Shown: positions 1 to 64,000 of the stretch, one piece after another
How the letters are laid out: the number at the start of each line of letters is the position of its first letter
Numbering within the stretch: the first letter of the stretch is position 1
Assembly: GCA_005882215.1 (NCBI GenBank)
Contig: VBCK01000117.1
Span: 1 to 64,000, forward strand
Origin: Betaproteobacteria bacterium
GTDB taxonomy: Bacteria; Pseudomonadota; Gammaproteobacteria; Burkholderiales; Burkholderiaceae_F
Direction of reading: 5' to 3'
Length of the DNA stretch: 64,000 bases
Position numbers and translations under genes: made by a program
The notes under the pieces: generated by a model
Databases searched by the model: none
Told to the model about the DNA's origin: nothing
What the model saw: only the letters and a program-made list of their open reading frames with translations

Positions 1-268
1 CGGACTCACGGCAAGCTCCGCTGTTGCGCTGGTTTGGATGCCATACCGAATTGGCAGGACGTCCACCCAGACAAAGGAAACTTTCGCCCGGCACGAAGGC
101 TGCTCCGAACGCGTAGCCGCCGGATGGCATTGGCCAGCCGACGGGATCTTCGCCCGGAAGACGCTTTTTCACACGTCGACGGCGCGCTTGATTTGTTTCG
201 CCAGCGACGCGATGATGACGCGACTGACTTTGCGGCCGCCGTCGAAATGGCGGTAACTGAGGCACCGC
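1..268. other. left edge, no recognisable gene
   Basis: Short open frames exist on both strands here but none shows a recognisable domain, a good ribosome binding site or a family-like pattern. A GAGG at about 258-261 probably belongs to the response regulator that starts at 269. The stretch could hold the end of a gene lying outside the window, but I cannot support one. Confidence 0.5.
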
Positions 269-910
269 GTGACGATTACGGTCTTACTCGTCGACGACCA
301 CCGGCTGGTGCGCGAGGCGCTGCGCGATACGCTCGCCAAAGAGCCCGACATCGAAGTGGTCGGCGAGGCCGGGGACGCCGCCGCGGCGTTCGAGGGCGCA
401 CGCAGCCTCAGGCCTGACCTGGTCGTGCTCGACATCGGCTTGCCCGATATGAACGGAATCGAGGCTGCCAGCAAGTTGAAGGGGCGCAGCGGCGTCGATT
501 CGAAGATCGTCGCGCTGTCTGCGTACGCCGATCGGCGTTTCGTGACCGAGATGCTGCGTGCCGGGGCGTCCGCTTACGTGACCAAGGCGTCCGCGGGCAC
601 CGAGCTGGTGCGCGCCATCCGGGCCGTGGCGGCCGGGCAGAACTACGTCTGCCCCGAGGTGGCCGGTACGCTGGTTTCGGCGATGCGCGACGGTCCCGAG
701 AAGGGCGAGCTGCCGCGACTCAGTCGCCGGGAACGCGAAGTGCTCCGGATGATCGCCGAGGGCACGCGCTCGCCCCTGATCGCCGAGCAATTGCAGATCT
801 CGCTGGGAACGGTTGAAGTGCATCGGCGCAACATCATGCGCAAGCTCGGCCTTCGAACGGTCGCCGAGCTGACCCGATACGCGGTGCGCGAAGGCCTGGT
901 CTTACCCTGA
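269..910 (+). CDS. NarL/LuxR-family two-component response regulator
   Basis: A 213-residue response regulator, a cytoplasmic transcription factor controlled by phosphorylation. The receiver domain (about 1-120) has the acidic pair D9/D10, phospho-acceptor D55 in VLDIGLPD, switch residue S84 and K106. The C-terminal LuxR-type helix-turn-helix (about 148-205) contains SRREREVL and GTVEVHRRNIMRKLGL. The length is normal for the NarL family. The start is GTG with GAGG seven bases upstream. No histidine kinase lies downstream, so the partner is either left of the window or unlinked. The regulated genes are unknown. It converges on the hydrolase gene at 944. Confidence 0.9.
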   Translation: MTITVLLVDDHRLVREALRDTLAKEPDIEVVGEAGDAAAAFEGARSLRPDLVVLDIGLPDMNGIEAASKLKGRSGVDSKIVALSAYADRRFVTEMLRAGASAYVTKASAGTELVRAIRAVAAGQNYVCPEVAGTLVSAMRDGPEKGELPRLSRREREVLRMIAEGTRSPLIAEQLQISLGTVEVHRRNIMRKLGLRTVAELTRYAVREGLVLP

Positions 911-943
911 ACGAGCAGTTCCCTCGTGCCGTTCGCCCGGACG

Positions 944-1969
944 TCAATCGGCCTGGCGATCCGCGCCGGACCATGCGGCCTGAACCTGCGCGATCAACTC
1001 GGCGGGGCGTCCGTCGTAGCGTGGCGAGAAGTGAAACGGCACGACCGCCCTGGCCCCGACCCGGCGCGCGATCAGGCCGGCCTGGTGCGCGGTCAGATGG
1101 TTCTTGCGCGCCGCCTGTGCGCTGTCCTGGTCCAGGAACACGCTTTCGATGAACAGCAGGTCGACGTCCGCCAGCAGTTGGGCAAGGGTCTGGACGTTGG
1201 CGTCCGTGTAGCGCAGGTCCGTTACGTAGCCGATGCGCTGGCCGGGAACGACGTCGAGAATCACGTCGCGCAGTTCGGCCACTTCCCGCGTGACGGCATG
1301 GACGCCGCTCGCGTCGCGCCACTGCACCTCGATCGGATCGGTCTGTGGCGCCCCGCTCAGAACCGCATGCTTGAGTTCGCGCAGCCACGGCCCCGTTCCC
1401 AGCCCGAGCTGCGTCAGGCGCAGCTTGTCGACCTTCAGCCGCGCCTTTTCCTCGATCAGGAAGGACAGGCACGGCACATCGTGATCGACGAAGCGGCCGC
1501 GCAGCCGGAATGTCGCTTCTTCGTGAAGTATGTCGCCGGTCGGTTCGAACGGTGCGTACCCCTCGCGTTCGAAGGCGGTACGGCTTGAAAAGCGCGCCCG
1601 CCGTCCGATACCGTCCATCCCGATCTCGCGGACGTCGAGTGCCAGCCCGATCTCGTAGCGATGTACCACATTCCAGGTGTACGCGCGCAGCTTGTGTTCG
1701 ACGCTGGCGATGAATCCCGGCCCCCCGAAGAGCTCGATCGCCGCTTTGCGTCCAAGCACGACGCGCAGCAGATGATCGAAGCCGGAAAAATGGTCCATGT
1801 GGGTGTGCGTGACGAAAACGTGCGACAGCCGCATCAGCTTGCGCGGAGGCAGCACCGTGATGTCGCCCAGGTCGAACAGCAGGGCGCGGCGTTCGTCGTG
1901 AAAATCGACGTACAGGCCGGGGTCACCGAACGCGTCGTTGACCAGGCGGGGCTCGAACAGGCGACGCAT
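944..1969 (-). CDS. metallo-beta-lactamase-fold hydrolase, RNase Z-like
   Basis: A 341-residue metal-dependent hydrolase. The zinc-binding HTHMDH motif is at 55-60. The C-terminal block HLTAHQAGLIARR followed by VPFHFSPRY resembles the end of RNase Z (tRNA 3'-processing endonuclease) proteins. This supports an RNase Z-like role, probably on tRNA or a related phosphodiester, but the rest is divergent and the substrate is not certain. It is transcribed towards the response regulator and may be cotranscribed with the DUF72 gene upstream on the same strand, 82 bp away. Confidence 0.8.
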   Translation of the reverse strand: MRRLFEPRLVNDAFGDPGLYVDFHDERRALLFDLGDITVLPPRKLMRLSHVFVTHTHMDHFSGFDHLLRVVLGRKAAIELFGGPGFIASVEHKLRAYTWNVVHRYEIGLALDVREIGMDGIGRRARFSSRTAFEREGYAPFEPTGDILHEEATFRLRGRFVDHDVPCLSFLIEEKARLKVDKLRLTQLGLGTGPWLRELKHAVLSGAPQTDPIEVQWRDASGVHAVTREVAELRDVILDVVPGQRIGYVTDLRYTDANVQTLAQLLADVDLLFIESVFLDQDSAQAARKNHLTAHQAGLIARRVGARAVVPFHFSPRYDGRPAELIAQVQAAWSGADRQAD

Positions 1970-2051
1970 GCGATTGCGATCAAAGCGTCGTATTCTTGAT
2001 CAAAATCACGGGACGCGCAGGCGGTCGCCGGGAGCATGCCGGCGCGCCCGA

Positions 2052-2795
2052 TCAAGGCCGGGCGATCAATTCGATCAGCCGCGAGGCGTTGCGCGGCGCA
2101 TGGCCCAACGCGCCGTTGTCGAAGTAGACATGCACGTCGCGTCCCTCGCGCTGCCAGCGCCGGACGCGCCTGGCCCAGCTTCGCAACTCGGATTCGCCAT
2201 AGCCCGCGGAATAGGTGGCGGCCTGCCCGTGCAATCGAACGTATACAAGATCGGCCGTCACGACATTCCACATTGGCCAGTCGGCCGCGTCGGACTGGCA
2301 CACCGCCAGCCGATGCTTCTGCAGGCACGCCGCGACCCCGTCATCGAACCACGACGGATGGCGAAACTCGATCGCGTGACGGACGCTGCGCCAGCGCTTC
2401 AGCGCGCGCACGAGGCCTTCCAGTTTCGCCAGGTTCCGATGCAGATCGTGCGGCAGCTGCCAAAGAACCACGGCCAGCTTTTCGCGCAGACCCGATGCGC
2501 GGCTGCGCTCCAGCGCGACGGCCGGCAGGGGCTCGACGAGCTTTTTGCTGTGCGTCAGATAGCGGTTGGCCTTGATTGCGAATCGGAAATCGGCCGGAGT
2601 CCCGGCGCGCCAGCGCTGAAAGGTCTCGCGCCGTTGCAGCCGGTAGAAGGTCGCGTCGACCTCGATCGCGGAGAAGCGCTGCGCGCACAGCGACAGCCAT
2701 TCCGATTGCGGCCGGCCGTGGTAGTGCGAATCGCGCCACGCATCGTAGCTCCAGCCGCTGGTGCCGATATAGGCGCGAGCTTTGGCCCCTTCCAT
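2052..2795 (-). CDS. DUF72 (YecE-like) domain protein
   Basis: A 247-residue soluble protein of the DUF72 family, a TIM-barrel-like fold of unknown biochemical function. Family hallmarks are the N-terminal YIGTSGWSYDAW, the VDATFYRLQ segment, and EFRHPSWF in the middle. The length matches the family (about 240-300). It is divergent from the UbiH-like gene at 3065. The reaction is not known; a hydrolase or endonuclease role has been suggested for the family but nothing here decides it. Confidence 0.85.
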   Translation of the reverse strand: MEGAKARAYIGTSGWSYDAWRDSHYHGRPQSEWLSLCAQRFSAIEVDATFYRLQRRETFQRWRAGTPADFRFAIKANRYLTHSKKLVEPLPAVALERSRASGLREKLAVVLWQLPHDLHRNLAKLEGLVRALKRWRSVRHAIEFRHPSWFDDGVAACLQKHRLAVCQSDAADWPMWNVVTADLVYVRLHGQAATYSAGYGESELRSWARRVRRWQREGRDVHVYFDNGALGHAPRNASRLIELIARP

Positions 2796-3043
2796 CGTGT
2801 CCCTTCGGTGCCCATCGCGCTCAAACGGCCCGAGGCCGTATCGCCGATCGTGCAGCGCAGCCGGCGCTGAGTATTGACGGATGTCATGTCCGCACGATCC
2901 TTATGGGGGTGACCGCCGCAGTAAGAAACGCGCCGACACCTCAGGCACACGGTCGCGATACGCCGCGTAGGAGAAAATGCCTGCAGGTAGGTGAAACCGG
3001 TCGTGTCGAGGTGGCGCGAGGACTCACGCCTGGGGGTCGCCCA

Positions 3044-3049
3044 TATAAT
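3044..3049 (+). promoter_or_regulatory. candidate -10 box upstream of the UbiH-like gene
   Basis: A perfect TATAAT lies 15 bases before the ATG at 3065, so the transcript would have a very short leader. I see no good -35 element at the proper distance, so this is a weak promoter call. Confidence 0.3.
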
Positions 3050-3064
3050 CCTGGGTCGCCCCGA

Positions 3065-4255
3065 ATGCCCGCACCCGTGCCTGCCCAGACCGGCTCATTC
3101 GACGTCGCCGTCGTCGGCACCGGCGTGGTCGGGCTGGCCGCAGCGCTCGGGTGCACGCAGCAGGGACTGCGGGTCGCGCTGATCGGCCCGGTGCCGCGGC
3201 TGCGGGTGCCGACTGTCGAGGCGCCGTTCGATCCGCGCATCTATGCGTTGGCCGGCGCCTCGATCCGGCTGCTCGAGGATCTGCGCGCCTGGCCGCAGGT
3301 CGATCGGGGTCGTACCCAGCCGGTTGCACGGATGCAGGTCGAGGGCGACCGCGGCGGATCGCTCAGCTTCGATGCTTATGCAGCCGCGGTCGACCGCCTG
3401 GCGACGATCGTCGAAGAGTGCGAATTGCTAAGAGCGTTGTGGATCGCGCGCGGCTTTGCATCGGCGCTGTCGCACCTGGACGATTCGTTCGAGGCGCTCG
3501 AAGTGGGCGCCGGCACGGCGCGCGTGCGACTCACCGGCGGACGCACAATCGAAAGCCGGCTGGTGCTCGGTGCCGACGGCAGGAATTCCGCCGTGCGCGC
3601 AGCCGCCGGCTTCAATGCGATCGAGACGCCCCATCGGCAAACCGCGCTGGTAGCAAACTTCGCGTGCGCCCAGGCGCATCGTGGCGTGGCCCATCAGTGG
3701 TTCACCGACGAGGGCGTGGTGGCGCTTCTGCCGCTTCCGGGGCAGCGCGTGTCCCTGGTTTGGTCGGCCCCGCAGGAACTTGCGGCCGAGCTGCTCGCGC
3801 TCGGAACCACCGAGCTGGCGGCGCGTGTGGCTGCACGCACGCAGGGGCGGCTGGGCGCTCTGACGCAGTCGGGCGAGGCGCACGGATTCGTGCTGTGCGA
3901 CCTGCAGGTCGAGCGCATCGTGGCAGAGCGGCTGGCGCTGGTGGGCGACGCGGCTCACGTGGTGCATCCGCTGGCCGGCCAGGGCCTGAATCTGGGGCTG
4001 CAGGATGTCGCCCAGCTGTTGAAGGTTCTGTCGGCGCGGGAGGCCTGGCGCGATCCGGGCGACCTGGTGCTGCTGCGGCGGCACGAACGTGCCCGCGCCG
4101 AGCCGGTCGGCCTGATGCGGTTCACCGTGAACTCGCTGGCGCGCCTGTTCGGAACCCGGGATCCGGCCATTCGCTGGCTGCGCAACCAGGGACTGAACTG
4201 GGTTCAGGCCATGCCCCTGCTGAAAAGCCTGCTGATCCGGCAAGCAGTGGGTTGA
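3065..4255 (+). CDS. FAD-dependent monooxygenase, UbiH/UbiF/COQ6 family
   Basis: A 396-residue flavoprotein hydroxylase of the ubiquinone-biosynthesis type, which adds a hydroxyl to the quinone ring precursor. The N-terminal Rossmann motif is VVGTGVVGLAAALG, a central GADGRNSAVR segment follows, and the FAD-binding GDAAHVVHPLAGQGLNLGLQD lies near residue 295. The length is typical. An open frame extends upstream to 2576, but the ATG at 3065 gives the family's normal N-terminus directly before the dinucleotide-binding strand. dsbC follows on the same strand after 98 bp, as in other betaproteobacteria. Which ring position it hydroxylates cannot be read from the sequence. Confidence 0.88.
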   Translation: MPAPVPAQTGSFDVAVVGTGVVGLAAALGCTQQGLRVALIGPVPRLRVPTVEAPFDPRIYALAGASIRLLEDLRAWPQVDRGRTQPVARMQVEGDRGGSLSFDAYAAAVDRLATIVEECELLRALWIARGFASALSHLDDSFEALEVGAGTARVRLTGGRTIESRLVLGADGRNSAVRAAAGFNAIETPHRQTALVANFACAQAHRGVAHQWFTDEGVVALLPLPGQRVSLVWSAPQELAAELLALGTTELAARVAARTQGRLGALTQSGEAHGFVLCDLQVERIVAERLALVGDAAHVVHPLAGQGLNLGLQDVAQLLKVLSAREAWRDPGDLVLLRRHERARAEPVGLMRFTVNSLARLFGTRDPAIRWLRNQGLNWVQAMPLLKSLLIRQAVG

Positions 4256-4353
4256 TGCCCCGTCGGATCGGGGGCTTGTTCGCCTGCGGCCGAACGGTCG
4301 ACCCGGTAGACTGTACTGTTGCCTCGGCCCGCGAGGCTCAAGTGGGATTAGAA

Positions 4354-5130
4354 ATGAAGGCCATCCGGATTGCCGCAATGTCGTTTCTGCTGTTGTCGGC
4401 CGGCGCCGGTTGGGCCGATGAACCGGCTGCTGCGCCTGCCGCCGCGCCCGCGGGCACGCCCAAGTCGGTCGAGGATGGGGTGCGCGAGCGGGTCGCCAAG
4501 AAGATTCCGGGCAAGGTGAACTCCGTCAAGAAATTGCCGTTCGGCATGTTCGAAGTGGTCATCGACAGCGAGATCGTGTACGTGGACGAGAACGCGGACT
4601 ACCTGCTCACGGGCCACCTGTACGACACGCGGACCCAGGAGGATCTGACCTCCAAGCGCAGCGAAGAGGTGCTGCGGGTCGATTTTTCGTCGCTGCCGCT
4701 GCAGCTCGCGTTCAAGATCGTGCGGGGCGACGGCTCGCGCCCGGTCGCGATCTTCGAGGATCCGAACTGCCCGTACTGCAAGCGCCTGGAGCACGATATC
4801 CGTACGCTGGACAACACGACGATCTACGTATTCCTGTATCCGATCCTGTCGGACGACTCGGTGAGCAAGTCGAACCAGGTGTGGTGCTCGAAGGATCCGG
4901 CCTCGGCCTGGGCCAAGCTGATGCTCGATGGGCAGCTGCCGGAGAAGGCGGCTGAAGGCTGCAAGACCCCGATCAACGATGTGCTGGCGTTGGGCCACCG
5001 TCTGAACGTGGTGGGAACGCCGACCCTGGTGTTTGCCGACGGGCGGCGCGCGCCGGGCATGATTCCGCTGGACCGGGTCGAGCAGATGATGAACTCGGCG
5101 GCCGCGCGTCCGCAGGCACAGCAGAACTGA
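4354..5130 (+). CDS. dsbC: thiol:disulfide interchange protein DsbC/DsbG-type
   Basis: A 258-residue periplasmic disulfide isomerase. A signal peptide (about 1-21, cut after AGAGWA) is followed by an Ala/Pro linker, the N-terminal DsbC dimerisation domain (about 38-100) and a thioredoxin fold with redox motif CPYC at 139-142 in EDPNCPYCKRLE. A second Cys pair (VWCSKD and EGCKTP) and the cis-Pro loop VVGTPTLVF fit DsbC proteins. It acts on misoxidised secreted proteins. The ATG start gives the signal peptide; the reading frame itself is open much further upstream. Confidence 0.92.
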   Translation: MKAIRIAAMSFLLLSAGAGWADEPAAAPAAAPAGTPKSVEDGVRERVAKKIPGKVNSVKKLPFGMFEVVIDSEIVYVDENADYLLTGHLYDTRTQEDLTSKRSEEVLRVDFSSLPLQLAFKIVRGDGSRPVAIFEDPNCPYCKRLEHDIRTLDNTTIYVFLYPILSDDSVSKSNQVWCSKDPASAWAKLMLDGQLPEKAAEGCKTPINDVLALGHRLNVVGTPTLVFADGRRAPGMIPLDRVEQMMNSAAARPQAQQN

Positions 5131-5180
5131 ATCCCGCTGCCGATCTGCGCATCGAGGCCGCGGACCCGGGTGCCGCCCCG

Positions 5181-5597
5181 GTGCGCGCGCTGATCGCGCA
5201 GCTCGACGCGTACCTGCAGGCGCTGTACCCGCCCGACAGCAACCACCTGCTTCCGGTCGATGCGCTGCGACGGGCCGACGTCGTGTTCCTGGTCGCGCGG
5301 CTGGGCGCCGACGTGGTCGCTTGCGGGGCCTTGGTCGATCAGGGTGGCCAGTACGGAGAGCTGAAGCGGATGTACGTGCGGCCCGACTGCCGCGGAGCCG
5401 GCGTGGGCCGAGCGATCCTTGCCGCGCTCATAGCGCAGGCGCGTCTGCGCGGGCTGCACGTCTTAAGGCTGGAAACCGGCATCGCACAGCCCGAAGCGCT
5501 GGCCCTGTACGAGAGGGCCGGATTCCGGCGCCGCGCCCACTTTGGCCCCTACCGCGAGGATCCGCTGAGCCTTTTCATGGAGCTGGAGCTCGGCTGA
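5181..5597 (+). CDS. GNAT-family N-acetyltransferase
   Basis: A GNAT-fold acyltransferase of about 138 residues. The acetyl-CoA-binding loop is seen in LKRMYVRPDCRGAGVGRAIL (R/Q-x-x-G-x-G/A type), followed by LRLETGIAQPEALALYERAGFRR, the usual motif B region. The substrate is unknown. The GTG at 5181 cuts off a likely first beta-strand: in frame upstream the sequence reads LRIEAADPGAAP, which looks like a normal GNAT N-terminus, but only CTG codons are available there. Translation may begin at a non-standard codon just after the dsbC stop. Confidence 0.82.
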   Translation: MRALIAQLDAYLQALYPPDSNHLLPVDALRRADVVFLVARLGADVVACGALVDQGGQYGELKRMYVRPDCRGAGVGRAILAALIAQARLRGLHVLRLETGIAQPEALALYERAGFRRRAHFGPYREDPLSLFMELELG

Positions 5598-5611
5598 AGC
5601 TCGCAACCTTA

Positions 5612-5986
5612 TCAATGCAGCGTGCGCGGGACCGACAGCAGGAATTCGGGGATCGGCACGTCGAAGGACGTGCCATCGTCGGCCACGCACTGATAACTGC
5701 CCCGCATCGATCCGAACGGTGTGGGCAGCGGGCAGCCGCTGGTGTATTCGAATGCCTCGCCCGGTGCGAGCCTGGGCTGCTCGCCGACCACACCGGGGCC
5801 GCGGACCTCCTCCACGTGCTGATTCGCGTCGGTGATGATCCAGTGGCGCGACACCAGCTGGGCCGTCGTGTCGCCGCTATTCACGATCCGGATCGTGTAG
5901 GCGAACAGATAACGCTCGTTTTCCGGGTCCGACTGCTCGGCCAGGAAGCGTGGCGAGACTGTGACCGAAAACTCGTATTTGGCCAT
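5612..5986 (-). CDS. apaG: ApaG protein
   Basis: A 124-residue ApaG/F-box-associated (DUF525) domain protein. The protein starts MAKYEFSVTVSPRFL and contains YLFAYTIRIVNSG, RHWIITDANQHVEEVRGPGVVGEQP and FEYTSGCPLPTPFGSMRGSYQC, all characteristic of ApaG. The frame is open to 6046, but that start would run into the rpe ribosome binding site, and the MAKY start gives the family length. ApaG is a small beta-sandwich protein; its molecular role in bacteria is unsettled. It is divergent from rpe. Confidence 0.9.
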   Translation of the reverse strand: MAKYEFSVTVSPRFLAEQSDPENERYLFAYTIRIVNSGDTTAQLVSRHWIITDANQHVEEVRGPGVVGEQPRLAPGEAFEYTSGCPLPTPFGSMRGSYQCVADDGTSFDVPIPEFLLSVPRTLH

Positions 5987-6044
5987 CGGTTGCGGTCGGA
6001 TGCCGTGCCAATAGAATCGCAGCGGAACGTGGAGGAGGTTGACC

Positions 6045-6755
6045 ATGGATTCTAGCTTCCGGATCGCGCCTTCGATCCTTTCCGCGGATTTTGCCCGCCT
6101 CGGAGAGCAGGTTCGCGACGTGGTCGAAGCCGGTGCCGACTGGATTCACTTCGACGTGATGGACAATCATTACGTGCCGAACCTGACGATCGGGCCGGTG
6201 GTCTGCGAGGCGATCCGGCCGCACGTGCAGGTTCCGATCGATGTGCACCTGATGGTGACGCCGGTCGATGCCCTGGTGCCGATGTTTGCGAAGGCCGGCG
6301 CCAACATCATCACGTTTCACCCGGAAGCCGTTCATCACGTGGACCGTACGCTGGCGCTGATCCGCGACCAGGGCTGCAAGGCCGGACTGGTGTTCAATCC
6401 GGCCACGCCGCTCGGATGGATGGACCACGTGATGGACAAGCTCGACCTGGTCCTGCTGATGTCCGTCAACCCGGGATTCGGCGGACAGTCCTTCATCACC
6501 GAAGCGCTGAACAAGCTGTCCGACGCGCGGGCCCGGATCGATGCCTGGGGCCAGGCCACGGGCCGCACGATCCTGCTCGAAATCGATGGCGGCGTGAAGG
6601 TCGACAACATCGGAGCGATCGCGGCGGCCGGCGCCGACACCTTTGTGGCCGGCTCGGCGATCTTCGGCTCGTCGGACTACAAGGCCACGATCGGCGCGAT
6701 GCGCAACGCGATCGCCGAATCTCGCCGCAACGCGATGCGCCGGCACAGTGTGTGA
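6045..6755 (+). CDS. rpe: ribulose-phosphate 3-epimerase
   Basis: A 236-residue TIM-barrel epimerase interconverting ribulose-5-phosphate and xylulose-5-phosphate in the pentose phosphate pathway. Metal-binding and catalytic signatures are [37 protein letters not shown] and EIDGGV near the C-terminus. The ATG at 6045 is preceded at six bases by the strong GGAGGAGG (6031-6038), favouring it over the TTG at 6039. First gene of a rpe-gph-trpE run that is conserved in betaproteobacteria. Confidence 0.95.
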
Positions 6756-6784
6756 GAGCTTAGTGCGCGAGGCGATGCCGCGCG

Positions 6785-7483
6785 ATGGCTGAGCGTGATC
6801 GGCTGCTTGCCGTGCTGATCGATCTGGACGGCACGCTGATGGACACCGCGCCGGACCTGGCCGAAGCGGCCAACCGGATGCGGGCCGATTTCGGCCTGCC
6901 GGCGCTGCCGGCCGCGCGCGTCGCGCGCTACGTCGGCAAAGGCGCGGACGTGCTGGTACACCGGAGTCTGACCGACCGGATGGACGGGGAAGTGGCGCCG
7001 GAGCGCTTCGTGCCGGCGCGCGCCGCCTTCGATCGCTCCTACCACGCGGTCAACGGCCGGGCTTCGGTGGTGTTCGAGGGCGTGCCACAGGCGCTCAAAC
7101 GCATGCGCGAGCGCGGTTGGCAACTCGCCTGCGTGACGAACAAGCCGCAGCAGTTCACGTTGCCGCTGCTGCAAGGAGCCGGCCTCGCTTCGCTGCTCGA
7201 TGCGATCGTTTGCGGCGACGAGGTGCAGCACCGCAAGCCACACCCGCAGATCGTGCTGGAGGCCTGCAGCCGCCTGGGCGTGGCGCCGGCGCAGGCCGTG
7301 ATGATCGGCGATTCGGTCAACGACGTGCTGGCCGCGCGCGCGGCCGGCGTGCGGGTGGTGTTGGTGGAAAGCGGCTACAACGAGGGCGAATCGGTGTCTT
7401 CGCTCGCGGGCGAGCCGGGGGTCGATGCTATAGTGCCCGGCCTGATCGACGCGGCCCGCTGGCTGGACCAGATGACGTCCTGA
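6785..7483 (+). CDS. gph: phosphoglycolate phosphatase (HAD superfamily)
   Basis: A 232-residue HAD phosphatase that removes phosphate from 2-phosphoglycolate. Motif I is DLDGTLMDTAPDL, motif II lies in CVTNKP, motif III at HRKPHP, and motif IV in MIGDSVNDVLAARAAG. It has the family's VGKGADVLV cap segment. It lies between rpe and trpE, the usual betaproteobacterial arrangement, and is probably cotranscribed with both. Confidence 0.92.
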   Translation: MAERDRLLAVLIDLDGTLMDTAPDLAEAANRMRADFGLPALPAARVARYVGKGADVLVHRSLTDRMDGEVAPERFVPARAAFDRSYHAVNGRASVVFEGVPQALKRMRERGWQLACVTNKPQQFTLPLLQGAGLASLLDAIVCGDEVQHRKPHPQIVLEACSRLGVAPAQAVMIGDSVNDVLAARAAGVRVVLVESGYNEGESVSSLAGEPGVDAIVPGLIDAARWLDQMTS

Positions 7484-7498
7484 TCGGGTGGGCCAGCG

Positions 7499-9010
7499 AT
7501 GATGACCGAACTCGAATTCCGCGCCCTCGCCAGGGAGGGCTACAACCGGATCCCGCTGATTGCCGAAAGCTTCGCGGACCTGGACACGCCCCTCTCGCTG
7601 TACCTGAAGCTGGCGCGCAACCAGGGCCCCAGCGCCAACTCGTTCCTGCTCGAGTCGGTCGTCGGCGGCGAACGCTTCGGGCGCTATTCGTTCATCGGAC
7701 TGCCCGCCCGCACGGTGTTGCGGGCAACGATCGGTGACGGCGATGCGCGCGGCCATCGCACCGAAGTCATCACCGACGAACGGGTGGTCGAGGAAGATCG
7801 CGGCGACCCGCTGGCATTCATCGAGCGCTACGCAGCGCGCTTCAAAGTCGCGCTGCGGCCCGGATTGCCGCGCTTTTGCGGGGGCCTGGCGGGCTACTTC
7901 GGCTACGACACCGTGCGACTGATCGAGAAGACGCTGGCGCACACCAAACCCGATGACCTGGGCCTGCCCGACATCCACCTGATCCTGACCGAGGAGCTGG
8001 CGGTCATCGACAACCTGACCGGACGCGCCTACCTGATCGTGTACGCCGACGCGTCGCAGCCGGAAGGATATTCGCGCGCGCGCGAACGGCTGCGCGATCT
8101 GCGGGCCCGCCTTTCCCGGCACGTGGAGCCCCCGCACACGCGCGCCAGCGTGCGCCGGCCCGAGCACCGCGAATTTGCGCGCGACCAGTACCTGGCCGCG
8201 GTACGGCGCGCCAAGCAGTACATCGAAGCGGGTGACATTTTCCAGGTCCAGATCGGCCAGCGGATCAGCAAGCAGTTTGCCGATGCGCCGCTGTCGCTGT
8301 ACCGCGCGCTGCGGACCCTGAACCCGTCCCCCTACATGTACTACTACGACCTGGGCGATGCGTACGTGGTGGGTGCCTCGCCTGAGATCCTGGTGCGCGC
8401 CGAAACGCGCCAGAGCGAACGCGTGGTCGCGATCCGTCCGCTGGCGGGCACGCGCCCGCGCGGCGGCACGCTCGAGCAGGACGCGGCGCTGGCGGAAGAG
8501 TTGCTGGCGGACCCGAAAGAGCGCGCCGAACACCTGATGCTGATCGACCTGGCGCGCAACGACATCGGCCGGATCGCACGCACCGGCACGGTCAAGGTGA
8601 GCGAGCAGATGGTGATCGAGCGCTATTCGCACGTGATGCATCTGGTCAGCCACGTCGAGGGCACGTTGCGCCCCGGAATGGGCAATTTCGATGTGCTGCG
8701 TGCCACCTTTCCGGCCGGCACGCTGTCGGGAACGCCCAAGGTGCGCGCGATGGAGATCATCGACGAGCTGGAACCTGTGAAGCGCGGAATCTACGGCGGC
8801 GCGGTCGGCTACCTGAGCTTCGCCGGCGACATGGACCTGGCGATCGCGATCCGCACCGGCATCGTCAAGGGCAACGTGTTGTACACGCAGGCCGCCGCCG
8901 GCATCGTGGCCGACTCGGTGCCCGAGTCGGAGTGGCGGGAGACCGAGGCCAAGGCGCGCGCGGTACTGCGCGCCGCCGAGCAGGTGGAGGACGGGTTCGA
9001 GTCCGAGTAG
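7499..9010 (+). CDS. trpE: anthranilate synthase component I
   Basis: A 503-residue chorismate-using enzyme that makes anthranilate with ammonia or glutamine-derived ammonia from TrpG; first step of tryptophan synthesis. The chorismate-binding domain is seen in IRPLAGTRPRGG, ADPKERAEHLMLIDLARNDIGR, TFPAGTLSGTPKVRAMEIIDELEP and YTQAAAGIVADSVPESEW. The length is usual. It starts 15 bp after the gph stop. Its normal downstream partner trpG is not adjacent: an 8.4-kb segment lies between them. Confidence 0.96.
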   Translation: MMTELEFRALAREGYNRIPLIAESFADLDTPLSLYLKLARNQGPSANSFLLESVVGGERFGRYSFIGLPARTVLRATIGDGDARGHRTEVITDERVVEEDRGDPLAFIERYAARFKVALRPGLPRFCGGLAGYFGYDTVRLIEKTLAHTKPDDLGLPDIHLILTEELAVIDNLTGRAYLIVYADASQPEGYSRARERLRDLRARLSRHVEPPHTRASVRRPEHREFARDQYLAAVRRAKQYIEAGDIFQVQIGQRISKQFADAPLSLYRALRTLNPSPYMYYYDLGDAYVVGASPEILVRAETRQSERVVAIRPLAGTRPRGGTLEQDAALAEELLADPKERAEHLMLIDLARNDIGRIARTGTVKVSEQMVIERYSHVMHLVSHVEGTLRPGMGNFDVLRATFPAGTLSGTPKVRAMEIIDELEPVKRGIYGGAVGYLSFAGDMDLAIAIRTGIVKGNVLYTQAAAGIVADSVPESEWRETEAKARAVLRAAEQVEDGFESE

Positions 9011-9162
9011 CCGGCTAAGCGGTAGCCGCAAATCCCTGTCGGGTTTGAGCGTCAAATTGCGTCTTGCCCTCGAGGCCCTCGAAGGGCGTCGGGCCGAGCT
9101 GGGCGGCGCGCCGGCGACCTGACCAGGTGCCGGAGGCGGAGCGACAGGGAAAGGGCAGGACA

Positions 9163-10314
9163 GTGATTGATTTTCGCGAAGTGCGGCTGCGATCGAATCC
9201 GCGCTTTCGCCTGGTACCGTTCGACCGGCTTGCGCCATCGGACCTGGATGCGTTCCGGAGTCTGAGCGAGGATCCGGACTTCTTCGGAATCCTCGTTCCA
9301 CCGGAAGGCTCCGTTCTGCCGGTCAAATCCGTTTCGCGCGACGCGGCGCTGCTGTACCTCTCGCTGCGAAAGCCTGCCTGCCTGCCACACCTCCTGGAGA
9401 ACCTGTTCGGTGGCGACGTGGGCGAGCGGGTTCGCACGTTGATCCTGGATGGCGTGTTCGAGATCGAACAGTCCGGGAATTTCGTGTCGGGCGCAGCCGC
9501 ATTAGCGCCGTTTACCTATTCGGAGACTGCCGAACCCACCTCGCTTCTGGCCCAGCTCTGCGAGGACGCGATCAGGTACGCCGCCGCGCTGGAGCTGCTG
9601 CCAGTGCACGACCTGGCGTTGCGGCTGTATCTTTTCAACACTGCGCCGGGCGAGCCGGCGATGCATCGGCGCTTCTGCGACGACGACCGGCTGCTCGGGT
9701 TTGTGCTCGCTGACGATGCGATCGCCCGCTTGTTGCGCTCGCGCTGGCGGCGCGAAACGATCGGCGACTCCTGGCTTGCCTGGAACGGCGAGGCCTCGGC
9801 GAGGGCGCCGGAATACAAGCTGTATGTCAGTCCGACGCTGGACCATATGCCCGCAGTCTTCGAACTCGCGGTCGACGCCTTCGCAAAGGCTCAGTGCACG
9901 CACTTCAAGCTGGGGCGGGGAGCGTTCGGTCTGCTGCGTCCCGACAAGCTGGTCGCTTATTTTTCCGACCTGGACTCGCTGCAGCAGGCGGCAGAGTTGA
10001 TTCGCAGGTCCGCGGCGGGTGCAGTAGCGCAGGGGGTGCCGTTCACCGCCCCGATCGATTCCGATGGACTGTTGTCCTGGGGCATGGATCCGCCCCGATT
10101 CGAGCAGGTTTTGCAGTCGCAACAATTGCAGAGTTGGCGCCAGTGGCTCACCGGCCGGATTGCTGTCTACGTGCTCGCGGGCAGGGAAGCCGGCACCGAC
10201 GTTCATTCCTTCATCCGCAACCGGATCGAACTGGACGGAGTCGACCCGGTGTCCTGGACCCCGAACCTGGCAATCTGGCGTGGACCGGTCGGAACCGAGC
10301 AGGGGGCGGCTTGA
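9163..10314 (+). CDS. putative stand-alone phosphoSer/Thr lyase-like protein of a lanthionine synthetase system
   Basis: A 383-residue protein. Residues about 218-307 resemble the lyase domain that opens class III/IV lanthipeptide synthetases: YKLYVSPTLD (218-227) parallels the family's WKIHVSAT-type strand, then HFKLGR (247-252), RPDK (259-262), a YF strand, PFTAPIDSDGLLSWG (293-307). Such lyases remove phosphate from pSer/pThr to leave dehydroamino acids. A HopA1-type protein of class V lanthipeptide loci is an alternative. Residues about 10-105 look like a small winged-helix module. The GTG start at 9163 has AAGGG eight bases upstream; an in-frame TTG at 9064 adds an unrelated tail. Its stop overlaps the next gene's start. 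The role is inferred from pattern and neighbour, not from an alignment. Confidence 0.6.
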   Translation: MIDFREVRLRSNPRFRLVPFDRLAPSDLDAFRSLSEDPDFFGILVPPEGSVLPVKSVSRDAALLYLSLRKPACLPHLLENLFGGDVGERVRTLILDGVFEIEQSGNFVSGAAALAPFTYSETAEPTSLLAQLCEDAIRYAAALELLPVHDLALRLYLFNTAPGEPAMHRRFCDDDRLLGFVLADDAIARLLRSRWRRETIGDSWLAWNGEASARAPEYKLYVSPTLDHMPAVFELAVDAFAKAQCTHFKLGRGAFGLLRPDKLVAYFSDLDSLQQAAELIRRSAAGAVAQGVPFTAPIDSDGLLSWGMDPPRFEQVLQSQQLQSWRQWLTGRIAVYVLAGREAGTDVHSFIRNRIELDGVDPVSWTPNLAIWRGPVGTEQGAA

Positions 10315-12686
10315 GTATCGACTGCGAACTTGTGCTTTCGCCGGACGTGCGCATCGAACCGGTCCTGGAGCTCTCGCCCGACCTGCGAGCGAAGATCGAT
10401 GCGTCTGACCAGGACTTCACAGTGACACGCCGGCGCGCACGCGCCACCTCGCGCGTGGTGGACAAGGACAGCGCCGAACTGTTGCAGAAATTTCGCGTGC
10501 CGACCCGCATCGTCGATGCTGTCCTGTCGTTCGCCGGCGAGCGGGGACTCCATCCGGAGTCGACTCTCGAGCAGGCCTACCCGGTGCTTGGCCGGCTGTA
10601 CCGAAGCCGGTTCCTGGTGCCCGCGGACAGCGACGCGGCCAGACCCATCGAAGGGCAACTCGAACCCGGGGACGTCGTCGATGGGTTTCGACTGATCCGT
10701 TGCATCCAAATCTTCGAAGACAACGAAGTGTTCGTGGCGCGAGATGACGCCGGCCGCTATGCGGCAGTGAAGTTTTACCGAGAGCCAAGTCCGGACCAGA
10801 TCGCCATGCTTCAGGGCGAAGCGGGCCTGATGGGGCGCGCCGGCGGAGCCCGCGCCCCGCAGGTGCTCGGCCTGACACAGGTTGGTTCCGGCCTCGCGCT
10901 GGCGGCTGAGTGGGTGTTCGGGGACGACGCGCTGGCCGCGGCCGAATCGCTGCGCGGCCGGCAGGGCTCTCGAAGCGATCACCCATTGCTCGCGCTGTGC
11001 GCTGAGGTCGCTGCCGCGTTCGCCGACGTTCACGAGTCGGGTCTGCTGCATGGCGACGTTCACCCTCGCAACGTGCTGGTCGAGAAGTCGGGAACGGTCC
11101 GGCTGATCGATTTCGGGCTGGCGCGCGAAATCGACGTGCCCAGCGACGGGAATCTGCGCGGCGGCGTCCCTTTCTATTTCGACCCCGAGTTTGCCCGAGC
11201 GCAGCGCGACCAGGGGGTCGTGGCCGCCAGTTGCTTGGCAGAACAGTACTCGGTGGCCGCTCTGATCTACCAGATGTGGACCGGCGTGCATTACCTGGAC
11301 TGGAGCCTTGAACGCGAAGCCATGCTGCGCCAGATCGTCGAGGCCGAACCCGTCCCGTTCCAGGCGCGCCGCGTGCCGCCTTGGCCTGAGCTGGAGCAGA
11401 TCCTGCGCCGGGCGTTGCACAAGGATCCCGGGCAGCGCTTTCCGGACCTGCGCGCCCTGACCCAGGCGTTAAGCGCCCTACTGCCGCAGGCGCAGGAGCG
11501 CGACAGGCAGGCCGCATCCGTGTACCGCGAACCGGCACGGGCTGCCGACTTGGTCGAGCGGGCGCTGAAGCGCTATCGGCTAGGGGGTGAGGCGCTGCGC
11601 GAAGGGCTGCCCGATGCCCCACGAGCTTCGATCAACTACGGCGCCGGCGGCATCGCGTACGCGCTGCTGCGGATCGCGCAGCGGCGCCAAGATGCGAGAC
11701 GGTTGGCTCTGGCTGATCTCTGGTCCCAGAAGGCCTACGCGCTAGCGACCTCGGACGATGCCTTTTACAGCGCCGCGCTGCAGATCGATCGAAACTCGGT
11801 GGGCGAACGTTCGCTGTTTCATTCGGCCGCGGGCTTGCATGGCGTGCGGGCCCTGGTGTCGGCCGCGCAGCGCGATGCGGTAACCGCCAATCGAGCGCTG
11901 CGCGCCTTTGTCCAGCATTCGCTGGGACCGAATGACAGCGTCGATCGAGCTTCGCGACTGGATGCCGTAATTGGCCGGGCGAGCCTTCTGCTCGGGTGCT
12001 CCGAGCTGATCGAGACGATCCCGCAATCGCGGGAATTCGACCTGGCGGGCATTCGTGCGCGGGGCGACGAGCTTGCCACCGAGGTTCTCGGCTTTCTCGA
12101 GTCCAGCACGATCGAATCCTCGGAACACTTGGCGACGCTGGGCGTCGCGCACGGCTGGGGCGGACTGGCCTTCGGCCTGCTGCGTTGGGCGCGCGCCACG
12201 GGGCGCGACCCCGCGGCTTCGGTGCGGTTGCGGCTCGACGAGCTGGCGACGCTGGCCGAACCGCACGGCGTGGGAGCGCGCTGGCCGGTTCAGTGCGGCG
12301 GATCCACGTTTCTGGATGGATGGTGCAACGGTGCGGCCGGATTCGCGATGCTGTACGCACTGGCCTCCCGGATATTGAGCGAGCCGCGCTTCGCGGAGCT
12401 CGCGGAGCGCGCCGCGATCAGCGCATGGAACAGCGAGATCCCTCTCGGCACGCTGTGTTGCGGTCAAGGCGGCATAGCCTATGGATTGCTGGCTGTTTAT
12501 CGCATCACGGGCTCGGAGCACTGGCTGCAGCGCGCCCGCGCGTGTTTGCGGCGGGCTGCGGCCGACCGCTCGCCTCACTTTCTCCCGGACGCGCTGTACA
12601 AGGGCGCCGTCGGCCTCGCGCTGTTGGCCGAGGAGCTGCAATCGCCCGAAACGGCGGCGATGCCACTGTTCGAGCCGGGCGCCTGA
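10311..12686 (+). CDS. protein kinase-LanC fusion, putative lanthionine synthetase subunit
   Basis: A 791-residue fusion. The N-terminus (about 35-105) is a small helical/winged-helix-like module. The kinase domain (about 125-390) has VK154, catalytic HGDVHPRN (247-254, D249 and N254) and metal-binding DFG (267-269), so it looks active. The LanC-like cyclase (about 430-775) has the repeated glycine motifs of the alpha-toroid (NYGAGGIAY, VAHGWGGLAFG) and zinc ligands C672 in WCNG and C716/C717 in LCCGQGG. Three Cys replace the common Cys-Cys-His set. It would phosphorylate Ser/Thr and close thioether rings; the missing lyase step is offered by the preceding gene. The TTG start overlaps that gene's stop and follows AGGGGGCGG. 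The order kinase-cyclase resembles class III/IV synthetases lacking their lyase domain. Confidence 0.82.
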   Translation: MSIDCELVLSPDVRIEPVLELSPDLRAKIDASDQDFTVTRRRARATSRVVDKDSAELLQKFRVPTRIVDAVLSFAGERGLHPESTLEQAYPVLGRLYRSRFLVPADSDAARPIEGQLEPGDVVDGFRLIRCIQIFEDNEVFVARDDAGRYAAVKFYREPSPDQIAMLQGEAGLMGRAGGARAPQVLGLTQVGSGLALAAEWVFGDDALAAAESLRGRQGSRSDHPLLALCAEVAAAFADVHESGLLHGDVHPRNVLVEKSGTVRLIDFGLAREIDVPSDGNLRGGVPFYFDPEFARAQRDQGVVAASCLAEQYSVAALIYQMWTGVHYLDWSLEREAMLRQIVEAEPVPFQARRVPPWPELEQILRRALHKDPGQRFPDLRALTQALSALLPQAQERDRQAASVYREPARAADLVERALKRYRLGGEALREGLPDAPRASINYGAGGIAYALLRIAQRRQDARRLALADLWSQKAYALATSDDAFYSAALQIDRNSVGERSLFHSAAGLHGVRALVSAAQRDAVTANRALRAFVQHSLGPNDSVDRASRLDAVIGRASLLLGCSELIETIPQSREFDLAGIRARGDELATEVLGFLESSTIESSEHLATLGVAHGWGGLAFGLLRWARATGRDPAASVRLRLDELATLAEPHGVGARWPVQCGGSTFLDGWCNGAAGFAMLYALASRILSEPRFAELAERAAISAWNSEIPLGTLCCGQGGIAYGLLAVYRITGSEHWLQRARACLRRAAADRSPHFLPDALYKGAVGLALLAEELQSPETAAMPLFEPGA

Positions 12687-12797
12687 CGGTCGAGCCAGGC
12701 AGCCGTGAGGACGCGTGCCTTACCTGTCGGATCTGCGAGCAAATAGTCGTCTGAGTAGTCGCAAACACTCATATCAACATGCAACGGAGGCTGGGAA

Positions 12798-13175
12798 ATG
12801 GCGGATTTCAAGATCCACGATTTGACGGTCTTGCTCCAACCAGGATGGGCCGATCAGACGGTCGGGCAGCCTCCCACCCGATACCCGGTGTCGCTTGATC
12901 CGGGGCTTTGCGGAGGAAGCAACAAGCCGGATCTTTGCGGAGGAAGCAACAAGATCTGTCAGGCAAGCCAGTTGGTCGTGGATATCGCCTGTGTTTCCGT
13001 CGAAGAGTTGAAGGTTCTGAAAAAGCAGCTTGCGCAGGCGCTCGAAGTGGTGGCACGCCGCGAATTCGAGCTGCAGTCGGACGCCGGGGCGGTCGAGCCG
13101 ATGGAATCCGGAACGATCGATGCGCTGTCCGTAGCACTCAAGAGGATCCCAACCAAGAGGATCCCAACGAAGTAG
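12798..13175 (+). CDS. small Cys/Ser repeat protein, candidate substrate (precursor) of the lanthionine synthetase
   Basis: A 125-residue protein of unknown family, starting at ATG with GGAGG (12786-12790) seven bases upstream. It lies 111 bp after the kinase-LanC gene on the same strand. Residues 37-43 and 46-52 repeat LCGGSNK exactly, followed by ICQAS; Cys are at 38, 47, 54 and 65, with Ser at 41, 50, 57 and 67. After that comes a charged helical stretch (about 66-95) and a C-terminal tandem KRIPT KRIPT K. Cys/Ser spacing of this kind could form thioether rings, so I infer a lanthipeptide-type precursor. Unusually, the Cys/Ser part is central rather than C-terminal. It could instead be an unmodified partner protein. 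Confidence 0.6.
   Translation: MADFKIHDLTVLLQPGWADQTVGQPPTRYPVSLDPGLCGGSNKPDLCGGSNKICQASQLVVDIACVSVEELKVLKKQLAQALEVVARREFELQSDAGAVEPMESGTIDALSVALKRIPTKRIPTK
12906..12953 (+). repeat. two copies of a 21-bp repeat, 27 bp apart, in the candidate precursor
   Basis: Two identical 21-bp copies (12906-12926 and 12933-12953) encode LCGGSNK twice with a nine-residue period. The DNA identity, including third positions, points to recent duplication of the presumed core unit. Confidence 0.9.
13140..13169 (+). repeat. tandem 15-bp repeat at the end of the candidate precursor gene
   Basis: Two 15-bp units differing only at the last base encode KRIPT twice, followed by a final Lys codon and the stop. A second, independent internal duplication in the same short gene. 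Confidence 0.9.
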
Positions 13176-13256
13176 TCGTCGGCGAAGGCGCAATCGGGGG
13201 TCGGTCCGGCAAACTGCCGTCGTACCTTGCGGTTACCTGGCGATCCAGCCCGGTAA

Positions 13257-16200
13257 TCAGCCTCCTGCCAGTTCGTGCTGCCTCAGTTGCTGCTCCAGTT
13301 CGGTCCAGGGGCGCTTGTAAAAGGAACTGACCGCCGGCTGCTCGTTGAAGGCGCGCCGGGCCGCGTTGCGCATTTCGCGCGCAAGCGGCAGCTCTCCGGC
13401 CTGCAGTGCGCACAAGCCTGTGCGCGCGCGCAGCGCCGCGATTCCCGGACTGTTCGAGGCAAACTGGCCTTTGAACTCGTTCAATGCCGCCATCAGCCTG
13501 GCCAGACCCGCCTTCGGCTGCCCGGTGTTGCACTCGACGACGGCCTGCAGTCCAGCGAAACCGCTGGGGGGAAAGGTGACGATTATCAGCTCCTTGCGGC
13601 GCGTTTCGGGCACGCCGGCGACCCATTGATGGATCAGCCTGGCAGCGTCCTCAAATTGCTTCGATTCCACCTTGATCAGGACGTCCAGCGCGAGCGCCTC
13701 CCAATGCGGATCCCAGCGGGAACTGAGGACGAACGGTTGGCCCTCGCTGATCTGCGTCTTCACGTCCATCAATCGGCGCGCGGCCGACACCAGGTCTGCG
13801 GCCATGATCCGCGACTGGATCGCGTAAACCTCGGGGTCTAGAATCGCGTCCCTGCGTACGCCGCTGGCATGCAACGCGGCATGGCGAGCCCTGTAGATCT
13901 CATCCCACAGCCGGGTGGCCTCTTCGTGCTCGCCACGGTCGTCGGCCCATTGGGCGTAAAAGTACATCGCGCGGTACTTGGCTCCAAAAACCGGCGACCC
14001 TTCATCTTGATTGGATTGCTTTTCCACTAGCACCGGCAGCGCGCGGCGCATCAGCGGAGCGGCGCGCTCGACCTCCCCGTGCTGCCAATACGCGGTCCCG
14101 GCCACCAGGTCCGCGAACGCCCGCAATGTGGGGGGCACGTCCGAGCCTTTCCGGTCGAGGGCGGCAGCAATCTGCTCGATTCTGGGAATGCCGAAGTCCG
14201 GGAGGGCGCCGGTATCGTTCAGACGCTGGACCAGATACAACTCGAGCGATGCCGCTTCCAGGTCGTCCGGACCCGAGACCCGGCGCATGTCGGCCAGCAG
14301 CCGATCGAACATCGCACGGCCGGCACCGACTTCGCCGAACTGGATCAGATTTTGCGCGAAGAACTGCCGCTTCGCGATCGCTTCAGAGGAGAGCGCTCCA
14401 GTCAGATCTTGAGTCAATTTGACGGCGGCGTCGAATGTCGATTGGGCCGCCGCCGGATCCTTGCGATCCCACAGCAGTAAAGCGGCGCGATGCAGCAGGA
14501 TGTCCGCGAACACGGGGGAACGACGGTCGGTTACGGTCGAAAGGAGTTCTTCGGCCCGGTTCAGCTGATCGGACGCGAGGGCGAACTTGCCTCGGGCCAG
14601 CAACACGCGCGCCAAGGCGGTGTGTAACTCCGCGTGCTCCGATGCGGGCAGCGAACCGGCCTGGCGGATCGCCTGATTCAGCGTCTCTTCGGCCAGGTCG
14701 TTGCGCATTTCCTGCACCTGGGCACGCGCAAGAATCCGTAATGCCTGCACGCGCTGGCGGTCGTTGCCGGAGGTTGCGTTCAAGGCCTCCAGCTGACCGT
14801 TGACCATCTCGATTGCGTGCGAAGAGTCCCCAATGTCGGCAAAAATCGTCCCGGCAATTCCCATCATCTCGGCCCGGAGGGCAGGCCGTCCTTCGTAGCG
14901 GGCCTGGATGCGGCGTGCCCCGCGTTCGACCAGCGCGTCGGTCGGAAGCTGCCGCAGGTACAGCTTGTTCGGATCGTCCCCATGATTCAGGTCGAACAGC
15001 CCGATCACGAAATCGCGTATTTCGTCGGCCCGCTCCGCCTGCGCCTGGGCGCGCTGCGCCTCGTGCGTGGCGCGCTTGGCCTGCTCGACCGCCACGCCGA
15101 AGCCGATCAGCACCGCCACTAGCGCGGCCGACGCCGCCACCACGTACTCGCGATGGCGGCTGATGAAGCGACTGGCCCGGTACCAGCCACTGTCCGGACG
15201 CGCCAGCACCGGCTCGCCGTTCAGGTGGCGGTCCAGGTCGTCGATCAGCGCATCGACGGTCCGGTAGCGCGACTCCGGCTCCCGGCGCAGCGCCTTGGCC
15301 AGGATCGTGTCCAGGTCGCCGCGCAACTGCCGCTGGGTGGGCCTGGCCGCCACGCGGGAGCTCGCTAGCGGCGCCAGGTCCTCGGCGGCCGCCGCCTCCA
15401 GTTCCGTCAGCGAAGCGCCGGTGGCATGAAATGGGCGAGTCCTCGTCAGCATCTCGTACAGCAGCACGCCCAGCGAATAGACGTCCGCTGCCACTGTCAC
15501 TGGCTCGCCCCGGATCTGTTCGGGGGAGGCGTAGCCCGGTGTCAGCATCCGGCCGGCGGCCCCCGTCAACAGGGTCATTCCGTCCGCCTCATCGCTGAGC
15601 AGCTTCGCGATGCCGAAATCCAGCAGGTGAGCGGTCCCGTCGACGCCCACCAGCACGTTCGACGGCTTCAGGTCTCGATGCACGACCAGGTGGCGATGCG
15701 CATAGGCCACCGCACCGGCGACCTGCTTGAACAGCACCAGCCGCTCGCGCAGACTGAGCGAATGCTGGAGCACGTATTCGTCGATCGGCACGCCCTCGAC
15801 GTACTCCAGCGCCAGGTAGGGCCGACCTTGTTCGTCGGTGCCGGCGTCGTACAGGCGCGCGATATTCGGGTGTGCCAGCCGCGCCAGGATGTCGCGCTCG
15901 CGCGCCAGGCGCGCGTTCAGTTCGGGCACCCAGCTCACATGGGGCAACTTCAGCGCGACCGCGCGGTCGAGCCCACCGTCGACGCGCTGAGCCAGCCACA
16001 CGGACCCCATGCCGCCGACGCCGATCTGCCGCTCCAGGCGGTATGGGCCGATCCGCATGCCCTCCCGCTCGGTTGCCTGACTCTGAGCGGCGGCCCTGAG
16101 GTGACCGAGCCCCGGGCGCGTCAGGAACCGGTCGTCCGGCCGGTCCGCCTCGGCCAGCAGTTGCGCCAGCGTGTTGCGGTGCCCGGCGTCGGACCCGCCT

Positions 16201-16298
16201 AGGGAAGCAAGCCAGCGGCTGCGTTCGGACGGATCCAGCGCGAGCGCTTCGTCCAGCAGCCGGCTGAGCGTTCGGAGTTCCGCAGGACCGACAGCCAT
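13257..16298 (-). CDS. membrane-anchored Ser/Thr protein kinase with C-terminal helical repeats
   Basis: A 1013-residue Hanks-type kinase. A short N-terminal helical region (about 1-80) precedes the kinase domain (about 82-350) with GVGGMGSV, VALKLP, catalytic HRDLKPSN and DFGIAK, all intact. One transmembrane helix follows (about 385-405, AASAALVAVLIGFGVAV), then a long alpha-helical, TPR-like region to the end. The kinase is cytoplasmic, the repeat region likely extracytoplasmic. It lies 102 bp downstream of an ECF sigma factor gene on the same strand, a common pairing, so the kinase may act in the sigma factor's pathway. It converges on the candidate precursor gene, leaving 81 bp. Confidence 0.85.
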   Translation of the reverse strand: MAVGPAELRTLSRLLDEALALDPSERSRWLASLGGSDAGHRNTLAQLLAEADRPDDRFLTRPGLGHLRAAAQSQATEREGMRIGPYRLERQIGVGGMGSVWLAQRVDGGLDRAVALKLPHVSWVPELNARLARERDILARLAHPNIARLYDAGTDEQGRPYLALEYVEGVPIDEYVLQHSLSLRERLVLFKQVAGAVAYAHRHLVVHRDLKPSNVLVGVDGTAHLLDFGIAKLLSDEADGMTLLTGAAGRMLTPGYASPEQIRGEPVTVAADVYSLGVLLYEMLTRTRPFHATGASLTELEAAAAEDLAPLASSRVAARPTQRQLRGDLDTILAKALRREPESRYRTVDALIDDLDRHLNGEPVLARPDSGWYRASRFISRHREYVVAASAALVAVLIGFGVAVEQAKRATHEAQRAQAQAERADEIRDFVIGLFDLNHGDDPNKLYLRQLPTDALVERGARRIQARYEGRPALRAEMMGIAGTIFADIGDSSHAIEMVNGQLEALNATSGNDRQRVQALRILARAQVQEMRNDLAEETLNQAIRQAGSLPASEHAELHTALARVLLARGKFALASDQLNRAEELLSTVTDRRSPVFADILLHRAALLLWDRKDPAAAQSTFDAAVKLTQDLTGALSSEAIAKRQFFAQNLIQFGEVGAGRAMFDRLLADMRRVSGPDDLEAASLELYLVQRLNDTGALPDFGIPRIEQIAAALDRKGSDVPPTLRAFADLVAGTAYWQHGEVERAAPLMRRALPVLVEKQSNQDEGSPVFGAKYRAMYFYAQWADDRGEHEEATRLWDEIYRARHAALHASGVRRDAILDPEVYAIQSRIMAADLVSAARRLMDVKTQISEGQPFVLSSRWDPHWEALALDVLIKVESKQFEDAARLIHQWVAGVPETRRKELIIVTFPPSGFAGLQAVVECNTGQPKAGLARLMAALNEFKGQFASNSPGIAALRARTGLCALQAGELPLAREMRNAARRAFNEQPAVSSFYKRPWTELEQQLRQHELAGG

Positions 16299-16400
16299 CG
16301 ACGCGACGCGCTCTGCTCGTTAACCGTTAAGGACGCGAAGCGGGTCCGAAAAACGACACGCGTTCCTGGGAAGCGCTTCGTCTGATCGGAAGCAGCCGGC

Positions 16401-16958
16401 TCAGGGGCGCTGCAGCGCGGCCTTAAGCAAAAGGCGCGCCTTGTTCCAATCGCGCTGCACCGTGCGTTCCGTGACCCCCAGCGTTTCGGCGATCTCGGCC
16501 TCGGTGTAGCCGCCGTAGTAGCGCATTTCGACCAGCTGCGCGAGCCTCGGCTCGGCCTGTTCGAGCAGCAGCAGCGCCTCATGAACATCCAGGATCGCTT
16601 CTTCGCCGCTGGACAGGTGCTCGAGCAGCTGGGTCGACAGCGTCAACTCGGGTGCGCCGCCGCCCCTGCGCTGCGCAAGCCGCGCACGGGCCGTGTCGAC
16701 GATCACATTTCGCATCACCTGCGAGGCGAACGCGAAAAACGAACGTCGATCTTCGGAACGCAGCTCGGACGACTGGATGAAGCGGATATACGCTTCGTGC
16801 ACCAGCGCCGTCGTATCGAGCATTTCGCTGCGTCCGCCCTGGTACAGCCGAACGTGGGCGAGTTTCTTCAGTTCCCCGTATGCCAGCGCAAACAGAGCAT
16901 CACGAGCAACCTTGTCGCCGCCATTGACACGGCTCAGCAGCTCGGTGATCTGTCCCAT
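16401..16958 (-). CDS. ECF-type sigma factor of the TIGR02999 (HGG) group
   Basis: A 185-residue RNA polymerase sigma factor. Region 2 is recognised by YGELKKLAH, TTALVHEAYIRF and FFAFASQVMRNVIVDTAR; region 4 by RLAQLVEMRYYGGYTEAEIAETLGVTERTVQRDW, which ends with the DNA-recognition helix. This group is often encoded next to a Ser/Thr kinase with helical repeats, as here, and has no classical anti-sigma gene beside it. It is the first gene of a two-gene unit with the kinase. Target promoters are unknown; the neighbouring lanthionine genes are possible targets but nothing in the sequence proves it. Confidence 0.88.
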   Translation of the reverse strand: MGQITELLSRVNGGDKVARDALFALAYGELKKLAHVRLYQGGRSEMLDTTALVHEAYIRFIQSSELRSEDRRSFFAFASQVMRNVIVDTARARLAQRRGGGAPELTLSTQLLEHLSSGEEAILDVHEALLLLEQAEPRLAQLVEMRYYGGYTEAEIAETLGVTERTVQRDWNKARLLLKAALQRP

Positions 16959-17431
16959 CGGCTGCCCCCGAAGCCAGCAGATTGATTTTCAACGATATTT
17001 ATTTGACCTCGACAAGGCGTATTTGACCACGCCTGGCTGACGCGATGGTAGGCAGCTTACGCGCCGCCGATTCACCCGGCTCGGAATATTCCTATACGCA
17101 CCCGTGCACCGAGTTTTGGTACCGATGCCTTGAGATTTTATTGCAGTGCGATTATACGTTTATTTATATAACAATATGATTTTAACGTGAAAAATAGTCT
17201 TATTTATTAGACATCAGTTGTTATTCGCCATTCTATATTGCATCGCATCATGAGATAATCGCTGTCCGAAGGCGAGCATCCGGCGGTTTTGGTGGCGCAT
17301 CGCCACTCGGCCCCGAAGATCGATCCGAACCGATTCATCGTCGCGCACCCTGCGCGCGGCTCGCTCTCGAGCAAGATGCAGCGGGACTAAGAGCGGCCGC
17401 GGCGGCGGCCGCGATTCGGTAAGCTAGTCCG
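16959..17431. other. intergenic region with an AT-rich block
   Basis: No gene is visible. About 17120-17250 is strikingly AT-rich compared with the GC-rich surroundings and contains several TATA-like and TTATT runs that could act as promoters for the sigma factor (minus strand) or trpG (plus strand). Just before trpG (17392-17411) lies a GC-only palindrome made of two GCGGCCGC sites. This block marks the right edge of the segment that separates trpE from trpG. Confidence 0.6.
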
Positions 17432-17998
17432 ATGCTGCTGATGATCGACAACTACGACAGCTTTACCTACAACCTGGTGCAGTACTTCGGCGAGCTCGGT
17501 GAGGACGTTCGGGTCTGCCGAAACGATGAGATCAGCGTAGGCGCGATCGCCGAGCTCGCGCCCGCACGCATCTGCATTTCTCCCGGCCCCTGCACGCCGA
17601 ACGAGGCCGGGGTGACCTTGGCGCTGATCGAGCGGTTCGCCGGCTCGATCCCGATTCTGGGCGTGTGCCTGGGGCACCAGGCGATCGGACAGGCCTTCGG
17701 CGGACACGTGATCCGTGCCAAGTCGCTGATGCACGGGAAGACGTCCGCGATCGAGCACAGCGGCGTCGGCGTGTTCGCCGGCCTGCCGAACCCGTTCACC
17801 GCCACTCGCTACCATTCGCTGGCCGTGCGGCGCGAAACGCTGCCCGATTGCCTGGAGGTCAGCGCCTGGACCGCGGACGGCGAGATCATGGGGCTGCGCC
17901 ATAAGTCGCTGCCGGTCGAGGGGGTACAGTTTCATCCGGAGTCCATTGCGACCGAGAACGGACACGATCTGCTGCGCAACTTCCTGACCCGCCACTGA
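17432..17998 (+). CDS. trpG: anthranilate synthase component II (glutamine amidotransferase)
   Basis: A 188-residue class I glutamine amidotransferase that supplies ammonia to TrpE. The nucleophile is C79 in [10 protein letters not shown], the PGPCTP loop is upstream, and the His/Glu of the triad are in GVQFHPES. It is the first gene of trpGDC. In related bacteria trpG directly follows trpE; here it is 8.4 kb away, so it must have its own promoter or depend on a long transcript. It may also serve folate synthesis as PabA, as in many bacteria. Confidence 0.95.
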
Positions 17999-18047
17999 CT
18001 GACCTGCGCGGGCTCGCCAGCCCGCAAAAAACGAGAAAGCCGGTCCT

Positions 18048-19082
18048 GTGTCGATCTTGCCGTCCGAGGCCCTGACCCGCTGCATCGAGCACCGGGAGAT
18101 CTTTCACGACGAGATGCTCTCCCTGTGGCGGCGGCTGATGAGCGGCGAGCTGTCGCCGGTGCAGATCGCTGGACTGCTGATGGGTTTGCGCGTCAAGAAG
18201 GAGACGATCGGCGAGATCGCGGCCGCGGCGCGCATCATGCGCGAGTTCGCCACCAAGGTCACGGTGACCGACCATCGGCATCTGATCGACATCGTTGGCA
18301 CCGGCGGCGACGGATGCAGCACCTTTAACATCTCGACCGCCGCGATGTTCGTGTCGGCGGCTGCCGGGGCGCGCGTGGCCAAGCACGGCAACCGGGGCGT
18401 GTCGTCCGGTTCCGGCAGCGCCGATGTGCTGGAGGCGCTGGGCGCGCAGATCGCGCTGCCGCCCGAAAAAGTCGCGGCCTGCCTGGAGGAAACCGGGATC
18501 GGCTTCATGTTCGCGCCGAACCACCACGCCGCGATGAAGCACGCGGCGCCGGTGCGCAAGGAGCTGGGCGTGCGGACGATCTTCAACATCCTGGGGCCGC
18601 TGACCAATCCGGCCTCGGCTCCGAATCAGCTGATGGGCGTGTTTCATCCGGACCTGGTCGGAATCCAGGTGCGCGTGCTTCAGCAGCTCGGAAGCGATCA
18701 TGTGCTGGTCGTGTACGGCAAGGACGGCATGGACGAGGTGTCGCTGGGAGCGGCCACGCTGGTCGGCGAGCTGAAGCATGGGCAGATCCGGGAGTACGAG
18801 ATCCATCCGGAGGACTTCGGCCTGTCGATGGTGTCGAACCGGGGCATGAAGGTCGCCAACGCAAATGAGTCGCGCGCCATGGTGCTGGAGGCGCTGGACG
18901 GAACGCCGGGCACGCCGCGCGAGATCGTCACGCTCAATGCCGGCGTTGCGCTGTACACCTCGGGGGTTGTCGCGTCGATTGGGGAGGGCATCGCGCGGGC
19001 GCAAGAAGCGATCGCCAGCGGTGCCGCCCGTGCCAAGCTGGACCAGTTCGTCGGTGTCACGCGCAGGCTGGCCGCGAGCTGA
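18048..19082 (+). CDS. trpD: anthranilate phosphoribosyltransferase
   Basis: A 344-residue enzyme joining anthranilate to phosphoribosyl pyrophosphate, second step of tryptophan synthesis. The PRPP-binding [14 protein letters not shown] and the anthranilate-site [21 protein letters not shown] are present, plus NILGPLTNP. It starts with GTG 49 bp after trpG. The length is normal. Confidence 0.96.
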
Positions 19083-19133
19083 CCGGCCCCCGTACGAACC
19101 TGGTGCGCGGCGCTCCGGCAGGTGACCTGACCC

Positions 19134-19922
19134 ATGCCCGACATCCTGTCCCGGATCGTGCAGGTCAAGCGCGCCGAAGTGGCGCAGGCCAGGCAGCACG
19201 AAACGCTGGCGGCGCTGCGCGGGCGCGCCGAGGCCCGCAAGGACCTGCGTGACTTCACCGGTGCGCTGCGGTCGAAGATCGGTCAGAGCGTGCCGGCCGT
19301 GATCGCCGAGATCAAGCGCGCATCGCCGTCGCGCGGCGTGCTGCGCGAGGACTTCGACCCGGTCCAGATCGCAACCAGCTACGCGCGCGCCGGCGCCGCC
19401 TGCCTTTCAGTGCTGACCGATCGGCATTTTTTCCAGGGCGCGCACGCTCACCTGCACGAGGCGCGCAAGGCGAGCGGCCTGCCGGCGCTGCAGAAGGATT
19501 TCATCGTGGACGAGTACCAGGTGGCCCTGGCGCGTGCCTGGGGCGCGGACTGCGTTCTGCTGATCGCGGCGGCGCTGGAGCTGGCGCTTCTGCGCGAGCT
19601 GGAGGCAGCCGCGCGCAGCCTCGGCATGGCGGTGCTGGTCGAGGTGCACGATGCCGATGAGCTGGAGCGGGCGCTTGCGCTTTCAACGCCGCTGATCGGC
19701 ATCAACAACCGCAACCTGAAGACCTTCGAGGTATCGCTGGACACCACGCTCAGCCTGCTGCCCGCAATCGGTCCGGATCGGCTGGTGATCGCGGAAAGCG
19801 GCGTGCTGCAGCCGGACGACGTCGCGCGGCTGCGCACGGCCGGGGTCAATGCCTTCCTGGTCGGGGAGGCGTTCATGCGCGCGGCCGACCCGGGCGCGGA
19901 GCTGTCGCGCCTGTTCGCGTGA
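19134..19922 (+). CDS. trpC: indole-3-glycerol phosphate synthase
   Basis: A 262-residue TIM-barrel enzyme catalysing ring closure to indole-3-glycerol phosphate. Family motifs are [51 protein letters not shown] and VIAESGV. It follows trpD by 51 bp and its stop overlaps the GTG start of ung, so the two are probably translationally coupled. Confidence 0.96.
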
Positions 19923-20629
19923 GGGCGCCGATCCTGGCTGCACAGTTCGAGGCTCTCGCGCCCGAGTGGCGTGCCGCGAGCGAGCCGTTCATCGGCAGCG
20001 CCGCCTTCGAGCAGCTGTGCGGTTTCGTCGACGGCCGCATCCAATCCGGCGCGATCGTCCTTCCGCCGCGGCCGCTGGCCGCGTTGGAAATCGTTGCGCC
20101 CGGTGCGGTGCGCGTCGTGATCGTCGGTCAGGACCCTTACCATGGGGCCGGGCAGGCGCACGGCCTGGCCTTCTCGGTACCCGAAGGCGTGCCGGCGCCG
20201 CCCAGCTTGCGCAACATACTGGACGAGGTGGCGCGCGACTGCAGATGCGCGCGCGCGGCCCCGGTATGCCTGCAGCGCTGGGCGCGCCAGGGCGTGCTGC
20301 TGCTGAACGCCGTGCTGACGGTCGAGCAGGATCAGCCGGCCAGCCACGCGCGGCGCGGCTGGGAGCAATTCACTTCGGGGCTGATCGAGGCGCTCGCCCG
20401 GGAGCGGGCGCCAAAGGCGTTCCTGTTGTGGGGCGCACATGCGCAGGCGCTGCAGCCTGCGATTGCGCGGGCAAGCCACGCGCATTGCGTACTTCGCGCC
20501 AATCACCCCTCACCGCTGTCGGCACGGCGCGGGCCCTCGCCGTTCGTCGGTTGTTCGCACTTTTCGGCGGCCAACGAGTTCCTGCGGTCGCGCGGACGCG
20601 GCGCGATCGACTGGTGCGCCAGCGCTTGA
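19919..20629 (+). CDS. ung: uracil-DNA glycosylase, family 1
   Basis: A 236-residue DNA repair enzyme that removes uracil from DNA. The water-activating motif GQDPYHG lies in [22 protein letters not shown], and the DNA-intercalating loop is [10 protein letters not shown] with the catalytic His. The GTG start overlaps the trpC stop. It is convergent with the peptidase gene ending at 20634. Confidence 0.93.
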
Positions 20630-20633
20630 CGCC

Positions 20634-22433
20634 TCACCGGCGGCGTTCGCCGCACCAGGCGACCCGCCGCCGTTGCGCCGCCGCGCTGGCTCGCTCGTCG
20701 ACCTCGAGCACGAAGCGCGGCGGCGGTTGGCGTGCCAGGCGCAGATCGAAGCGCTTCAACTCCTCGCGGCGGAACGCCAACATCTGGATCGCATCGCCCG
20801 GCGAATAGCGCGCGAGCAGCGCATCCAGCTTCGCCGGCGTCACGCGCAGCTCGTCCAGCGCCATCAGCACATCGCCCGGTGAAAGGCCCGCCTGCTGTGC
20901 CGGGCCGCCATCGAACACCTGCGCGACCCGGGCCTCGCCGCTTGCGCCCTGCAGCTTCAGTCCGAGCAGCGCAAAATGCGGCGAGTCGAGCGCGAGCTTG
21001 CGCTCCAGCCGGATCCCCACCGCCAGCAGCAATGTCGAAAAGTCCGGATCGCGCGTGCCCTCGGTCCATGCCCGCAGGGCCCGGCCCAGGTCCAGCCCGG
21101 TCGCGCGCGTGACTGCATCGACGATTCCGTCTTCCTCGATCCCCCGGTACGACGGTCCGGCCAAGCGCCACTGTCGCCACAGCCAGCGCATCACGTCGTC
21201 GAGGCAACGGCGGCCGCCGCTCTCGCCCCGGATCGCCAGATCCAGCGCCAGCGCCACCAGGGCGCCCTTCTGGTAATAGCTGACCACGCTGTTCGGGGCG
21301 TTCTCGTCCTGGCGGTAATACTTGATCCAGGCATCGAACGAGCTCTCGGCCAGGCTTTGCTTCAAGCGCGCGCTGCGCTGCATCACCGTGGTCATCGTGC
21401 GGCCCAGTGCCTCGAGGTATTGGGCCTGCGACAGCAGACCGGCGCGGGCCAGCATCAGATCGTCGTAATAGGCGGTGAATCCCTCGAAGGCCCACAGCAG
21501 CCGCGTGTAGTTCTCGCGCCCCAGGTCGTAGGGGCTGAATGCCTGCGGGCGGATCCGCTTCACGTTCCACGCGTGGAAATACTCGTGGCTGACCAGACCG
21601 AGAAAGCGCCGGTAACCCTCGGTCGTTTCCTTCATGCCGAGATGCGGCAGGTCATCGCGCCGGCAGATCAGCGCGCACGAGTTGCGGTGTTCGAGGCCGC
21701 CGTAGCCTTCGTCCACCGCCAGCGTCAGAAACACGTACCGCTCGAACGGCGGCCGCGGCTGGCGTGGCTCGAACAGCCGAACGTGCGCTTCGCACACCCG
21801 GGTCAGATCGGCCTCCAGGCGGTGCAGATCCAGCCGCGCCACGCGTCCACTGCTGGCGATTTGATGCGGCACCCCCAGCACGTCGAAACGGCCCTGCGCG
21901 AAGCGGCCCATCTGGACCGGGCAGTCGATCAGCGCTTCGTAGTCACGCGCCAGGTAGGCTCCGAACTCGCCGGGCCGGGTGCCCCGCGCCGCCCGCAGTC
22001 CCGTGAGCAGCTGCCAGCTGCCGGCCCGTACACCGGCCGGCGGGAAGATGTCCAGCCGGCAGTCCTCGAGCTCGCGTCCGAGCGGCGCGAGCAGCAGCGC
22101 TGCTCCGTTGAAAAAGGCCTGTTCCGGGTCCAGGTAGGCGGCGCGCACCGACAAATCGAACGCATAGACCTCATAGGCCAGCGTCACATCTTCCTCGGTG
22201 CGGGCGCAACGCCAGGTGTGCTTGTCCAGCTTTTCGACGCGCAGCTTGCGCCCGCCGGCCAACGCGGTCAGGCGCACGATGTGGCGCGCGAACTCCCGGA
22301 TCATGTAGCTGCCGGGGTTCCATGCGGGCAGCGCAAAATGCTGCCCCTGCGGATCGGGCCGCTCCAGGCCGACGGTCACGTGAAACAGGTGCGCGCCCGG
22401 GTCGGCGGGCCGTATCGCGTAGCGGATCGTCAT
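20634..22433 (-). CDS. M61-family glycyl aminopeptidase-like metalloprotease with PDZ domain
   Basis: A 599-residue peptidase. The N-terminal beta domain starts MTIRYAIRPADPGAH. The zinc site is HEYFH in LVSHEYFHAWNVKRIRP at about residue 285, with a downstream glutamate in ENYTRLLWAFEGFTAYYDDL. A PDZ domain occupies about 475-560 (GLSPGDVLMALDELRV). No signal peptide is evident, so it may be cytoplasmic. The frame is open far upstream into the permease gene, but the ATG at 22433 gives the family N-terminus and overlaps the permease stop (22430) in ATGA fashion. Confidence 0.88.
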   Translation of the reverse strand: MTIRYAIRPADPGAHLFHVTVGLERPDPQGQHFALPAWNPGSYMIREFARHIVRLTALAGGRKLRVEKLDKHTWRCARTEEDVTLAYEVYAFDLSVRAAYLDPEQAFFNGAALLLAPLGRELEDCRLDIFPPAGVRAGSWQLLTGLRAARGTRPGEFGAYLARDYEALIDCPVQMGRFAQGRFDVLGVPHQIASSGRVARLDLHRLEADLTRVCEAHVRLFEPRQPRPPFERYVFLTLAVDEGYGGLEHRNSCALICRRDDLPHLGMKETTEGYRRFLGLVSHEYFHAWNVKRIRPQAFSPYDLGRENYTRLLWAFEGFTAYYDDLMLARAGLLSQAQYLEALGRTMTTVMQRSARLKQSLAESSFDAWIKYYRQDENAPNSVVSYYQKGALVALALDLAIRGESGGRRCLDDVMRWLWRQWRLAGPSYRGIEEDGIVDAVTRATGLDLGRALRAWTEGTRDPDFSTLLLAVGIRLERKLALDSPHFALLGLKLQGASGEARVAQVFDGGPAQQAGLSPGDVLMALDELRVTPAKLDALLARYSPGDAIQMLAFRREELKRFDLRLARQPPPRFVLEVDERASAAAQRRRVAWCGERRR

Positions 22434-23773
22434 TTGCCCTTCAAGCGGGCGATTATCCAGAGCACGAGGCCTACGGCCATCACGCCGGCAGCGACCTGCA
22501 GCGCATGTTGCGATTGCGCATACCAAAAGCTGCTCCAGAATAGAAAGCCGCAGGTACCGACAAAAATCAGCGGGAGCAGTGGATAAAGCGGCACCGGGTA
22601 CGGACGCGCCACATGCGCGTACTTCTTCCGCAGTACGAACAGCGAAATGCCGGTCAGCAGGAAGAAGAACCAGAACACCGGAGCCGTGAATTCGACGATC
22701 GTGCGCACCTGGTTCTGCTCGTACGCGGCGAACACCACCAGCGCCAGCGTGATCGCGCCCTGCACCAGGAAGGCAGCCACCGGCACGTCCCGTTTGCGGT
22801 CCCAGCGGCTCATGAACGACACGATCGGCCAGTCCAGCCCGAGCGCGTAATTGGAGCGCGCGCCGACGATCATGGTGGCGTTGCTGGACGCCAACACCGA
22901 CAGGCACACGACGGTCGCGATCAGTGTCCGCCCGAACGGGCCGAAGGCGCGCTCCGCCACCTCGGCGGCCGGCGCGTGGCTGGCTTTGAGTCCTTCGAAA
23001 CCCAGCCCGATGTCGAGCGCCGCCACGAACACCAGGTACAGCCCCGTGATCACGGCGATCGCCGCCAGCAGCGCCTTCAGGATCGCACGCCGGCCGCCGC
23101 GCAGCTCGGCCGAAATGTAGGCGGCCTCGTTCCAGCCGCCGTAGGTGAACAGCACGAACACCAGCGCCAGGCCCAGCAGCGGCGACGAGGTGGGCAACTG
23201 GGCAGTGGGCGCGGGCGACGGCACGGCCGGTATACGGAAGCCGCCGAACGCCACCAGCACCATGCCGGCGATCAGCAGAAGCGTTATCACGTTCTGGGTG
23301 CGGGACGACTCTTTCAATCCGAAGATGTTCAGGGCGGTCAGCAGCGCAACGACCAGCACCGCGTAAATCGCCGAGGAGGCGCTGCCCAGCGGCAGGACGC
23401 GCGAGGCGTAGTCGCCGAAGATGTACGCGTGCACCGCGGTCGGTCCGGTCGTGGTCACGACGACGCGCGCCCATCCGAAGAAAAAGCTGACGTCGCGGCC
23501 GAAAGCCCGCGTCAGGAAGTGATAGTCACCGCCCGCATGGGGAAAGGTCGAGGCCAGCTCCGCGTAGCACAGCGACCCGACCAGCGTCAGCACGGCGCCC
23601 AGGACCCAGGCGAAGAACATCCAGCTGACCGATCCCGAAGTCGACGCGACCAGCGGTGGCAGCGCGAAGATGCCGCCGCCGATCACGATGCCGCAGACGA
23701 TCATCGCGGCGTCGAACGTCGACAGCGCCGGGAGCGGCACCCCCGGCGCCGGGCCGGCGCCCGACGATGTCAC
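22430..23773 (-). CDS. amino acid permease (APC superfamily)
   Basis: A 447-residue integral membrane transporter with about twelve predicted helices. The first helix contains the substrate-site glycines GIVIGGGIFALP, followed by FFAWVLGAVLTLVGSLCYAELASTFPHAGGDYHFL. The substrate is not identifiable. The GTG at 23773 overlaps the end of the molybdenum hydroxylase gene, and the stop overlaps the M61 peptidase start, so the three genes form a tight unit and a link to peptide or amino acid scavenging is plausible. Confidence 0.87.
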   Translation of the reverse strand: MTSSGAGPAPGVPLPALSTFDAAMIVCGIVIGGGIFALPPLVASTSGSVSWMFFAWVLGAVLTLVGSLCYAELASTFPHAGGDYHFLTRAFGRDVSFFFGWARVVVTTTGPTAVHAYIFGDYASRVLPLGSASSAIYAVLVVALLTALNIFGLKESSRTQNVITLLLIAGMVLVAFGGFRIPAVPSPAPTAQLPTSSPLLGLALVFVLFTYGGWNEAAYISAELRGGRRAILKALLAAIAVITGLYLVFVAALDIGLGFEGLKASHAPAAEVAERAFGPFGRTLIATVVCLSVLASSNATMIVGARSNYALGLDWPIVSFMSRWDRKRDVPVAAFLVQGAITLALVVFAAYEQNQVRTIVEFTAPVFWFFFLLTGISLFVLRKKYAHVARPYPVPLYPLLPLIFVGTCGFLFWSSFWYAQSQHALQVAAGVMAVGLVLWIIARLKGK

Positions 23774-26040
23774 GCGGCGCTCAAGTCGAACGGCAGTCGT
23801 CTGAGGCGTTTTCCGGTCAGACGCGCCACGGCGTTGGCAACCGCAGGCGCGATCGGCGGCGTGCCGGGCTCGCCCAATCCGGTGGGGTCGGCGGTGCTTG
23901 GCACGATGTGAACGCTGGTCTGCGGCATTTCGTCGAATCGTAGCACCGGGTAATCTGGGAAATTGCTCTGCTCGACCCGCCCGTCCTTCAGCGTGATCCG
24001 GCCGTACAGCGCCGCGGTGAGCCCGTAGGCGACGGCAGAGGTCACCTGCGCTTCGACGGTGAGCGGATTGACCGCCACCCCGCAGTCGATCGCGCAAGTC
24101 ACCTTGTGGACCCGGATCCGTCCCTTATCGACCGACACCTCGGCCACCTCCGCCACCGCCGATCCGAAGCTCGTGTGCATCGCGACGCCGCGCGCGCGTC
24201 CTGCCGGAGGCTTCTCGTTCCAACCCGACCTGCGGCGCACCAGCTCCAGCACGGCGCGCTGGCGCGTGCTCTTCGGATCGAGCACCGCGAGCCGGTACTC
24301 GATCGGGTCCTTCCCGGCGGCCTGCGCCATCTCGTCGATCATCGTTTCCATCACGAAGGCCGTATGCGTATTGCCGACCGAGCGCCACCAGAGCACCGGC
24401 ACGTTCACCTCAGGGTGCTGTGCTTCGACCCGGAAGTTCGGCAGGTTATAAGGCGTGTCGACGATCCCTTCGACCGAAAGCTCGTCGACGCCATTCTTGA
24501 TCATCATCTTTTCGAACAGAGTGCCCTTGGCGATGGACTGGCCGACCACCGAGTGATGCCACACGAGTGGCATCGACTGGCCGTCCAGCCCGACCTGCAC
24601 GCGGTGCACGTGCAGCGGACGGTAATAGCCGCCGCGCATGTCGTCCTCGCGTGACCAGATCACTTTAACCGGTGCCTCGATGCCGGCCTGCCGCATCGCC
24701 TTGGCGACGTTGACCGCTTCGACCATGAAATCGGAGGTCGGGTTGGCGCGCCGCCCGAAGCCGCCACCCGCGAACATCGTGACGATCTTCACCTGTTCGG
24801 GCTTCAATCCGGCCGCCCGGGCCGCGGCCTGCTGGTCGACCGTCTGGAACTGGGTTCCGCTCCACAGCGTTAGCGAATCGGCTTTCAGCTCGGCCGTCGC
24901 GTTCAGCGGCTCCATCGTCGCGTGCGCCAGGTACGGAAACTCGTAGTCGGCCTCGATCCGCTTGGCCGCGCGGTCCATCGCCTTCGCATCGCCGTCGGCC
25001 CGTGCGAGCCCGCCGGGCTGCGACAGCAGGGCCCGATACTGCTCGAGCTGCGTCGCGGTGGTCGGTCCGGCCGGCAGTTCCCATTGAACGTCCAGCGCGT
25101 CGCGACCCTGGTGGGCCGGCCAGTAGCCCTTGGCGATGACCGCAACGCCCGTGCCGCCCCGATCGACCGGAACCTGCAGCACCGCTTCGACGCCCGGCAC
25201 GGCGCGCGCGCGGGCGTCGTCGACCTTGGTCACCTTGCCGCCGAACACCGGCGGCCGGGCGAGCACCGCAACCCGCATATCCGGCAGCCGCACATCCATC
25301 CCGAACTTCGCGCTGCCGTTGACCTTTTCGGGCGAGTCCAGGCGGCGCGTGGGCCGCCCGATCAGCGTGAAGGTCTTCGGATTCTTCAGCGCGACGCCGG
25401 TGGGAACCGGCAGGCCCATCGCGTCGTTCGCCAGTTTGCCGTAGGCCAGGGAACGCTTGCCGCCTTTTTCGAACACGACGCCGCGCCGCGTCGATACCTT
25501 GTCCGGCGCAACGCCCCAGCGCTGCGCGGCCGCCGACATCAACATCTGTCGCGCCGTGGCGCCGATCGTCCGCATCTGCTCGTAGCTGGACGAGATCGAC
25601 ATCGAGCCGCCGGTGAACTGCATGCCGAACCCCGGGTGCCCGTACACCGGGTCGGCCGGCGCGTGCTCCGACCGTACCTTGCTCCAGTCGCAGTCCAGTT
25701 CCTCGGCGATCAGCATCGGCATCGATGTGAGCACGCCCTGGCCGAATTCGAGCTTGCCGACCACGATCGTGACCCGATCGTCTTCGCCGATGCGGATGAA
25801 GGCGGACGGCGGATACACTTTCGGCGCCGGCGCGGCCCCTTCTTCGGCCGCAGCCAGACGGCCGCCCAGCGCGCCGCGTTCGCCCAAGCCGATCGCGAGC
25901 ATCAGGCCGCCACCGGCCATCCCGGTGGCTTTCAGAAACTCCCTTCGGCTCACCGGCACGGGGCTGCCGGAGACCAGCGACGCGATCAACGATTCGGCCG
26001 GCAGGTCAGCCTCGATCCGGGGATCGATCAGTGTTCGCAT
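23770..26040 (-). CDS. xanthine-dehydrogenase-family molybdopterin-binding subunit (IorB-like)
   Basis: A 756-residue large subunit of a molybdenum hydroxylase of the isoquinoline 1-oxidoreductase/aldehyde oxidase type. A twin-arginine signal (SRREFLKATGMAGGG, near residue 31) suggests export with its partner subunit. Molybdopterin-binding segments are VGKLEFGQGVLT, GGGFGRR and the catalytic-Glu motif GLGEPG at about residue 730. The substrate is unknown: N-heterocycles or aldehydes are typical. The 2Fe-2S subunit gene lies 11 bp upstream. No separate FAD subunit is present, as expected for the IorAB type, whose electron acceptor is usually a cytochrome. Confidence 0.88.
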   Translation of the reverse strand: MRTLIDPRIEADLPAESLIASLVSGSPVPVSRREFLKATGMAGGGLMLAIGLGERGALGGRLAAAEEGAAPAPKVYPPSAFIRIGEDDRVTIVVGKLEFGQGVLTSMPMLIAEELDCDWSKVRSEHAPADPVYGHPGFGMQFTGGSMSISSSYEQMRTIGATARQMLMSAAAQRWGVAPDKVSTRRGVVFEKGGKRSLAYGKLANDAMGLPVPTGVALKNPKTFTLIGRPTRRLDSPEKVNGSAKFGMDVRLPDMRVAVLARPPVFGGKVTKVDDARARAVPGVEAVLQVPVDRGGTGVAVIAKGYWPAHQGRDALDVQWELPAGPTTATQLEQYRALLSQPGGLARADGDAKAMDRAAKRIEADYEFPYLAHATMEPLNATAELKADSLTLWSGTQFQTVDQQAAARAAGLKPEQVKIVTMFAGGGFGRRANPTSDFMVEAVNVAKAMRQAGIEAPVKVIWSREDDMRGGYYRPLHVHRVQVGLDGQSMPLVWHHSVVGQSIAKGTLFEKMMIKNGVDELSVEGIVDTPYNLPNFRVEAQHPEVNVPVLWWRSVGNTHTAFVMETMIDEMAQAAGKDPIEYRLAVLDPKSTRQRAVLELVRRRSGWNEKPPAGRARGVAMHTSFGSAVAEVAEVSVDKGRIRVHKVTCAIDCGVAVNPLTVEAQVTSAVAYGLTAALYGRITLKDGRVEQSNFPDYPVLRFDEMPQTSVHIVPSTADPTGLGEPGTPPIAPAVANAVARLTGKRLRRLPFDLSAA

Positions 26041-26051
26041 GTTCGGACTCC

Positions 26052-26513
26052 TTACGCGGCCAGCGTGCCCGCCGCGTCCTTGATTGCGGCGCGGATGCGG
26101 CCGTAGGTTCCACAGCGGCACAGGTTGCCGGACATCGCCGCATCGATGTCAGCGTCGGTCGGGTGCCGCTTGGTTTTCAGAAGCCCGATCGCCGCCATGA
26201 CCTGTCCGGACTGGCAGTAACCGCACTGGACCACGTCGTTCCGGATCCACGCCTGCTGGACCGCGCGGCCGATCGGGTCCGCGGAGACCGCCTCGATCGT
26301 CGTGACGTCGCCGCCGGCTGCAGCCGACACGGGCAACGAACAGGAACGCACCGCGTTACCGTTCAAGTGGACTGTGCACGCGCCGCAGGCCGCGACGCCG
26401 CAGCCGAACTTCGTTCCGGTCATCCCCAGCGTATCGCGCAGCACCCACAGCAGGGGAGTATTCGGATCGACGTCGACCGGCACCGTCTTTCCATTGATCT
26501 TCAGTTGCAGCAT
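26052..26513 (-). CDS. 2Fe-2S subunit of molybdenum hydroxylase (IorA-like)
   Basis: A 153-residue electron-transfer subunit with two 2Fe-2S sites. The plant-type ferredoxin domain has [16 protein letters not shown] plus a later Cys in VRSCSLP; the helical C-terminal domain has CGYCQSGQ and [10 protein letters not shown]. It is first in the operon with the molybdopterin subunit and passes electrons from the Mo site. Confidence 0.92.
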
Positions 26514-26527
26514 CAGTCTTCTCCGTT

Positions 26528-26612
26528 CAGGACCTGCTCCCGCGTGCGGGAGCAGGGCTCACACAAAACTCCCCTCTCCCGCTTGGCGGAAGAGGGGCCG
26601 GGTGAAGGCTGC
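26528..26612. repeat. REP-like hairpin repeats
   Basis: Two hairpins lie in this intergenic gap. The first (about 26534-26556) pairs GCTCCCGC with GCGGGAGC. The second (about 26570-26597) pairs CCCCTCT with AGAGGGG around CCCGCTTGGCGG-like sequence. The second resembles the CTCTCCCGC hairpin inside the uvrA linker near 57340, so this is probably a dispersed repeat family. Confidence 0.6.
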
Positions 26613-26696
26613 CCACAATGCCACAGGCCGGAGCTCATTACCCCTGATGCGCCGTGTGGAAAACGCGTTGCGTCTTCCGAGATGAACTATTGCGCT

Positions 26697-27692
26697 TCAG
26701 CGATTGACATCGACCACGACGCGCCCAATATTGCGGCCGTCCAGGATTTCGCGGGCCACATCGAAGACGCCGGCCAGCGGCACTTCGCGCACCATCGATT
26801 CGAGCAGCGCCGGATCAAGCGATTCGGACAGGATCTGCCAGGCGGCCAGGCGACGGGCCTGCGGAGCCTGGACGCTGTCGATTCCGAGCAGGCTGACGCC
26901 CCGCAGGATGAATGGCGCGACCGTCGTCGGAAGATCCATGCCTTGCGCCAGACCACAGGCGGCGACGGCGCCGCCGCGCTTTGCCTGCGCGCAGGCATTG
27001 GCCAGCGTGTGGCTGCCTGCCGAGTCGATGGCGGCGGCCCAGCGCTCCGACTGCAGAGGCTTGCCGGGGACCTGCAACTCCTTGCGGTCGATCAGTTCGC
27101 TGGCGCCGAGCCGCTTCAAGTAATCCGATTCGGCCAGCTTGCCGGTGGAAGCGACGACCCGGAAGCCGCGCGCCGCCAGCAGCACGATTGCGATCGAGCC
27201 GACCCCTCCGGTGGCTCCGGTCACCAGCACATCGCCCTGGCCCGGCTGCACGCCGAACCGTTCCAGTGCCCCCACGGACAGCGCCGCGGTGTAGCCGGCC
27301 GTTCCGATCGCCATCGCCTGCCGGGTCGTGAAACCGGACGGCAGCGGCACCAGCCAGTCGCCGCGCACCCGTGCTTTCTGAGTCAGACCGCCCCAATGCT
27401 GCTCGCTGGCACCCCATCCGTTCAGAATGGCCCGGTCGCCGATGCGCCATCGCGGGTCCTCGCTGGCTGCCACCCGCCCGGCACAGTCGATTCCGGCCAC
27501 CATCGGCCAGCGCCGCACGATCGGCGACTTGTTCGTCAGCGCCAGCGCATCCTTGTAGTTGACGGTCGAGTACTCGACGTCCAGCAGAACATCGGCGCCG
27601 GGCGTCTGCCGGGCGAGCTCGTCTTCCGAGACGGTGCGGACGGCTGCTTCGAACTGCTCGCCGTTGCGGTTCAGTACGATGGCCTGGAACAT
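26697..27692 (-). CDS. acrylyl-CoA reductase-like MDR oxidoreductase (AcuI/YhdH family)
   Basis: A 331-residue NADPH-dependent medium-chain reductase. The N-terminal GroES-like domain has VEYSTVNYKDALALTNKSPI and MVAGIDCAGRV; the nucleotide-binding domain has VTGATGGVGSIA. This set, including YKDAL, is typical for the YhdH/AcuI group, whose studied members reduce acryloyl-CoA. No zinc ligands of the alcohol dehydrogenase type are seen. The AT-rich 125-bp gap upstream separates it from the divergent EAL-protein gene. Confidence 0.87.
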   Translation of the reverse strand: MFQAIVLNRNGEQFEAAVRTVSEDELARQTPGADVLLDVEYSTVNYKDALALTNKSPIVRRWPMVAGIDCAGRVAASEDPRWRIGDRAILNGWGASEQHWGGLTQKARVRGDWLVPLPSGFTTRQAMAIGTAGYTAALSVGALERFGVQPGQGDVLVTGATGGVGSIAIVLLAARGFRVVASTGKLAESDYLKRLGASELIDRKELQVPGKPLQSERWAAAIDSAGSHTLANACAQAKRGGAVAACGLAQGMDLPTTVAPFILRGVSLLGIDSVQAPQARRLAAWQILSESLDPALLESMVREVPLAGVFDVAREILDGRNIGRVVVDVNR

Positions 27693-27817
27693 CGCGCGCC
27701 CCGATGGCTTCGATCACGATATTTTGATACGCCGGCCGACGTTCGTGGCAAAATTAACGTCCGGTAACGTTCAAATGCGAACATGAATCCAACGTACCGG
27801 CGAGGGACGTAAACGGC

Positions 27818-30800
27818 TTGAGTTCTGCAGTCATTCCCCTGCGGCAATCGGCGGTCGAGTCGGCGCTGAAGAGCGAAGCATTCGAACTGCTGCCGTGGCC
27901 GACCGTATGCCTGAACGCGTCGGCCCAGATCCTGGCGGCCAACAAGGCCTTCGCCCTGTTCGCCGGGGCGGAGCGCCAGTCGCTGGTCGGCCGGCACCTG
28001 TCCGAGCTCGTCGGTTACGCGCGACACCGCGATTTCGCGCGCCGCTGGGCTGTGCTGTGGAGCCGGCTGCTCGATCGCGAATCGCTCCAGCAGCGCGCCA
28101 AGCTGAGAACCGCCGACGGACGCAGTCTGGTGGTCGACCTGGCGGCCTCGCTGCTCAGAGTCGAATCCGAGCGGGTTGCGGTCGTGGGTCTGCGCGAGGT
28201 TTCGACCGAGCGCGTGGCGCAGCGAAGCGCCCGCAATGCGATCGCGCGGCTGGCGGCCCTGTCGCGCGGAAGCAGCGAGGTGGCGCTGCTGCTGGGCCAG
28301 AACCGCAGGATCGCGCTGCTGAACGGTCCGATCGACGAGGTACTGGGCACCTCCGCCGCCGATGCGCTGAGCGTTCCGTTCGACTACCTGGTCGATGAGC
28401 CGAGTGCGCGCGAATTCATCGCGTTGTTCGATCGCGTCTGCGCAGAGTCGGGGCGCGCCCAGCCTGCGCTGATCGCGACGGCACGCGCCCCCGGTCCGGA
28501 GGGTGCCGCGCGGCGGCTCTCGATCGGCTTGACCAATCATTTGCACGATCCGCGCGTGCGCGGGGTGGTAGCCCGGGTACGGGACGTCAGCGAACAGAGC
28601 GCGCTGCGCGGCGAGGCGGTCCGGTTGAAGCGACGGCTGCGCGTGTTCGCCGAGCTGGCGGCCGATCTGACGATGTTGCTGGATTCGAACGGGAAAATCA
28701 CCTTCCAATCGCCGTCGATCCAGGCCTCGCTGGGGCTGGCGCCCGAGGCGAGCCTGGGACGGCATGTGCTGGAGTTGGTGGTCGAGCAGGACCGCGCGCG
28801 CCTGGCCGAGGCGATCCGCGCGGCACTCAGCGGCGAGGACGTGGGCCGCCCTCGCAACTGCCTGGTGCACGCGATCTCGGGCATCGGCGAGGAACGCGCG
28901 CTGTGGGTCAGCGTGCACAATCGGCTGGCGGACGACGCGCTGCGCGGCCTGCTGCTGACCGCGCGCGACGTCACGGACCTGATTCCGCAGGGCTTCGACG
29001 CCGACGCGCGCAACGCTCGCCGGCTGGAGCTGCGCGACCGGCTGCTGCAGCTGACCGTCCAGACCCGCGGCGAATACTCGCAGTCGCTGGCCAACGTGCT
29101 GCGGGCGGTTGCCGATGCGCTTCGCTGCGGCACGGTCAGCTATTGGAAGCTGTCGCGGGATGCCGACGCCATGAGCTGCGAGCTGCTGTATTCGCACATG
29201 GACCATCGGTTCGTGCCTGCCTGGAGCAGCGTGCCGTTTCCGGACATCTCATTTGGCCCGATGCTGGCCCGATTGCAGCAGATGCGGCCGGTCGCCGTGA
29301 GCGACACGGCCGAGTCGGAGCTGACGTGCGAGCTGATCAAAGATGCGCGCTGGAGCAACGCGCGCTCTCTGCTGGTTGCCCCGGTGCTGCTCGATGCCGA
29401 GGTGATCGGCGCGATCTGCGTGACCCACGCGTTCTGCCGCAACTGGGACGATGATGAGATCGGCTTCGTGGCCACCGCGGCGCTGATGGTCGCGCTGGCC
29501 GACGAGGCGGCAAAGAGACAGCAGGCCGAGATCAAGATCGAGGAGCTCGCCTGGTATGACCCGCTGACCGGCTTGGCGAACAAGAAGCTCCTGAGCGAGA
29601 ACCTGCGCGATGCGATCGTGACCTGCAACGCGCGCCGGCGCCGACTGGCGGTGATGCTGATCGACCTGGACCGGTTCGGGGACATCAACGACTCGCTGGG
29701 ACACCTGGTCGGGGACGCGCTGATCAAGTCGGCGGCACAGGTGCTGAAGGAAACGGTCGGCGGCGGCGCCACGGTCGCTCGCATGGCGAGCGACGAGTTC
29801 GTCGTGGTGGTCGACGAGTTCGAGCACCGGCAAGAAGTGGCGCTGCTGGCGGCGCGCGTGGCGCAGGCGCTGCACCGGTCCGACTTGTTGCCCAACGTCG
29901 ACACCCAGATGTCGGCGTCGATCGGAGTGGCCCTGTTTCCCGAGCACGGCCGTGAAGCGAGCACGCTGCTGAAGAACGCCAACGCGGCCGTGTCCCAGGC
30001 CAAGGATGACGGCCGCAACCAGGTGAGCTTCTTCAACCCGATCCGGTACGAGCGGGACGCGCGCGAAGCGCAGCTGAGTATCGAACTGATGAAGGCGATG
30101 CAGTCCGAGTCGGCCCAGTTCGTGGTCGAGTATCAGCCGCAGTTCGAGATGGTGAGCGGCCGGGTGGTCGAGCTGGAGGCGCTGATCCGCTGGAACCATC
30201 CGACCAAAGGTGTGCTGCCGCCGGACCGCTTTGTCAAAGTGGCCGAGGAAAGCGGCCTTTCGGAGCGCATTACGCGCTGGATCGTCAACGAAGTGTGCGG
30301 CCAGATCCTGCAGTGGCGTCGCGTGCGCCCCGGCTTCGACATCCCGGTGGCCATCAACGTGGCGGGGCGCGAGCTCGGGTCGAACAAGCTGCCGATCCTG
30401 GTGCGCGGCGCGCTGACCAAGTTCGCCATCGAGCCCCGGATGATCACGCTGGAAATCACCGAGCGCACGCTGGTCAAGGAAGGCGACATCAACAACGATG
30501 TGATTTCCGAGCTCGCCTCGCTCGGCGTGGGCTTGGCGCTGGACGATTTCGGCACCGGCTACTCGATGCTCGGGTACCTGAAGCGGATGCCGATCCATTC
30601 GTTGAAAATCGACCAGTCGTTCGTGAAAGGCATTCCCGACGATGCGGACAGCCGCGCCATTGTTCATGCGATGCTGGCGGTGGCGCGCCACTTCCGGCTG
30701 AAAGTGGTCGCCGAGGGTATCGAAACGGCCGAACAGGCCGAGTATCTGCGCGCGCTCGGTTGCGAATACGCGCAGGGATACTTCTTTTCGCGGCCGCTGG

Positions 30801-30853
30801 CGGCGACGACGATACTGGAGTACCTCGAGCAGCAGGGCCCCGTGGCGCATTGA
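27818..30853 (+). CDS. PAS-GAF-GGDEF-EAL protein, likely cyclic-di-GMP phosphodiesterase
   Basis: A 1011-residue signalling protein. In order: about three PAS-like domains (20-125, 145-255, 275-385), a GAF-like domain (about 400-565), a GGDEF domain (about 575-735) and an EAL domain (about 755-1005). The diguanylate cyclase signature is ASDEF at about residue 655 instead of GGDEF, so cyclase activity is unlikely. The EAL side looks intact: ELEALIRWNHP, ITLEITERTL, DDFGTGYSML, KIDQSFV, QGYFFSRPL. It is expected to break down cyclic di-GMP in response to signals sensed by the PAS/GAF domains, with no transmembrane helix. The start is TTG with GGCGAGGGA about nine bases upstream. Confidence 0.9.
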   Translation: MSSAVIPLRQSAVESALKSEAFELLPWPTVCLNASAQILAANKAFALFAGAERQSLVGRHLSELVGYARHRDFARRWAVLWSRLLDRESLQQRAKLRTADGRSLVVDLAASLLRVESERVAVVGLREVSTERVAQRSARNAIARLAALSRGSSEVALLLGQNRRIALLNGPIDEVLGTSAADALSVPFDYLVDEPSAREFIALFDRVCAESGRAQPALIATARAPGPEGAARRLSIGLTNHLHDPRVRGVVARVRDVSEQSALRGEAVRLKRRLRVFAELAADLTMLLDSNGKITFQSPSIQASLGLAPEASLGRHVLELVVEQDRARLAEAIRAALSGEDVGRPRNCLVHAISGIGEERALWVSVHNRLADDALRGLLLTARDVTDLIPQGFDADARNARRLELRDRLLQLTVQTRGEYSQSLANVLRAVADALRCGTVSYWKLSRDADAMSCELLYSHMDHRFVPAWSSVPFPDISFGPMLARLQQMRPVAVSDTAESELTCELIKDARWSNARSLLVAPVLLDAEVIGAICVTHAFCRNWDDDEIGFVATAALMVALADEAAKRQQAEIKIEELAWYDPLTGLANKKLLSENLRDAIVTCNARRRRLAVMLIDLDRFGDINDSLGHLVGDALIKSAAQVLKETVGGGATVARMASDEFVVVVDEFEHRQEVALLAARVAQALHRSDLLPNVDTQMSASIGVALFPEHGREASTLLKNANAAVSQAKDDGRNQVSFFNPIRYERDAREAQLSIELMKAMQSESAQFVVEYQPQFEMVSGRVVELEALIRWNHPTKGVLPPDRFVKVAEESGLSERITRWIVNEVCGQILQWRRVRPGFDIPVAINVAGRELGSNKLPILVRGALTKFAIEPRMITLEITERTLVKEGDINNDVISELASLGVGLALDDFGTGYSMLGYLKRMPIHSLKIDQSFVKGIPDDADSRAIVHAMLAVARHFRLKVVAEGIETAEQAEYLRALGCEYAQGYFFSRPLAATTILEYLEQQGPVAH

Positions 30854-30961
30854 CGCACGGCGGTCGAAGCCAGGCTCCCTCGAAGCCGACCCTCCCGGTT
30901 TTCTGTGGCAAGCTACGGCGACGTCGTAGCTGCGCACCCGGATATCGAGGAAGGGCCTCAT

Positions 30962-31735
<774 letters not shown>

Positions 31736-31805
31736 AAAAACCTTTTACCTCAGTGCCTTGCGAGGGAGCGGCCGCGCACCCCTAGCAAAGGCCGCGCCAG
31801 TTGCC

Positions 31806-31834
31806 TTGACATGAAATTAAGCGGGCCCGATAAT
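31806..31834 (+). promoter_or_regulatory. sigma-70 promoter of the rRNA operon
   Basis: TTGACA at 31806-31811 and GATAAT at 31829-31834, separated by exactly 17 bp. This is a near-consensus promoter about 270 bp before the 16S gene, consistent with strong constitutive rRNA transcription. Confidence 0.85.
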
Positions 31835-31890
31835 CTTCCTTCTTTGCTGCTTCTGCGCCATTGCGATGCAATATGCGCGGGGGCGAATCG

Positions 31891-31900
31891 CTCTTTAACA
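31891..31900 (+). promoter_or_regulatory. boxA antitermination site, 16S leader
   Basis: CTCTTTAACA matches the bacterial rRNA boxA core bound by NusB/NusE for antitermination. It lies downstream of the promoter and before 16S, the normal position. Confidence 0.8.
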
Positions 31901-32104
31901 ATCAAACAGCCGATAAGCGTGGGCGCTTGATGAGCAGGCGCAACCACCGCGCGCGGGCGTCTCACGACTCCGGTGTGGTGGCTTGCTTGAGCTTTGATAG
32001 TGGCTCACGTTAATTGAAGTTTCCGCTTCAATTTCCGCGAGCACGCGATCGTGCCGATGTTGCTCACGACAATGAGCATCTATCAGTACGAGCGCACAGG
32101 ACTA

Positions 32105-33638
<1,534 letters not shown>

Positions 33639-33701
33639 GAGCACGCGCCGAGGATTCTCGCGCCCACGCTTATCGGTTGTTTCCTACCTCGAGCCTCCTC
33701 G

Positions 33702-33778
33702 GGGTCTGTAGCTCAGCCGGTTAGAGCACCGTCTTGATAAGGCGGGGGTCGTTGGTTCGAATCCAACCAGACCCACCA
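33702..33778 (+). tRNA. tRNA-Ile (GAU)
   Basis: 77 nt with encoded CCA. The acceptor GGGTCTG pairs with CAGACCC; the anticodon GAT is at 33736-33738 and the T-loop GGTTCGAATCC is intact. It lies in the 16S-23S spacer, the standard place. Confidence 0.96.
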
Positions 33779-33785
33779 GGGTTCC

Positions 33786-33858
33786 GGGGGTGTAGCTCAG
33801 TTGGGAGAGCGCCTGCTTTGCAAGCAGGAGGTCATCGGTTCGATCCCGTTCACCTCCA
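33786..33858 (+). tRNA. tRNA-Ala (UGC)
   Basis: 73 nt without an encoded complete CCA: after the discriminator A at 33858 the sequence reads CAC, so CCA must be added enzymatically. The acceptor GGGGGTG pairs with CACCTCC (one G-T); anticodon TGC at 33819-33821. It lies only 7 bp after tRNA-Ile. Confidence 0.95.
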
Positions 33859-33859
33859 C

Positions 33860-33950
33860 ACTGCTTCGCGCTGACGTGCTACGCAGTGCGAGCCCTGCCC
33901 AACGCGAAGCAGGGTGCCCAACGTAGCGCGAAGCGCGAAGGAGGGCTGCT
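33860..33950 (+). repeat. palindromic REP-like repeat in the 16S-23S spacer
   Basis: Starting right after tRNA-Ala, overlapping inverted motifs (ACTGCTTCGCGC...GCTACGCAGT, then CCCTGC...GCAGGG, ACGTAGCGCGAAGCGCGAAG) make strong hairpins. Its words GCGAAGCAGGG and GTAGCGCG also occur in the hairpin that ends the 23S gene at 37514-37584, so both belong to one repeat family. The rest of the spacer, to 34185, shows only the second boxA. Confidence 0.7.
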
Positions 33951-34017
33951 CGCAAGGGAAATCAAACGCGAGCGCATACGGTGCGCTGGCGCTTGGTTTT
34001 CGAACCAAGGCTGTTTC

Positions 34018-34028
34018 GATCTTTAACA
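34018..34028 (+). promoter_or_regulatory. boxA-like element before 23S
   Basis: GATCTTTAACA in the spacer resembles the leader boxA and sits where rRNA operons usually carry a second antitermination site upstream of 23S. Confidence 0.6.
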
Positions 34029-34720
34029 ATTCGGAAGAAGCAAAGCGCATCAACTCCGCACGATGAGCGCGGGGTTGGTGCTGGGTTGTGATTGCATTTT
34101 TTCGAGCTCTCAGCATTTGAGAACGGCGAACGCGGTCGCATGAATCCACGCCGGCGTTCCGCGAGGAGCGGCGGCAGGGTTATAGGATCAAGCGACTAAG
34201 TGCATGTGGTGGATGCCTTGGCGATCACAGGCGATGAAGGACGTGGCAGCCTGCGAAAAGCCCCGAGGAGTCGGCAAGCAGACTTTGATCCGGGGATGTC
34301 CGAATGGGGAAACCCACCCGCAAGGGTACCCGCACCTGAATCCATAGGGTGCGAGGAGCGAACCTGCTGAACTGAAACATCTCAGTAAGCAGAGGAACAG
34401 AAATCAACCGAGATTCCGAGAGTAGTGGCGAGCGAAATCGGACCAGCCAGCGCGTTTTAGCTGTCGTTCTAGTGGAACGGCCTGGAAAGGCCGGCTATAG
34501 CGGGTGATAGCCCCGTACACGAAAGACCGGCAGTGGAACTGAGCGCGCGATAAGTAGGGCGGGGCACGTGAAATCCTGTCTGAAGATGGGGGGACCATCC
34601 TCCAAGGCTAAATACTCGTGATCGACCGATAGTGAACCAGTACCGTGAGGGAAAGGTAAAAAGAACCCCGGGAGGGGAGTGAAACAGATCCTGAAACCGC
34701 ATGCATACAAACAGTCGGAG

Positions 34721-34785
34721 CCCCAGCTTTAATCGCCTTCGGGCTTACTCAATTTAAGGTTGAGTGAGGACGATTAGAGCTGGGG
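34721..34785 (+). other. extended helix 25 (IVS-like) in 23S
   Basis: At the position of 23S helix 25, CCCCAGCT pairs with AGCTGGGG and TAATCG with CGATTA, with an inner ACTCAA/TTGAGT pair. The helix is much longer than in E. coli. Such extensions are known sites of intervening sequences removed by RNase III; whether cleavage occurs here is unknown. Confidence 0.6.
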
Positions 34786-35204
34786 TCACGGCGTACCTTT
34801 TGCATAATGGGTCAGCGACTTACATTCTGTGGCGAGCTTAACCGTGTAGGGTAGGCGTAGCGAAAGCGAGTCCGAATAGGGCGTCCAGTCGCAGGGTGTA
34901 GACCCGAAACCAGATGATCTATCCATGGCCAGGCTGAAGGTGGGGTAACACTCACTGGAGGGCCGAACCGACTACTGTTGCAAAAGTAGCGGATGAGCTG
35001 TGGTTAGGGGTGAAAGGCCAAACAAATCTGGAAATAGCTGGTTCTCCCCGAAAACTATTGAGGTAGTGCCTCGCGTATCACTCCAGGGGGTAGAGCACTG
35101 TTATGGCTAGGGGGACATGGCGTCTTACCAAACCATGGCAAACTCCGAATACCTGGAAGTGCCAGCGCGGGAGACAGTGCACCGGGTGCTAACGTCCGGA
35201 CACG

Positions 35205-35239
<35 letters not shown>

Positions 35240-36131
35240 AAATATCGGCTAAGTGGGAAACGAAGTGGGAAGGCTAAGACAGTCAGGAAGTTGGCTTAGA
35301 AGCAGCCATCCTTTAAAGAAAGCGTAATAGCTCACTGATCGAGTCTTCCTGCGCGGAAGATGTAACGGGGCTAAGCCGGTAACCGAAGCTGCGGGTGTGG
35401 ACACGCAAGTGTTCACGCGGTAGGGGAGCGTTCTGTAAGCCTGTGAAGGCGGTTCGAGAGGACCGCTGGAGGTATCAGAAGTGCGAATGCTGACATGAGT
35501 AGCGTTAAAGCGGGTGAAAAGCCCGCTCGCCGAAAGCCCAAGGTTTCCTGCTCTACGTTCATCGGAGCAGGGTGAGTCGGCCCCTAAGGTGAGGGCGAAA
35601 GCCGTAGCTAATGGGAACCAGGTCAATATTCCTGGACCGATACCAAGTGCGATGGGGGGACGGAGCATTGCAGGTCATCCGGGTGTTGGATGTCCCGGTT
35701 TCTGACCGTAGGAGGCCAGTAGGCAAATCCGCTGGCGTATCTCCGAGGGAAAGGATCGAGCGGCGTAAGCCGCGAAGTGACTGAATGTGCTTCCAGGAAA
35801 AGCCTCTAAGCTCCAGCTTGGTACGACCGTACCGAAAACCGACACTGGTGGGCGAGCTGAATATGCTCAGGCGCTTGAGAGAACTCGGGAGAAGGAACTC
35901 GGCAAATTGACACCGTAACTTCGGAAGAAGGTGTGCCCCAGTAACGTGACAGGAGAAACACCTGAAGCGTGACAGGGCCGCAGAGAATCGGTGGCTGCGA
36001 CTGTTTATTAAAAACACAGCACTCTGCAAACACGAAAGTGGACGTATAGGGTGTGACGCCTGCCCGGTGCTGGAAGGTTAAGTGATGGGGTGCAAGCTCC
36101 TGATCGAAGCCCCAGTAAACGGCGGCCGTAA

Positions 36132-36632
36132 CTATACGCGGACATCGGCTGGTATCTGGCCGGATTCGCGGACGGGGAAGGAAGCTTCAACGTGAGCTTC
36201 CGGCCGCGCGACGATTACGCGGTTCCCTGGAAAGTGTCACTGTGCTTCAACATCTCACAGCGTGATCCGACAGTCCTGTCGCTCTGCAAGCGACACCTGG
36301 GCTGCGGGACCATGCGGCAGCGAAGCGACGGCGTTTGGTATTACGAAGTGAACAACTTCGAATCCATCGTCGGCAACGTGATCCCGTTCTTCGGCCGATT
36401 CGGCTTTCTGTCGGCCAAGAAGAAGCGGGATTTCGCGAAATTCGTGAAACTGTCCGAGATGATGAAGCAAGGGGCGCATCTGAGCGCTGAAGGGATCGAG
36501 CAGATCCTGGACGTCCGCCGCGACATGAACGACGGCGGCAAGCGCAGATACGCAGACGAAGATATCAGAAGCACGCTCAGGAATCCTCAGAGACTGTACG
36601 CCAGACCGTCCCGGGCAGCCGGGAGCGGATGA
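36132..36632 (+). CDS. LAGLIDADG homing endonuclease frame in the 23S intron, start codon unclear
   Basis: About 166 codons open from just after the exon's TAA (36129). The catalytic LAGLIDADG motif reads WYLAGFADGEGSF and begins at codon 7, upstream of the first usual start codon (GTG at 36192), which would remove it. The remainder fits single-motif homodimeric enzymes: QRDPTVLSLCKRHLGCG, YYEVNNFESIVGNVIPFF, LSAKKKRDFAKF, HLSAEGIEQILDVRRDMN. The enzyme would cut intronless 23S genes at the insertion site. No ATG, GTG or TTG precedes the motif, so a non-standard start (ATC at 36144 or CTG at 36156) or loss of function must be assumed. Confidence 0.75.
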   Translation, partial: LYADIGWYLAGFADGEGSFNVSFRPRDDYAVPWKVSLCFNISQRDPTVLSLCKRHLGCGTMRQRSDGVWYYEVNNFESIVGNVIPFFGRFGFLSAKKKRDFAKFVKLSEMMKQGAHLSAEGIEQILDVRRDMNDGGKRRYADEDIRSTLRNPQRLYARPSRAAGSG

Positions 36633-36718
36633 GACAGTCCGAACTGTGCGGCAACGCACAGAGCGCGGCAGAAATGGCTGCGCCCGGTCGGGCAATGGCT
36701 CGATCGAGTAACAAATTG
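36136..36718 (+). other. group I intron in 23S helix 69 (site L1917)
   Basis: 583 nt inserted between TAACTAT and AACGGTCCTAAGG, which together make the conserved helix 69 sequence. The exon ends in U and the intron in G, as group I introns require. A P7-like pair joins GACTGT (36592-36597) and ACAGTC (36634-36639), the guanosine-binding helix. The site equals the Cbu.L1917 site known from Coxiella. An endonuclease frame fills most of the intron and overlaps the 5' P7 strand. I could not identify a convincing P1 pairing. Confidence 0.8.
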
Positions 36719-36779
<61 letters not shown>

Positions 36780-36849
36780 CGATGGCCACACTGTCTCCTC
36801 CCGAGACTCAGCGAAGTTGAAATGTTTGTGATGATGCAATCTCCCCGCG

Positions 36850-36884
<35 letters not shown>

Positions 36885-37038
36885 CTTTGCATTGGACTGT
36901 GAACCGATCTGTGTAGGATAGGTGGGAGGCTTTGAAGCGGGGCCGCTAGGTCTCGTGGAGCCGTCGTTGAAATACCACCCTGGTTTGTTTGCGGTTCTAA
37001 CCTTCGCCCGTTATCCGGGCGGGGAACAGTGCATGGTA

Positions 37039-37070
<32 letters not shown>

Positions 37071-37205
37071 CGTAACGGAGGAGTTCGAAGGTACGCTAAG
37101 CACGGTCGGAAATCGTGCTGATAGTGCAAGGGCATAAGCGTGCTTAACTGCGAGACTGACAAGTCAAGCAGATGCGAAAGCAGGACCTAGTGATCCGGTG
37201 GTTCT

Positions 37206-37261
<56 letters not shown>

Positions 37262-37287
37262 TCCTCCCAAGAGTTCATATCGACGGG

Positions 37288-37330
<43 letters not shown>

Positions 37331-37335
37331 TAGCC

Positions 37336-37368
<33 letters not shown>

Positions 37369-37513
37369 TGGTACGTGAGCTGGGTTTAAAACGTCGTGAG
37401 ACAGTTTGGTCCCTATCTGCCGTGGGCGTTGGAAATTTGAAGGGGGCTGCTCCTAGTACGAGAGGACCGGAGTGGACGAACCTCTGGTGTACCGGTTGTC
37501 ACGCCAGTGGCAT

Positions 37514-37584
37514 CCCTGCTCCGCGCTAGCGCGCTACGCAGGGCAAGCTTTGCACCCTGCGTAGCGCGACAGCGCGAAGCAGGG
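37514..37584 (+). repeat. 71-nt hairpin repeat at the truncated 3' end of 23S
   Basis: Two 30-nt arms (37514-37543 and 37555-37584) are inverted copies with three mismatches, around an 11-nt loop CAAGCTTTGCA. Both arms begin CCCTGC and end GCAGGG. It is related to the repeat in the 16S-23S spacer and stands exactly where the 23S sequence stops. Confidence 0.85.
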
Positions 37585-37652
37585 CTTCCGAGTTGGATCT
37601 TTTTGGCGCAGCGCCTGAACGGTTGCTGCAGCCGAAAGGTCGTCCGTCTTCA

Positions 37653-37768
37653 GCCTGACGACCATAGCGAGGTGGAACCACCCCTTCCCATCCCGAACAG
37701 GACCGTGAAACGCCTCAGCGCCGATGATAGTGGGATGTATTTCCCGTGAAAGTAGGACATCGTCAGGC
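37653..37768 (+). rRNA. 5S ribosomal RNA
   Basis: 116 nt, starting GCCTGACGACC and ending CGTCAGGC, which pair as helix I. The conserved CCATCCCGAACAGG and GATGATAGTGGG blocks are present. It follows the truncated 23S and is followed by a terminator. Confidence 0.95.
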
Positions 37769-37780
37769 TAACTATCCGAA

Positions 37781-37816
37781 CGCCCCGCCGTGAACCGGCG
37801 GGGCGTTTCGCTTTTT
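37781..37816 (+). terminator. rho-independent terminator of the rRNA operon
   Basis: A perfect 10-bp stem CGCCCCGCCG/CGGCGGGGCG with a TGAAC loop, then GTTTCGCTTTTT. It directly follows 5S. Confidence 0.9.
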
Positions 37817-37868
37817 GCGGGAAGTGTGGCGAACTGGCGGCAAGGTCGTAGGTTGCCTGCCGACCCCG

Positions 37869-38102
37869 ATGAGGCGTAATCTGGTTTTTGTGAAAAGGCC
37901 GATCATCATCAGTGACCCCGATATTCTGGGGGGAACACCGGTGTTCCACGGGACGCGAGTGCCGGTGCAGACACTATTCGATTACCTCGAGGCGGGCGAC
38001 ACCATCGATGATTTCCTCGAGGGCTTTCCGTCCGTGACGCGGGAGCATGTAATCGCCTTTTTGGAGGAAGCGAAGAACCGACTGATCGAATCGGCGACGT
38101 GA
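37869..38102 (+). CDS. DUF433 antitoxin-like protein
   Basis: A 77-residue DUF433 protein. The signature IISDPDILGGTPVFHGTRVPVQTLFDYLEAGDT and FLEGFPSV match the family, small helix-turn-helix antitoxins usually paired with a DUF5615 PIN-like toxin. The ATG at 37869 gives MRRNLVFVKRP; a GTG at 37890 is also possible. Its stop overlaps the start of the toxin remnant. Confidence 0.87.
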   Translation: MRRNLVFVKRPIIISDPDILGGTPVFHGTRVPVQTLFDYLEAGDTIDDFLEGFPSVTREHVIAFLEEAKNRLIESAT

Positions 38103-38257
38103 AGGTTCTTCTCGACGAGTGCGTTGACTGGCGCCTGTCGCGCGAGCTTCAGGGCAAGACGAATCGGCTTGCAGACCTTCTACCGTTGGTCCCGCGTCTC
38201 CTGGCGGCCATCGAGTCCGCTTTGCCTGGCTCTCCCAAATTTATCGGCCCCGTCTGA
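38099..38257 (+). pseudogene. DUF5615 PIN-like toxin with internal in-frame deletion
   Basis: A 52-codon frame starting GTG and overlapping the antitoxin stop. The N-terminal part VKVLLDECVDWRLSRELQG is the start of a DUF5615 protein; it passes directly into KTNRLADLLPLVPRLLAAI, the family's C-terminal helix. About 60 middle residues that carry most of the PIN-like core are missing, against a normal size of about 110-120. The toxin is presumably inactive while the antitoxin remains whole. Confidence 0.75.
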
Positions 38258-38305
38258 GGTCGAGTCGCGCCCGCTCGATCGCGCTCGGGTCGGGCTGCCT
38301 AGAAG

Positions 38306-39622
38306 ATGACCACGAATCGCGACCTCGTTGCCCGCACGCTGCGCTCGGTCTGGCACCCGTGCACGCAGATGAAGCTGCACGAGCGGATGCCGATGGTGGC
38401 TGTATCGCATGGCGATGGAGCGTGGCTATACGACTTCGAGGATCGCCGCTACCTGGACGCGATCAGCTCCTGGTGGGTCAACCTGTTCGGCCACGCGAAT
38501 CCCCGCATCAACGCGGCGATCGTCGCTCAACTCGGACGGCTCGAACATGTGATCCTGGCCGGCTTCACGCACGAGCCGGCGGTGGTGCTTTCCGAACGCC
38601 TGTCGGCCTTGACCGGTGGGCGGCTCGGACACTGCTTCTTCGCCTCCGACGGCTCCTCGGCCGTCGAGATCGCGCTCAAAATGAGTCACCATTTCTGGCG
38701 CAATCGCGGTCGACCGGACAAGTCCCGCTTCGCCTACCTGACCGGTGCCTACCACGGCGAAACCACCGGCGCGCTGTCGGTCGGCGATGTCGCGCTGTTT
38801 CGCGACGCCTACGCGCCGCTGCTTCGGGCCGGAATCGCGGTGCCCAGCCCGGACTGGCGCCATGCCGAATCGGGAGAATCGGCTCCGCAGTACGCGAGGC
38901 GCTGCGCGATCGCACTCGAGCAGACGCTGCGCGAGTGGCACCGCGAAATCGCCGCGCTGATCGTCGAGCCGCTCGTGCAGTGCGCCAGCGGGATGGGCAT
39001 GTACGACCCCGAGTACCTGCGCCTTGCGCGCGCGATCTGCGACAAGTACAACGTGCATCTGATCGCCGACGAGATCGCAGTCGGCTGCGGCCGCACCGGA
39101 ACCTTCCTGGCCTGCGAGCAGGCCGGCATCCTGCCCGACCTGTTGTGCCTGTCGAAAGGCATCAGCGCCGGCTATCTGCCGCTGTCCGTGGTGCTGTCGA
39201 CGCACGCGATCTACGAGGCGTTTTACGACGACGAAGTCTCGCGCGGCTTCCTGCACTCGCACTCGTACAGCGGCAATCCGCTCGCCTGTGCGGCGGCGCT
39301 CGCCACCTTGTCGATCTTCGAGGAAGATTCGGTGATCGAAAGCAACCGGCAGCGCGCCGCGCGGATCGACGAGCTGGCGCGTCCGATCGCCGCGCACCCG
39401 CGTGTTCGCAATTTCCGGCGCAGCGGGATGATCTGGGCTTTCGAGGTCGACGGCGCGCAGCCGCTGTTTGCGCGCCGCTTCTCCGCTGCCGCGCTCGAGC
39501 GCGAGCTGCTGCTGCGCCCGATCGGCGAGACGGTCTACTTCATGCCGCCGTACGTGATCGACGATGAGCAGGCGGCGCTGTTGACCGGCCGCACGGTCGA
39601 ACTTCTCGATCGGGTACCGTGA
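38306..39622 (+). CDS. bioA: adenosylmethionine-8-amino-7-oxononanoate aminotransferase
   Basis: A 438-residue PLP enzyme of biotin synthesis that uses S-adenosylmethionine as amino donor to make 7,8-diaminopelargonate. Motifs: DGAWLYDFEDRRYLDAISSWWVNLFGH, DGSSAVEIALKM, GAYHGETTGALS, ADEIAVGCGRTG, and the PLP lysine in LSKGISAGYLPLS. It starts 48 bp after the toxin remnant and its stop overlaps bioD. Confidence 0.95.
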   Translation: MTTNRDLVARTLRSVWHPCTQMKLHERMPMVAVSHGDGAWLYDFEDRRYLDAISSWWVNLFGHANPRINAAIVAQLGRLEHVILAGFTHEPAVVLSERLSALTGGRLGHCFFASDGSSAVEIALKMSHHFWRNRGRPDKSRFAYLTGAYHGETTGALSVGDVALFRDAYAPLLRAGIAVPSPDWRHAESGESAPQYARRCAIALEQTLREWHREIAALIVEPLVQCASGMGMYDPEYLRLARAICDKYNVHLIADEIAVGCGRTGTFLACEQAGILPDLLCLSKGISAGYLPLSVVLSTHAIYEAFYDDEVSRGFLHSHSYSGNPLACAAALATLSIFEEDSVIESNRQRAARIDELARPIAAHPRVRNFRRSGMIWAFEVDGAQPLFARRFSAAALERELLLRPIGETVYFMPPYVIDDEQAALLTGRTVELLDRVP

Positions 39623-40308
39623 TGGCCATACGGGGTACCGGCGCAAGCGTTTTCGTGACCGGAACCGACACCGGCGTGGGCAAGACGCTGGTCAGCTGCG
39701 CGATGCTGCACCGGCTGCGAGCGTGCGGTTTACGCGCGCTCGGCATGAAGCCGGTGGCGGCCGGCGTGGAGGCGACGCCGGAGGGACCCGTCAATCCGGA
39801 CGTGGTCGCGCTGCGCGCGGCAAGCTCGTGGCCGGCGCCGCTGAGCCAGGTGAATCCCTACTGTTTCGAGCCGCCGGTTGCGCCCCACCTTGCGGCGATG
39901 GCCGCCGGCGTGCGCATCGAGATCGCGCCAATCCTGCAGGCGTTCCAGGCTCTGGCCGGCACCGCCGATGCGATCGTGGTCGAGGGCGTGGGCGGATTCC
40001 TGGTGCCGCTGAACGAGCGCGAAGACGCGGCCGATATGGCGCTCGCTCTGGCGCTTCCGGTCGTGCTGGTGGTCGGGATGCGCCTCGGGTGCCTGAATCA
40101 TGCGCTGCTGACGCAGCAGGCCATCTTGGCCCGCTCGCTGACGCTGGCCGGCTGGATCGCCAACTCGATCGATCCGCAGATGGCGCGCTTCGACGAGAAC
40201 CTGCAAGCGCTGCGGGAGCGGATCGCCGCGCCGCTGCTGGGCGTGATCCGGTACCGCCCGATGCCTGATCCGGCTTCGATCGAGCTGCGCCTGCCTCACG
40301 ACTTTTGA
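39622..40308 (+). CDS. bioD: dethiobiotin synthetase
   Basis: A 228-residue ATP-dependent carboxylase that closes the ureido ring of dethiobiotin. P-loop GTDTGVGKTLVSC, then KPVAAGVE and VEGVGGFLVPL. The ATG at 39622 overlaps the last base of bioA; an in-frame GTG at 39619 adds one residue. The 3' end overlaps the convergent LysR gene by 13 bp. Confidence 0.94.
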   Translation: MAIRGTGASVFVTGTDTGVGKTLVSCAMLHRLRACGLRALGMKPVAAGVEATPEGPVNPDVVALRAASSWPAPLSQVNPYCFEPPVAPHLAAMAAGVRIEIAPILQAFQALAGTADAIVVEGVGGFLVPLNEREDAADMALALALPVVLVVGMRLGCLNHALLTQQAILARSLTLAGWIANSIDPQMARFDENLQALRERIAAPLLGVIRYRPMPDPASIELRLPHDF

Positions 40309-41225
40309 TTGCGCGAGTCGCGCTTTGTCCTCAAGGCTGCCACGACGAAATCAATGAAAGCGCGCACCTTCGCTGCAGGCAAGTGACGCGACGGATAAAG
40401 GGCATAAAGCGGGAACCGCTCGTCGGGCCAGTCCGGGAAAAGATCGATCAGCCGGCCGTCGTCAAGCAGCTCTTGTATCCCCAGGGCCTTGATCTGTGCC
40501 ACGCCAAGGCCCGAAAGACAGGTGCCGAGGATCGTGCCGACTTCGGTCACGAGGAGTCGCCCCGAGGTCGGCACTTGGATCAGCTTTCGCCCGCGTTGAA
40601 ATTCCCAGGGGAAGGCTTGCCCGGTTACCGGGTTGCGCACCTGGATGCAAGCGTGGTTCGACAGTTCCGCCGGTCTGGTCGGCCGCCCGTGCCGTTTCAG
40701 GTAGCCAGGAGTCGCCACGGTGACGATGCGGGTGTCGATCAGCTTGCGCGCGACCAGCGACGACGACGGCGGCTCGCCGAAGCGAACAGCAATGTCGAAA
40801 CCCTCGCCGACCAGGTCACCGAGCTGGTCGCGCGCGATCAGCTCGAGCGACAGCTCCGGGTAAAGCGCCAGGAACCGAGGGATATGAGGCGACAGCAACA
40901 GGCGGGACGTGAAGGCGTCCGTGTTGACGCGCAGACGGCCCCGCACGGAGATGGATGAACCCGTTGCCCGAGTCACGGCGTCCTCGATTCCCAGCACCAA
41001 CGGATTGACGTTGGCGTAAAGAAGCCGACCTTCGTCCGTAAGGTTCAGGGAGCGCGTTGTTCGGTCGAGCAGCCGCACCCCGATGCGGGCTTCAAGCCGC
41101 GCGATCGCGCGACTGACTCCGGAAGGGGTCATGCCGAGGGCCTGAGCCGCTCTGGCGAAGCTGCCGCCTTCGATGACAGCAGCCAGCACGCCCACATTGG
41201 AGAGCAGCCGTCCGTCGAGAGTCAT
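40296..41225 (-). CDS. LysR-family transcriptional regulator
   Basis: A 309-residue regulator. The N-terminal winged helix-turn-helix is in GSFARAAQALGMTPSGVSRAIARLEARIGVRLLDRTTRSLNLTDEG; the effector-binding domain fills about 90-300. It most resembles the CrgA-like LysR group found next to SDR or NmrA genes. It is divergent from the NmrA-like gene at 41345 and very likely controls it, with an operator candidate at 41232-41254. Confidence 0.9.
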   Translation of the reverse strand: MTLDGRLLSNVGVLAAVIEGGSFARAAQALGMTPSGVSRAIARLEARIGVRLLDRTTRSLNLTDEGRLLYANVNPLVLGIEDAVTRATGSSISVRGRLRVNTDAFTSRLLLSPHIPRFLALYPELSLELIARDQLGDLVGEGFDIAVRFGEPPSSSLVARKLIDTRIVTVATPGYLKRHGRPTRPAELSNHACIQVRNPVTGQAFPWEFQRGRKLIQVPTSGRLLVTEVGTILGTCLSGLGVAQIKALGIQELLDDGRLIDLFPDWPDERFPLYALYPSRHLPAAKVRAFIDFVVAALRTKRDSRNQKS

Positions 41226-41231
41226 TCGGGG

Positions 41232-41254
41232 ATTCGTGATTGGCTGTCACGAAT
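41232..41254. promoter_or_regulatory. inverted repeat, probable LysR operator
   Basis: ATTCGTGA and TCACGAAT form a perfect 8-bp inverted repeat with a 7-bp spacer, fitting the T-N11-A pattern of LysR sites. It lies 7 bp upstream of the LysR start in the divergent promoter region. Confidence 0.6.
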
Positions 41255-41344
41255 GATATGCCATGCAGTACCTTTACTCAATGAGGCCAGCTTCCTACCA
41301 TTCGTTCCACATCGTCTTCGGCCTCGTCAAAAGGAAAACGTCTG

Positions 41345-42199
41345 ATGTATGCAATCACCGGTATCACGGGCAAGGTGGGCGGCGTCGCCGCGCGCACCTT
41401 GCTGGCTGCAGGTCAACGCATCCGCGCTGTCGTCCGCAATGCGGACAAGGGCGGGCTCTGGTCCGGCCTCGGCTGCCAGGTCGCGATCGCCCAAATGGAG
41501 GACGCTGCGGCGCTGACCCGCGCGTTCACTGACGTCACGGGCGTATTCATCCTGCCTCCCTCGAACTTCGACCCGGAGCCCGGATTTCCAGAGGCCAAGG
41601 CCGTCATCTCGGCAGTGCGTCAAGCCCTCGATGCGACCCGTCCAGCCAGAGTGGTTTGCCTCTCGACCATCGGCGCGCAGGCGCTGCAGTCGAACCTGTT
41701 GAGCCAACGTACGCTGATGGAACAGGCTCTGTCGAAGCTGCCGATGCCTGTCACCTTCCTCCGTCCGGCCTGGTTCATGGAAAATCTGAGCTGGGACATT
41801 GACCAGGCTCGGGAACAGGGCGTTGTCTCCTGCTTCCTGCAACCCCTCGACAAGGCGATACCCATGGTGGCCACCGCCGATGTCGGCCGCGTCGCAGCCG
41901 AACTGCTGCTGCAAGACAGTGGGAAACGAGTCGTCGAACTCGAGGGTCCGGATTGGGTGACCCAGAACGAGATCGCATCGGAACTGGCGAAGGCGCTGCA
42001 TCGTCCGGTTCGAGCGCAAGCGGTCCCCCGTGAGAACTGGGGCATGATCTTTCGAGCTCAGGGCATGCGCGATCCGATTCCACGTATCCAGATGCTGGAC
42101 GGATTCAACGAGGGTTGGATCAAGTTCGAGGGCAACGGTGCGACCTTGGTCAAGGGCAACACGAGCCTCGCGGAGGTCGTACGGAAGCTCGTGGGTTGA
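41345..42199 (+). CDS. NmrA-like NAD(P)-binding protein
   Basis: A 284-residue atypical short-chain dehydrogenase-fold protein. The N-terminal dinucleotide motif reads ITGITGKVGGVAARTLL, followed by RAVVRNADKG. Family members act as quinone reductases or redox sensors (QorB, NmrA); the catalytic Tyr-Lys pair of classical SDRs is not clear. The divergent LysR regulator suggests induction by a small molecule. Confidence 0.83.
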   Translation: MYAITGITGKVGGVAARTLLAAGQRIRAVVRNADKGGLWSGLGCQVAIAQMEDAAALTRAFTDVTGVFILPPSNFDPEPGFPEAKAVISAVRQALDATRPARVVCLSTIGAQALQSNLLSQRTLMEQALSKLPMPVTFLRPAWFMENLSWDIDQAREQGVVSCFLQPLDKAIPMVATADVGRVAAELLLQDSGKRVVELEGPDWVTQNEIASELAKALHRPVRAQAVPRENWGMIFRAQGMRDPIPRIQMLDGFNEGWIKFEGNGATLVKGNTSLAEVVRKLVG

Positions 42200-42288
42200 G
42201 CCGTCGGCCGGGTTCCGCGCCGACTCGATCGTCGAGACCGGACGCGGCCCCGCTGTTCTGATGCTTTTCGACGGGAGACAAGGCTTAT

Positions 42289-42741
42289 TCAGCCCACGTC
42301 ATCGCTGTCCCTGAGCGTGAAGGCTCCTGCCTTCAGGAGGGCGACGATCTGCTTTGCATCCTTTTCATATTGCGACGCCACCAGCAATCTTGCCCCGCCG
42401 GCTGCATTCGAGAATGGCGGGCCCATGCGATTCGAATTCGCATTGACGATGAAAGAGGGAATACCTTCACCGCTCAGTCGGGCGCCCAGCAGTTCCAGTT
42501 CCACATTCACCTGTGAGCGCGCCACTTCAACCAGCTCGGAGGGTTCCCCTTCGGTGACAGCCAGGTTATCGGCAACCTTGGCCACGTAAGGCGGCGGTTG
42601 GATGCCCCGCAGCGAAAATTCCTTGCGGGCCACTTCCACGGCGAGGTCGGTCAGATAGCCGCCGGACCACCGCTCCATCAGCTCCTGGGCGCTCATTTCG
42701 CCGAACGAATCGGACAGGTCGTCCCGGGAAACATCTTCCAT
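42289..42741 (-). CDS. DUF2007-domain protein
   Basis: A 150-residue cytoplasmic protein. The C-terminal half (about 70-140, LVEVARSQVNVELELLGARL through ASQYEKDAKQIVALLKAG) matches the DUF2007 'putative signal transducing protein' fold, a PII-like small domain. The acidic N-terminal half is not recognised. It lies 26 bp downstream of bioB on the same strand and may be cotranscribed. Function unknown. Confidence 0.75.
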   Translation of the reverse strand: MEDVSRDDLSDSFGEMSAQELMERWSGGYLTDLAVEVARKEFSLRGIQPPPYVAKVADNLAVTEGEPSELVEVARSQVNVELELLGARLSGEGIPSFIVNANSNRMGPPFSNAAGGARLLVASQYEKDAKQIVALLKAGAFTLRDSDDVG

Positions 42742-42767
42742 TTCGAGCTCCCTCTGTTCCGCAACAC

Positions 42768-43760
42768 TCAGCGCGCGGCCCGGTCCGGCTCAGTGTGCGG
42801 CTCGGTCGGATGCAGTCCCAGCCGTTCGAATAGCGCCCGATCCGAATCGGTGCTCGGATTTCCAGTGGTCAGCAACCGGTCGCCGTAGAAGATCGAATTG
42901 GCCCCGGCCAGGAAGCAGAGCGCCTGCACCGGCTCGGGCATGGTCGCGCGTCCCGCGGACAGGCGAACGACACTGGTCGGCAGGGCAATGCGCGCCACCG
43001 CGATCGTGCGAACGAACTCGAGCGGATCCAGCCGCTCGACATCCGCCAGCGGCGTGCCGGCGATCGGCACCAGCATGTTGACCGGCACCGATTCGGGTGG
43101 CGGATCCAGTGCGGCCAGCTCGGCGATCAGCGCAGCGCGCTGCAGGCGGTTTTCGCCCATGCCGATGATTCCGCCGCAGCACACCTTGATGCCGGCCTTG
43201 CGCACGCGTTGCAGCGTATCCAGCCGGTCCTGGTACCCGTGCGTGGTGACGATCGAGCCGTAGAAATCCGGCGCCGTGTCCAGGTTGTGATTGTAATAAT
43301 CCAGGCCCGCTTCTTTCAGCTGCTCGGCCTGCCCAGGTCGCAGCATGCCCAGAGTCACGCAGGTCTCCATCCCGAGCTCGCGCACGCCTTTGACCAGCTC
43401 GACCACGTCGGCCAGCTCTTTCGAGTTGGGACCGCGCCAGGCCGCGCCCATGCAAAAGCGCGTCGCGCCGGCCTGCTGGGCCTTGCTGGCGGCCTGCAGC
43501 ACGCGCTCGCGCGACATCAGCGCTTCACGGGCGACGCCGGTGCTGTGGTGCGCGGACTGGGAACAGTAGCCGCAATTTTCGGGGCAGCCGCCGGTTTTGA
43601 TCGATAGCAGCGTGCTGATCTGCACCGCGTTCGGGTCGAAATGCCGCCGATGCACCGACTGCGCCCGGTACAACAGGTCGTTGAACGGCTGCTCGAACAG
43701 CGCAGCGACCTGTTCGACGCTCCAGCGCTCAGATTCGTTCGAAACGGCGGGATAGTTCAT
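42768..43760 (-). CDS. bioB: biotin synthase
   Basis: A 330-residue radical SAM enzyme that inserts sulfur into dethiobiotin. The 4Fe-4S motif is CPENCGYC in [30 protein letters not shown] and the arginine-bearing SAGRATMPE region complete the family. The frame is open upstream to 43991, but the ATG at 43760 gives the usual N-terminus. It is separated from bioA-bioD by about 2.5 kb and on the other strand. bioF is not in the window. Confidence 0.95.
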
Positions 43761-43892
43761 CGCGAGTGCCCGGCCTGCGCGGCGAGGACGACGGGGCCGA
43801 CGCCGGTTTGCTGCGCAGCATACTGCATTCGGGGACCATAGACTGCAATAATCGCGCCGATCGCTCGGGTGAATCCCGGAGCCGGACGAACC

Positions 43893-46337
43893 ATGCGCGT
43901 CGTACGCTGGTTGTTGGCCACCATGTCGATCGTGCTGATCGCGATGGTCGGCCTTTGGTTCTGGTACCGGCAGGCGAGCCTGCCGGAGCACGAAGGAACG
44001 CTGCCAGTCACCTGGCTACCGCGCCCGGTGCAAATCATCCGCGACGAGGCCGGCGTGCCGACCATCTCTGCCCAGACCGAGTCCGACGCGCTGTTCGCGC
44101 TCGGCTACGTGCACGCCCAGGACCGGCTGTGGCAGATCGAATTCAACCGCCGGATCGGGCAGGGTCGGATTGCCGAGATCGTCGGGCCGGCCGGGGTCGA
44201 CACCGACCGCTTTCTGCGCACCCTGGGCGTGTACCGGCAGGCGCAGGCGATGGCTCGCGATCTCGATCCGGAGACGCGAACGCTGGTGGAAGCGTACTGC
44301 GCCGGCATCAACGCCTATCTGGACGGGCACCACGACCTTCCGCCGGCCGAGTTCCTGCTGCTGCGTGCGCCGTCGCCCGAGCACTGGGTGCCCGCCGACG
44401 TGGCGGCATGGACGCTGATGATGGCATGGGACCTGTCGGCCGAGTCGATGCGTAGCGAGCTGACGCGGCTGCGGCTTGCGGAGCGCTTCAGCAAGGCCGA
44501 GATCGACGACTTTCTGCCGGTATGGGACCCGTCTGCTCCGCCCACCGCCGACTACGTCGACTTGTATCGCCGCCTGGGTTTGCCCGGGCATGCGTTGACG
44601 GATCAAGCGGGCCAACTGGCGCAGCGGTTGCCCGATTTCGGTTTTGCCGCAGCACAGGCCGAGGGTTCGAACAGCTGGGTGGTCGGCGGATCGCGAACCG
44701 TCAGCGGCCGCCCGCTGCTGGCCAACGATCCGCACCTGGCGCTGTCGACGCCGTCCGTGTGGTACTTCGCCCGACTGAAGGCGCCCGGCCTGGATGTTTT
44801 CGGCGCCACGCTGCCGGGCGTGCCGTTCGTCGTGCTCGGGCGCAACGCGCATGTCGCCTGGGGATTCACGACGACCTATGCCGATACGCTTGATCTGTAC
44901 CTGGAGCGGATCGACCCGGACCACCGTGACCTGTACCGGACGCCGGGCGGCTACGCGCCGTTCGAGACGCGCGTGGAGACGATCCGGGTGCGCGGCGCCG
45001 ATCCGGTGTCGCTGACGGTGCGCAGCACACGCCACGGCCCCGTGATATCGGGCGCCCTTGGGTCGGCCGACGCGGCGCTGCCGGCCGGGCCGGACCCGCG
45101 CTACGTGCTGGCGCTGCGCTGGGCCTCTCTGGAGCCGGGAGCCGGTGCGCTGCGCGCGTTCCGGGCGATGAATCACGCGGCCGACGCCGGACAATTCGAA
45201 CGCGCGCTGCGCGGCGTGACGGTGGTCGTGCAGAACGTCGTGTTCGCGGGCGACGACGGTCACATTGGATTGCGGGTCGTCGGGCGGGTGCCGGTGCGTC
45301 GTGCCGACAACGACCTGCATGGGCTGGTGCCTTCGCCGGGCTGGGACGCGCGCTACGACTGGCAGGGCTGGATGGACCCGGACGATCTGCCGCACAGCCT
45401 GGACCCGCCGCAAGCGATCATCGTCACAGCGAACCAGAAGATCACGCCGCCCGGCTACCCGGGATACATCACGATGGAGTGGCGGGCGCCGTATCGCGCG
45501 CGCCGGATCGAGCAGCTGTTGCGGGAAGCGCCGCGGCACGACCTGGCGTCGTTCGAGCGGATCCAGGCCGACGTAACGTCGCTGGCGGCGCGCGAGATGA
45601 TGATGGCGCTGGCGGGGACTCAGCCGGCTACGGCAGTCGGACGCGCCGCGCTGCAGCGCTTGCGCGCCTGGGACGGTGCAATGCGGGCCGACGCACCGGA
45701 GCCGCTGATTTATCAGACCTGGATGCGCCGGCTGAAGGAGCTTATCTTCAACGACGATCTGGGTCCGCTGGCACACGACCTGGTCGAACCGGAGCCGCTC
45801 ACCGCAGCCATGCTGGGCGTGCTGACGGGCCGGGCCCGCGCGCGCAACTGGTGCGACGACGCCGCCGCGCCCGAGCGGCACGTCGACTGCGCGACCCTGG
45901 CCGCCCAGGCGCTCGATCAGGCTGCCGGCGAGCTGGCGCGCGAACCGCGCGATCTGGCGCGGCTGCGCTGGGGCCGCTCGCACCGGGCCGTATTCGAGCA
46001 TCGGCCCTTCTCGAGCGTCCCGCTGCTGCGCCGCTGGTTCGAACAGCGGGTGCGCGACCCGGGCGACGGCGACACGATCAACGTCGGGGTGCTGCGCCTC
46101 AGGGGCGAGCGGCCGTTCGAAGCGCGGGCGGCTCCCAGCTTGCGGGCGATCTACGACCTGTCCAACGGCTCCTCGGGCGTGTGGATGTACGGTCCCGGCC
46201 AGTCGGGCAACCCGTTTTCTCCCCAGTTCGGGGATTTGCTCGAGGCGTGGAGCAAAGTGCGATATCGTCCGATCGGTCCGCCAGCCGGCGCGGCGCTCAC
46301 CCTGACTCTCAAACCGGCACCTTCGGGTCACAAATGA
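43893..46337 (+). CDS. S45-family penicillin amidase/acylase
   Basis: An 814-residue Ntn hydrolase made as a precursor and self-cleaved. An N-terminal membrane helix or signal (about 1-25) is followed by the alpha chain; the nucleophile that starts the beta chain is S259 in [10 protein letters not shown]. Further motifs: [42 protein letters not shown], and the Asn in ITANQ-type VTANQKI. It should act in the periplasm on N-acyl substrates such as beta-lactams or acyl-homoserine lactones; the substrate is open. The stop overlaps the start of the DUF2252 gene (ATGA). Confidence 0.88.
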
Positions 46338-47599
46338 CGCCCCGGTCAGTCGCGCGCGATCCCGTCGATGCGATCGTTGCGCTCAACCGCGGGCGCGACC
46401 CGGCCTTGCTGGCGCGGAAATTCGAGGCAATGGCGGCCGACCGTTTTGCCTTCCTGCGCGGCTCGGCCGGCCTGGCACACGCGCAACTGGACCTGGCGGC
46501 GCTGCCGCCCTCGCCCGTCGCCTGGGTCTGCGGGGACCTGCACCTGAACAACTTCGGCTGCTTTCGCGGTCTGAACCGGCTGGTCTACTTCGACCTGAAC
46601 GATTTCGATGAAGCGGCGCGCCTGCCGGTTGCGATCGACCTGCTGCGGTTGCTGGGCAGCATCCTGACCGCGGCGCCGGGAATCGGGCTGATCCGAGAGG
46701 AGGCCGAAGCCCTTGCGTCCGACGCGCTGATCCGCTATGCCGAGGCGATGGCGCGTGCCAAGGCATTCTGGCTCGAGCCCGAGACCGCGCGCGGGCCGAT
46801 CCGGTTGCTGCTCGAGCAGGTCTCGACGCGGCGCCGGCGCGACCTGCTGGAGCGCCGCACCGAGGTGCGGCGCGGCCGGCGTGTGATCGTGATCGACGGT
46901 CAACGCACGCTGCCGTTACCGCCGGACGGCGCATTGCGCGATCAACTGGCCGATGCGCTCAGGTCGCTGAGCCACCTCTACGAGAGCCCGGAATACTTCC
47001 TGCCGCGCGATTTCGCGCGGCGCGTCGCCGGGATGGGCAGTCTTGGACTTCCGCGCTACGTGGCCCTGGTGCGCGGCCGGGCCGATCCGGACCGCAACGC
47101 GCTGATCGACTTCAAACTGGCTGCGCCTTCGTCGGCGTCCGCGGCGCTGCCGGGTTTGCCGCAGGTGACCTGGGTCGACGAGGCGCAGCGCGTGGTCACG
47201 GTGCAGGACATCTGCCAGGCCGCGTGCCCGGCGTACCTGACCGCGATGTCGATCGGCGGGCGGCCGTTCATCGTGCGCGAATTGCAGCCGGTCGAGGACC
47301 GCATCGCGCTCGACCGGCTGGCGCGGCAACCGAAACGATTGGCCGACACGCTGGGCAGCGTGACCGAGGTGGCGGCCTACGCGCAATTGCGTGGCGCCGG
47401 GCGGATGGGCAGCGCGAGCCCGGATGCGATGATCGAGTTCGGCTTCGAGCTGATGTCGCACCCGCGCCCGTGGCTCGACGCCGCGTGTGAGGTCGATTCG
47501 AAAAACGCGACGGCGCATCGCGCATTCCGCGCCGCGTGGCGCCGACGCGATCCGCGCCTGATCGGCTTGTCCAAGGTCGACGCGCGATCGACCCGATGA
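46334..47599 (+). CDS. DUF2252 family protein
   Basis: A 421-residue protein of the DUF2252 family, related to aminoglycoside phosphotransferase-like kinases. The signature GDLHLNNFG with YFDLNDFDEA corresponds to the catalytic and metal-binding loops of that fold. Its reaction is unknown. The ATG at 46334 overlaps the S45 stop, so the two are coupled; an upstream open frame is a shadow of the S45 gene. Confidence 0.82.
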   Translation: MTPRSVARDPVDAIVALNRGRDPALLARKFEAMAADRFAFLRGSAGLAHAQLDLAALPPSPVAWVCGDLHLNNFGCFRGLNRLVYFDLNDFDEAARLPVAIDLLRLLGSILTAAPGIGLIREEAEALASDALIRYAEAMARAKAFWLEPETARGPIRLLLEQVSTRRRRDLLERRTEVRRGRRVIVIDGQRTLPLPPDGALRDQLADALRSLSHLYESPEYFLPRDFARRVAGMGSLGLPRYVALVRGRADPDRNALIDFKLAAPSSASAALPGLPQVTWVDEAQRVVTVQDICQAACPAYLTAMSIGGRPFIVRELQPVEDRIALDRLARQPKRLADTLGSVTEVAAYAQLRGAGRMGSASPDAMIEFGFELMSHPRPWLDAACEVDSKNATAHRAFRAAWRRRDPRLIGLSKVDARSTR

Positions 47600-47636
47600 T
47601 CGGCAGCGTCAACCGATCCATCGAGTCCGCGCCGCG

Positions 47637-48053
47637 TTATTCCTGTCTTGCAGCCATGTCACCGCTCTGCGCCGGCTCGAAACTCAGCGCCACCCCGTTG
47701 TTGCAGAAGCGCTTGCCGGTCGGTTCCGGGCCGTCGTCGAACACGTGTCCCTGATGGCCGCCGCAGCGCGAGCAATGGTATTCGGTGCGCGGCAGGATCA
47801 GGTGGAAGTCGCGCTTGGTCTGGACCGCTCCGGGCAGCGGTTCGAAGAAGCTCGGCCAGCCGGTGCCGCTGTCGAACTTCGCGTCGCTGCTGAACAGCGG
47901 CTGCCCGCAGGCGGCGCAACGGAACGTGCCCCGGCGCTTTTCCTGGTTCAGCGCACTCGTGAACGCCGGCTCGGTTCCTTCCCGGCGCAGCACCCGGTAC
48001 TGCTCGGGGGTCAGGCGTCGCTTCCATTCCGCATCGTCGTACAGGGGCTCCAT
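47637..48053 (-). CDS. msrB: peptide-methionine (R)-S-oxide reductase
   Basis: A 138-residue repair enzyme reducing methionine-R-sulfoxide. Two zinc CxxC motifs (CAAC and CSRC), FDSGTGWPSF, HCSRCGGHQGHVFDDGP and the catalytic Cys in RFCNNG are all present. Length typical for a cytoplasmic MsrB. Confidence 0.95.
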   Translation of the reverse strand: MEPLYDDAEWKRRLTPEQYRVLRREGTEPAFTSALNQEKRRGTFRCAACGQPLFSSDAKFDSGTGWPSFFEPLPGAVQTKRDFHLILPRTEYHCSRCGGHQGHVFDDGPEPTGKRFCNNGVALSFEPAQSGDMAARQE

Positions 48054-48065
48054 GCTAGCTCTCCC

Positions 48066-49121
48066 GTGCTTGCCGGCTCCGTATTGTCCCGCCTTTCACT
48101 CGTCGGTGCGTGTGGCTTGCTTGCGTTGCTCGCCGCGTGTTCCGACGCCGACCAACGGGAAGACCGCGAACACCCGATCGTGACCGCGCCGCGCGTCGCG
48201 GTGGAAAACGGCCATAGCTTGGTGCGCCTGGACGCCGCTGCCTTGCAACGGGCGGCAATCCGGACCGAGGTAGTGCGCCGGGGTGCGCAGCCCGAAACGG
48301 TGCGGGCGTTCGCGACCGTTCTGGACTTGCAGCCGCTGGCCCAGGCGGCCGCTTCGTTGCAGGCGGCGGGAGCGCAGCTGAAGTCCGCGCAAGCGAAGCT
48401 CGCCGCCTCGCGCCCCGAATACGAGCGGGCCCGACGGCTGTTCGAAGACGAGCAGACCGTATCGGCCGCTCGTCTGCAATCGGCGCAAGCGGCGTTCCTG
48501 GCCGACCAGGCTGCGCTGGAGGCGGCCCAGTCCCAGGTCGACGCGATCCTGGCGAGCGCCCGCCTGAGCTGGGGCCCGGTGCTGGCCAGCGCGCTGGCGA
48601 CGGCCGATCCGCAGCAGCGCGCCCTGGCCGAGGACCTGGTGGCCCGCCGCCAGATCCTGCTGCAGGTCACGCTGCCGTCGGACTGGACCCAGGATCGCCC
48701 GCCGACGCAGGGTCGCGTGCTGCTGGACCGACGGGACGGATTGGCGATTCAGCTCGTATCGGCGGCGGCGCACGCGGATCCGCGCCTCGCGGGACGCAGT
48801 TTTCTCTATCGGGCCTTCCCCGACGCCGCACTGCTGCCTGGTGCGAGCGTGACCGTGCGCCTGCCGAGCGGCCGAAGCATCGAAGCGGCGCGGGTCCCGT
48901 CCTCTGCACTGGTTTGGTGGCAGGGTCTGGTCTGGGTATTCGTCCGCAGCCGCTCGGGTGATTTCGAACGGCGTGAGATCGCCTTCGACGGCGCCACCGA
49001 GGAGCCGGCGCTGGTGGCGGACCTGGATGCCGGCACCGAGGTGGTGGTTCAGGGCGCCCAGGTCCTGCTGTCGGAAGAACTGCGCGCGGAGAATTTCTCC
49101 ACCGACGTCGGCGGACGGTGA
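48066..49121 (+). CDS. RND-type efflux periplasmic adaptor lipoprotein
   Basis: A 351-residue membrane fusion protein. The GTG at 48066 begins a lipoprotein signal ending in the lipobox LLAAC, then a helical hairpin with Ala/Gln-rich heptads (about 95-170) and a beta-barrel/membrane-proximal region. It bridges an RND pump and an outer-membrane channel. Its last codons (LRAENFSTDVGGR) lie in the first copy of a direct repeat; the pump gene that should follow at once is 740 bp further on. No outer membrane factor gene is nearby. Confidence 0.8.
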   Translation: MLAGSVLSRLSLVGACGLLALLAACSDADQREDREHPIVTAPRVAVENGHSLVRLDAAALQRAAIRTEVVRRGAQPETVRAFATVLDLQPLAQAAASLQAAGAQLKSAQAKLAASRPEYERARRLFEDEQTVSAARLQSAQAAFLADQAALEAAQSQVDAILASARLSWGPVLASALATADPQQRALAEDLVARRQILLQVTLPSDWTQDRPPTQGRVLLDRRDGLAIQLVSAAAHADPRLAGRSFLYRAFPDAALLPGASVTVRLPSGRSIEAARVPSSALVWWQGLVWVFVRSRSGDFERREIAFDGATEEPALVADLDAGTEVVVQGAQVLLSEELRAENFSTDVGGR

Positions 49122-49238
49122 CGTCCGCGGGCTCCTGCAGCAGTCGAGCAACGATTCGTTACCACGTCGGTGGTACACATCTGCTAACTTTTGCGAACCG
49201 CCGCAGTCCAATCGAAACAAGCATTCGGGAGACTCGCC

Positions 49239-49670
49239 GTGCTCAAACATTGGAACCGATCGTCCCGGGCTCACCGGGCAGCCAGGGCGCTGGTGCTGGC
49301 GCTCATTCCGGCATGCACCGCGCTGGTGGGGTGTACCACTTCGAAGCCGATGGCGTATCTGAATGGCTACCGCTGGAACAAGGCCGAACTGAACACCTAC
49401 GACACGTTCATTGTCTCGGTCGACGGCAAAGGCTATATCCAGAACTCCCGGATCTGGGTCGATCCGGGACCGCGCCATATCGTGTTTCAAACTCTGCCGG
49501 TTCCAGGATTTACTACCAGCCCTGAAAAGTCGCTCGATTTGAATGTCGAGCCGTGTACGCGTTACTGGTTCGAAGCCAAGCGAGCCAGCGAGCGTGAGCA
49601 GGATTTCGAACCGCGCGTCAACTACAAGGAGCATATCGTGGGCTGCAGCGTCGCCTCGAGCAGCTACTAG
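49239..49670 (+). CDS. small lipoprotein of unknown function inserted in the efflux operon
   Basis: A 143-residue lipoprotein. The signal is rich in Arg then hydrophobic, with the lipobox LVGC, followed by a beta-rich domain (YDTFIVSVDGKGYIQNSRIWVDPG) and a final Cys-containing stretch. GGGAG about 8 bases upstream supports the GTG at 49239. No recognised family. It lies between the two direct repeats. Confidence 0.72.
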   Translation: MLKHWNRSSRAHRAARALVLALIPACTALVGCTTSKPMAYLNGYRWNKAELNTYDTFIVSVDGKGYIQNSRIWVDPGPRHIVFQTLPVPGFTTSPEKSLDLNVEPCTRYWFEAKRASEREQDFEPRVNYKEHIVGCSVASSSY

Positions 49671-49807
49671 AGGAGCCGCGGCGGACCGGGGCGCCTATTG
49701 ACCTCGGTGGCCCGCCCTCCCGCGCGCTGGGGCTCATGGTGCGCGCGGTAAGATCGCGCGGCACGGGTCCTGGCAGAGGAGCCGTGCAGGCAGGGCGGGG
49801 TGATTTC

Positions 49808-49861
49808 GTGTCCGGAGAGTTGCGCGCGGAGAATTTGCCCACCGACGTCGGCGGACGATGA
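49808..49861 (+). pseudogene. 17-codon remnant of the adaptor C-terminus
   Basis: GTG followed by codons for SGELRAENLPTDVGGR and a TGA that overlaps the pump ATG. It is the second copy of the adaptor's end. As an open frame ending in ATGA it could still couple translation into the pump gene. Confidence 0.65.
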
Positions 49862-52800
49862 CGTCCGCCGGTCCCGGTCTGCAGGCTGCGCTGATTGCCT
49901 TTTCGCTGCGGTTTCGCGGTGTGGTGATCGCGCTGGCTGCGCTGGTGATCGCAGCGGGCGCCTACTCGTTGGGTCACGCCACCTACGACGTATTCCCCGA
50001 ATTCGCACCGCCCCAGGCCGTGATCCACACCGGGGCGCCCGGCCTGTCGCCCGACCAGGTCGAAGTGCTGGTCACGCAGCCGCTGGAAAACGCGCTGACC
50101 GGTGCGCCGGGCCTGGCCTCGCTTCGATCGAGCTCGATTCAGGGCTTGTCGATCATTACCGCCAATTTCGATCCGGCCAGCGACGTGCTGCGCGACCGGC
50201 AGGTCGTTTCGGAGCGGCTTGCGTCCAGCGTCGGCCTGCTGCCCCGCCAGGCGCAGGCTCCTTCGCTGACCCCCCTCACTTCGTCGACCAGCACGGTGCT
50301 GGTGGCGGGCTTGACCTCGTCCCGTGCCTCGCTGATGGACCTGCGCACCAGCGCCGAATGGCTGATCAAGCCTACGCTGATGGCCGTTCCGGGCGTGGCC
50401 AAGGTGGCCATCTTCGGCAGCGGGATGCGCTCGCTGCAGGTCCAGGTGAACCCCGACCGGCTGGTTCGGCTGAACTTCGGACTGAACGACGTGACGGAGG
50501 CGGCTGCTCGCGCGGCCGGCGTGCGCGGAGCCGGTTTCATCGACAGCGCGAATCAGCGGCTCGAGTTGAAAACCGAATATCCGCCGCTCGGGGTCGACGA
50601 TTTGAAACGGGCCGTGCTCGGCTCCGACTCCACTCCGTTCGCGACGCTGGGCGACGTGGCGACCGTGCTCTTTGCGCCGGAGCCGGCCACGGGCGGCGCC
50701 ACGATCGACGGTCGGCCCGGCGTGCAACTCGTGGTGTCGCAGCAGTACGGTGCCAGCACGGTCGAGGTCACGCGCCGGATCCAGGTCGCGCTGGACGGGC
50801 TGCGGCCCCTGCTGGCCCGCGACGGCGTCGAGCTGGACGCCACGCTGTTTCGTCCGGCCGACTTCATCGATCTGGCGACCGGCAACGTATGGTCGGCGCT
50901 GCTGCTCGGAGCCGCGCTGGTGGTCGCGGTGCTGGTGCTGTTCATGGCGGATTGGCGCAATGCCGCCGTCTCGTGCGCCGCTATCCCGCTGTCGCTGCTG
51001 GCCACGCTGAGGCTGCTGCAGGCTTTCGGCGTCAGCGTGAACACGATGACGCTGGGCGGGCTGGCGGTTGCGATCGGCGTGGTGGTCGACGATGCGGTGA
51101 TCGACGTCGAGAACATCCTGAGGCGGATGCGCGCCAACCGGCTGCTGGCGCAGCCTCGCAGCACGGCGAGCGTGATCCTGGACGCCTGCCTGGAAGTGCG
51201 CAGCGGGGTGGTTTACGCGACCTTCGCCGTCGTGCTGGTCGTTTTGCCGATCGTCTCGTTGTCGGGCGTCGCGGGGCGCCTGTTTGCGCCGCTCGGATAC
51301 GCATACGCGCTGGCCATCATCGCGTCGCTGCTGGTGAGCCTGACGGTGATCCCGGCGCTTTCGTCGTTGTTGTTCCGGCCCGAACGGATGCGCGCAGGGG
51401 AGCCGCCGGTGCTGCGCTGGTGCCGTACCCGCTACGAACGGATGCTGGCGCGGGTCACCCGGCATCCGTGGCCGGTGATGGCGGCCGCGCTGTTGCTGAC
51501 GGCGCTCGGCGCGGCCGCCGCGGCCGGCTTCGGCGTGAATTTCATTCCGGAGCTGAAAGAAGGTCACCTGATCGTTCATATGTCGGCTGCCCCGGGGACC
51601 TCGATCGAAGAATCGATGCGGCTCGGATCGCGCGTGTCGTCCGCGCTGCACGAGCTGACGGCGGTTCGCGCGGTGGCACAGCGGATCGGCCGCGCCGACA
51701 AGTCCGACGATATCCTGGGGTCGCACTACAGCGAGTTCGATGTCGACCTGAAGCGTGCCAGCGGAGCGCAGCTCGAGGCCGCGCAGTCCGCGATCCGTTC
51801 CGTGCTGACGCAGTTTCCGGGCGTCAACTTCGCGATGCAGTCGTTCCTGACCGAGCGCATCGAGGAGACGCTGTCCGGTTACACGGCGGCGGTCGCGGTC
51901 AACGTGATCGGCCCGGACCTCGATGCGCTCGACCGCGCGGCGCGTGACATCGCGCGGACGCTGCACCGGATCCGGGGTGCGGCCGACGTGCAGCTGCAGG
52001 CGCTGCCGGGCACGCCGCAGTTGTCGATCAGGCTGATTCCGGCCGAGCTGCAGCGCTGGGGCTTGCGCCAGCTCGACGTGCTGGATCTGATCGGCACTGC
52101 CTACGAAGGAGCCGCGGTCGGGCAGAGCTACGAGGGCAACCGGACGGTGAGCGTGATCGTCGTGCTGGATCCGGCGTACCGCAATGCGGTTACGCGGATC
52201 GGCGAGCTGCCGCTGCGTACGCCCGACGGCCACTTCGTGCGGCTGGCTCAAATCGCCGAGATCCACCCGTCCGCCGGCCGCTACGAGGTGCAGCACCAGG
52301 GCGGCCAGAGGATGCAGACGGTGACCGCCAACGTGCGTGGACGCGATGTCGGCGGCTTTGTCGACGAGTTGCGACGGCAGGTCGCTGCGGTGAGGCTGCC
52401 GTCCGGAACGCACCTCGAATTCGCCGGCGAGGCCCAGGAACAGGCACGCTCGCAGCGCGACCTGCTCGCTTATTCAGCGGTGGCCGCGCTGGGTATCGCA
52501 TTGTTGATCTCGATCATCGCGCGCAGCGGGCGCAATCTGGCGATTGTGCTGGCGAACCTGCCGTTCGCATTCGTCGGGGGCGTTGCCGCGGTGGCGGCCA
52601 CCGGCGGTGTGCTGTCGCTGGGCTCGATGGTGGGCCTGGTTGCGCTGTTCGGGATCACGCTGCGAAACTCGATCCTGATCGTCGCCCACTACGACCGGCT
52701 GGTGCGTATCGAGGGGCGGCCCTGGGGCCTGGAGCTCGCAATTGAAGGCGCGGCCGACCGCTTGGCTCCGATCCTGATGACGACGCTGGTGACCGCGCTG

Positions 52801-52965
52801 GGCCTGCTGCCGCTCGCGCTCGGGATCAACGAGCCGGGCCGTGAAATCGAAGGCGCGATGGCGGTGGTGATCCTCGGTGGCCTGCTGACTTCTATGCTGC
52901 TGAATCTGCTGCTGTTGCCGACGCTGGCGTTGCGCTTCGGGCGCTTTGGACCGGATGAACCATGA
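49858..52965 (+). CDS. RND family efflux transporter, CusA/CzcA-like
   Basis: A 1035-residue inner-membrane proton-driven pump with the RND pattern of two six-helix halves and two large periplasmic loops. The N-terminus carries YDVFPEFAPPQAVIHTGAPGLSPDQVEVLVTQPLE, and TM4 has AIGVVVDDAVIDVENI, which is the position of the proton-relay acidic residues. The sequence is of the heavy-metal-efflux type rather than AcrB, but the substrate cannot be set from this. The ATG overlaps the remnant's TGA. Confidence 0.88.
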   Translation: MTSAGPGLQAALIAFSLRFRGVVIALAALVIAAGAYSLGHATYDVFPEFAPPQAVIHTGAPGLSPDQVEVLVTQPLENALTGAPGLASLRSSSIQGLSIITANFDPASDVLRDRQVVSERLASSVGLLPRQAQAPSLTPLTSSTSTVLVAGLTSSRASLMDLRTSAEWLIKPTLMAVPGVAKVAIFGSGMRSLQVQVNPDRLVRLNFGLNDVTEAAARAAGVRGAGFIDSANQRLELKTEYPPLGVDDLKRAVLGSDSTPFATLGDVATVLFAPEPATGGATIDGRPGVQLVVSQQYGASTVEVTRRIQVALDGLRPLLARDGVELDATLFRPADFIDLATGNVWSALLLGAALVVAVLVLFMADWRNAAVSCAAIPLSLLATLRLLQAFGVSVNTMTLGGLAVAIGVVVDDAVIDVENILRRMRANRLLAQPRSTASVILDACLEVRSGVVYATFAVVLVVLPIVSLSGVAGRLFAPLGYAYALAIIASLLVSLTVIPALSSLLFRPERMRAGEPPVLRWCRTRYERMLARVTRHPWPVMAAALLLTALGAAAAAGFGVNFIPELKEGHLIVHMSAAPGTSIEESMRLGSRVSSALHELTAVRAVAQRIGRADKSDDILGSHYSEFDVDLKRASGAQLEAAQSAIRSVLTQFPGVNFAMQSFLTERIEETLSGYTAAVAVNVIGPDLDALDRAARDIARTLHRIRGAADVQLQALPGTPQLSIRLIPAELQRWGLRQLDVLDLIGTAYEGAAVGQSYEGNRTVSVIVVLDPAYRNAVTRIGELPLRTPDGHFVRLAQIAEIHPSAGRYEVQHQGGQRMQTVTANVRGRDVGGFVDELRRQVAAVRLPSGTHLEFAGEAQEQARSQRDLLAYSAVAALGIALLISIIARSGRNLAIVLANLPFAFVGGVAAVAATGGVLSLGSMVGLVALFGITLRNSILIVAHYDRLVRIEGRPWGLELAIEGAADRLAPILMTTLVTALGLLPLALGINEPGREIEGAMAVVILGGLLTSMLLNLLLLPTLALRFGRFGPDEP

Positions 52966-53019
52966 GCCGCGTGACGAAGTCTTGACGCACGGGGGCCGAT
53001 GCGAGGCTTGTTAAGGCCT

Positions 53020-53718
53020 CTACCAGTTCAGCGGTGCCTGGCGCGTGGGGGTGGCGGTTGCGGCCGCGGCTGCGCGCAGCTTCGTTGCTGTGGCCGCGGC
53101 GCTGGCGGTCTTGACCGGTTTGGCCACGGCACGCTCCGCTTTCGGTGCGGCCGTGGGCGCTTTTTGCGGAGCGGTCGGCGTGGACTGCGTGCTGGCGGCG
53201 ATCCCGCCGACCGCCGGCTGCACCACGGCCAATTCAGTGCGTTGCGCGGATGCGGCTACGGGGTTCGCCGCACCCGGGATCGGCTCGGCCGTCACGACCT
53301 GGGCCTCGCCACCGTGCTCCAGCACCAGGTGCTGACCGACGCGAAGGTGCAGCGTGGTCGGGTAGGCGTACAGCGAGCCGCTCAGGTGGTCGACGAACAC
53401 GCCGACCGATCCGAACGGCAGCAGCGCTTCTTCCATTCGCTCGCGCCGCGACTTCACGGTTGCGGTGGCGATCAGGCTGTCACGGCGGCATTCGATGGCC
53501 AGAGGCTCGAGTGCGCGGCGCACGCGCACATCGGTCGCCGGCGTTACAAAGGTCTTGGCCGAGGACCCGGTTCCGATCTGGCACTGCATCCCCTCGAGCG
53601 GGCGATTGCGGGCATCGAGCGCGTCGATCTGAAGTTTCTGGTGGAAGTCGCCCGTTAAGGTAGAGCAGCCGCACAACCACAACGCCATGCACGAGCTGGC
53701 CACCACACTTCGCTTCAT
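53020..53718 (-). CDS. lipoprotein with Ala/Thr/Pro-rich tail
   Basis: A 232-residue predicted lipoprotein: signal MKRSVVASSCMALWLCGCSTL with lipobox LCGC, a domain of about 130 residues (LQIDALDARNRPLEGMQCQIG, FGSVGVFVDHLSGSLYAYPTTLHLRVGQ), then a low-complexity Ala/Thr/Lys/Pro tail. It shares the layout and key phrases with the next gene (IETLDERGQPIEGMRC; YLVIDHLTGYRYTYPSWVRVQIGQ), so the two are tandem paralogs. Function unknown. GGGGGG lies before the chosen ATG. Confidence 0.78.
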   Translation of the reverse strand: MKRSVVASSCMALWLCGCSTLTGDFHQKLQIDALDARNRPLEGMQCQIGTGSSAKTFVTPATDVRVRRALEPLAIECRRDSLIATATVKSRRERMEEALLPFGSVGVFVDHLSGSLYAYPTTLHLRVGQHLVLEHGGEAQVVTAEPIPGAANPVAASAQRTELAVVQPAVGGIAASTQSTPTAPQKAPTAAPKAERAVAKPVKTASAAATATKLRAAAAATATPTRQAPLNW

Positions 53719-53802
53719 CGATTTGCCCCCCGGAGCAGGTCCCCGTCTCCAATCCTTCGGAGTCGGGGCCTGCAACTGGAGCAAACTGCCCTGGACGGGC
53801 GG

Positions 53803-54432
53803 CTAGTCCGTACGGACGAGGGCGTCCTCGGTGATCGGTCCGCCGGCGGCGGGCGCCGGTTTCTGCGACGGCTGGCCCGCGCGCGCCAGACCGCGCTCGA
53901 CGGTCGGCGTGCGCGCCGGCGTCGGCGCGGGTCGCGCAGGTTCTTTTCGCGCTGCGGGGACCGGCTGTCCGGCCCTGTCGTCGTCGCCGGCGTCGAACAC
54001 CAGCTTCTGCCCGATCTGCACCCGCACCCAGCTCGGATACGTGTAACGGTAACCGGTCAGATGATCGATCACCAAGTAAGCGGATCCACCCGGCACCAGC
54101 AGATTGGCGGCACCCGTGACTCCGCCGCGGACCCCTGCGCGGGAGACCGCCGTGCCCTCGGCGACCCGGTCACCGAGGCGGCAGGCGATCTTCAGGTCCG
54201 ATGCGGACCTGTGCACTTCGAGTCCAAACAGGGGCGAGTCGCCGTAGTACTCGGACGAGAAGTTGCTCAGGTGGCAGCGCATGCCCTCGATCGGCTGACC
54301 GCGCTCGTCGAGCGTTTCGATGTGCACGACCTGGGTCGGATCGCCGATTATCGTCGCACAGCCGCTCAACAGCGCGAGCTGGATCCCGCCCACAGCTGCA
54401 ACGATCGACCTGCGAATCAGCGGATGGATCAC
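53803..54432 (-). CDS. lipoprotein, tandem paralog of its neighbour
   Basis: A 209-residue predicted lipoprotein: signal with lipobox LLSGC, the same domain as the 53020 gene (about 30-150) and a Pro/Ala/Arg-rich tail. The gene lies 84 bp upstream of its paralog on the same strand, and the two are probably one transcript. Function unknown. Confidence 0.8.
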   Translation of the reverse strand: MIHPLIRRSIVAAVGGIQLALLSGCATIIGDPTQVVHIETLDERGQPIEGMRCHLSNFSSEYYGDSPLFGLEVHRSASDLKIACRLGDRVAEGTAVSRAGVRGGVTGAANLLVPGGSAYLVIDHLTGYRYTYPSWVRVQIGQKLVFDAGDDDRAGQPVPAARKEPARPAPTPARTPTVERGLARAGQPSQKPAPAAGGPITEDALVRTD

Positions 54433-54555
54433 GGTCTGCTCACGAATGGATGCGGCGTGCGATGAACTGATCGTACGTTCAAGTGCCGACGGGACGCAGT
54501 CGCGCCCTTACGCGCTCAAACGGATGAGCGGGCAGATCCCTATCCCTGCTTGTAG

Positions 54556-57500
54556 CTAAGCCTGCCTCAGCTGTGCCGAGTCCAAACCTTGCTGCGCGAT
54601 CGACCCGCTGCCTCGATCGCGGTAAGCGCGCAGCGCTGCCCCGGTCGGTGAGTCGCATCGGGCGATCTGGTCAGGAATGCCCTGTCCGATCAGCCGTCCG
54701 CCGTCAGCGCCGCCCTCGGGACCCAGGTCGATGATCCAGTCCGCGGCGGTAATCACATCCAGGTTGTGCTCGATGATGACTACCGTGTGACCGGCATCGA
54801 CCAGCCGGTGGATTACGTCCAGCAGCTGCTCGATATCGGCCATCGAAAGTCCGACCGTGGGCTCGTCGAGCACGTACAGCGTGGTCCCGCCTGCGGCGTC
54901 GGCGACGCGCGCGCGCGCCAGCTCGGTCACCAGCTTGATCCGCTGCGCTTCGCCGCCGGACAGCGTCGGTGAAGGCTGACCCAGCGTCAGGTAACCCAGG
55001 CCGACGTCGCGCATCAGTCCCAGCGGGTGCGCGATGGCCGGTGTCGACGCGAAGAATTCGACCGCCTCGTCCACCTGCATCGCCAGTACGTCGCCGATAC
55101 TCCGGTCGCGCCAGCGCACCTCGAGCGTAGAGCGATCGAACCGGCTCCCGCTGCACACGTCGCACAGCACCTTGACGTCCGGCAGAAAATTCATCTCGAT
55201 CGTTCGCAGGCCCTGTCCATCGCAGGCCGCGCAGCGCCCACCCGCGGTGTTGAAGGAGAAGCGGCCGGGACCATAGCCTCGTATCCGGGCTTCACCGGTG
55301 TCGGCGAAGCGCTTGCGGATCGCATCCCAGAAGCCGACGTACGTGGCCGGGCACGAGCGCGGCGTTTTTCCGATCGGGGTCTGATCCACTTCGAGCACCC
55401 GCGCCACCTGGGCCCAGCCATCGATTCGCGCGCAAGCTTTCCACGCGGGCTGTTCCTCCCCTTTTCCGTTTGCGACGAACAGATCGGAGGCGGGGGCGCG
55501 AGGGCGTGACGGCCGCTGCGCGAGCGCCGACCGCAGGTTGCTCAGCAGCACGTCGCGCGCCAAGGTCGACTTGCCGCTGCCCGACACGCCGCTGACGACG
55601 GTCAGCCGCGCCAGCGGGATGTCGACGTCGATGCCGCGCAGGTTGTGCAGGCTCGCGGCGCGGATCGTCAGGCGCGCCGCCTCGCCCGCGGCGCTATGGC
55701 GCGGACCGCCTTTGCGCCGCGGCGGCTCGCGTAGAAAGCGGCCCGTGACCGACTGCGGGTTGGCGATGATGTCCTGGATCGTCCCCTGTGCCACCACGCG
55801 GCCGCCGCGCGTGCCCGCGCCCGGGCCCATATCGATCAGATGGTCGGCGGCGCGGATCGTTTCCTCATCATGTTCGACCACGACCAGCGAATTGCCGCGC
55901 TCGCGCAGCTTCGACAACGCCGACAGCAGGATCCGGTTGTCGCGCGCGTGCAGCCCGATCGTGGGCTCGTCCAGCACATAGCACACGCCCTGCAGATTGG
56001 AGCCGAGCTGCGCGGCCAGCCGGATCCGCTGCGACTCCCCACCGGACAGAGTGGGCGCGGCGCGGTCCAGTGTCAGATAGCCCAGTCCGACCTCGATCAG
56101 AAAGTCAAGGCGCCCATGGATCTCGCTGACGATGTCCCGCGCGATCGCCAGTTGCCGGCCGGAAAGCTGCAGCGCGTCCAGCCAGGTGCGCGCCTCGGCC
56201 ACCGTCATCGCTCCGGCCTGCGCGATGCTGCGCGAGTCGAAGCGCACTGCCAGCGCGACCCGGTTCAAGCGCTGTCCGGCGCAGGTCGGGCAGGGCGACT
56301 CCTCGCCTTCGTACCAGTCGTTCCAGCCGATCTCCTCGCCGCTGTGCTCGGCGCTGAAGCCGGCAAGGCGAAGACCGGTGCCGAAGCAATCCGGGCACCA
56401 GCCGTGCTTCGAGTTGTACGAGAACAGGCGCGGGTCCGGCTCGGGGAAGGCTTGGCCGCACGAGGGGCAGGTGCGGTGGATCGAAAACAGCCGATGCTCG
56501 AGCTCGGCGCTTTGCTGGCGCTGCAACGCGGTCCTGAGCCGATCCAGCGGCCAGAGGACCTGCACCGCGCCGTGCCCAAGCTCGAGCGCGCGCTCCACCA
56601 GCGCGCGCAGCTGCGGCTCGCTGTCCGGTCCCACCTGCAGGTCACCGAGCGGCAGCTCGATCGTGTGTTCGCGGAACCGGTCCAGGCGCGCCCACGGCGA
56701 GGTCGGCACGAACTTGCCGTCCACGCGCAGATGCGTGTGGCCGCGGCTGGCGGCCCACTTGGCGAGCTCGGTGTAGTAGCCCTTCCGGTGAATGATCAAC
56801 GGGGCCAGCACGCCGATGTGCCGGCCGCGCAGGCTCTGTCCGATCTGCGCCACGATCGCGTCGAACGACAGCGGAGTAACCGGTATGTTGCAGTCGGGAC
56901 AGTGCTGTACGCCGAGCTTCACGTACAGCAGGCGCAGGAAATGGTGCACCTCGGTCTGCGTGGCCACCGTGCTCTTGCGGCCGCCGCGGCTGACGCGCTG
57001 CTCGATCGCCACCGTCGGCGCGATGCCGTAGATGGCGTCGACATCGGGCCGCCCGGCCGGCTGAACGATCGATCGGGCGTACGCATTCAGCGATTCCAGG
57101 TAACGCCGCTGACCCTCGTTGAACAAGATGTCGAACGCGAGCGTCGATTTGCCACTGCCGGAGACGCCGGTGATGACCGTGAAGGCATCGCGCGGAATTG
57201 CCACGTCGATCCCTTTCAGGTTGTGCTCGCGCGCGTTGCGGATCTCGATCCAGCCTTCGCTCGCTCCGCGAGCTACGGCTGGCAAGCCAGCCCTCGCCCC
57301 CGGCCCCTCATCGGCCGTGAGCACCCTCACCCCCGGCTCCTCTCCCGCAAGCGGGAGAAGGGAGGAAGTGCCGTATCTCTGCTCTCCCAGAGAAGCGTCG
57401 TCGCTCTCCTCTGCTGTTATGGAATGCCGGGCTTCGCCCGTAGCCGGGCTAGGTCCGGCCAAGCCGGGGGTGAGGGTCGAGGGGCCGAGGGCGAGGGCCG

Positions 57501-60315
57501 CTTCGTACTCGCGCAGCGCCCGCCCGGTATGCGAGCCCGGGTGGGCAGCCATCGAGCGCGGATCGCCTTCGGCCACGATCGTTCCGCCCGCTTCGCCGCC
57601 TTCCGGTCCCAGGTCGATGATCCAGTCCGCCGCCCGGATCACGTCCAGGTTGTGCTCGATCAAGATCAGCGAATGGCCGCAGTCGATCAGCCGGCGCAAC
57701 GCCCGCATCAGCCGCGCTATGTCGTCGAAGTGCAGTCCGGTGGTCGGCTCATCGAACAGCATCAGCGACCCCTTGCGGGCCGATTGCGCGCCGTGGGCCG
57801 GCGCCGGCTCTGCGCGCGCCAGAAAGCCGGCGATCTTCAGTCGTTGTGCTTCGCCCCCCGACAGGGTCGGAACCGGCTGGCCCAATCGCACGTACTCGAG
57901 CCCGACCTCGGCCAGCGGCGCCAGGCCTCGCACGACTTCCGCGTCCTGACCGAACCGCTGCAGCGCTTCCGAGACGGTCAGATCGAGCGTGTCGGCAATC
58001 GACAGCGCCCGACCCTGGCGCGTCAGCGTCACCTCGAGCACCTCCGCGCGAAAGCGCCGGCCGTCGCAATCCGGGCAGCGCAAGTACACGTCGGACAGGA
58101 ACTGCATCTCGACGTGTTCGTAGCCGTTGCCGCCGCAGGTCGGGCAGCGGCCGGTTCCGGCGTTGAAGCTGAAGGTGCCGGCCGAGTAGCCGCGCTCCAG
58201 CGACAACGGCGCGCGCGCGAACAGGCGCCGGATCGCGTCGAATGCGCCGACATAGCTGGCCGGGTTGGAGCGCGTGGTCTTGCCGATCGGCGACTGATCC
58301 ACCAGCGCCACATCCGCGATCCAATCGGCCCCCGAGCAGCGCCGGTGCAGGCCCGCAGTCTCGGCCGGCTTGCCCTTCGCCTTGCGCAGCGCCGGGTACA
58401 GCACGCCCTGCACCAGCGTCGATTTGCCCGACCCGGATACTCCGGTGACCACCACCAGCCGGTTCAGCGGGAACTGGACGTCGATGTCCTTCAGGTTGTG
58501 CTCGCGCACACCTTCCAGCACGATCCTGGCGGTGCCCGCACTCACGGCCCGTGCGCGCGGAACATCGACCTGGCGGCGACCCGACAGGTACTGTCCGGTC
58601 AGCGTCGAAGATCGGCATAACGCGGCCGGCGTGCCCTCGAACACGACCTGTCCGCCGCGTTCTCCGGGGCCGGGTCCCAGGTCCAGCACGCGGTCGGCGG
58701 CCAGCATCACCTGGGGATCGTGTTCGACCACCACCAGCGAATTGCCTGCGCTGCGCAGGCGCCGCATCACGCCGATCACGCGATGCATGTCGCGCGGGTG
58801 CAGCCCGATCGAGGGTTCGTCCAGCACGAACAGCGTGTTCACCAGCGAGGTGCCCAGCGCCGTGGTCAGGTTGATCCGTTGCACCTCGCCGCCCGACAGC
58901 GTGCGGCTCTGCCGGTCCAGCGTCAGGTAGCCCACTCCCACCTCGCACAGGAAGCGCAGGCGCGTGCGAATCTCCTTCAGCAGCAGCTCGATCGCCGGGT
59001 CGAGCGCAGCGTCGCGGCGCGCCCCGTCGAAAAATCCCCGCAGCCGGTCCAGCGGCAGCAGCACCAACTGCTGGATCGTGTGCCCCTCGAATCGCCACAA
59101 CAGCGCGTCCGGTTGCAGCCGGCTGCCGGCGCAGGCCGGGCACTGCGTGTAGCTGCGGTAGCGCGACAGCAGCACGCGGATGTGCATCTTGTAGGCCTTG
59201 GACTCGAGCCACTCGAAGTAGCGGCGTATGCCGTACCACTGGGTCTGCCAGCGTCCAGTCCAGGCCGGATCGCCGTCGATGACCCAACGGCGCTCCCGTT
59301 CGCTCAGCGATTTCCAGGCAAGGTCCAGCGCGATGTCGAACTTCGGCGCGAACTTTTCGAGGTCACGCTGGCACTCCTTGAAGCTTTCGGTCTGCCACGG
59401 TTTGACGGCGCCGCCGCGCAGCGTCTTGCCGGGGTCCGGAATCACCAGATCCAGGTCGATTCCGATCACGCGACCGAAGCCGCGGCAGGTCGGACAGGCG
59501 CCCAGCGGCGAATTGAACGAAAACGCGCTCGGGGTCGGATCCGAGTAATGGATGTCGCAGTCGGCGCAATGCAGGTCCGACGAAAAGCGCCAGAGCTCGT
59601 CCGCGGATCCGCCGTCGCCCGCGTACACGTCGACCCGGCCGCCGCCCCGGTGCATCGCCGCTTCGACCGACTCTATCAGCCGCTGGCGATCCGCCGCCTG
59701 CGCCTTCAGCCGGTCCTGCACGACATCGATGCGCTGGCCCGATGCGGTCACCTGCTGCCCGTGCAGCCGCGCGTAGCCCTGAGCCTCCAGGTGAGTGCGG
59801 ATCTCGTCCGACGAGAAGTTGGCCGGCACCGTGATCGGGAAGGTGATCGTCAATCGCACATCGCTCAGCTGTGCGCAGCGCCGGATCAGCTCGTCGACCA
59901 CGTACTGCGGCGAGTCGCGCCGCACCGGCTTGCCGCAGCCGCGACAGTGCAGCTGTCCGGCGCGCGCAAACAGCAGCTTCAGGTGGTCGTTGATCTCGGT
60001 CATCGTACCGACCGTGCTGCGCGAGGTGCGCACCGGGTTGGTCTGGTCGATCGCGATGGCCGGCGGTACGCCGTCGATCCGGTCGACCGCGGGGCGGTCC
60101 ATCCGGTCCAGGAACTGGCGCGCATACGGCGAGAATGTCTCGACGTAGCGGCGCTGACCCTCTGCGTACAGCGTGTCGAAAACCAGCGAGCTCTTGCCGG
60201 ACCCCGACACGCCGGTGACGACGATCAGCTCGCCGGTCGGCAGGTCCAGGTCGAGATCCTTCAGATTGTTCTGACGCGCGCCGCGAACGCGGATCGCGTG
60301 ATGACGAGCCGACAT
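54556..60315 (-). CDS. double-length UvrA-like excinuclease subunit A
   Basis: A 1919-residue protein made of two full UvrA modules in tandem. Each has two ABC ATPase domains, giving four Walker A motifs (GVSGSGKS) and four signature sequences (TLSGGE), plus zinc-finger Cys pairs (CRGCG, CPTCRGFG, CPTCGGNG, CPDC). UvrA recognises bulky DNA lesions in nucleotide excision repair; one-module UvrA is about 950 residues. Such fused forms exist in several Proteobacteria besides normal uvrA. The modules are joined by a linker (about 930-1010) that contains a repeat element in frame. An upstream open frame to 60798 has no UvrA homology; the ATG at 60315 gives MSARHHAIRVRGA. Confidence 0.88.
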   Translation of the reverse strand: MSARHHAIRVRGARQNNLKDLDLDLPTGELIVVTGVSGSGKSSLVFDTLYAEGQRRYVETFSPYARQFLDRMDRPAVDRIDGVPPAIAIDQTNPVRTSRSTVGTMTEINDHLKLLFARAGQLHCRGCGKPVRRDSPQYVVDELIRRCAQLSDVRLTITFPITVPANFSSDEIRTHLEAQGYARLHGQQVTASGQRIDVVQDRLKAQAADRQRLIESVEAAMHRGGGRVDVYAGDGGSADELWRFSSDLHCADCDIHYSDPTPSAFSFNSPLGACPTCRGFGRVIGIDLDLVIPDPGKTLRGGAVKPWQTESFKECQRDLEKFAPKFDIALDLAWKSLSERERRWVIDGDPAWTGRWQTQWYGIRRYFEWLESKAYKMHIRVLLSRYRSYTQCPACAGSRLQPDALLWRFEGHTIQQLVLLPLDRLRGFFDGARRDAALDPAIELLLKEIRTRLRFLCEVGVGYLTLDRQSRTLSGGEVQRINLTTALGTSLVNTLFVLDEPSIGLHPRDMHRVIGVMRRLRSAGNSLVVVEHDPQVMLAADRVLDLGPGPGERGGQVVFEGTPAALCRSSTLTGQYLSGRRQVDVPRARAVSAGTARIVLEGVREHNLKDIDVQFPLNRLVVVTGVSGSGKSTLVQGVLYPALRKAKGKPAETAGLHRRCSGADWIADVALVDQSPIGKTTRSNPASYVGAFDAIRRLFARAPLSLERGYSAGTFSFNAGTGRCPTCGGNGYEHVEMQFLSDVYLRCPDCDGRRFRAEVLEVTLTRQGRALSIADTLDLTVSEALQRFGQDAEVVRGLAPLAEVGLEYVRLGQPVPTLSGGEAQRLKIAGFLARAEPAPAHGAQSARKGSLMLFDEPTTGLHFDDIARLMRALRRLIDCGHSLILIEHNLDVIRAADWIIDLGPEGGEAGGTIVAEGDPRSMAAHPGSHTGRALREYEAALALGPSTLTPGLAGPSPATGEARHSITAEESDDASLGEQRYGTSSLLPLAGEEPGVRVLTADEGPGARAGLPAVARGASEGWIEIRNAREHNLKGIDVAIPRDAFTVITGVSGSGKSTLAFDILFNEGQRRYLESLNAYARSIVQPAGRPDVDAIYGIAPTVAIEQRVSRGGRKSTVATQTEVHHFLRLLYVKLGVQHCPDCNIPVTPLSFDAIVAQIGQSLRGRHIGVLAPLIIHRKGYYTELAKWAASRGHTHLRVDGKFVPTSPWARLDRFREHTIELPLGDLQVGPDSEPQLRALVERALELGHGAVQVLWPLDRLRTALQRQQSAELEHRLFSIHRTCPSCGQAFPEPDPRLFSYNSKHGWCPDCFGTGLRLAGFSAEHSGEEIGWNDWYEGEESPCPTCAGQRLNRVALAVRFDSRSIAQAGAMTVAEARTWLDALQLSGRQLAIARDIVSEIHGRLDFLIEVGLGYLTLDRAAPTLSGGESQRIRLAAQLGSNLQGVCYVLDEPTIGLHARDNRILLSALSKLRERGNSLVVVEHDEETIRAADHLIDMGPGAGTRGGRVVAQGTIQDIIANPQSVTGRFLREPPRRKGGPRHSAAGEAARLTIRAASLHNLRGIDVDIPLARLTVVSGVSGSGKSTLARDVLLSNLRSALAQRPSRPRAPASDLFVANGKGEEQPAWKACARIDGWAQVARVLEVDQTPIGKTPRSCPATYVGFWDAIRKRFADTGEARIRGYGPGRFSFNTAGGRCAACDGQGLRTIEMNFLPDVKVLCDVCSGSRFDRSTLEVRWRDRSIGDVLAMQVDEAVEFFASTPAIAHPLGLMRDVGLGYLTLGQPSPTLSGGEAQRIKLVTELARARVADAAGGTTLYVLDEPTVGLSMADIEQLLDVIHRLVDAGHTVVIIEHNLDVITAADWIIDLGPEGGADGGRLIGQGIPDQIARCDSPTGAALRAYRDRGSGSIAQQGLDSAQLRQA
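57324..57476. repeat. REPIN-like element inside the uvrA linker
   Basis: Bounded by a perfect 14-bp inverted repeat (CCCTCACCCCCGGC at 57324-57337 and its complement at 57463-57476), with an internal CTCTCCCGCAAGCGGGAGA hairpin near 57340. The 153 bp add 51 codons in frame to the linker between the two UvrA modules. It resembles the intergenic hairpins near 26580. Confidence 0.75.
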
Positions 60316-60526
60316 AGCCCCCATTTTCGCTGATTTGTCGAACAGCCCCGGCCGGGGGCTCCCGTTGCGCCTGCGCCGGGGCCCGCCCCTATCGGTTGCG
60401 GTGTCCGGTCCTTGAGGCCGCACAGGCGAAGAATTCGATGCCCCGTCGCCTTGTTCTCTATTCACTGCATGGTTATTCGTTCTCCGAAGATGGCGGCCAT
60501 CGAGTCCCTGCTGAGGAGCAGATCCC

Positions 60527-60691
60527 ATGAGTTTGCGCATCGCCGCGCTGGCGGCCCTAGTCCTCGCATTCCAACTGTCGGCATGTGGCGGCGGATCCTC
60601 GTCGCCATCGTCTTCGGGCGCCACTCCGACGGTCGCGGCCGCCAAGGGCATCGCCACGCCCGGTGCCGTGTCCGTCGTCACCGCCAAGTAA
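60527..60691 (+). CDS. 54-residue predicted lipoprotein
   Basis: ATG at 60527 with GAGGAG about nine bases upstream. The chain starts MSLRIAALAALVLAF, has the lipobox QLSAC and a Gly/Ser-rich then Ala/Val-rich remainder ending AVSVVTAK. No known family. It is followed after 9 bp by the large secreted protein gene, with AAGGAG between, so the two form an operon. Confidence 0.65.
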   Translation: MSLRIAALAALVLAFQLSACGGGSSSPSSSGATPTVAAAKGIATPGAVSVVTAK

Positions 60692-60700
60692 GGAGCGATC

Positions 60701-62968
60701 ATGAACAGGAAAACCACACACGTCGCGATCCTCGCTTCGATGCTGGCCTTCGGCGGCTCGGCGTGGTCGCAGATTCCGGCCACTGCCCCGTACAACACCG
60801 ATCCGCAGAACGAATATGTTCAGGATCAGACCTCCGACGGCATCTCGAACTTGAATATGGTGCTGTGCATCGTGCACGGGATGAGCCTGTCCGACATGGT
60901 CAATGCCGGGGCCTACGTTGCGCTGGTCGACAAGAACAAGTGCGACACCAAGAGCCGCTCCAGCGCGAGCAATTCGACCGGCGGATCGTCGGGGTCGACC
61001 GCGACGCCCAGCTACATCAATGCAGTCGTCAATGTGACGCAAGCGACCGACGCCGACCCGATGTACGCGAAAATCTGGATGTCGCTGACCGAGCAGGGTC
61101 ACGTCACCACCGTCTACGCGTATCTGAGCGCGACCCAGGCCCCCAGCGCGACGATGCCCTACGGCGCCTTTCACCTGGATTACCTTGGCAAGGTCCAAGG
61201 CGTCACGCAATTCAACGGCTTCATCGATGCCGCCTCTGGCGCCCTCACGTTTTACGAAGGCGACGCCAACCAGGGCCAGTCCGGCAGCGTGACCGCGCTG
61301 GCGCTGACCGGCAGCAGCTCGACCTCGTCGGGCAGCGGCTCGATGGCGGTGCCGGGCGGAGGCACCTTCGACTTCGCGTTCGACGCCAGCTCGTTCGTGC
61401 GGAAAGACACGCTCGGAACCCAGTGCTTCGACCGCACCAAGACCCACGCGGACCGCTCGGTGTGGCAGTACGGCACCTACAACCGCAACGACGGTACCCG
61501 CGTCGACGTGGCCAATCCGGGCTTTCCGGTCACTGCAACCTACGCTGCGGCGTCGTACTACGGCTTCGCGAGCTATTGGGGCATCAACTTCCAGGGGCTG
61601 GATCTGAATTCGATTGCGGATGCGCAACCGATCCCGTCGCTGACGGTCACCGACCAGCGGCCAGGCAACACGACGACCTATAACGTGTCGAAGATCGGCG
61701 GCAAGCTGACCAAGTTCACCCAGCACGCGTCGACCTTGCTGGCATTGGACGGTATTCCGTTCAGCTTCGGCGGCGATCTGTCGAACCAGACGACCCCCGC
61801 TCTGTCGGTAACCGGATGGCAGAACTGGGTCGTGCAATGGGACCACGCGAGTCAGAGTTTCACGGTGACTGGCCACCAGGTCTGCAACGGCGGCCCTTGC
61901 GTAACGACCTCGATCAGCCCCGCAGTCACGATCAATTCGAGCGCGCTCAGCAACACGCCCATCAACGGCTGGTCCGATTCGTTTGGCGGCAACATCAGCA
62001 TTCCGTCCACCGGAGCGGCTCACGCCGATACGGACGCCGTCTATTTCTACACGCAATCGACCGTAACACCCGGATCGAGTGGAGAGCCGACAGCGCTGTA
62101 TTGCCTGAGCCAGTGTCCTACGGCGGCCGCGCTCTCGGCGTTCCCCGGCGGAGGCAGCTCGGCATCACCGTTCGGCGCCAATACCGACCACCAGTGGTTC
62201 AGCGCCCAGGGCGCCAACACCGTCACCTACGCCTTCGGTGCCACAGGGCTGGTGGAGAACTCCACCTCGATGGTTCTGGAGCAGGCCAGCCAGTACCCAT
62301 CCGGTTCGATGTACGCGCAGAACGGCATCATGACGGGACGGCTGTTCGATACGGCGCTTGCCTCTTCGAATTGCCCGAACGGCATGCCCGCCGGAACCGT
62401 GTGCGAGCCGGGCAACCCGCAGGTGTATTACCAATGGCAAACCGGCCCGAACCAATGGAGCCAGTCGCTTTGGCTGACCAAGACCGCCGACAGCAGCGTC
62501 GTGGCGCTTGATCCCCCGGTGAACCTGGCCTACGTCGTTCCGACCGGCGCCGCCTACGGCAGCTGGGCCGGCAAGACGATCCTGCTGCAGTTCAACGGCT
62601 TCGGCAATCTGTTCGGAATCCCCGGCTATTGCGTGAGTCCGGCGGACAACAGCCCGGTCGACTGCAGTGCGAACAATTCGCGCTACGTGTCGATGTTCTC
62701 GCTGCCCGATGGCGATGCGACGATGACGCTGCCGGGCTCCACGCCGACACCGCTGATCGTCAAGGCTCTGGATGCCGAACTCAGGCTGAAGAAGTTGCTG
62801 CTGAGCGACGCGGCGTGCACGGTCGGCAACGTGACGCTGACGAGCCAGGCGGTGCCCACCGGAGGCACGCACGATCCGAGCTCGTCGTCGGACGCCCATT
62901 ACCTGGGCACCGAGCCGACACCCGCGTCCACCCAGCCGAAGGTGATCGACGGCGTGGTTCAGCCCTAG
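60701..62968 (+). CDS. large secreted protein of unknown function
   Basis: A 755-residue protein with signal peptide (cut after GSAWSQ, about 23). The mature chain is rich in Ser, Thr, Gly and Asn with many beta-strand-like stretches and about nine Cys in pairs (for example CNGGPC, CLSQC, CVSPADNSPVDC), which suggests an exported disulfide-bonded beta protein. No domain recognised. A terminator follows the stop. Adjacent to the small lipoprotein; they may work together at the cell surface. Confidence 0.75.
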   Translation: MNRKTTHVAILASMLAFGGSAWSQIPATAPYNTDPQNEYVQDQTSDGISNLNMVLCIVHGMSLSDMVNAGAYVALVDKNKCDTKSRSSASNSTGGSSGSTATPSYINAVVNVTQATDADPMYAKIWMSLTEQGHVTTVYAYLSATQAPSATMPYGAFHLDYLGKVQGVTQFNGFIDAASGALTFYEGDANQGQSGSVTALALTGSSSTSSGSGSMAVPGGGTFDFAFDASSFVRKDTLGTQCFDRTKTHADRSVWQYGTYNRNDGTRVDVANPGFPVTATYAAASYYGFASYWGINFQGLDLNSIADAQPIPSLTVTDQRPGNTTTYNVSKIGGKLTKFTQHASTLLALDGIPFSFGGDLSNQTTPALSVTGWQNWVVQWDHASQSFTVTGHQVCNGGPCVTTSISPAVTINSSALSNTPINGWSDSFGGNISIPSTGAAHADTDAVYFYTQSTVTPGSSGEPTALYCLSQCPTAAALSAFPGGGSSASPFGANTDHQWFSAQGANTVTYAFGATGLVENSTSMVLEQASQYPSGSMYAQNGIMTGRLFDTALASSNCPNGMPAGTVCEPGNPQVYYQWQTGPNQWSQSLWLTKTADSSVVALDPPVNLAYVVPTGAAYGSWAGKTILLQFNGFGNLFGIPGYCVSPADNSPVDCSANNSRYVSMFSLPDGDATMTLPGSTPTPLIVKALDAELRLKKLLLSDAACTVGNVTLTSQAVPTGGTHDPSSSSDAHYLGTEPTPASTQPKVIDGVVQP

Positions 62969-62990
62969 CTCAGTTCGTCACCGCAATGAA

Positions 62991-63018
62991 AAAGCGCGGC
63001 ACCGCCGCGCTTTTTTTT
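62991..63018 (+). terminator. rho-independent terminator after the secreted protein gene
   Basis: An 8-bp stem AGCGCGGC/GCCGCGCT with an ACC loop followed by eight T. It lies 23 bp after the stop and 23 bp before the convergent thioredoxin gene, so it may serve both directions (a run of A precedes the stem). Confidence 0.85.
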
Positions 63019-63040
63019 GGCCCCGCGGTATCTTTTCCAC

Positions 63041-63538
63041 CTAATTTCCCGGCTTCCAGCGCGTCAGAAACTCGTTGACCGATCGCGCATCCATCCGGCT
63101 CATCGACTCGAACTCCCCGTTCTTCTGGCTGAAAACGACGCGGCCGTCGCTGTCGAGAACCGCGAGCGCGGGCACGCCTTTGTTCAACGGGATGCCATAG
63201 CGCTGCGCCAGGTCGATGTTGTGGTCGATTCCCTTGTCGCCGACATTGACGCGAACCAGGACGAAATGGGCGGAGAGCAGCGACGCGTTTTCAGGCTTGT
63301 GCAGATTTTCGTCGAGCGCCCTGCAATCGCCGCACCAGTTGGCACCAAAATCGACCAGCACACGCTTGTGAGAGCTCGCCGCCTGCTTCAGCGCCGAGTC
63401 GATGTCGGATCGGGCGCTCGAAGGGTCCGGAAAGACCGGTGCGGCGAACGACGGTCGCATCAGCAGCGCAGCCATCGTCAAACCGGCCAACACGGCTGCG
63501 GGAGTCGCGATCCGGCCAATCGTGAAGAATTTCTGCAT
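63041..63538 (-). CDS. thioredoxin-like secreted protein
   Basis: A 165-residue protein with a signal peptide or membrane anchor (about 1-32, ending ALLMRPSFAA) and a thioredoxin fold. The redox site is CGDC in FGANWCGDCRAL at about residues 72-75, and the cis-Pro is in KGVPALAVLD. It is expected to act in the periplasm as a thiol reductase; partner unknown. Confidence 0.85.
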   Translation of the reverse strand: MQKFFTIGRIATPAAVLAGLTMAALLMRPSFAAPVFPDPSSARSDIDSALKQAASSHKRVLVDFGANWCGDCRALDENLHKPENASLLSAHFVLVRVNVGDKGIDHNIDLAQRYGIPLNKGVPALAVLDSDGRVVFSQKNGEFESMSRMDARSVNEFLTRWKPGN

Positions 63539-63600
63539 GTCTGCTCCTCTTTGCGCTCTGACGGTTCTCCGCTGCCCTGGACAGAGGCTGTAGCAATGGT

Positions 63601-64000
63601 TTAGCTTAGGAACTGCTCAGCCAGTCGTACCCAGAAGGTTCCGCCGATCGGTATCAGCTCGTCATTGAAGTCGTACGACGCGTTGTGCAGCGTACAGGGG
63701 CCGGCTCCGTGGCCGGCGTCGCGGTGCGAGCCGCCGCCGTTGCCGATCAGCAGGTAGGCGCCGGGCCGCGCCTGCAGCATGAACGAAAAGTCCTCCGCGC
63801 CCAGCGTCGGGTCCACGTTTCGCACCACGTTGTCCGCCCCGACGATGCCGTCGGCGACGCGGGCCGCCAGCTCTGCCTGCGCGGCATGATTGACCGTGGG
63901 CGGGTAGGTGCGCTGAAAACCCACCGTGGCGCTCGCTCCATGCGCCTGCGCGGTCAACTCCGCCACTTGCCGGATCCGCCGCTCGAACAAGTCGGTGACC
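63601..64000 (-). CDS. M20-family amidohydrolase (C-terminal part, cut by window edge)
   Basis: About 133 residues of the C-terminal end of an M20D peptidase/hippurate-hydrolase-like enzyme. It has FQRTYPPTVNH, GAEDFSFMLQARPGAYLLIGNG and LHNASYDFNDELIPIGGTFW, typical of the metal-binding and closing segments of that family. The start lies beyond 64000. Confidence 0.85.
   Translation of the reverse strand, partial: VTDLFERRIRQVAELTAQAHGASATVGFQRTYPPTVNHAAQAELAARVADGIVGADNVVRNVDPTLGAEDFSFMLQARPGAYLLIGNGGGSHRDAGHGAGPCTLHNASYDFNDELIPIGGTFWVRLAEQFLS

What the first reader, a model, noticed from the sequence alone, without database searches (positions are those of the whole stretch)
9163..13175. 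Candidate new lanthipeptide-like system: split lyase + kinase-LanC + repeat precursor
Three consecutive same-strand genes encode a stand-alone phosphoSer/Thr lyase-like protein, a fusion of an intact Hanks-type kinase with a LanC cyclase, and a small Cys/Ser repeat protein. Class III/IV synthetases carry lyase, kinase and cyclase in one chain, and class V uses three separate proteins. A lyase apart with kinase and cyclase fused is an intermediate layout, here in a betaproteobacterium. The overlap of the first two genes (TTGA) supports joint action. No transporter or leader protease is present. Seen: motifs and order. Known: the enzyme classes. Inferred: that this makes a thioether peptide.
Basis: partly seen in the sequence, partly recalled or inferred. 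Interest (0 to 1): 0.85.

Follow-up and report, generated by a model that had tools for sequence, protein, structure and literature searches.

The report
Split, RRE-guided lanthipeptide-type synthetase cassette
A small gene cassette, found in unrelated bacteria of three phyla, appears to make sulfur-bridged peptides with an enzyme layout that matches none of the six described lanthipeptide classes: a separate phosphate-removing lyase, and one protein joining a peptide-grabbing domain, a kinase and a zinc cyclase.

Summary
The three genes are real and correctly described. The 383-aa protein has no Pfam or NCBIfam match, but its AlphaFold model matches LxmY, HopA1, class III/IV lyase domains and SpvC in the PDB. 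It keeps the lyase residues (K249, R259, Y266, with K219 where LanY has Arg) at CaoY spacing. The 791-aa protein has an intact kinase and a LanC domain with the full zinc site (Cys-Cys-Cys). A 2023 structural paper says no class II-V enzyme has an identifiable RRE. The cassette recurs in Cupriavidus, Paenibacillus and several actinobacteria. Each copy has a small protein with a conserved N-terminal motif and C-terminal amphipathic helix flanking a Ser/Thr-rich, usually Cys-rich, segment. In one actinobacterial locus LanC is truncated and the small protein has no Cys. A congeneric genome lacks the cassette, so it is accessory. Most likely the kinase and trans-acting lyase dehydrate Ser/Thr and LanC closes (methyl)lanthionine rings. 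Product, export and function are unknown; no chemistry was tested. Verdict: interpretation supported; new variant of a known kind.

The parts
9163..10314 (+). Stand-alone phospho-Ser/Thr lyase of HopA1/LanY fold, 383 aa
   Evidence: Foldseek top hits LxmY, HopA1, class III/IV synthetases, SpvC; hhalign to a HopA1 protein E 3.8e-7
9817..9960 (+). Lyase catalytic residues: K219 (9817-9819), K249 (9907-9909), R259 (9937-9939), Y266 (9958-9960)
   Evidence: Invariant in six homologues; K249/R259/Y266 spacing identical to CaoY K219/R229/Y236; K249, R259, Y266 also invariant in HopA1-type proteins
10311..12686 (+). RRE-kinase-LanC synthetase, 791 aa, TTG start overlapping the lyase stop
10311..10676 (+). 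N-terminal RRE (PqqD-like) domain, residues 1-122
   Evidence: AlphaFold pLDDT 83; Foldseek best hits TigE, TbiB1, PqqD, ThcOx, MibB
10734..11441 (+). Hanks-type Ser/Thr kinase domain, residues 142-377, with K154, E170, HGDVHPRN, DFG
   Evidence: Pfam E 1.9e-16; residues invariant
11628..12665 (+). LanC cyclase domain, residues 440-785, with H614, C672, C716, C717 (CCG-type zinc triad)
   Evidence: Pfam E 1.4e-24; residues invariant
12798..13175 (+). Putative substrate (precursor), 125 aa
   Evidence: leave-one-out profile E 2.9e-4, first of 1,029 frames
12798..12845 (+). N-terminal strand motif MADFKIHDLTVLLQPG, inferred RRE-binding site
   Evidence: Conserved pattern in other small proteins; binding is inference
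12906..12998 (+). Cys/Ser core: LCGGSNK x2, 4 Cys
   Evidence: Exact 21-nt repeat at 12906 and 12933; counts
12999..13073 (+). Conserved amphipathic helix motif VEELKVLKKQLAQALEVV...
   Evidence: Same motif in all nine small-protein sequences compared, by pattern search
9011..16400 (.). Approximate accessory segment between trpE and the ECF sigma gene, absent from a congeneric genome (also holds the TPR kinase 13257-16298 -)

Best explanation
This is a complete minimal cassette for a lanthipeptide-type modification with a new division of labour. Shown by comparison: a HopA1/LanY-fold lyase encoded apart; a fused RRE, Ser/Thr kinase and zinc LanC domain; and a small Cys/Ser/Thr-rich partner protein. 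Inferred mechanism: the RRE binds the N-terminal strand motif of the small protein, and its C-terminal helix docks on the synthetase. The kinase phosphorylates Ser/Thr in the middle segment. The separate lyase removes phosphate by beta-elimination, giving dehydroalanine/dehydrobutyrine. The zinc-bound LanC domain adds nearby Cys thiols to form (methyl)lanthionine rings. The conserved outer parts are then either trimmed by general proteases or kept.
For: Lyase fold and catalytic residues; RRE fold and its reuse on a 2OG oxygenase in the Cupriavidus cluster, 67% identical against 22% outside the domain; intact kinase and zinc LanC in six homologues; same genes together in Pseudomonadota, Actinomycetota and Bacillota; lyase and synthetase distances correlate, r = 0.90; homologous small protein beside the enzymes; in L061 loss of most of LanC goes with a Cys-free small protein.
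Against: No chemistry was tested. The RRE match is by predicted fold only, with modest E-values (0.004 and up). The lyase model has pLDDT 74 from four sequences. No transporter or dedicated protease was seen. The small protein of Cupriavidus fails the leave-one-out test. The L061 argument is one case. Docking of the C-terminal helix is inference.
Confidence: 0.74

Rival explanations
1. The cassette phosphorylates and dehydrates the small protein, but the product is not a lanthionine peptide: the dehydroamino acids stay open or are capped by an external thiol, the LanC domain acting like LanC-like proteins that add other thiols.
For: LanCL1, annotated as a glutathione S-transferase in the PDB, is the best non-kinase relative of the LanC part. 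L061 shows that a version without most of LanC exists.
Against: Where LanC is complete the small proteins have 3 or more Cys per unit, up to 31, alongside Ser/Thr; the Cys-free protein goes with the truncated LanC. The CCG-type zinc site is that of peptide cyclases.
Confidence: 0.13
2. It is a divergent class V lanthipeptide cluster in which the kinase happens to be fused to LanC, not a separate layout.
For: The lyase shares the HopA1/LanY fold and three of its catalytic residues.
Against: The kinase is Hanks-type (Pkinase E 1.9e-16 against APH 1.2e-06) and fused to RRE and LanC in every full copy; the lyase has Lys at the position of CaoY Arg187 and does not reach the HopA1 Pfam model; genuine HopA1 + APH + LanC clusters exist as a distinct type (L063 and L032).
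Confidence: 0.12
3. It is a kinase-based signalling or anti-phage system, and the small protein is a regulator rather than a substrate.
For: The kinase part matches PADLOC kinases such as PD-T4-6; no exporter; accessory locus.
Against: Those matches cover only the generic kinase domain. RRE, LanC, lyase and a Cys/Ser/Thr repeat partner together are left unexplained.
Confidence: 0.05

Closest known systems
Class V lanthipeptide dehydratase (CaoK-CaoY, LxmK-LxmY)
   Same: Separate HopA1-fold lyase working with a kinase; K249, R259, Y266 correspond to CaoY K219, R229, Y236.
   Different: Kinase here is Hanks-type and fused to RRE and LanC; Lys instead of Arg at the fourth catalytic position; class V kinase is a separate APH-type protein.
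Class IV synthetase LanL
   Same: Kinase followed by a zinc LanC domain; best named match of the synthetase (135.5 bits over residues 166-751). Lys at the K219 position, as in OspF/LanL.
   Different: No lyase domain in the chain; an RRE instead. Far below the LanL cut-off of 650 bits.
Class III synthetase LanKC (ThurKC, SalKC)
   Same: Kinase, LanC-like cyclase and lyase fold.
   Different: LanKC is one chain and its cyclase lacks the zinc ligands; here the lyase is separate and the zinc ligands are intact.
RiPP recognition elements (PqqD, TbiB1, TigE, MibB)
   Same: Predicted fold of the N-terminal domain; reused on another enzyme in the Cupriavidus cluster.
   Different: Too divergent for sequence detection; fused to a kinase-LanC.
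Class VI synthetase (LanKCb, streptococci)
   Same: Kinase and cyclase in one protein.
   Different: Described with truncated lyase and cyclase domains and miniature products (PMC10676316); here the cyclase is full length and the lyase a separate complete protein.

Membership tests
Class IV lanthipeptide synthetase (LanL) | Lyase, kinase and LanC in one chain; NCBIfam LanL cut-off 650 bits | tested here: not met
   Lyase is a separate gene; LanL score 135.5 bits
Class IV lanthipeptide synthetase (LanL) | Zinc ligands in the cyclase domain | tested here: met
   C672, C716, C717, H614 invariant
Class III lanthipeptide synthetase (LanKC) | Single chain; cyclase without zinc ligands | tested here: not met
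   Split lyase and intact zinc ligands
Class V lanthipeptide system | Separate APH-family kinase (PF01636) | tested here: not met
   Pkinase E 1.9e-16 against APH 1.2e-06; kinase fused to LanC
Class V lanthipeptide system | LanY lyase matching HopA1 (PF17914) | tested here: not met
   No Pfam match at E up to 1, although the fold and remote homology are met
HopA1/OspF-type phospho-lyase fold | Fold and catalytic residues | tested here: met
HopA1/OspF-type phospho-lyase fold | Beta-elimination of phosphate from pSer/pThr | not testable with these tools
   Needs in vitro assay
Class VI lanthipeptide synthetase (LanKCb) | Kinase with truncated lyase and cyclase domains | tested here: not met
   LanC matched over profile positions 6-346 of 350; lyase is a separate full protein
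RiPP recognition element (PqqD-like) | Strand-strand-strand then three-helix winged-helix fold | tested here: met
   Predicted fold with RRE/PqqD proteins as best PDB matches; E-values modest
RiPP recognition element (PqqD-like) | Binds the precursor peptide | not testable with these tools
   Needs binding assay or complex model
Lanthipeptide | (Methyl)lanthionine in the product | not testable with these tools
   Needs mass spectrometry
Lanthipeptide | Precursor with N-terminal leader and C-terminal core | tested here: not met
   Cys-rich segment is internal, with conserved N-terminal motif and C-terminal helix

The most novel reading that the evidence does not exclude
A new, cross-phylum class of thioether biosynthesis with an RRE-guided kinase-LanC and a trans-acting lyase, whose products are not small cleaved antibiotics but thioether-stapled proteins that keep both conserved flanks, some with dozens of possible rings (31 Cys in L062).
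Probability: 0.25. Interest if true: 0.88.

Novelty: new variant of a known kind. Interest (0 to 1): 0.76.

Why it matters
It would add a further synthetase layout to the lanthipeptides and, going by the 2023 structural paper, the first RRE in a kinase-based class; that would be a portable recognition module for engineering. The lyase carries Lys, as in OspF and LanL, on a HopA1-type scaffold, so it links the two lyase lineages. The lyase and the small proteins have no Pfam or NCBIfam match over cut-off, so searches that rely on those models would miss the cassette.

Tried and rejected
Sequence-only searches of the lyase against Pfam, NCBIfam, PHROGs and PDB chains gave nothing usable, so I used fold search and profile comparison. 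A kinase-LanC search in 369 genomes of the class returned mostly generic kinases; only the own genome had a full-length match. Viral and phage collections: no relative. Defence-system reading: only generic kinase matches, rejected. Chance-ORF reading of the small gene: rejected. Idea that the TPR kinase and ECF sigma factor belong to the system: not supported, since I saw no such pair beside the other copies and the congener keeps the ECF gene without the cassette. Literature: ten searches found no description of this layout, but most subscription journals are not in the library.

Full report
OBSERVATION. The host looks betaproteobacterial: its closest 16S matches in the plasmid collection are Burkholderiales, the best being Cupriavidus at 92%. 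The 791-aa protein has a kinase domain (E 1.9e-16) and a LanC domain (E 1.4e-24) over their cut-offs; its best named match is class IV LanL at 135.5 bits, far below the cut-off of 650.

THE LYASE. The 383-aa protein has no family match. Its AlphaFold model, made from four sequences (mean pLDDT 74), matches in the PDB LxmY of the lexapeptide dehydratase (best, E 7e-6), HopA1, the synthetases SalKC, ThurKC and CuvL, and SpvC. The family profile also reaches a Pfam-verified HopA1 protein in another genome (E 2.4e-4; Pfam E 1.9e-18), and hhalign of the two gives E 3.8e-7. In CaoY the catalytic residues are R187, K219 and R229, with Y236 also conserved (PMC9486802). Here K219, K249, R259 and Y266 line up with them, with identical spacing of 10 and 7 residues for the last three. 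They are invariant in six homologues, and the last three are also invariant in three HopA1-type proteins. At the first position this family has Lys, as in SpvC and LanL, where HopA1-type proteins and CaoY have Arg.

THE SYNTHETASE. Kinase residues K154, E170, D249, N254 and D267 and LanC residues H614, C672, C716 and C717 are invariant in six homologues. The zinc triad is the Cys-Cys-Cys (CCG) type (terminology of PMC11251773). The N-terminal 122 residues fold in the model as strands followed by three helices (pLDDT 83). The best PDB matches are TigE, TbiB1, PqqD, ThcOx and MibB (prob 0.97-1.00, E 0.004-0.11); I read these as RRE/PqqD folds. In Cupriavidus oxalaticus the same domain is also fused to a 2OG-Fe(II) oxygenase in the same cluster: 67% identical over the domain and 22% outside it. 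A 2023 structural paper states that no class II-V core enzyme contains an identifiable RRE (PMC10604976).

THE SMALL PROTEIN. It is homologous to small proteins beside the same enzymes elsewhere. A profile built without it finds it first of 1,029 frames in the window (E 2.9e-4, next best 0.52). The same leave-one-out test works in five of six loci and fails in Cupriavidus. The profile found an unnoticed second small protein in L031. The layout is recurrent: an N-terminal motif such as MADFKIHDLTV or MPVYRIKDLAI, a Cys/Ser/Thr-rich middle, and a C-terminal amphipathic helix such as LKKQLAQALEVV. Middles vary greatly: LCGGSNK repeats here; three repeat units in Paenibacillus; GCGCTCSCTCSCTCSCTS in L031; a 285-aa protein with 31 Cys and 68 Ser/Thr in L062. 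In L061 the LanC domain is truncated and the small protein has no Cys but keeps 14 Thr and the helix. That single case fits Cys being the substrate of the cyclase. The full profile was weak for L061 (E 0.033) and did not find the L062 protein, which was recognised by its motifs and position.

DISTRIBUTION. Cassettes lie in the window genome, in Cupriavidus oxalaticus X32 and Paenibacillus peoriae HS311 plasmids, and in actinobacterial genomes L002, L030, L031 and L062 (the L062 lyase reads with a frameshift); L061 is a reduced copy. It is rare: no other case in 200 genomes of the order or 399 of the phylum. Lyase and synthetase distances correlate (r = 0.90), and the window's enzymes are closest to the actinobacterial L002, not to Cupriavidus, which suggests joint horizontal transfer. 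The congener G1469 has rpe-gph-trpE-ECF-trpG-trpD without the roughly 7.4-kb segment; other family members have a threonine-aldolase-like gene between trpE and trpG (identified from the sequence, not searched).

MECHANISM. Shown: domain make-up, conserved catalytic residues, conserved pairing, conserved substrate-like partner. Inferred: RRE binding of the N-terminal motif, phosphorylation, elimination in trans, ring closure. No transporter or dedicated protease was seen in the cassette, so export and trimming are open; the product could be a stapled protein rather than a cleaved peptide.

NOVELTY. Classes III and IV are single chains, class V has a separate APH-type kinase and HopA1-type lyase, and class VI has truncated lyase and cyclase. 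The layout here fits none of them. Ten literature searches found no description, but the library lacks most subscription journals, so prior publication cannot be excluded. Filed as a new variant of a known kind.

Noticed in passing
window 34186-37601, ORF 36192-36632 +: The 23S rRNA gene is about 490 nt longer than the bacterial model and holds an ORF matching LAGLIDADG endonuclease (E 1.5e-8), so probably an intron or intervening sequence; no Rfam intron family matched.
   Followed up: partly
window 9011-16400: The stretch between trpE and trpG looks like an insertion site: cassette plus TPR kinase here, only the ECF sigma gene in a congener, threonine-aldolase-like and other genes in family members.
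   Followed up: partly
L063 3911-8723; L032 6471-11474: A different cluster type: APH-like kinase, HopA1 lyase and stand-alone LanC beside a trypsin-like protein whose C-terminal end carries Cys/Thr repeats (VTRPAVC, VTRDPxxC). It could be a class V-like system with a protease-fused substrate.
   Followed up: no
L024 14393-20203: The Cupriavidus cluster also has a class I-type LanB dehydratase and an RRE fused to a 2OG-Fe(II) oxygenase, hinting at two dehydration routes and hydroxylation in one cluster.
   Followed up: partly
L031 9904-10257 and about 9514-9823, minus strand: Two paralogous small proteins with strictly alternating Cys and Ser/Thr (GCGCTCSCTCSCTCSCTS), hard to reconcile with ordinary ring sizes.
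   Followed up: no
L062 6562-8212: 285-aa small protein with 31 Cys in CGxTxS-type repeats; the lyase next to it reads with a frameshift near 8030, either a sequencing error or decay.
   Followed up: partly
window 13140-13172: The small protein ends in a short tandem duplication (RIPTKRIPTK; a 14-nt repeat at 13140 and 13155), outside the proposed core.
   Followed up: no

What the first reader, a model, noticed from the sequence alone, without database searches (positions are those of the whole stretch)
12798..13175. Precursor candidate with central, duplicated LCGGSNK units and a C-terminal KRIPT repeat
The 125-residue protein has exact LCGGSNK repeats with nine-residue period, then ICQAS. 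Cys at 38, 47, 54 and 65 alternate with Ser at 41, 50, 57 and 67. Known lanthipeptide cores are C-terminal, but here the Cys/Ser part is followed by a long helical tail and a second repeat. This may be a core with a follower peptide or a modified structural protein. The DNA repeats are identical, a sign of recent duplication.
Basis: partly seen in the sequence, partly recalled or inferred. Interest (0 to 1): 0.72.

Follow-up and report, generated by a model that had tools for sequence, protein, structure and literature searches.

The report
Lanthipeptide precursor with central core
This small gene most likely encodes the raw peptide for a ring-stitched (lanthionine) product made by two neighbouring enzymes, part of an apparently undescribed three-gene cassette found in many bacterial phyla, in which the part to be modified sits in the middle of the peptide instead of at its end.

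Summary
In detail: a 125-aa ORF (12798-13175) with two 9-residue LCGGSNK units, all Cys in the middle, and a Cys-free helical tail. It belongs to a three-gene cassette with 9163-10314 and 10311-12686. The first is an RRE-like domain plus a HopA1/LanY-like phosphoSer/Thr lyase (fold match; K219, K249, R259, Y266 invariant in 30 sequences). The second is an RRE fold plus Ser/Thr kinase plus LanC with C/C/C zinc ligands (31 of 31). The pair recurs in about 35 loci across some ten phyla. Nearly every complete locus has a precursor with one anatomy: N-terminal F-x-x-K-D-L-M-[VI] motif, variable Cys/Ser/Thr core, Cys-free C-terminal helix. Core units vary in copy number between relatives with conserved flanks (7 CYASGG versus 0). 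In 25 precursors, 180 of 229 core Cys have Ser/Thr at +3/+4 (79 expected); the reverse order is at chance. Best reading: a split, RRE-bearing layout of lanthipeptide synthesis, core between an N-terminal recognition strand and a C-terminal follower helix, with Cys-first rings. The chemistry is inferred. No exporter or protease is consistently linked, so an uncleaved modified protein remains possible. No published description was found in the open-access library.

The parts
9163..10314 (+). lyase protein (383 aa, GTG start): N-terminal RRE-like domain (about residues 1-112) plus HopA1/LanY/OspF-type phosphoSer/Thr lyase domain (about 120-372)
   Evidence: AlphaFold model pLDDT 90; Foldseek and VIA best matches HopA1 4rsx Z 16.3, LxmY 9dk3_B Z 16.1, CuvL, ThurKC, SpvC; K219, K249, R259, Y266 invariant in 30 sequences; residues 6-108 align to the N-terminal part of TigE, Z 7.9, and hhalign to the synthetase N-terminus, E 2.8e-7
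10311..12686 (+). synthetase (791 aa, TTG start overlapping the lyase stop): RRE (residues 1-106), Ser/Thr kinase (about 142-377), zinc LanC cyclase (about 440-785; ligands C672, C716, C717)
   Evidence: Pfam; N-terminal model matches TigE, PqqD 5sxy and lasso RRE TbiB1, Z about 10; K154, D249, N254, D267 invariant in 32 of 32, C/C/C in 31 of 31
12798..13175 (+). precursor peptide, 125 aa
   Evidence: profile of relatives without it scores it 26.4 bits against 7.8 for the best of 1000 shuffles
12786..12790 (+). GGAGG ribosome-binding site, 7 nt before ATG
   Evidence: sequence
12798..12842 (+). N-terminal recognition motif MADFKIHDLTVLLQP (family consensus F-x-x-K-D-L-M-[VI]-x-[VI])
   Evidence: alignments; RRE binding is inferred
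12888..12998 (+). core: Cys/Ser-rich segment (residues 31-67), CGGS, CGGS, CQAS, all four Cys
   Evidence: sequence; Cys-first spacing statistics
12900..12953 (+). two 27-nt tandem units encoding P[GD]LCGGSNK
12999..13172 (+). Cys-free C-terminal tail: amphipathic helix EELKVLKKQLAQALEVV, degenerate second helix and KRIPT pair
   Evidence: alignments; the KRIPT pair (13139-13168) is not conserved

Best explanation
The ORF is the precursor of a lanthionine-bridged (lanthipeptide-type RiPP) product made by a self-contained three-gene cassette. The N-terminal strand motif docks on the PqqD-like RRE domains at the N-termini of both the lyase and the kinase-cyclase, and the C-terminal amphipathic helix acts as a follower that holds the substrate on the enzyme pair. 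The kinase phosphorylates core Ser/Thr, the HopA1/LanY-like lyase eliminates phosphate to Dha/Dhb, and the zinc LanC domain adds each Cys to the dehydro residue 3-4 positions C-terminal to it, giving small rings with Cys at the N-terminal end (CGGS, CGGS, CQAS in this peptide). Shown by computation: gene order, domain folds, conserved catalytic residues, shared precursor anatomy, core hypervariability and Cys-first spacing. Inferred: the chemistry, which segment binds which domain, ring topology, any later proteolysis and export, and the biological role.
For: Pair conserved in every locus reached by the lyase alone; precursors with the same N-motif, core and helix next to nearly all complete pairs; window precursor recognised by a leave-one-out profile. 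Lyase fold LxmY/HopA1/ThurKC with K219-K249-R259-Y266 spaced 30-10-7, against 32-10-7 for the corresponding CaoY residues (PMC9486802). RRE fold on the synthetase and a homologous domain on the lyase. Kinase and zinc ligands conserved. Copy-number change of core units with conserved flanks, repeat units differing at silent sites. 180 of 229 Cys with S/T at +3/+4 against 79 expected, reverse 81 against 79. The second precursor subtype (FxAxxLRVQLPCG) coincides with one clade of the synthetase tree, 99/99.
Against: No product or enzyme activity is known. None of about 30 neighbour genes tested in 12 or so loci is a clear dedicated exporter or leader protease; L030 has an FtsX permease and an HlyD protein nearby, and L024 and L034 have peptidases a few kb away. 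The lyase has Tyr at the SpvC His106 position. The loci were found through the lyase, so co-occurrence is partly ascertained. L004, L029 and L032 lack a clean N-motif, and no precursor was found in L069 or L070.
Confidence: 0.78

Rival explanations
1. The same enzymes modify the protein, but the product is not a cleaved natural product: tail and N-motif stay, giving a lanthionine-stapled cellular or surface protein whose helical tail oligomerises or anchors it.
For: Cassettes stand alone in unrelated chromosomal contexts (trpE, gcvP and others) without a consistently linked exporter or protease; coiled-coil-like tails up to 80 aa; repeat-built cores of 150 residues (L027).
Against: The tail is conserved in sequence (LxxLKxQLxxALxEV) as a recognition element would be; unlinked proteases and exporters are known for other RiPPs (general knowledge).
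Confidence: 0.2
2. It is an ordinary class III or IV lanthipeptide system with a divergent synthetase, and the tail is incidental.
For: Kinase plus LanC is shared; best NCBIfam hit is class IV LanL.
Against: Scores far below family cut-offs (135 of 650 and 65 of 575 bits); lyase is a separate gene; RRE domain present; core central; tail conserved in relatives across phyla.
Confidence: 0.05
3. The enzymes act on another, unlinked substrate and the ORF is an unrelated small Cys protein or a chance ORF.
For: Single precursor copy in the genome, no relatives in its own taxonomic family; here it lies downstream, in most relatives upstream.
Against: Leave-one-out profile match; good ribosome-binding site; same anatomy beside the pair in nearly every complete locus; Cys-first spacing.
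Confidence: 0.04

Closest known systems
Class V lanthipeptides (LanK/LanY/LanX or separate cyclase; lexapeptide, cacaoidin)
   Same: Separate HopA1-like lyase protein; among the best solved-structure matches is LxmY; catalytic K/R/Y spacing as in CaoY
   Different: Kinase here is PF00069 fused to a zinc LanC, not an APH-type LanK; lyase and synthetase both appear to carry an RRE; core is central, not C-terminal; Lys instead of Arg187 at the enolate position
Class IV lanthipeptide synthetase LanL (NF038150)
   Same: Kinase followed by zinc LanC; phosphorylation-elimination logic
   Different: No fused lyase domain; N-terminal RRE; CCG instead of CHG zinc motif (CHG of LanL is from memory); 135 bits against a cut-off of 650
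Class III synthetase LanKC (ThurKC) and its helical leader
   Same: Kinase-lyase cooperation; substrate has an amphipathic recognition helix (in ThurKC bound between kinase and lyase, PMC10604976)
   Different: Zinc ligands present here, lyase separate, RREs present, helix is C-terminal to the core
Class VI synthetases LanKCb of streptococci
   Same: Departs from the LanKC layout; reported 4-residue rings
   Different: Described as one protein with kinase and truncated lyase and cyclase domains in Streptococcus only (PMC10676316); here full lyase in its own gene and full zinc LanC
ProcM-type class II LanM (CCG zinc motif)
   Same: Cys-Cys-Gly zinc motif linked to substrate tolerance (PMC12328550); hypervariable cores
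   Different: No LanM dehydratase domain; different dehydration enzymes
Bottromycin-type follower peptides (from memory)
   Same: Recognition sequence C-terminal to the core
   Different: No kinase, lyase or LanC; here an N-terminal motif exists as well

Membership tests
Lanthipeptide (any class) | Gene-encoded precursor beside dehydratase and LanC-type cyclase | tested here: met
Lanthipeptide (any class) | Lanthionine or methyllanthionine in the product | not testable with these tools
   needs mass spectrometry; only spacing statistics here
Class III/IV (LanKC, LanL) | Lyase, kinase and cyclase fused in one polypeptide | tested here: not met
   lyase in a separate gene in the loci listed, including the window
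Class IV LanL | NCBIfam NF038150 score above cut-off | tested here: not met
   135.1 bits against 650
Class III LanKC | Cyclase lacks zinc ligands | tested here: not met
   C672, C716, C717 conserved in 31 of 31
Class V | Separate HopA1-like LanY lyase | tested here: met
   fold and catalytic residues; Pfam HopA1 only weak, 4 of 30 members, best E 0.007
Class V | Separate APH-family kinase LanK and separate cyclase | tested here: not met
   kinase best fits PF00069 (E 2.5e-16; APH 1.7e-6 only) and is fused to LanC
Class VI | Truncated lyase and cyclase domains in one protein | tested here: not met
   full-length separate lyase and full LanC; definition taken from PMC10676316
[quoted passage not shown]
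   TigE Z 10.4, TbiB1 Z 10.3, PqqD Z 9.9; Pfam PqqD weak in 3 of 29
RRE (PqqD-like) domain, lyase N-terminus | same fold | tested here: inconclusive
   residues 6-108 to TigE Z 7.9; hhalign to the synthetase RRE 93%, E 2.8e-7; not folded alone
Follower-peptide RiPP | Recognition sequence C-terminal to core needed for modification | not testable with these tools
   conserved C-terminal helix seen; need for it not shown

The most novel reading that the evidence does not exclude
A separate class of lanthionine biosynthesis spread over many phyla, possibly including an archaeon, in which two RRE-bearing enzymes install Cys-first rings along a repeat-built segment in the middle of a protein that is not cleaved, i.e. 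thioether stapling of a functional protein and not production of a secreted peptide.
Probability: 0.2. Interest if true: 0.88.

Novelty: new variant of a known kind. Interest (0 to 1): 0.76.

Why it matters
The literature read here states that class II-V lanthipeptide synthetases have no identifiable RRE and that class III/IV enzymes are three-domain fusions (PMC10604976); this family departs from both and is spread over some ten phyla, many outside the usual producers. It offers a two-enzyme system that handles many repeat units and a core in mid-protein, and predicts a consistent ring direction that can be tested by one co-expression and mass-spectrometry experiment. Genome-mining rules that expect C-terminal cores would miss these precursors.

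Tried and rejected
Pfam, PHROGs and NCBIfam on the precursor gave nothing above noise. Single-sequence search of PDB with the lyase gave nothing, and profile searches gave only chance hits; only fold comparison identified it. The precursor has no relatives among 67 genomes of its family except itself (one E 0.06 match inside a long ORF was ignored), and the lyase is absent from the rest of the family and from a sample of the class (single-sequence query). tblastn of the precursor in plasmids and of the synthetase in phages: no match. Two weak precursor-profile hits without lyase (G535, G620) lie in a lipoprotein-like ORF and a histidine-kinase-like ORF (identity judged by eye). Consensus promoter and terminator scan: nothing above shuffles. 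The antisense ORF 12774-13193 was rejected because homology and ribosome-binding site support the + strand.

Full report
Observation. The ORF at 12798-13175 (+) is as described: 125 aa, preceded by GGAGG, with two 27-nt units (93% identical, LCGGSNK codons identical) and an exact 15-nt KRIPT pair. A 7-residue exact repeat was not reached in 5000 shuffles of the protein. All four Cys lie between residues 38 and 65; the last 60 residues are Cys-free.

Surroundings. Two genes precede it on the same strand. 10311-12686 encodes kinase plus LanC. 9163-10314 has no Pfam, PHROG or PDB sequence hit, yet its tblastn relatives on a Paenibacillus and a Cupriavidus plasmid lie next to or close to the same kinase-LanC gene. 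A scan of about 85,000 genomes with the aligned lyase found 29 loci in Acidobacteriota, Vulcanimicrobiota (Eremiobacterota), Actinomycetota, Pseudomonadota, Bacteroidota, Nitrospirota, Gemmatimonadota, Verrucomicrobiota, Elusimicrobiota and a Nitrososphaerales archaeal MAG. All 29 have the kinase-LanC gene: 28 directly after the lyase on the same strand (cut by a contig end in L022 and L026, in more than one frame in L013, L014 and L028), and convergent in the Cupriavidus locus L017.

What the enzymes are. The lyase model (pLDDT 90) matches HopA1 (4rsx Z 16.3), the lexapeptide lyase LxmY (9dk3_B Z 16.1), the lyase domains of CuvL and ThurKC, and SpvC/OspF. K219, K249, R259 and Y266 are invariant in 30 sequences, in the order and spacing (30-10-7) of R187, K219, R229 and Y236 of CaoY (32-10-7); mutation of the first three of these impaired elimination (PMC9486802). 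The pairing of residues is mine, by motif and spacing. His106 of SpvC would correspond to Tyr221, invariant here. The synthetase's first 115 residues fold like RREs (TigE, TbiB1, PqqD, MccB; Z 9-10). The N-terminal part of the lyase matches that domain by profile (93%, E 2.8e-7) and TigE by fold (Z 7.9), so both enzymes probably carry an RRE. In Cupriavidus a third protein joins the same N-terminal domain to a 2OG-Fe(II) oxygenase, beside a LanB. Kinase residues K154, D249, N254 and D267 are invariant in 32 sequences, and the zinc ligands Cys, Cys-Cys (WCNG/WCHG, CCG) in all 31 that reach them.

The precursor family. Directly upstream of the lyase, nearly every complete locus encodes a peptide with the same anatomy: F-x-x-K-D-L-M-[VI]-x-[VI] at the N-terminus, a variable Cys/Ser/Thr segment, and a helix LxxLKxQLxxALxEV with, often, a second helix. 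The window peptide is recognised by a profile built without it (26.4 bits; best of 1000 shuffles 7.8). In one Cupriavidus, Micromonospora, Catellatospora and Nitrospira clade (99/99) the motif is FxAxxLRVQLPCG. In 20 carrier genomes the profile (built with these precursors) hits 19, at the cassette; G452 has two tandem copies. In 347 Acidobacteriota it gave two real hits, both lyase-linked, and two coiled-coil false hits; five genomes had the lyase, and L069 and L070 showed no precursor.

Core behaviour. Relatives with conserved flanks differ in unit number: L006 and L007 have no CYASGG, L066 has seven, with silent differences between units. L068 has six CTDCT-type units and its relative L024 none; L027 has ten C[KRE][RW]TN units with many silent differences. 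In 25 precursors 180 of 229 core Cys have Ser/Thr at +3 or +4 (79 expected, sd 7), while Ser/Thr at -3 or -4 is at chance (81 against 79); the excess holds without the most repeat-rich members (109 against 47). This predicts small rings with Cys first. The window peptide has three: CGGS, CGGS, CQAS.

Mobility and context. The same-genus genome G066 has trpE, the ECF sigma gene and trpG close together; the window has about 7.4 kb more between trpE and the sigma gene, holding the cassette and a kinase-TPR gene. No other of the 67 family genomes searched has the lyase. Neighbour genes in about 12 loci are unrelated to each other, with no consistent exporter or protease.

Comparison. PMC10604976 states that class II-V synthetases have no identifiable RRE and that class III/IV are lyase-kinase-cyclase fusions. 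Class V has a separate LanY but an APH kinase. Class VI is described as one protein with truncated lyase and cyclase domains (PMC10676316). Eight literature searches found no description of this layout; subscription papers were not searchable, so priority is not established.

Verdict. The system is a lanthipeptide-type RiPP cassette of a new layout. Shown: conserved gene pair, folds, catalytic residues, precursor anatomy, unit copy-number change, Cys-first spacing. Inferred: dehydration and cyclisation, roles of the N-motif and helix, ring topology, processing and function.

Noticed in passing
L005:10152-11057 and L017:9152-10057: Cupriavidus cassettes hold an RRE-like domain fused to a 2OG-Fe(II) oxygenase between lyase and a convergent kinase-LanC gene; in L005 a full LanB lies just upstream of the precursor.
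   Followed up: partly
L004:8011-8760: Paenibacillus peoriae plasmid precursor has three near-identical cores (NDCGITCLASCG) alternating with four recognition helices, i.e. several products or a polymer from one gene.
   Followed up: partly
L019:7223-7957: A Nitrososphaerales archaeon MAG carries the cassette with a two-part precursor (two F-[KR]-I-R-D-L-M-I motifs, the first half without Cys); could be an archaeal lanthipeptide or a binning error.
   Followed up: no
L030:7425-7860: Verrucomicrobial precursor has an in-frame stop between core and tail compared with its relative L008; core and tail may be separate peptides or the gene may be decayed.
   Followed up: no
L073:2151-2865: Elusimicrobia locus has two tandem precursor genes with the same flanks but different numbers of CGNT-type units.
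   Followed up: partly
window 9010-17432: About 7.4 kb between trpE and the ECF sigma gene is absent from the same-genus genome G066, which keeps trpE, the sigma gene and trpG adjacent; the extra DNA includes a Ser/Thr kinase-TPR gene (13257-16298, -).
   Followed up: partly
L066:4716-5270: Acidobacteriota precursor with seven CYASGG units differing at silent sites, a good model for unit-number evolution.
   Followed up: partly
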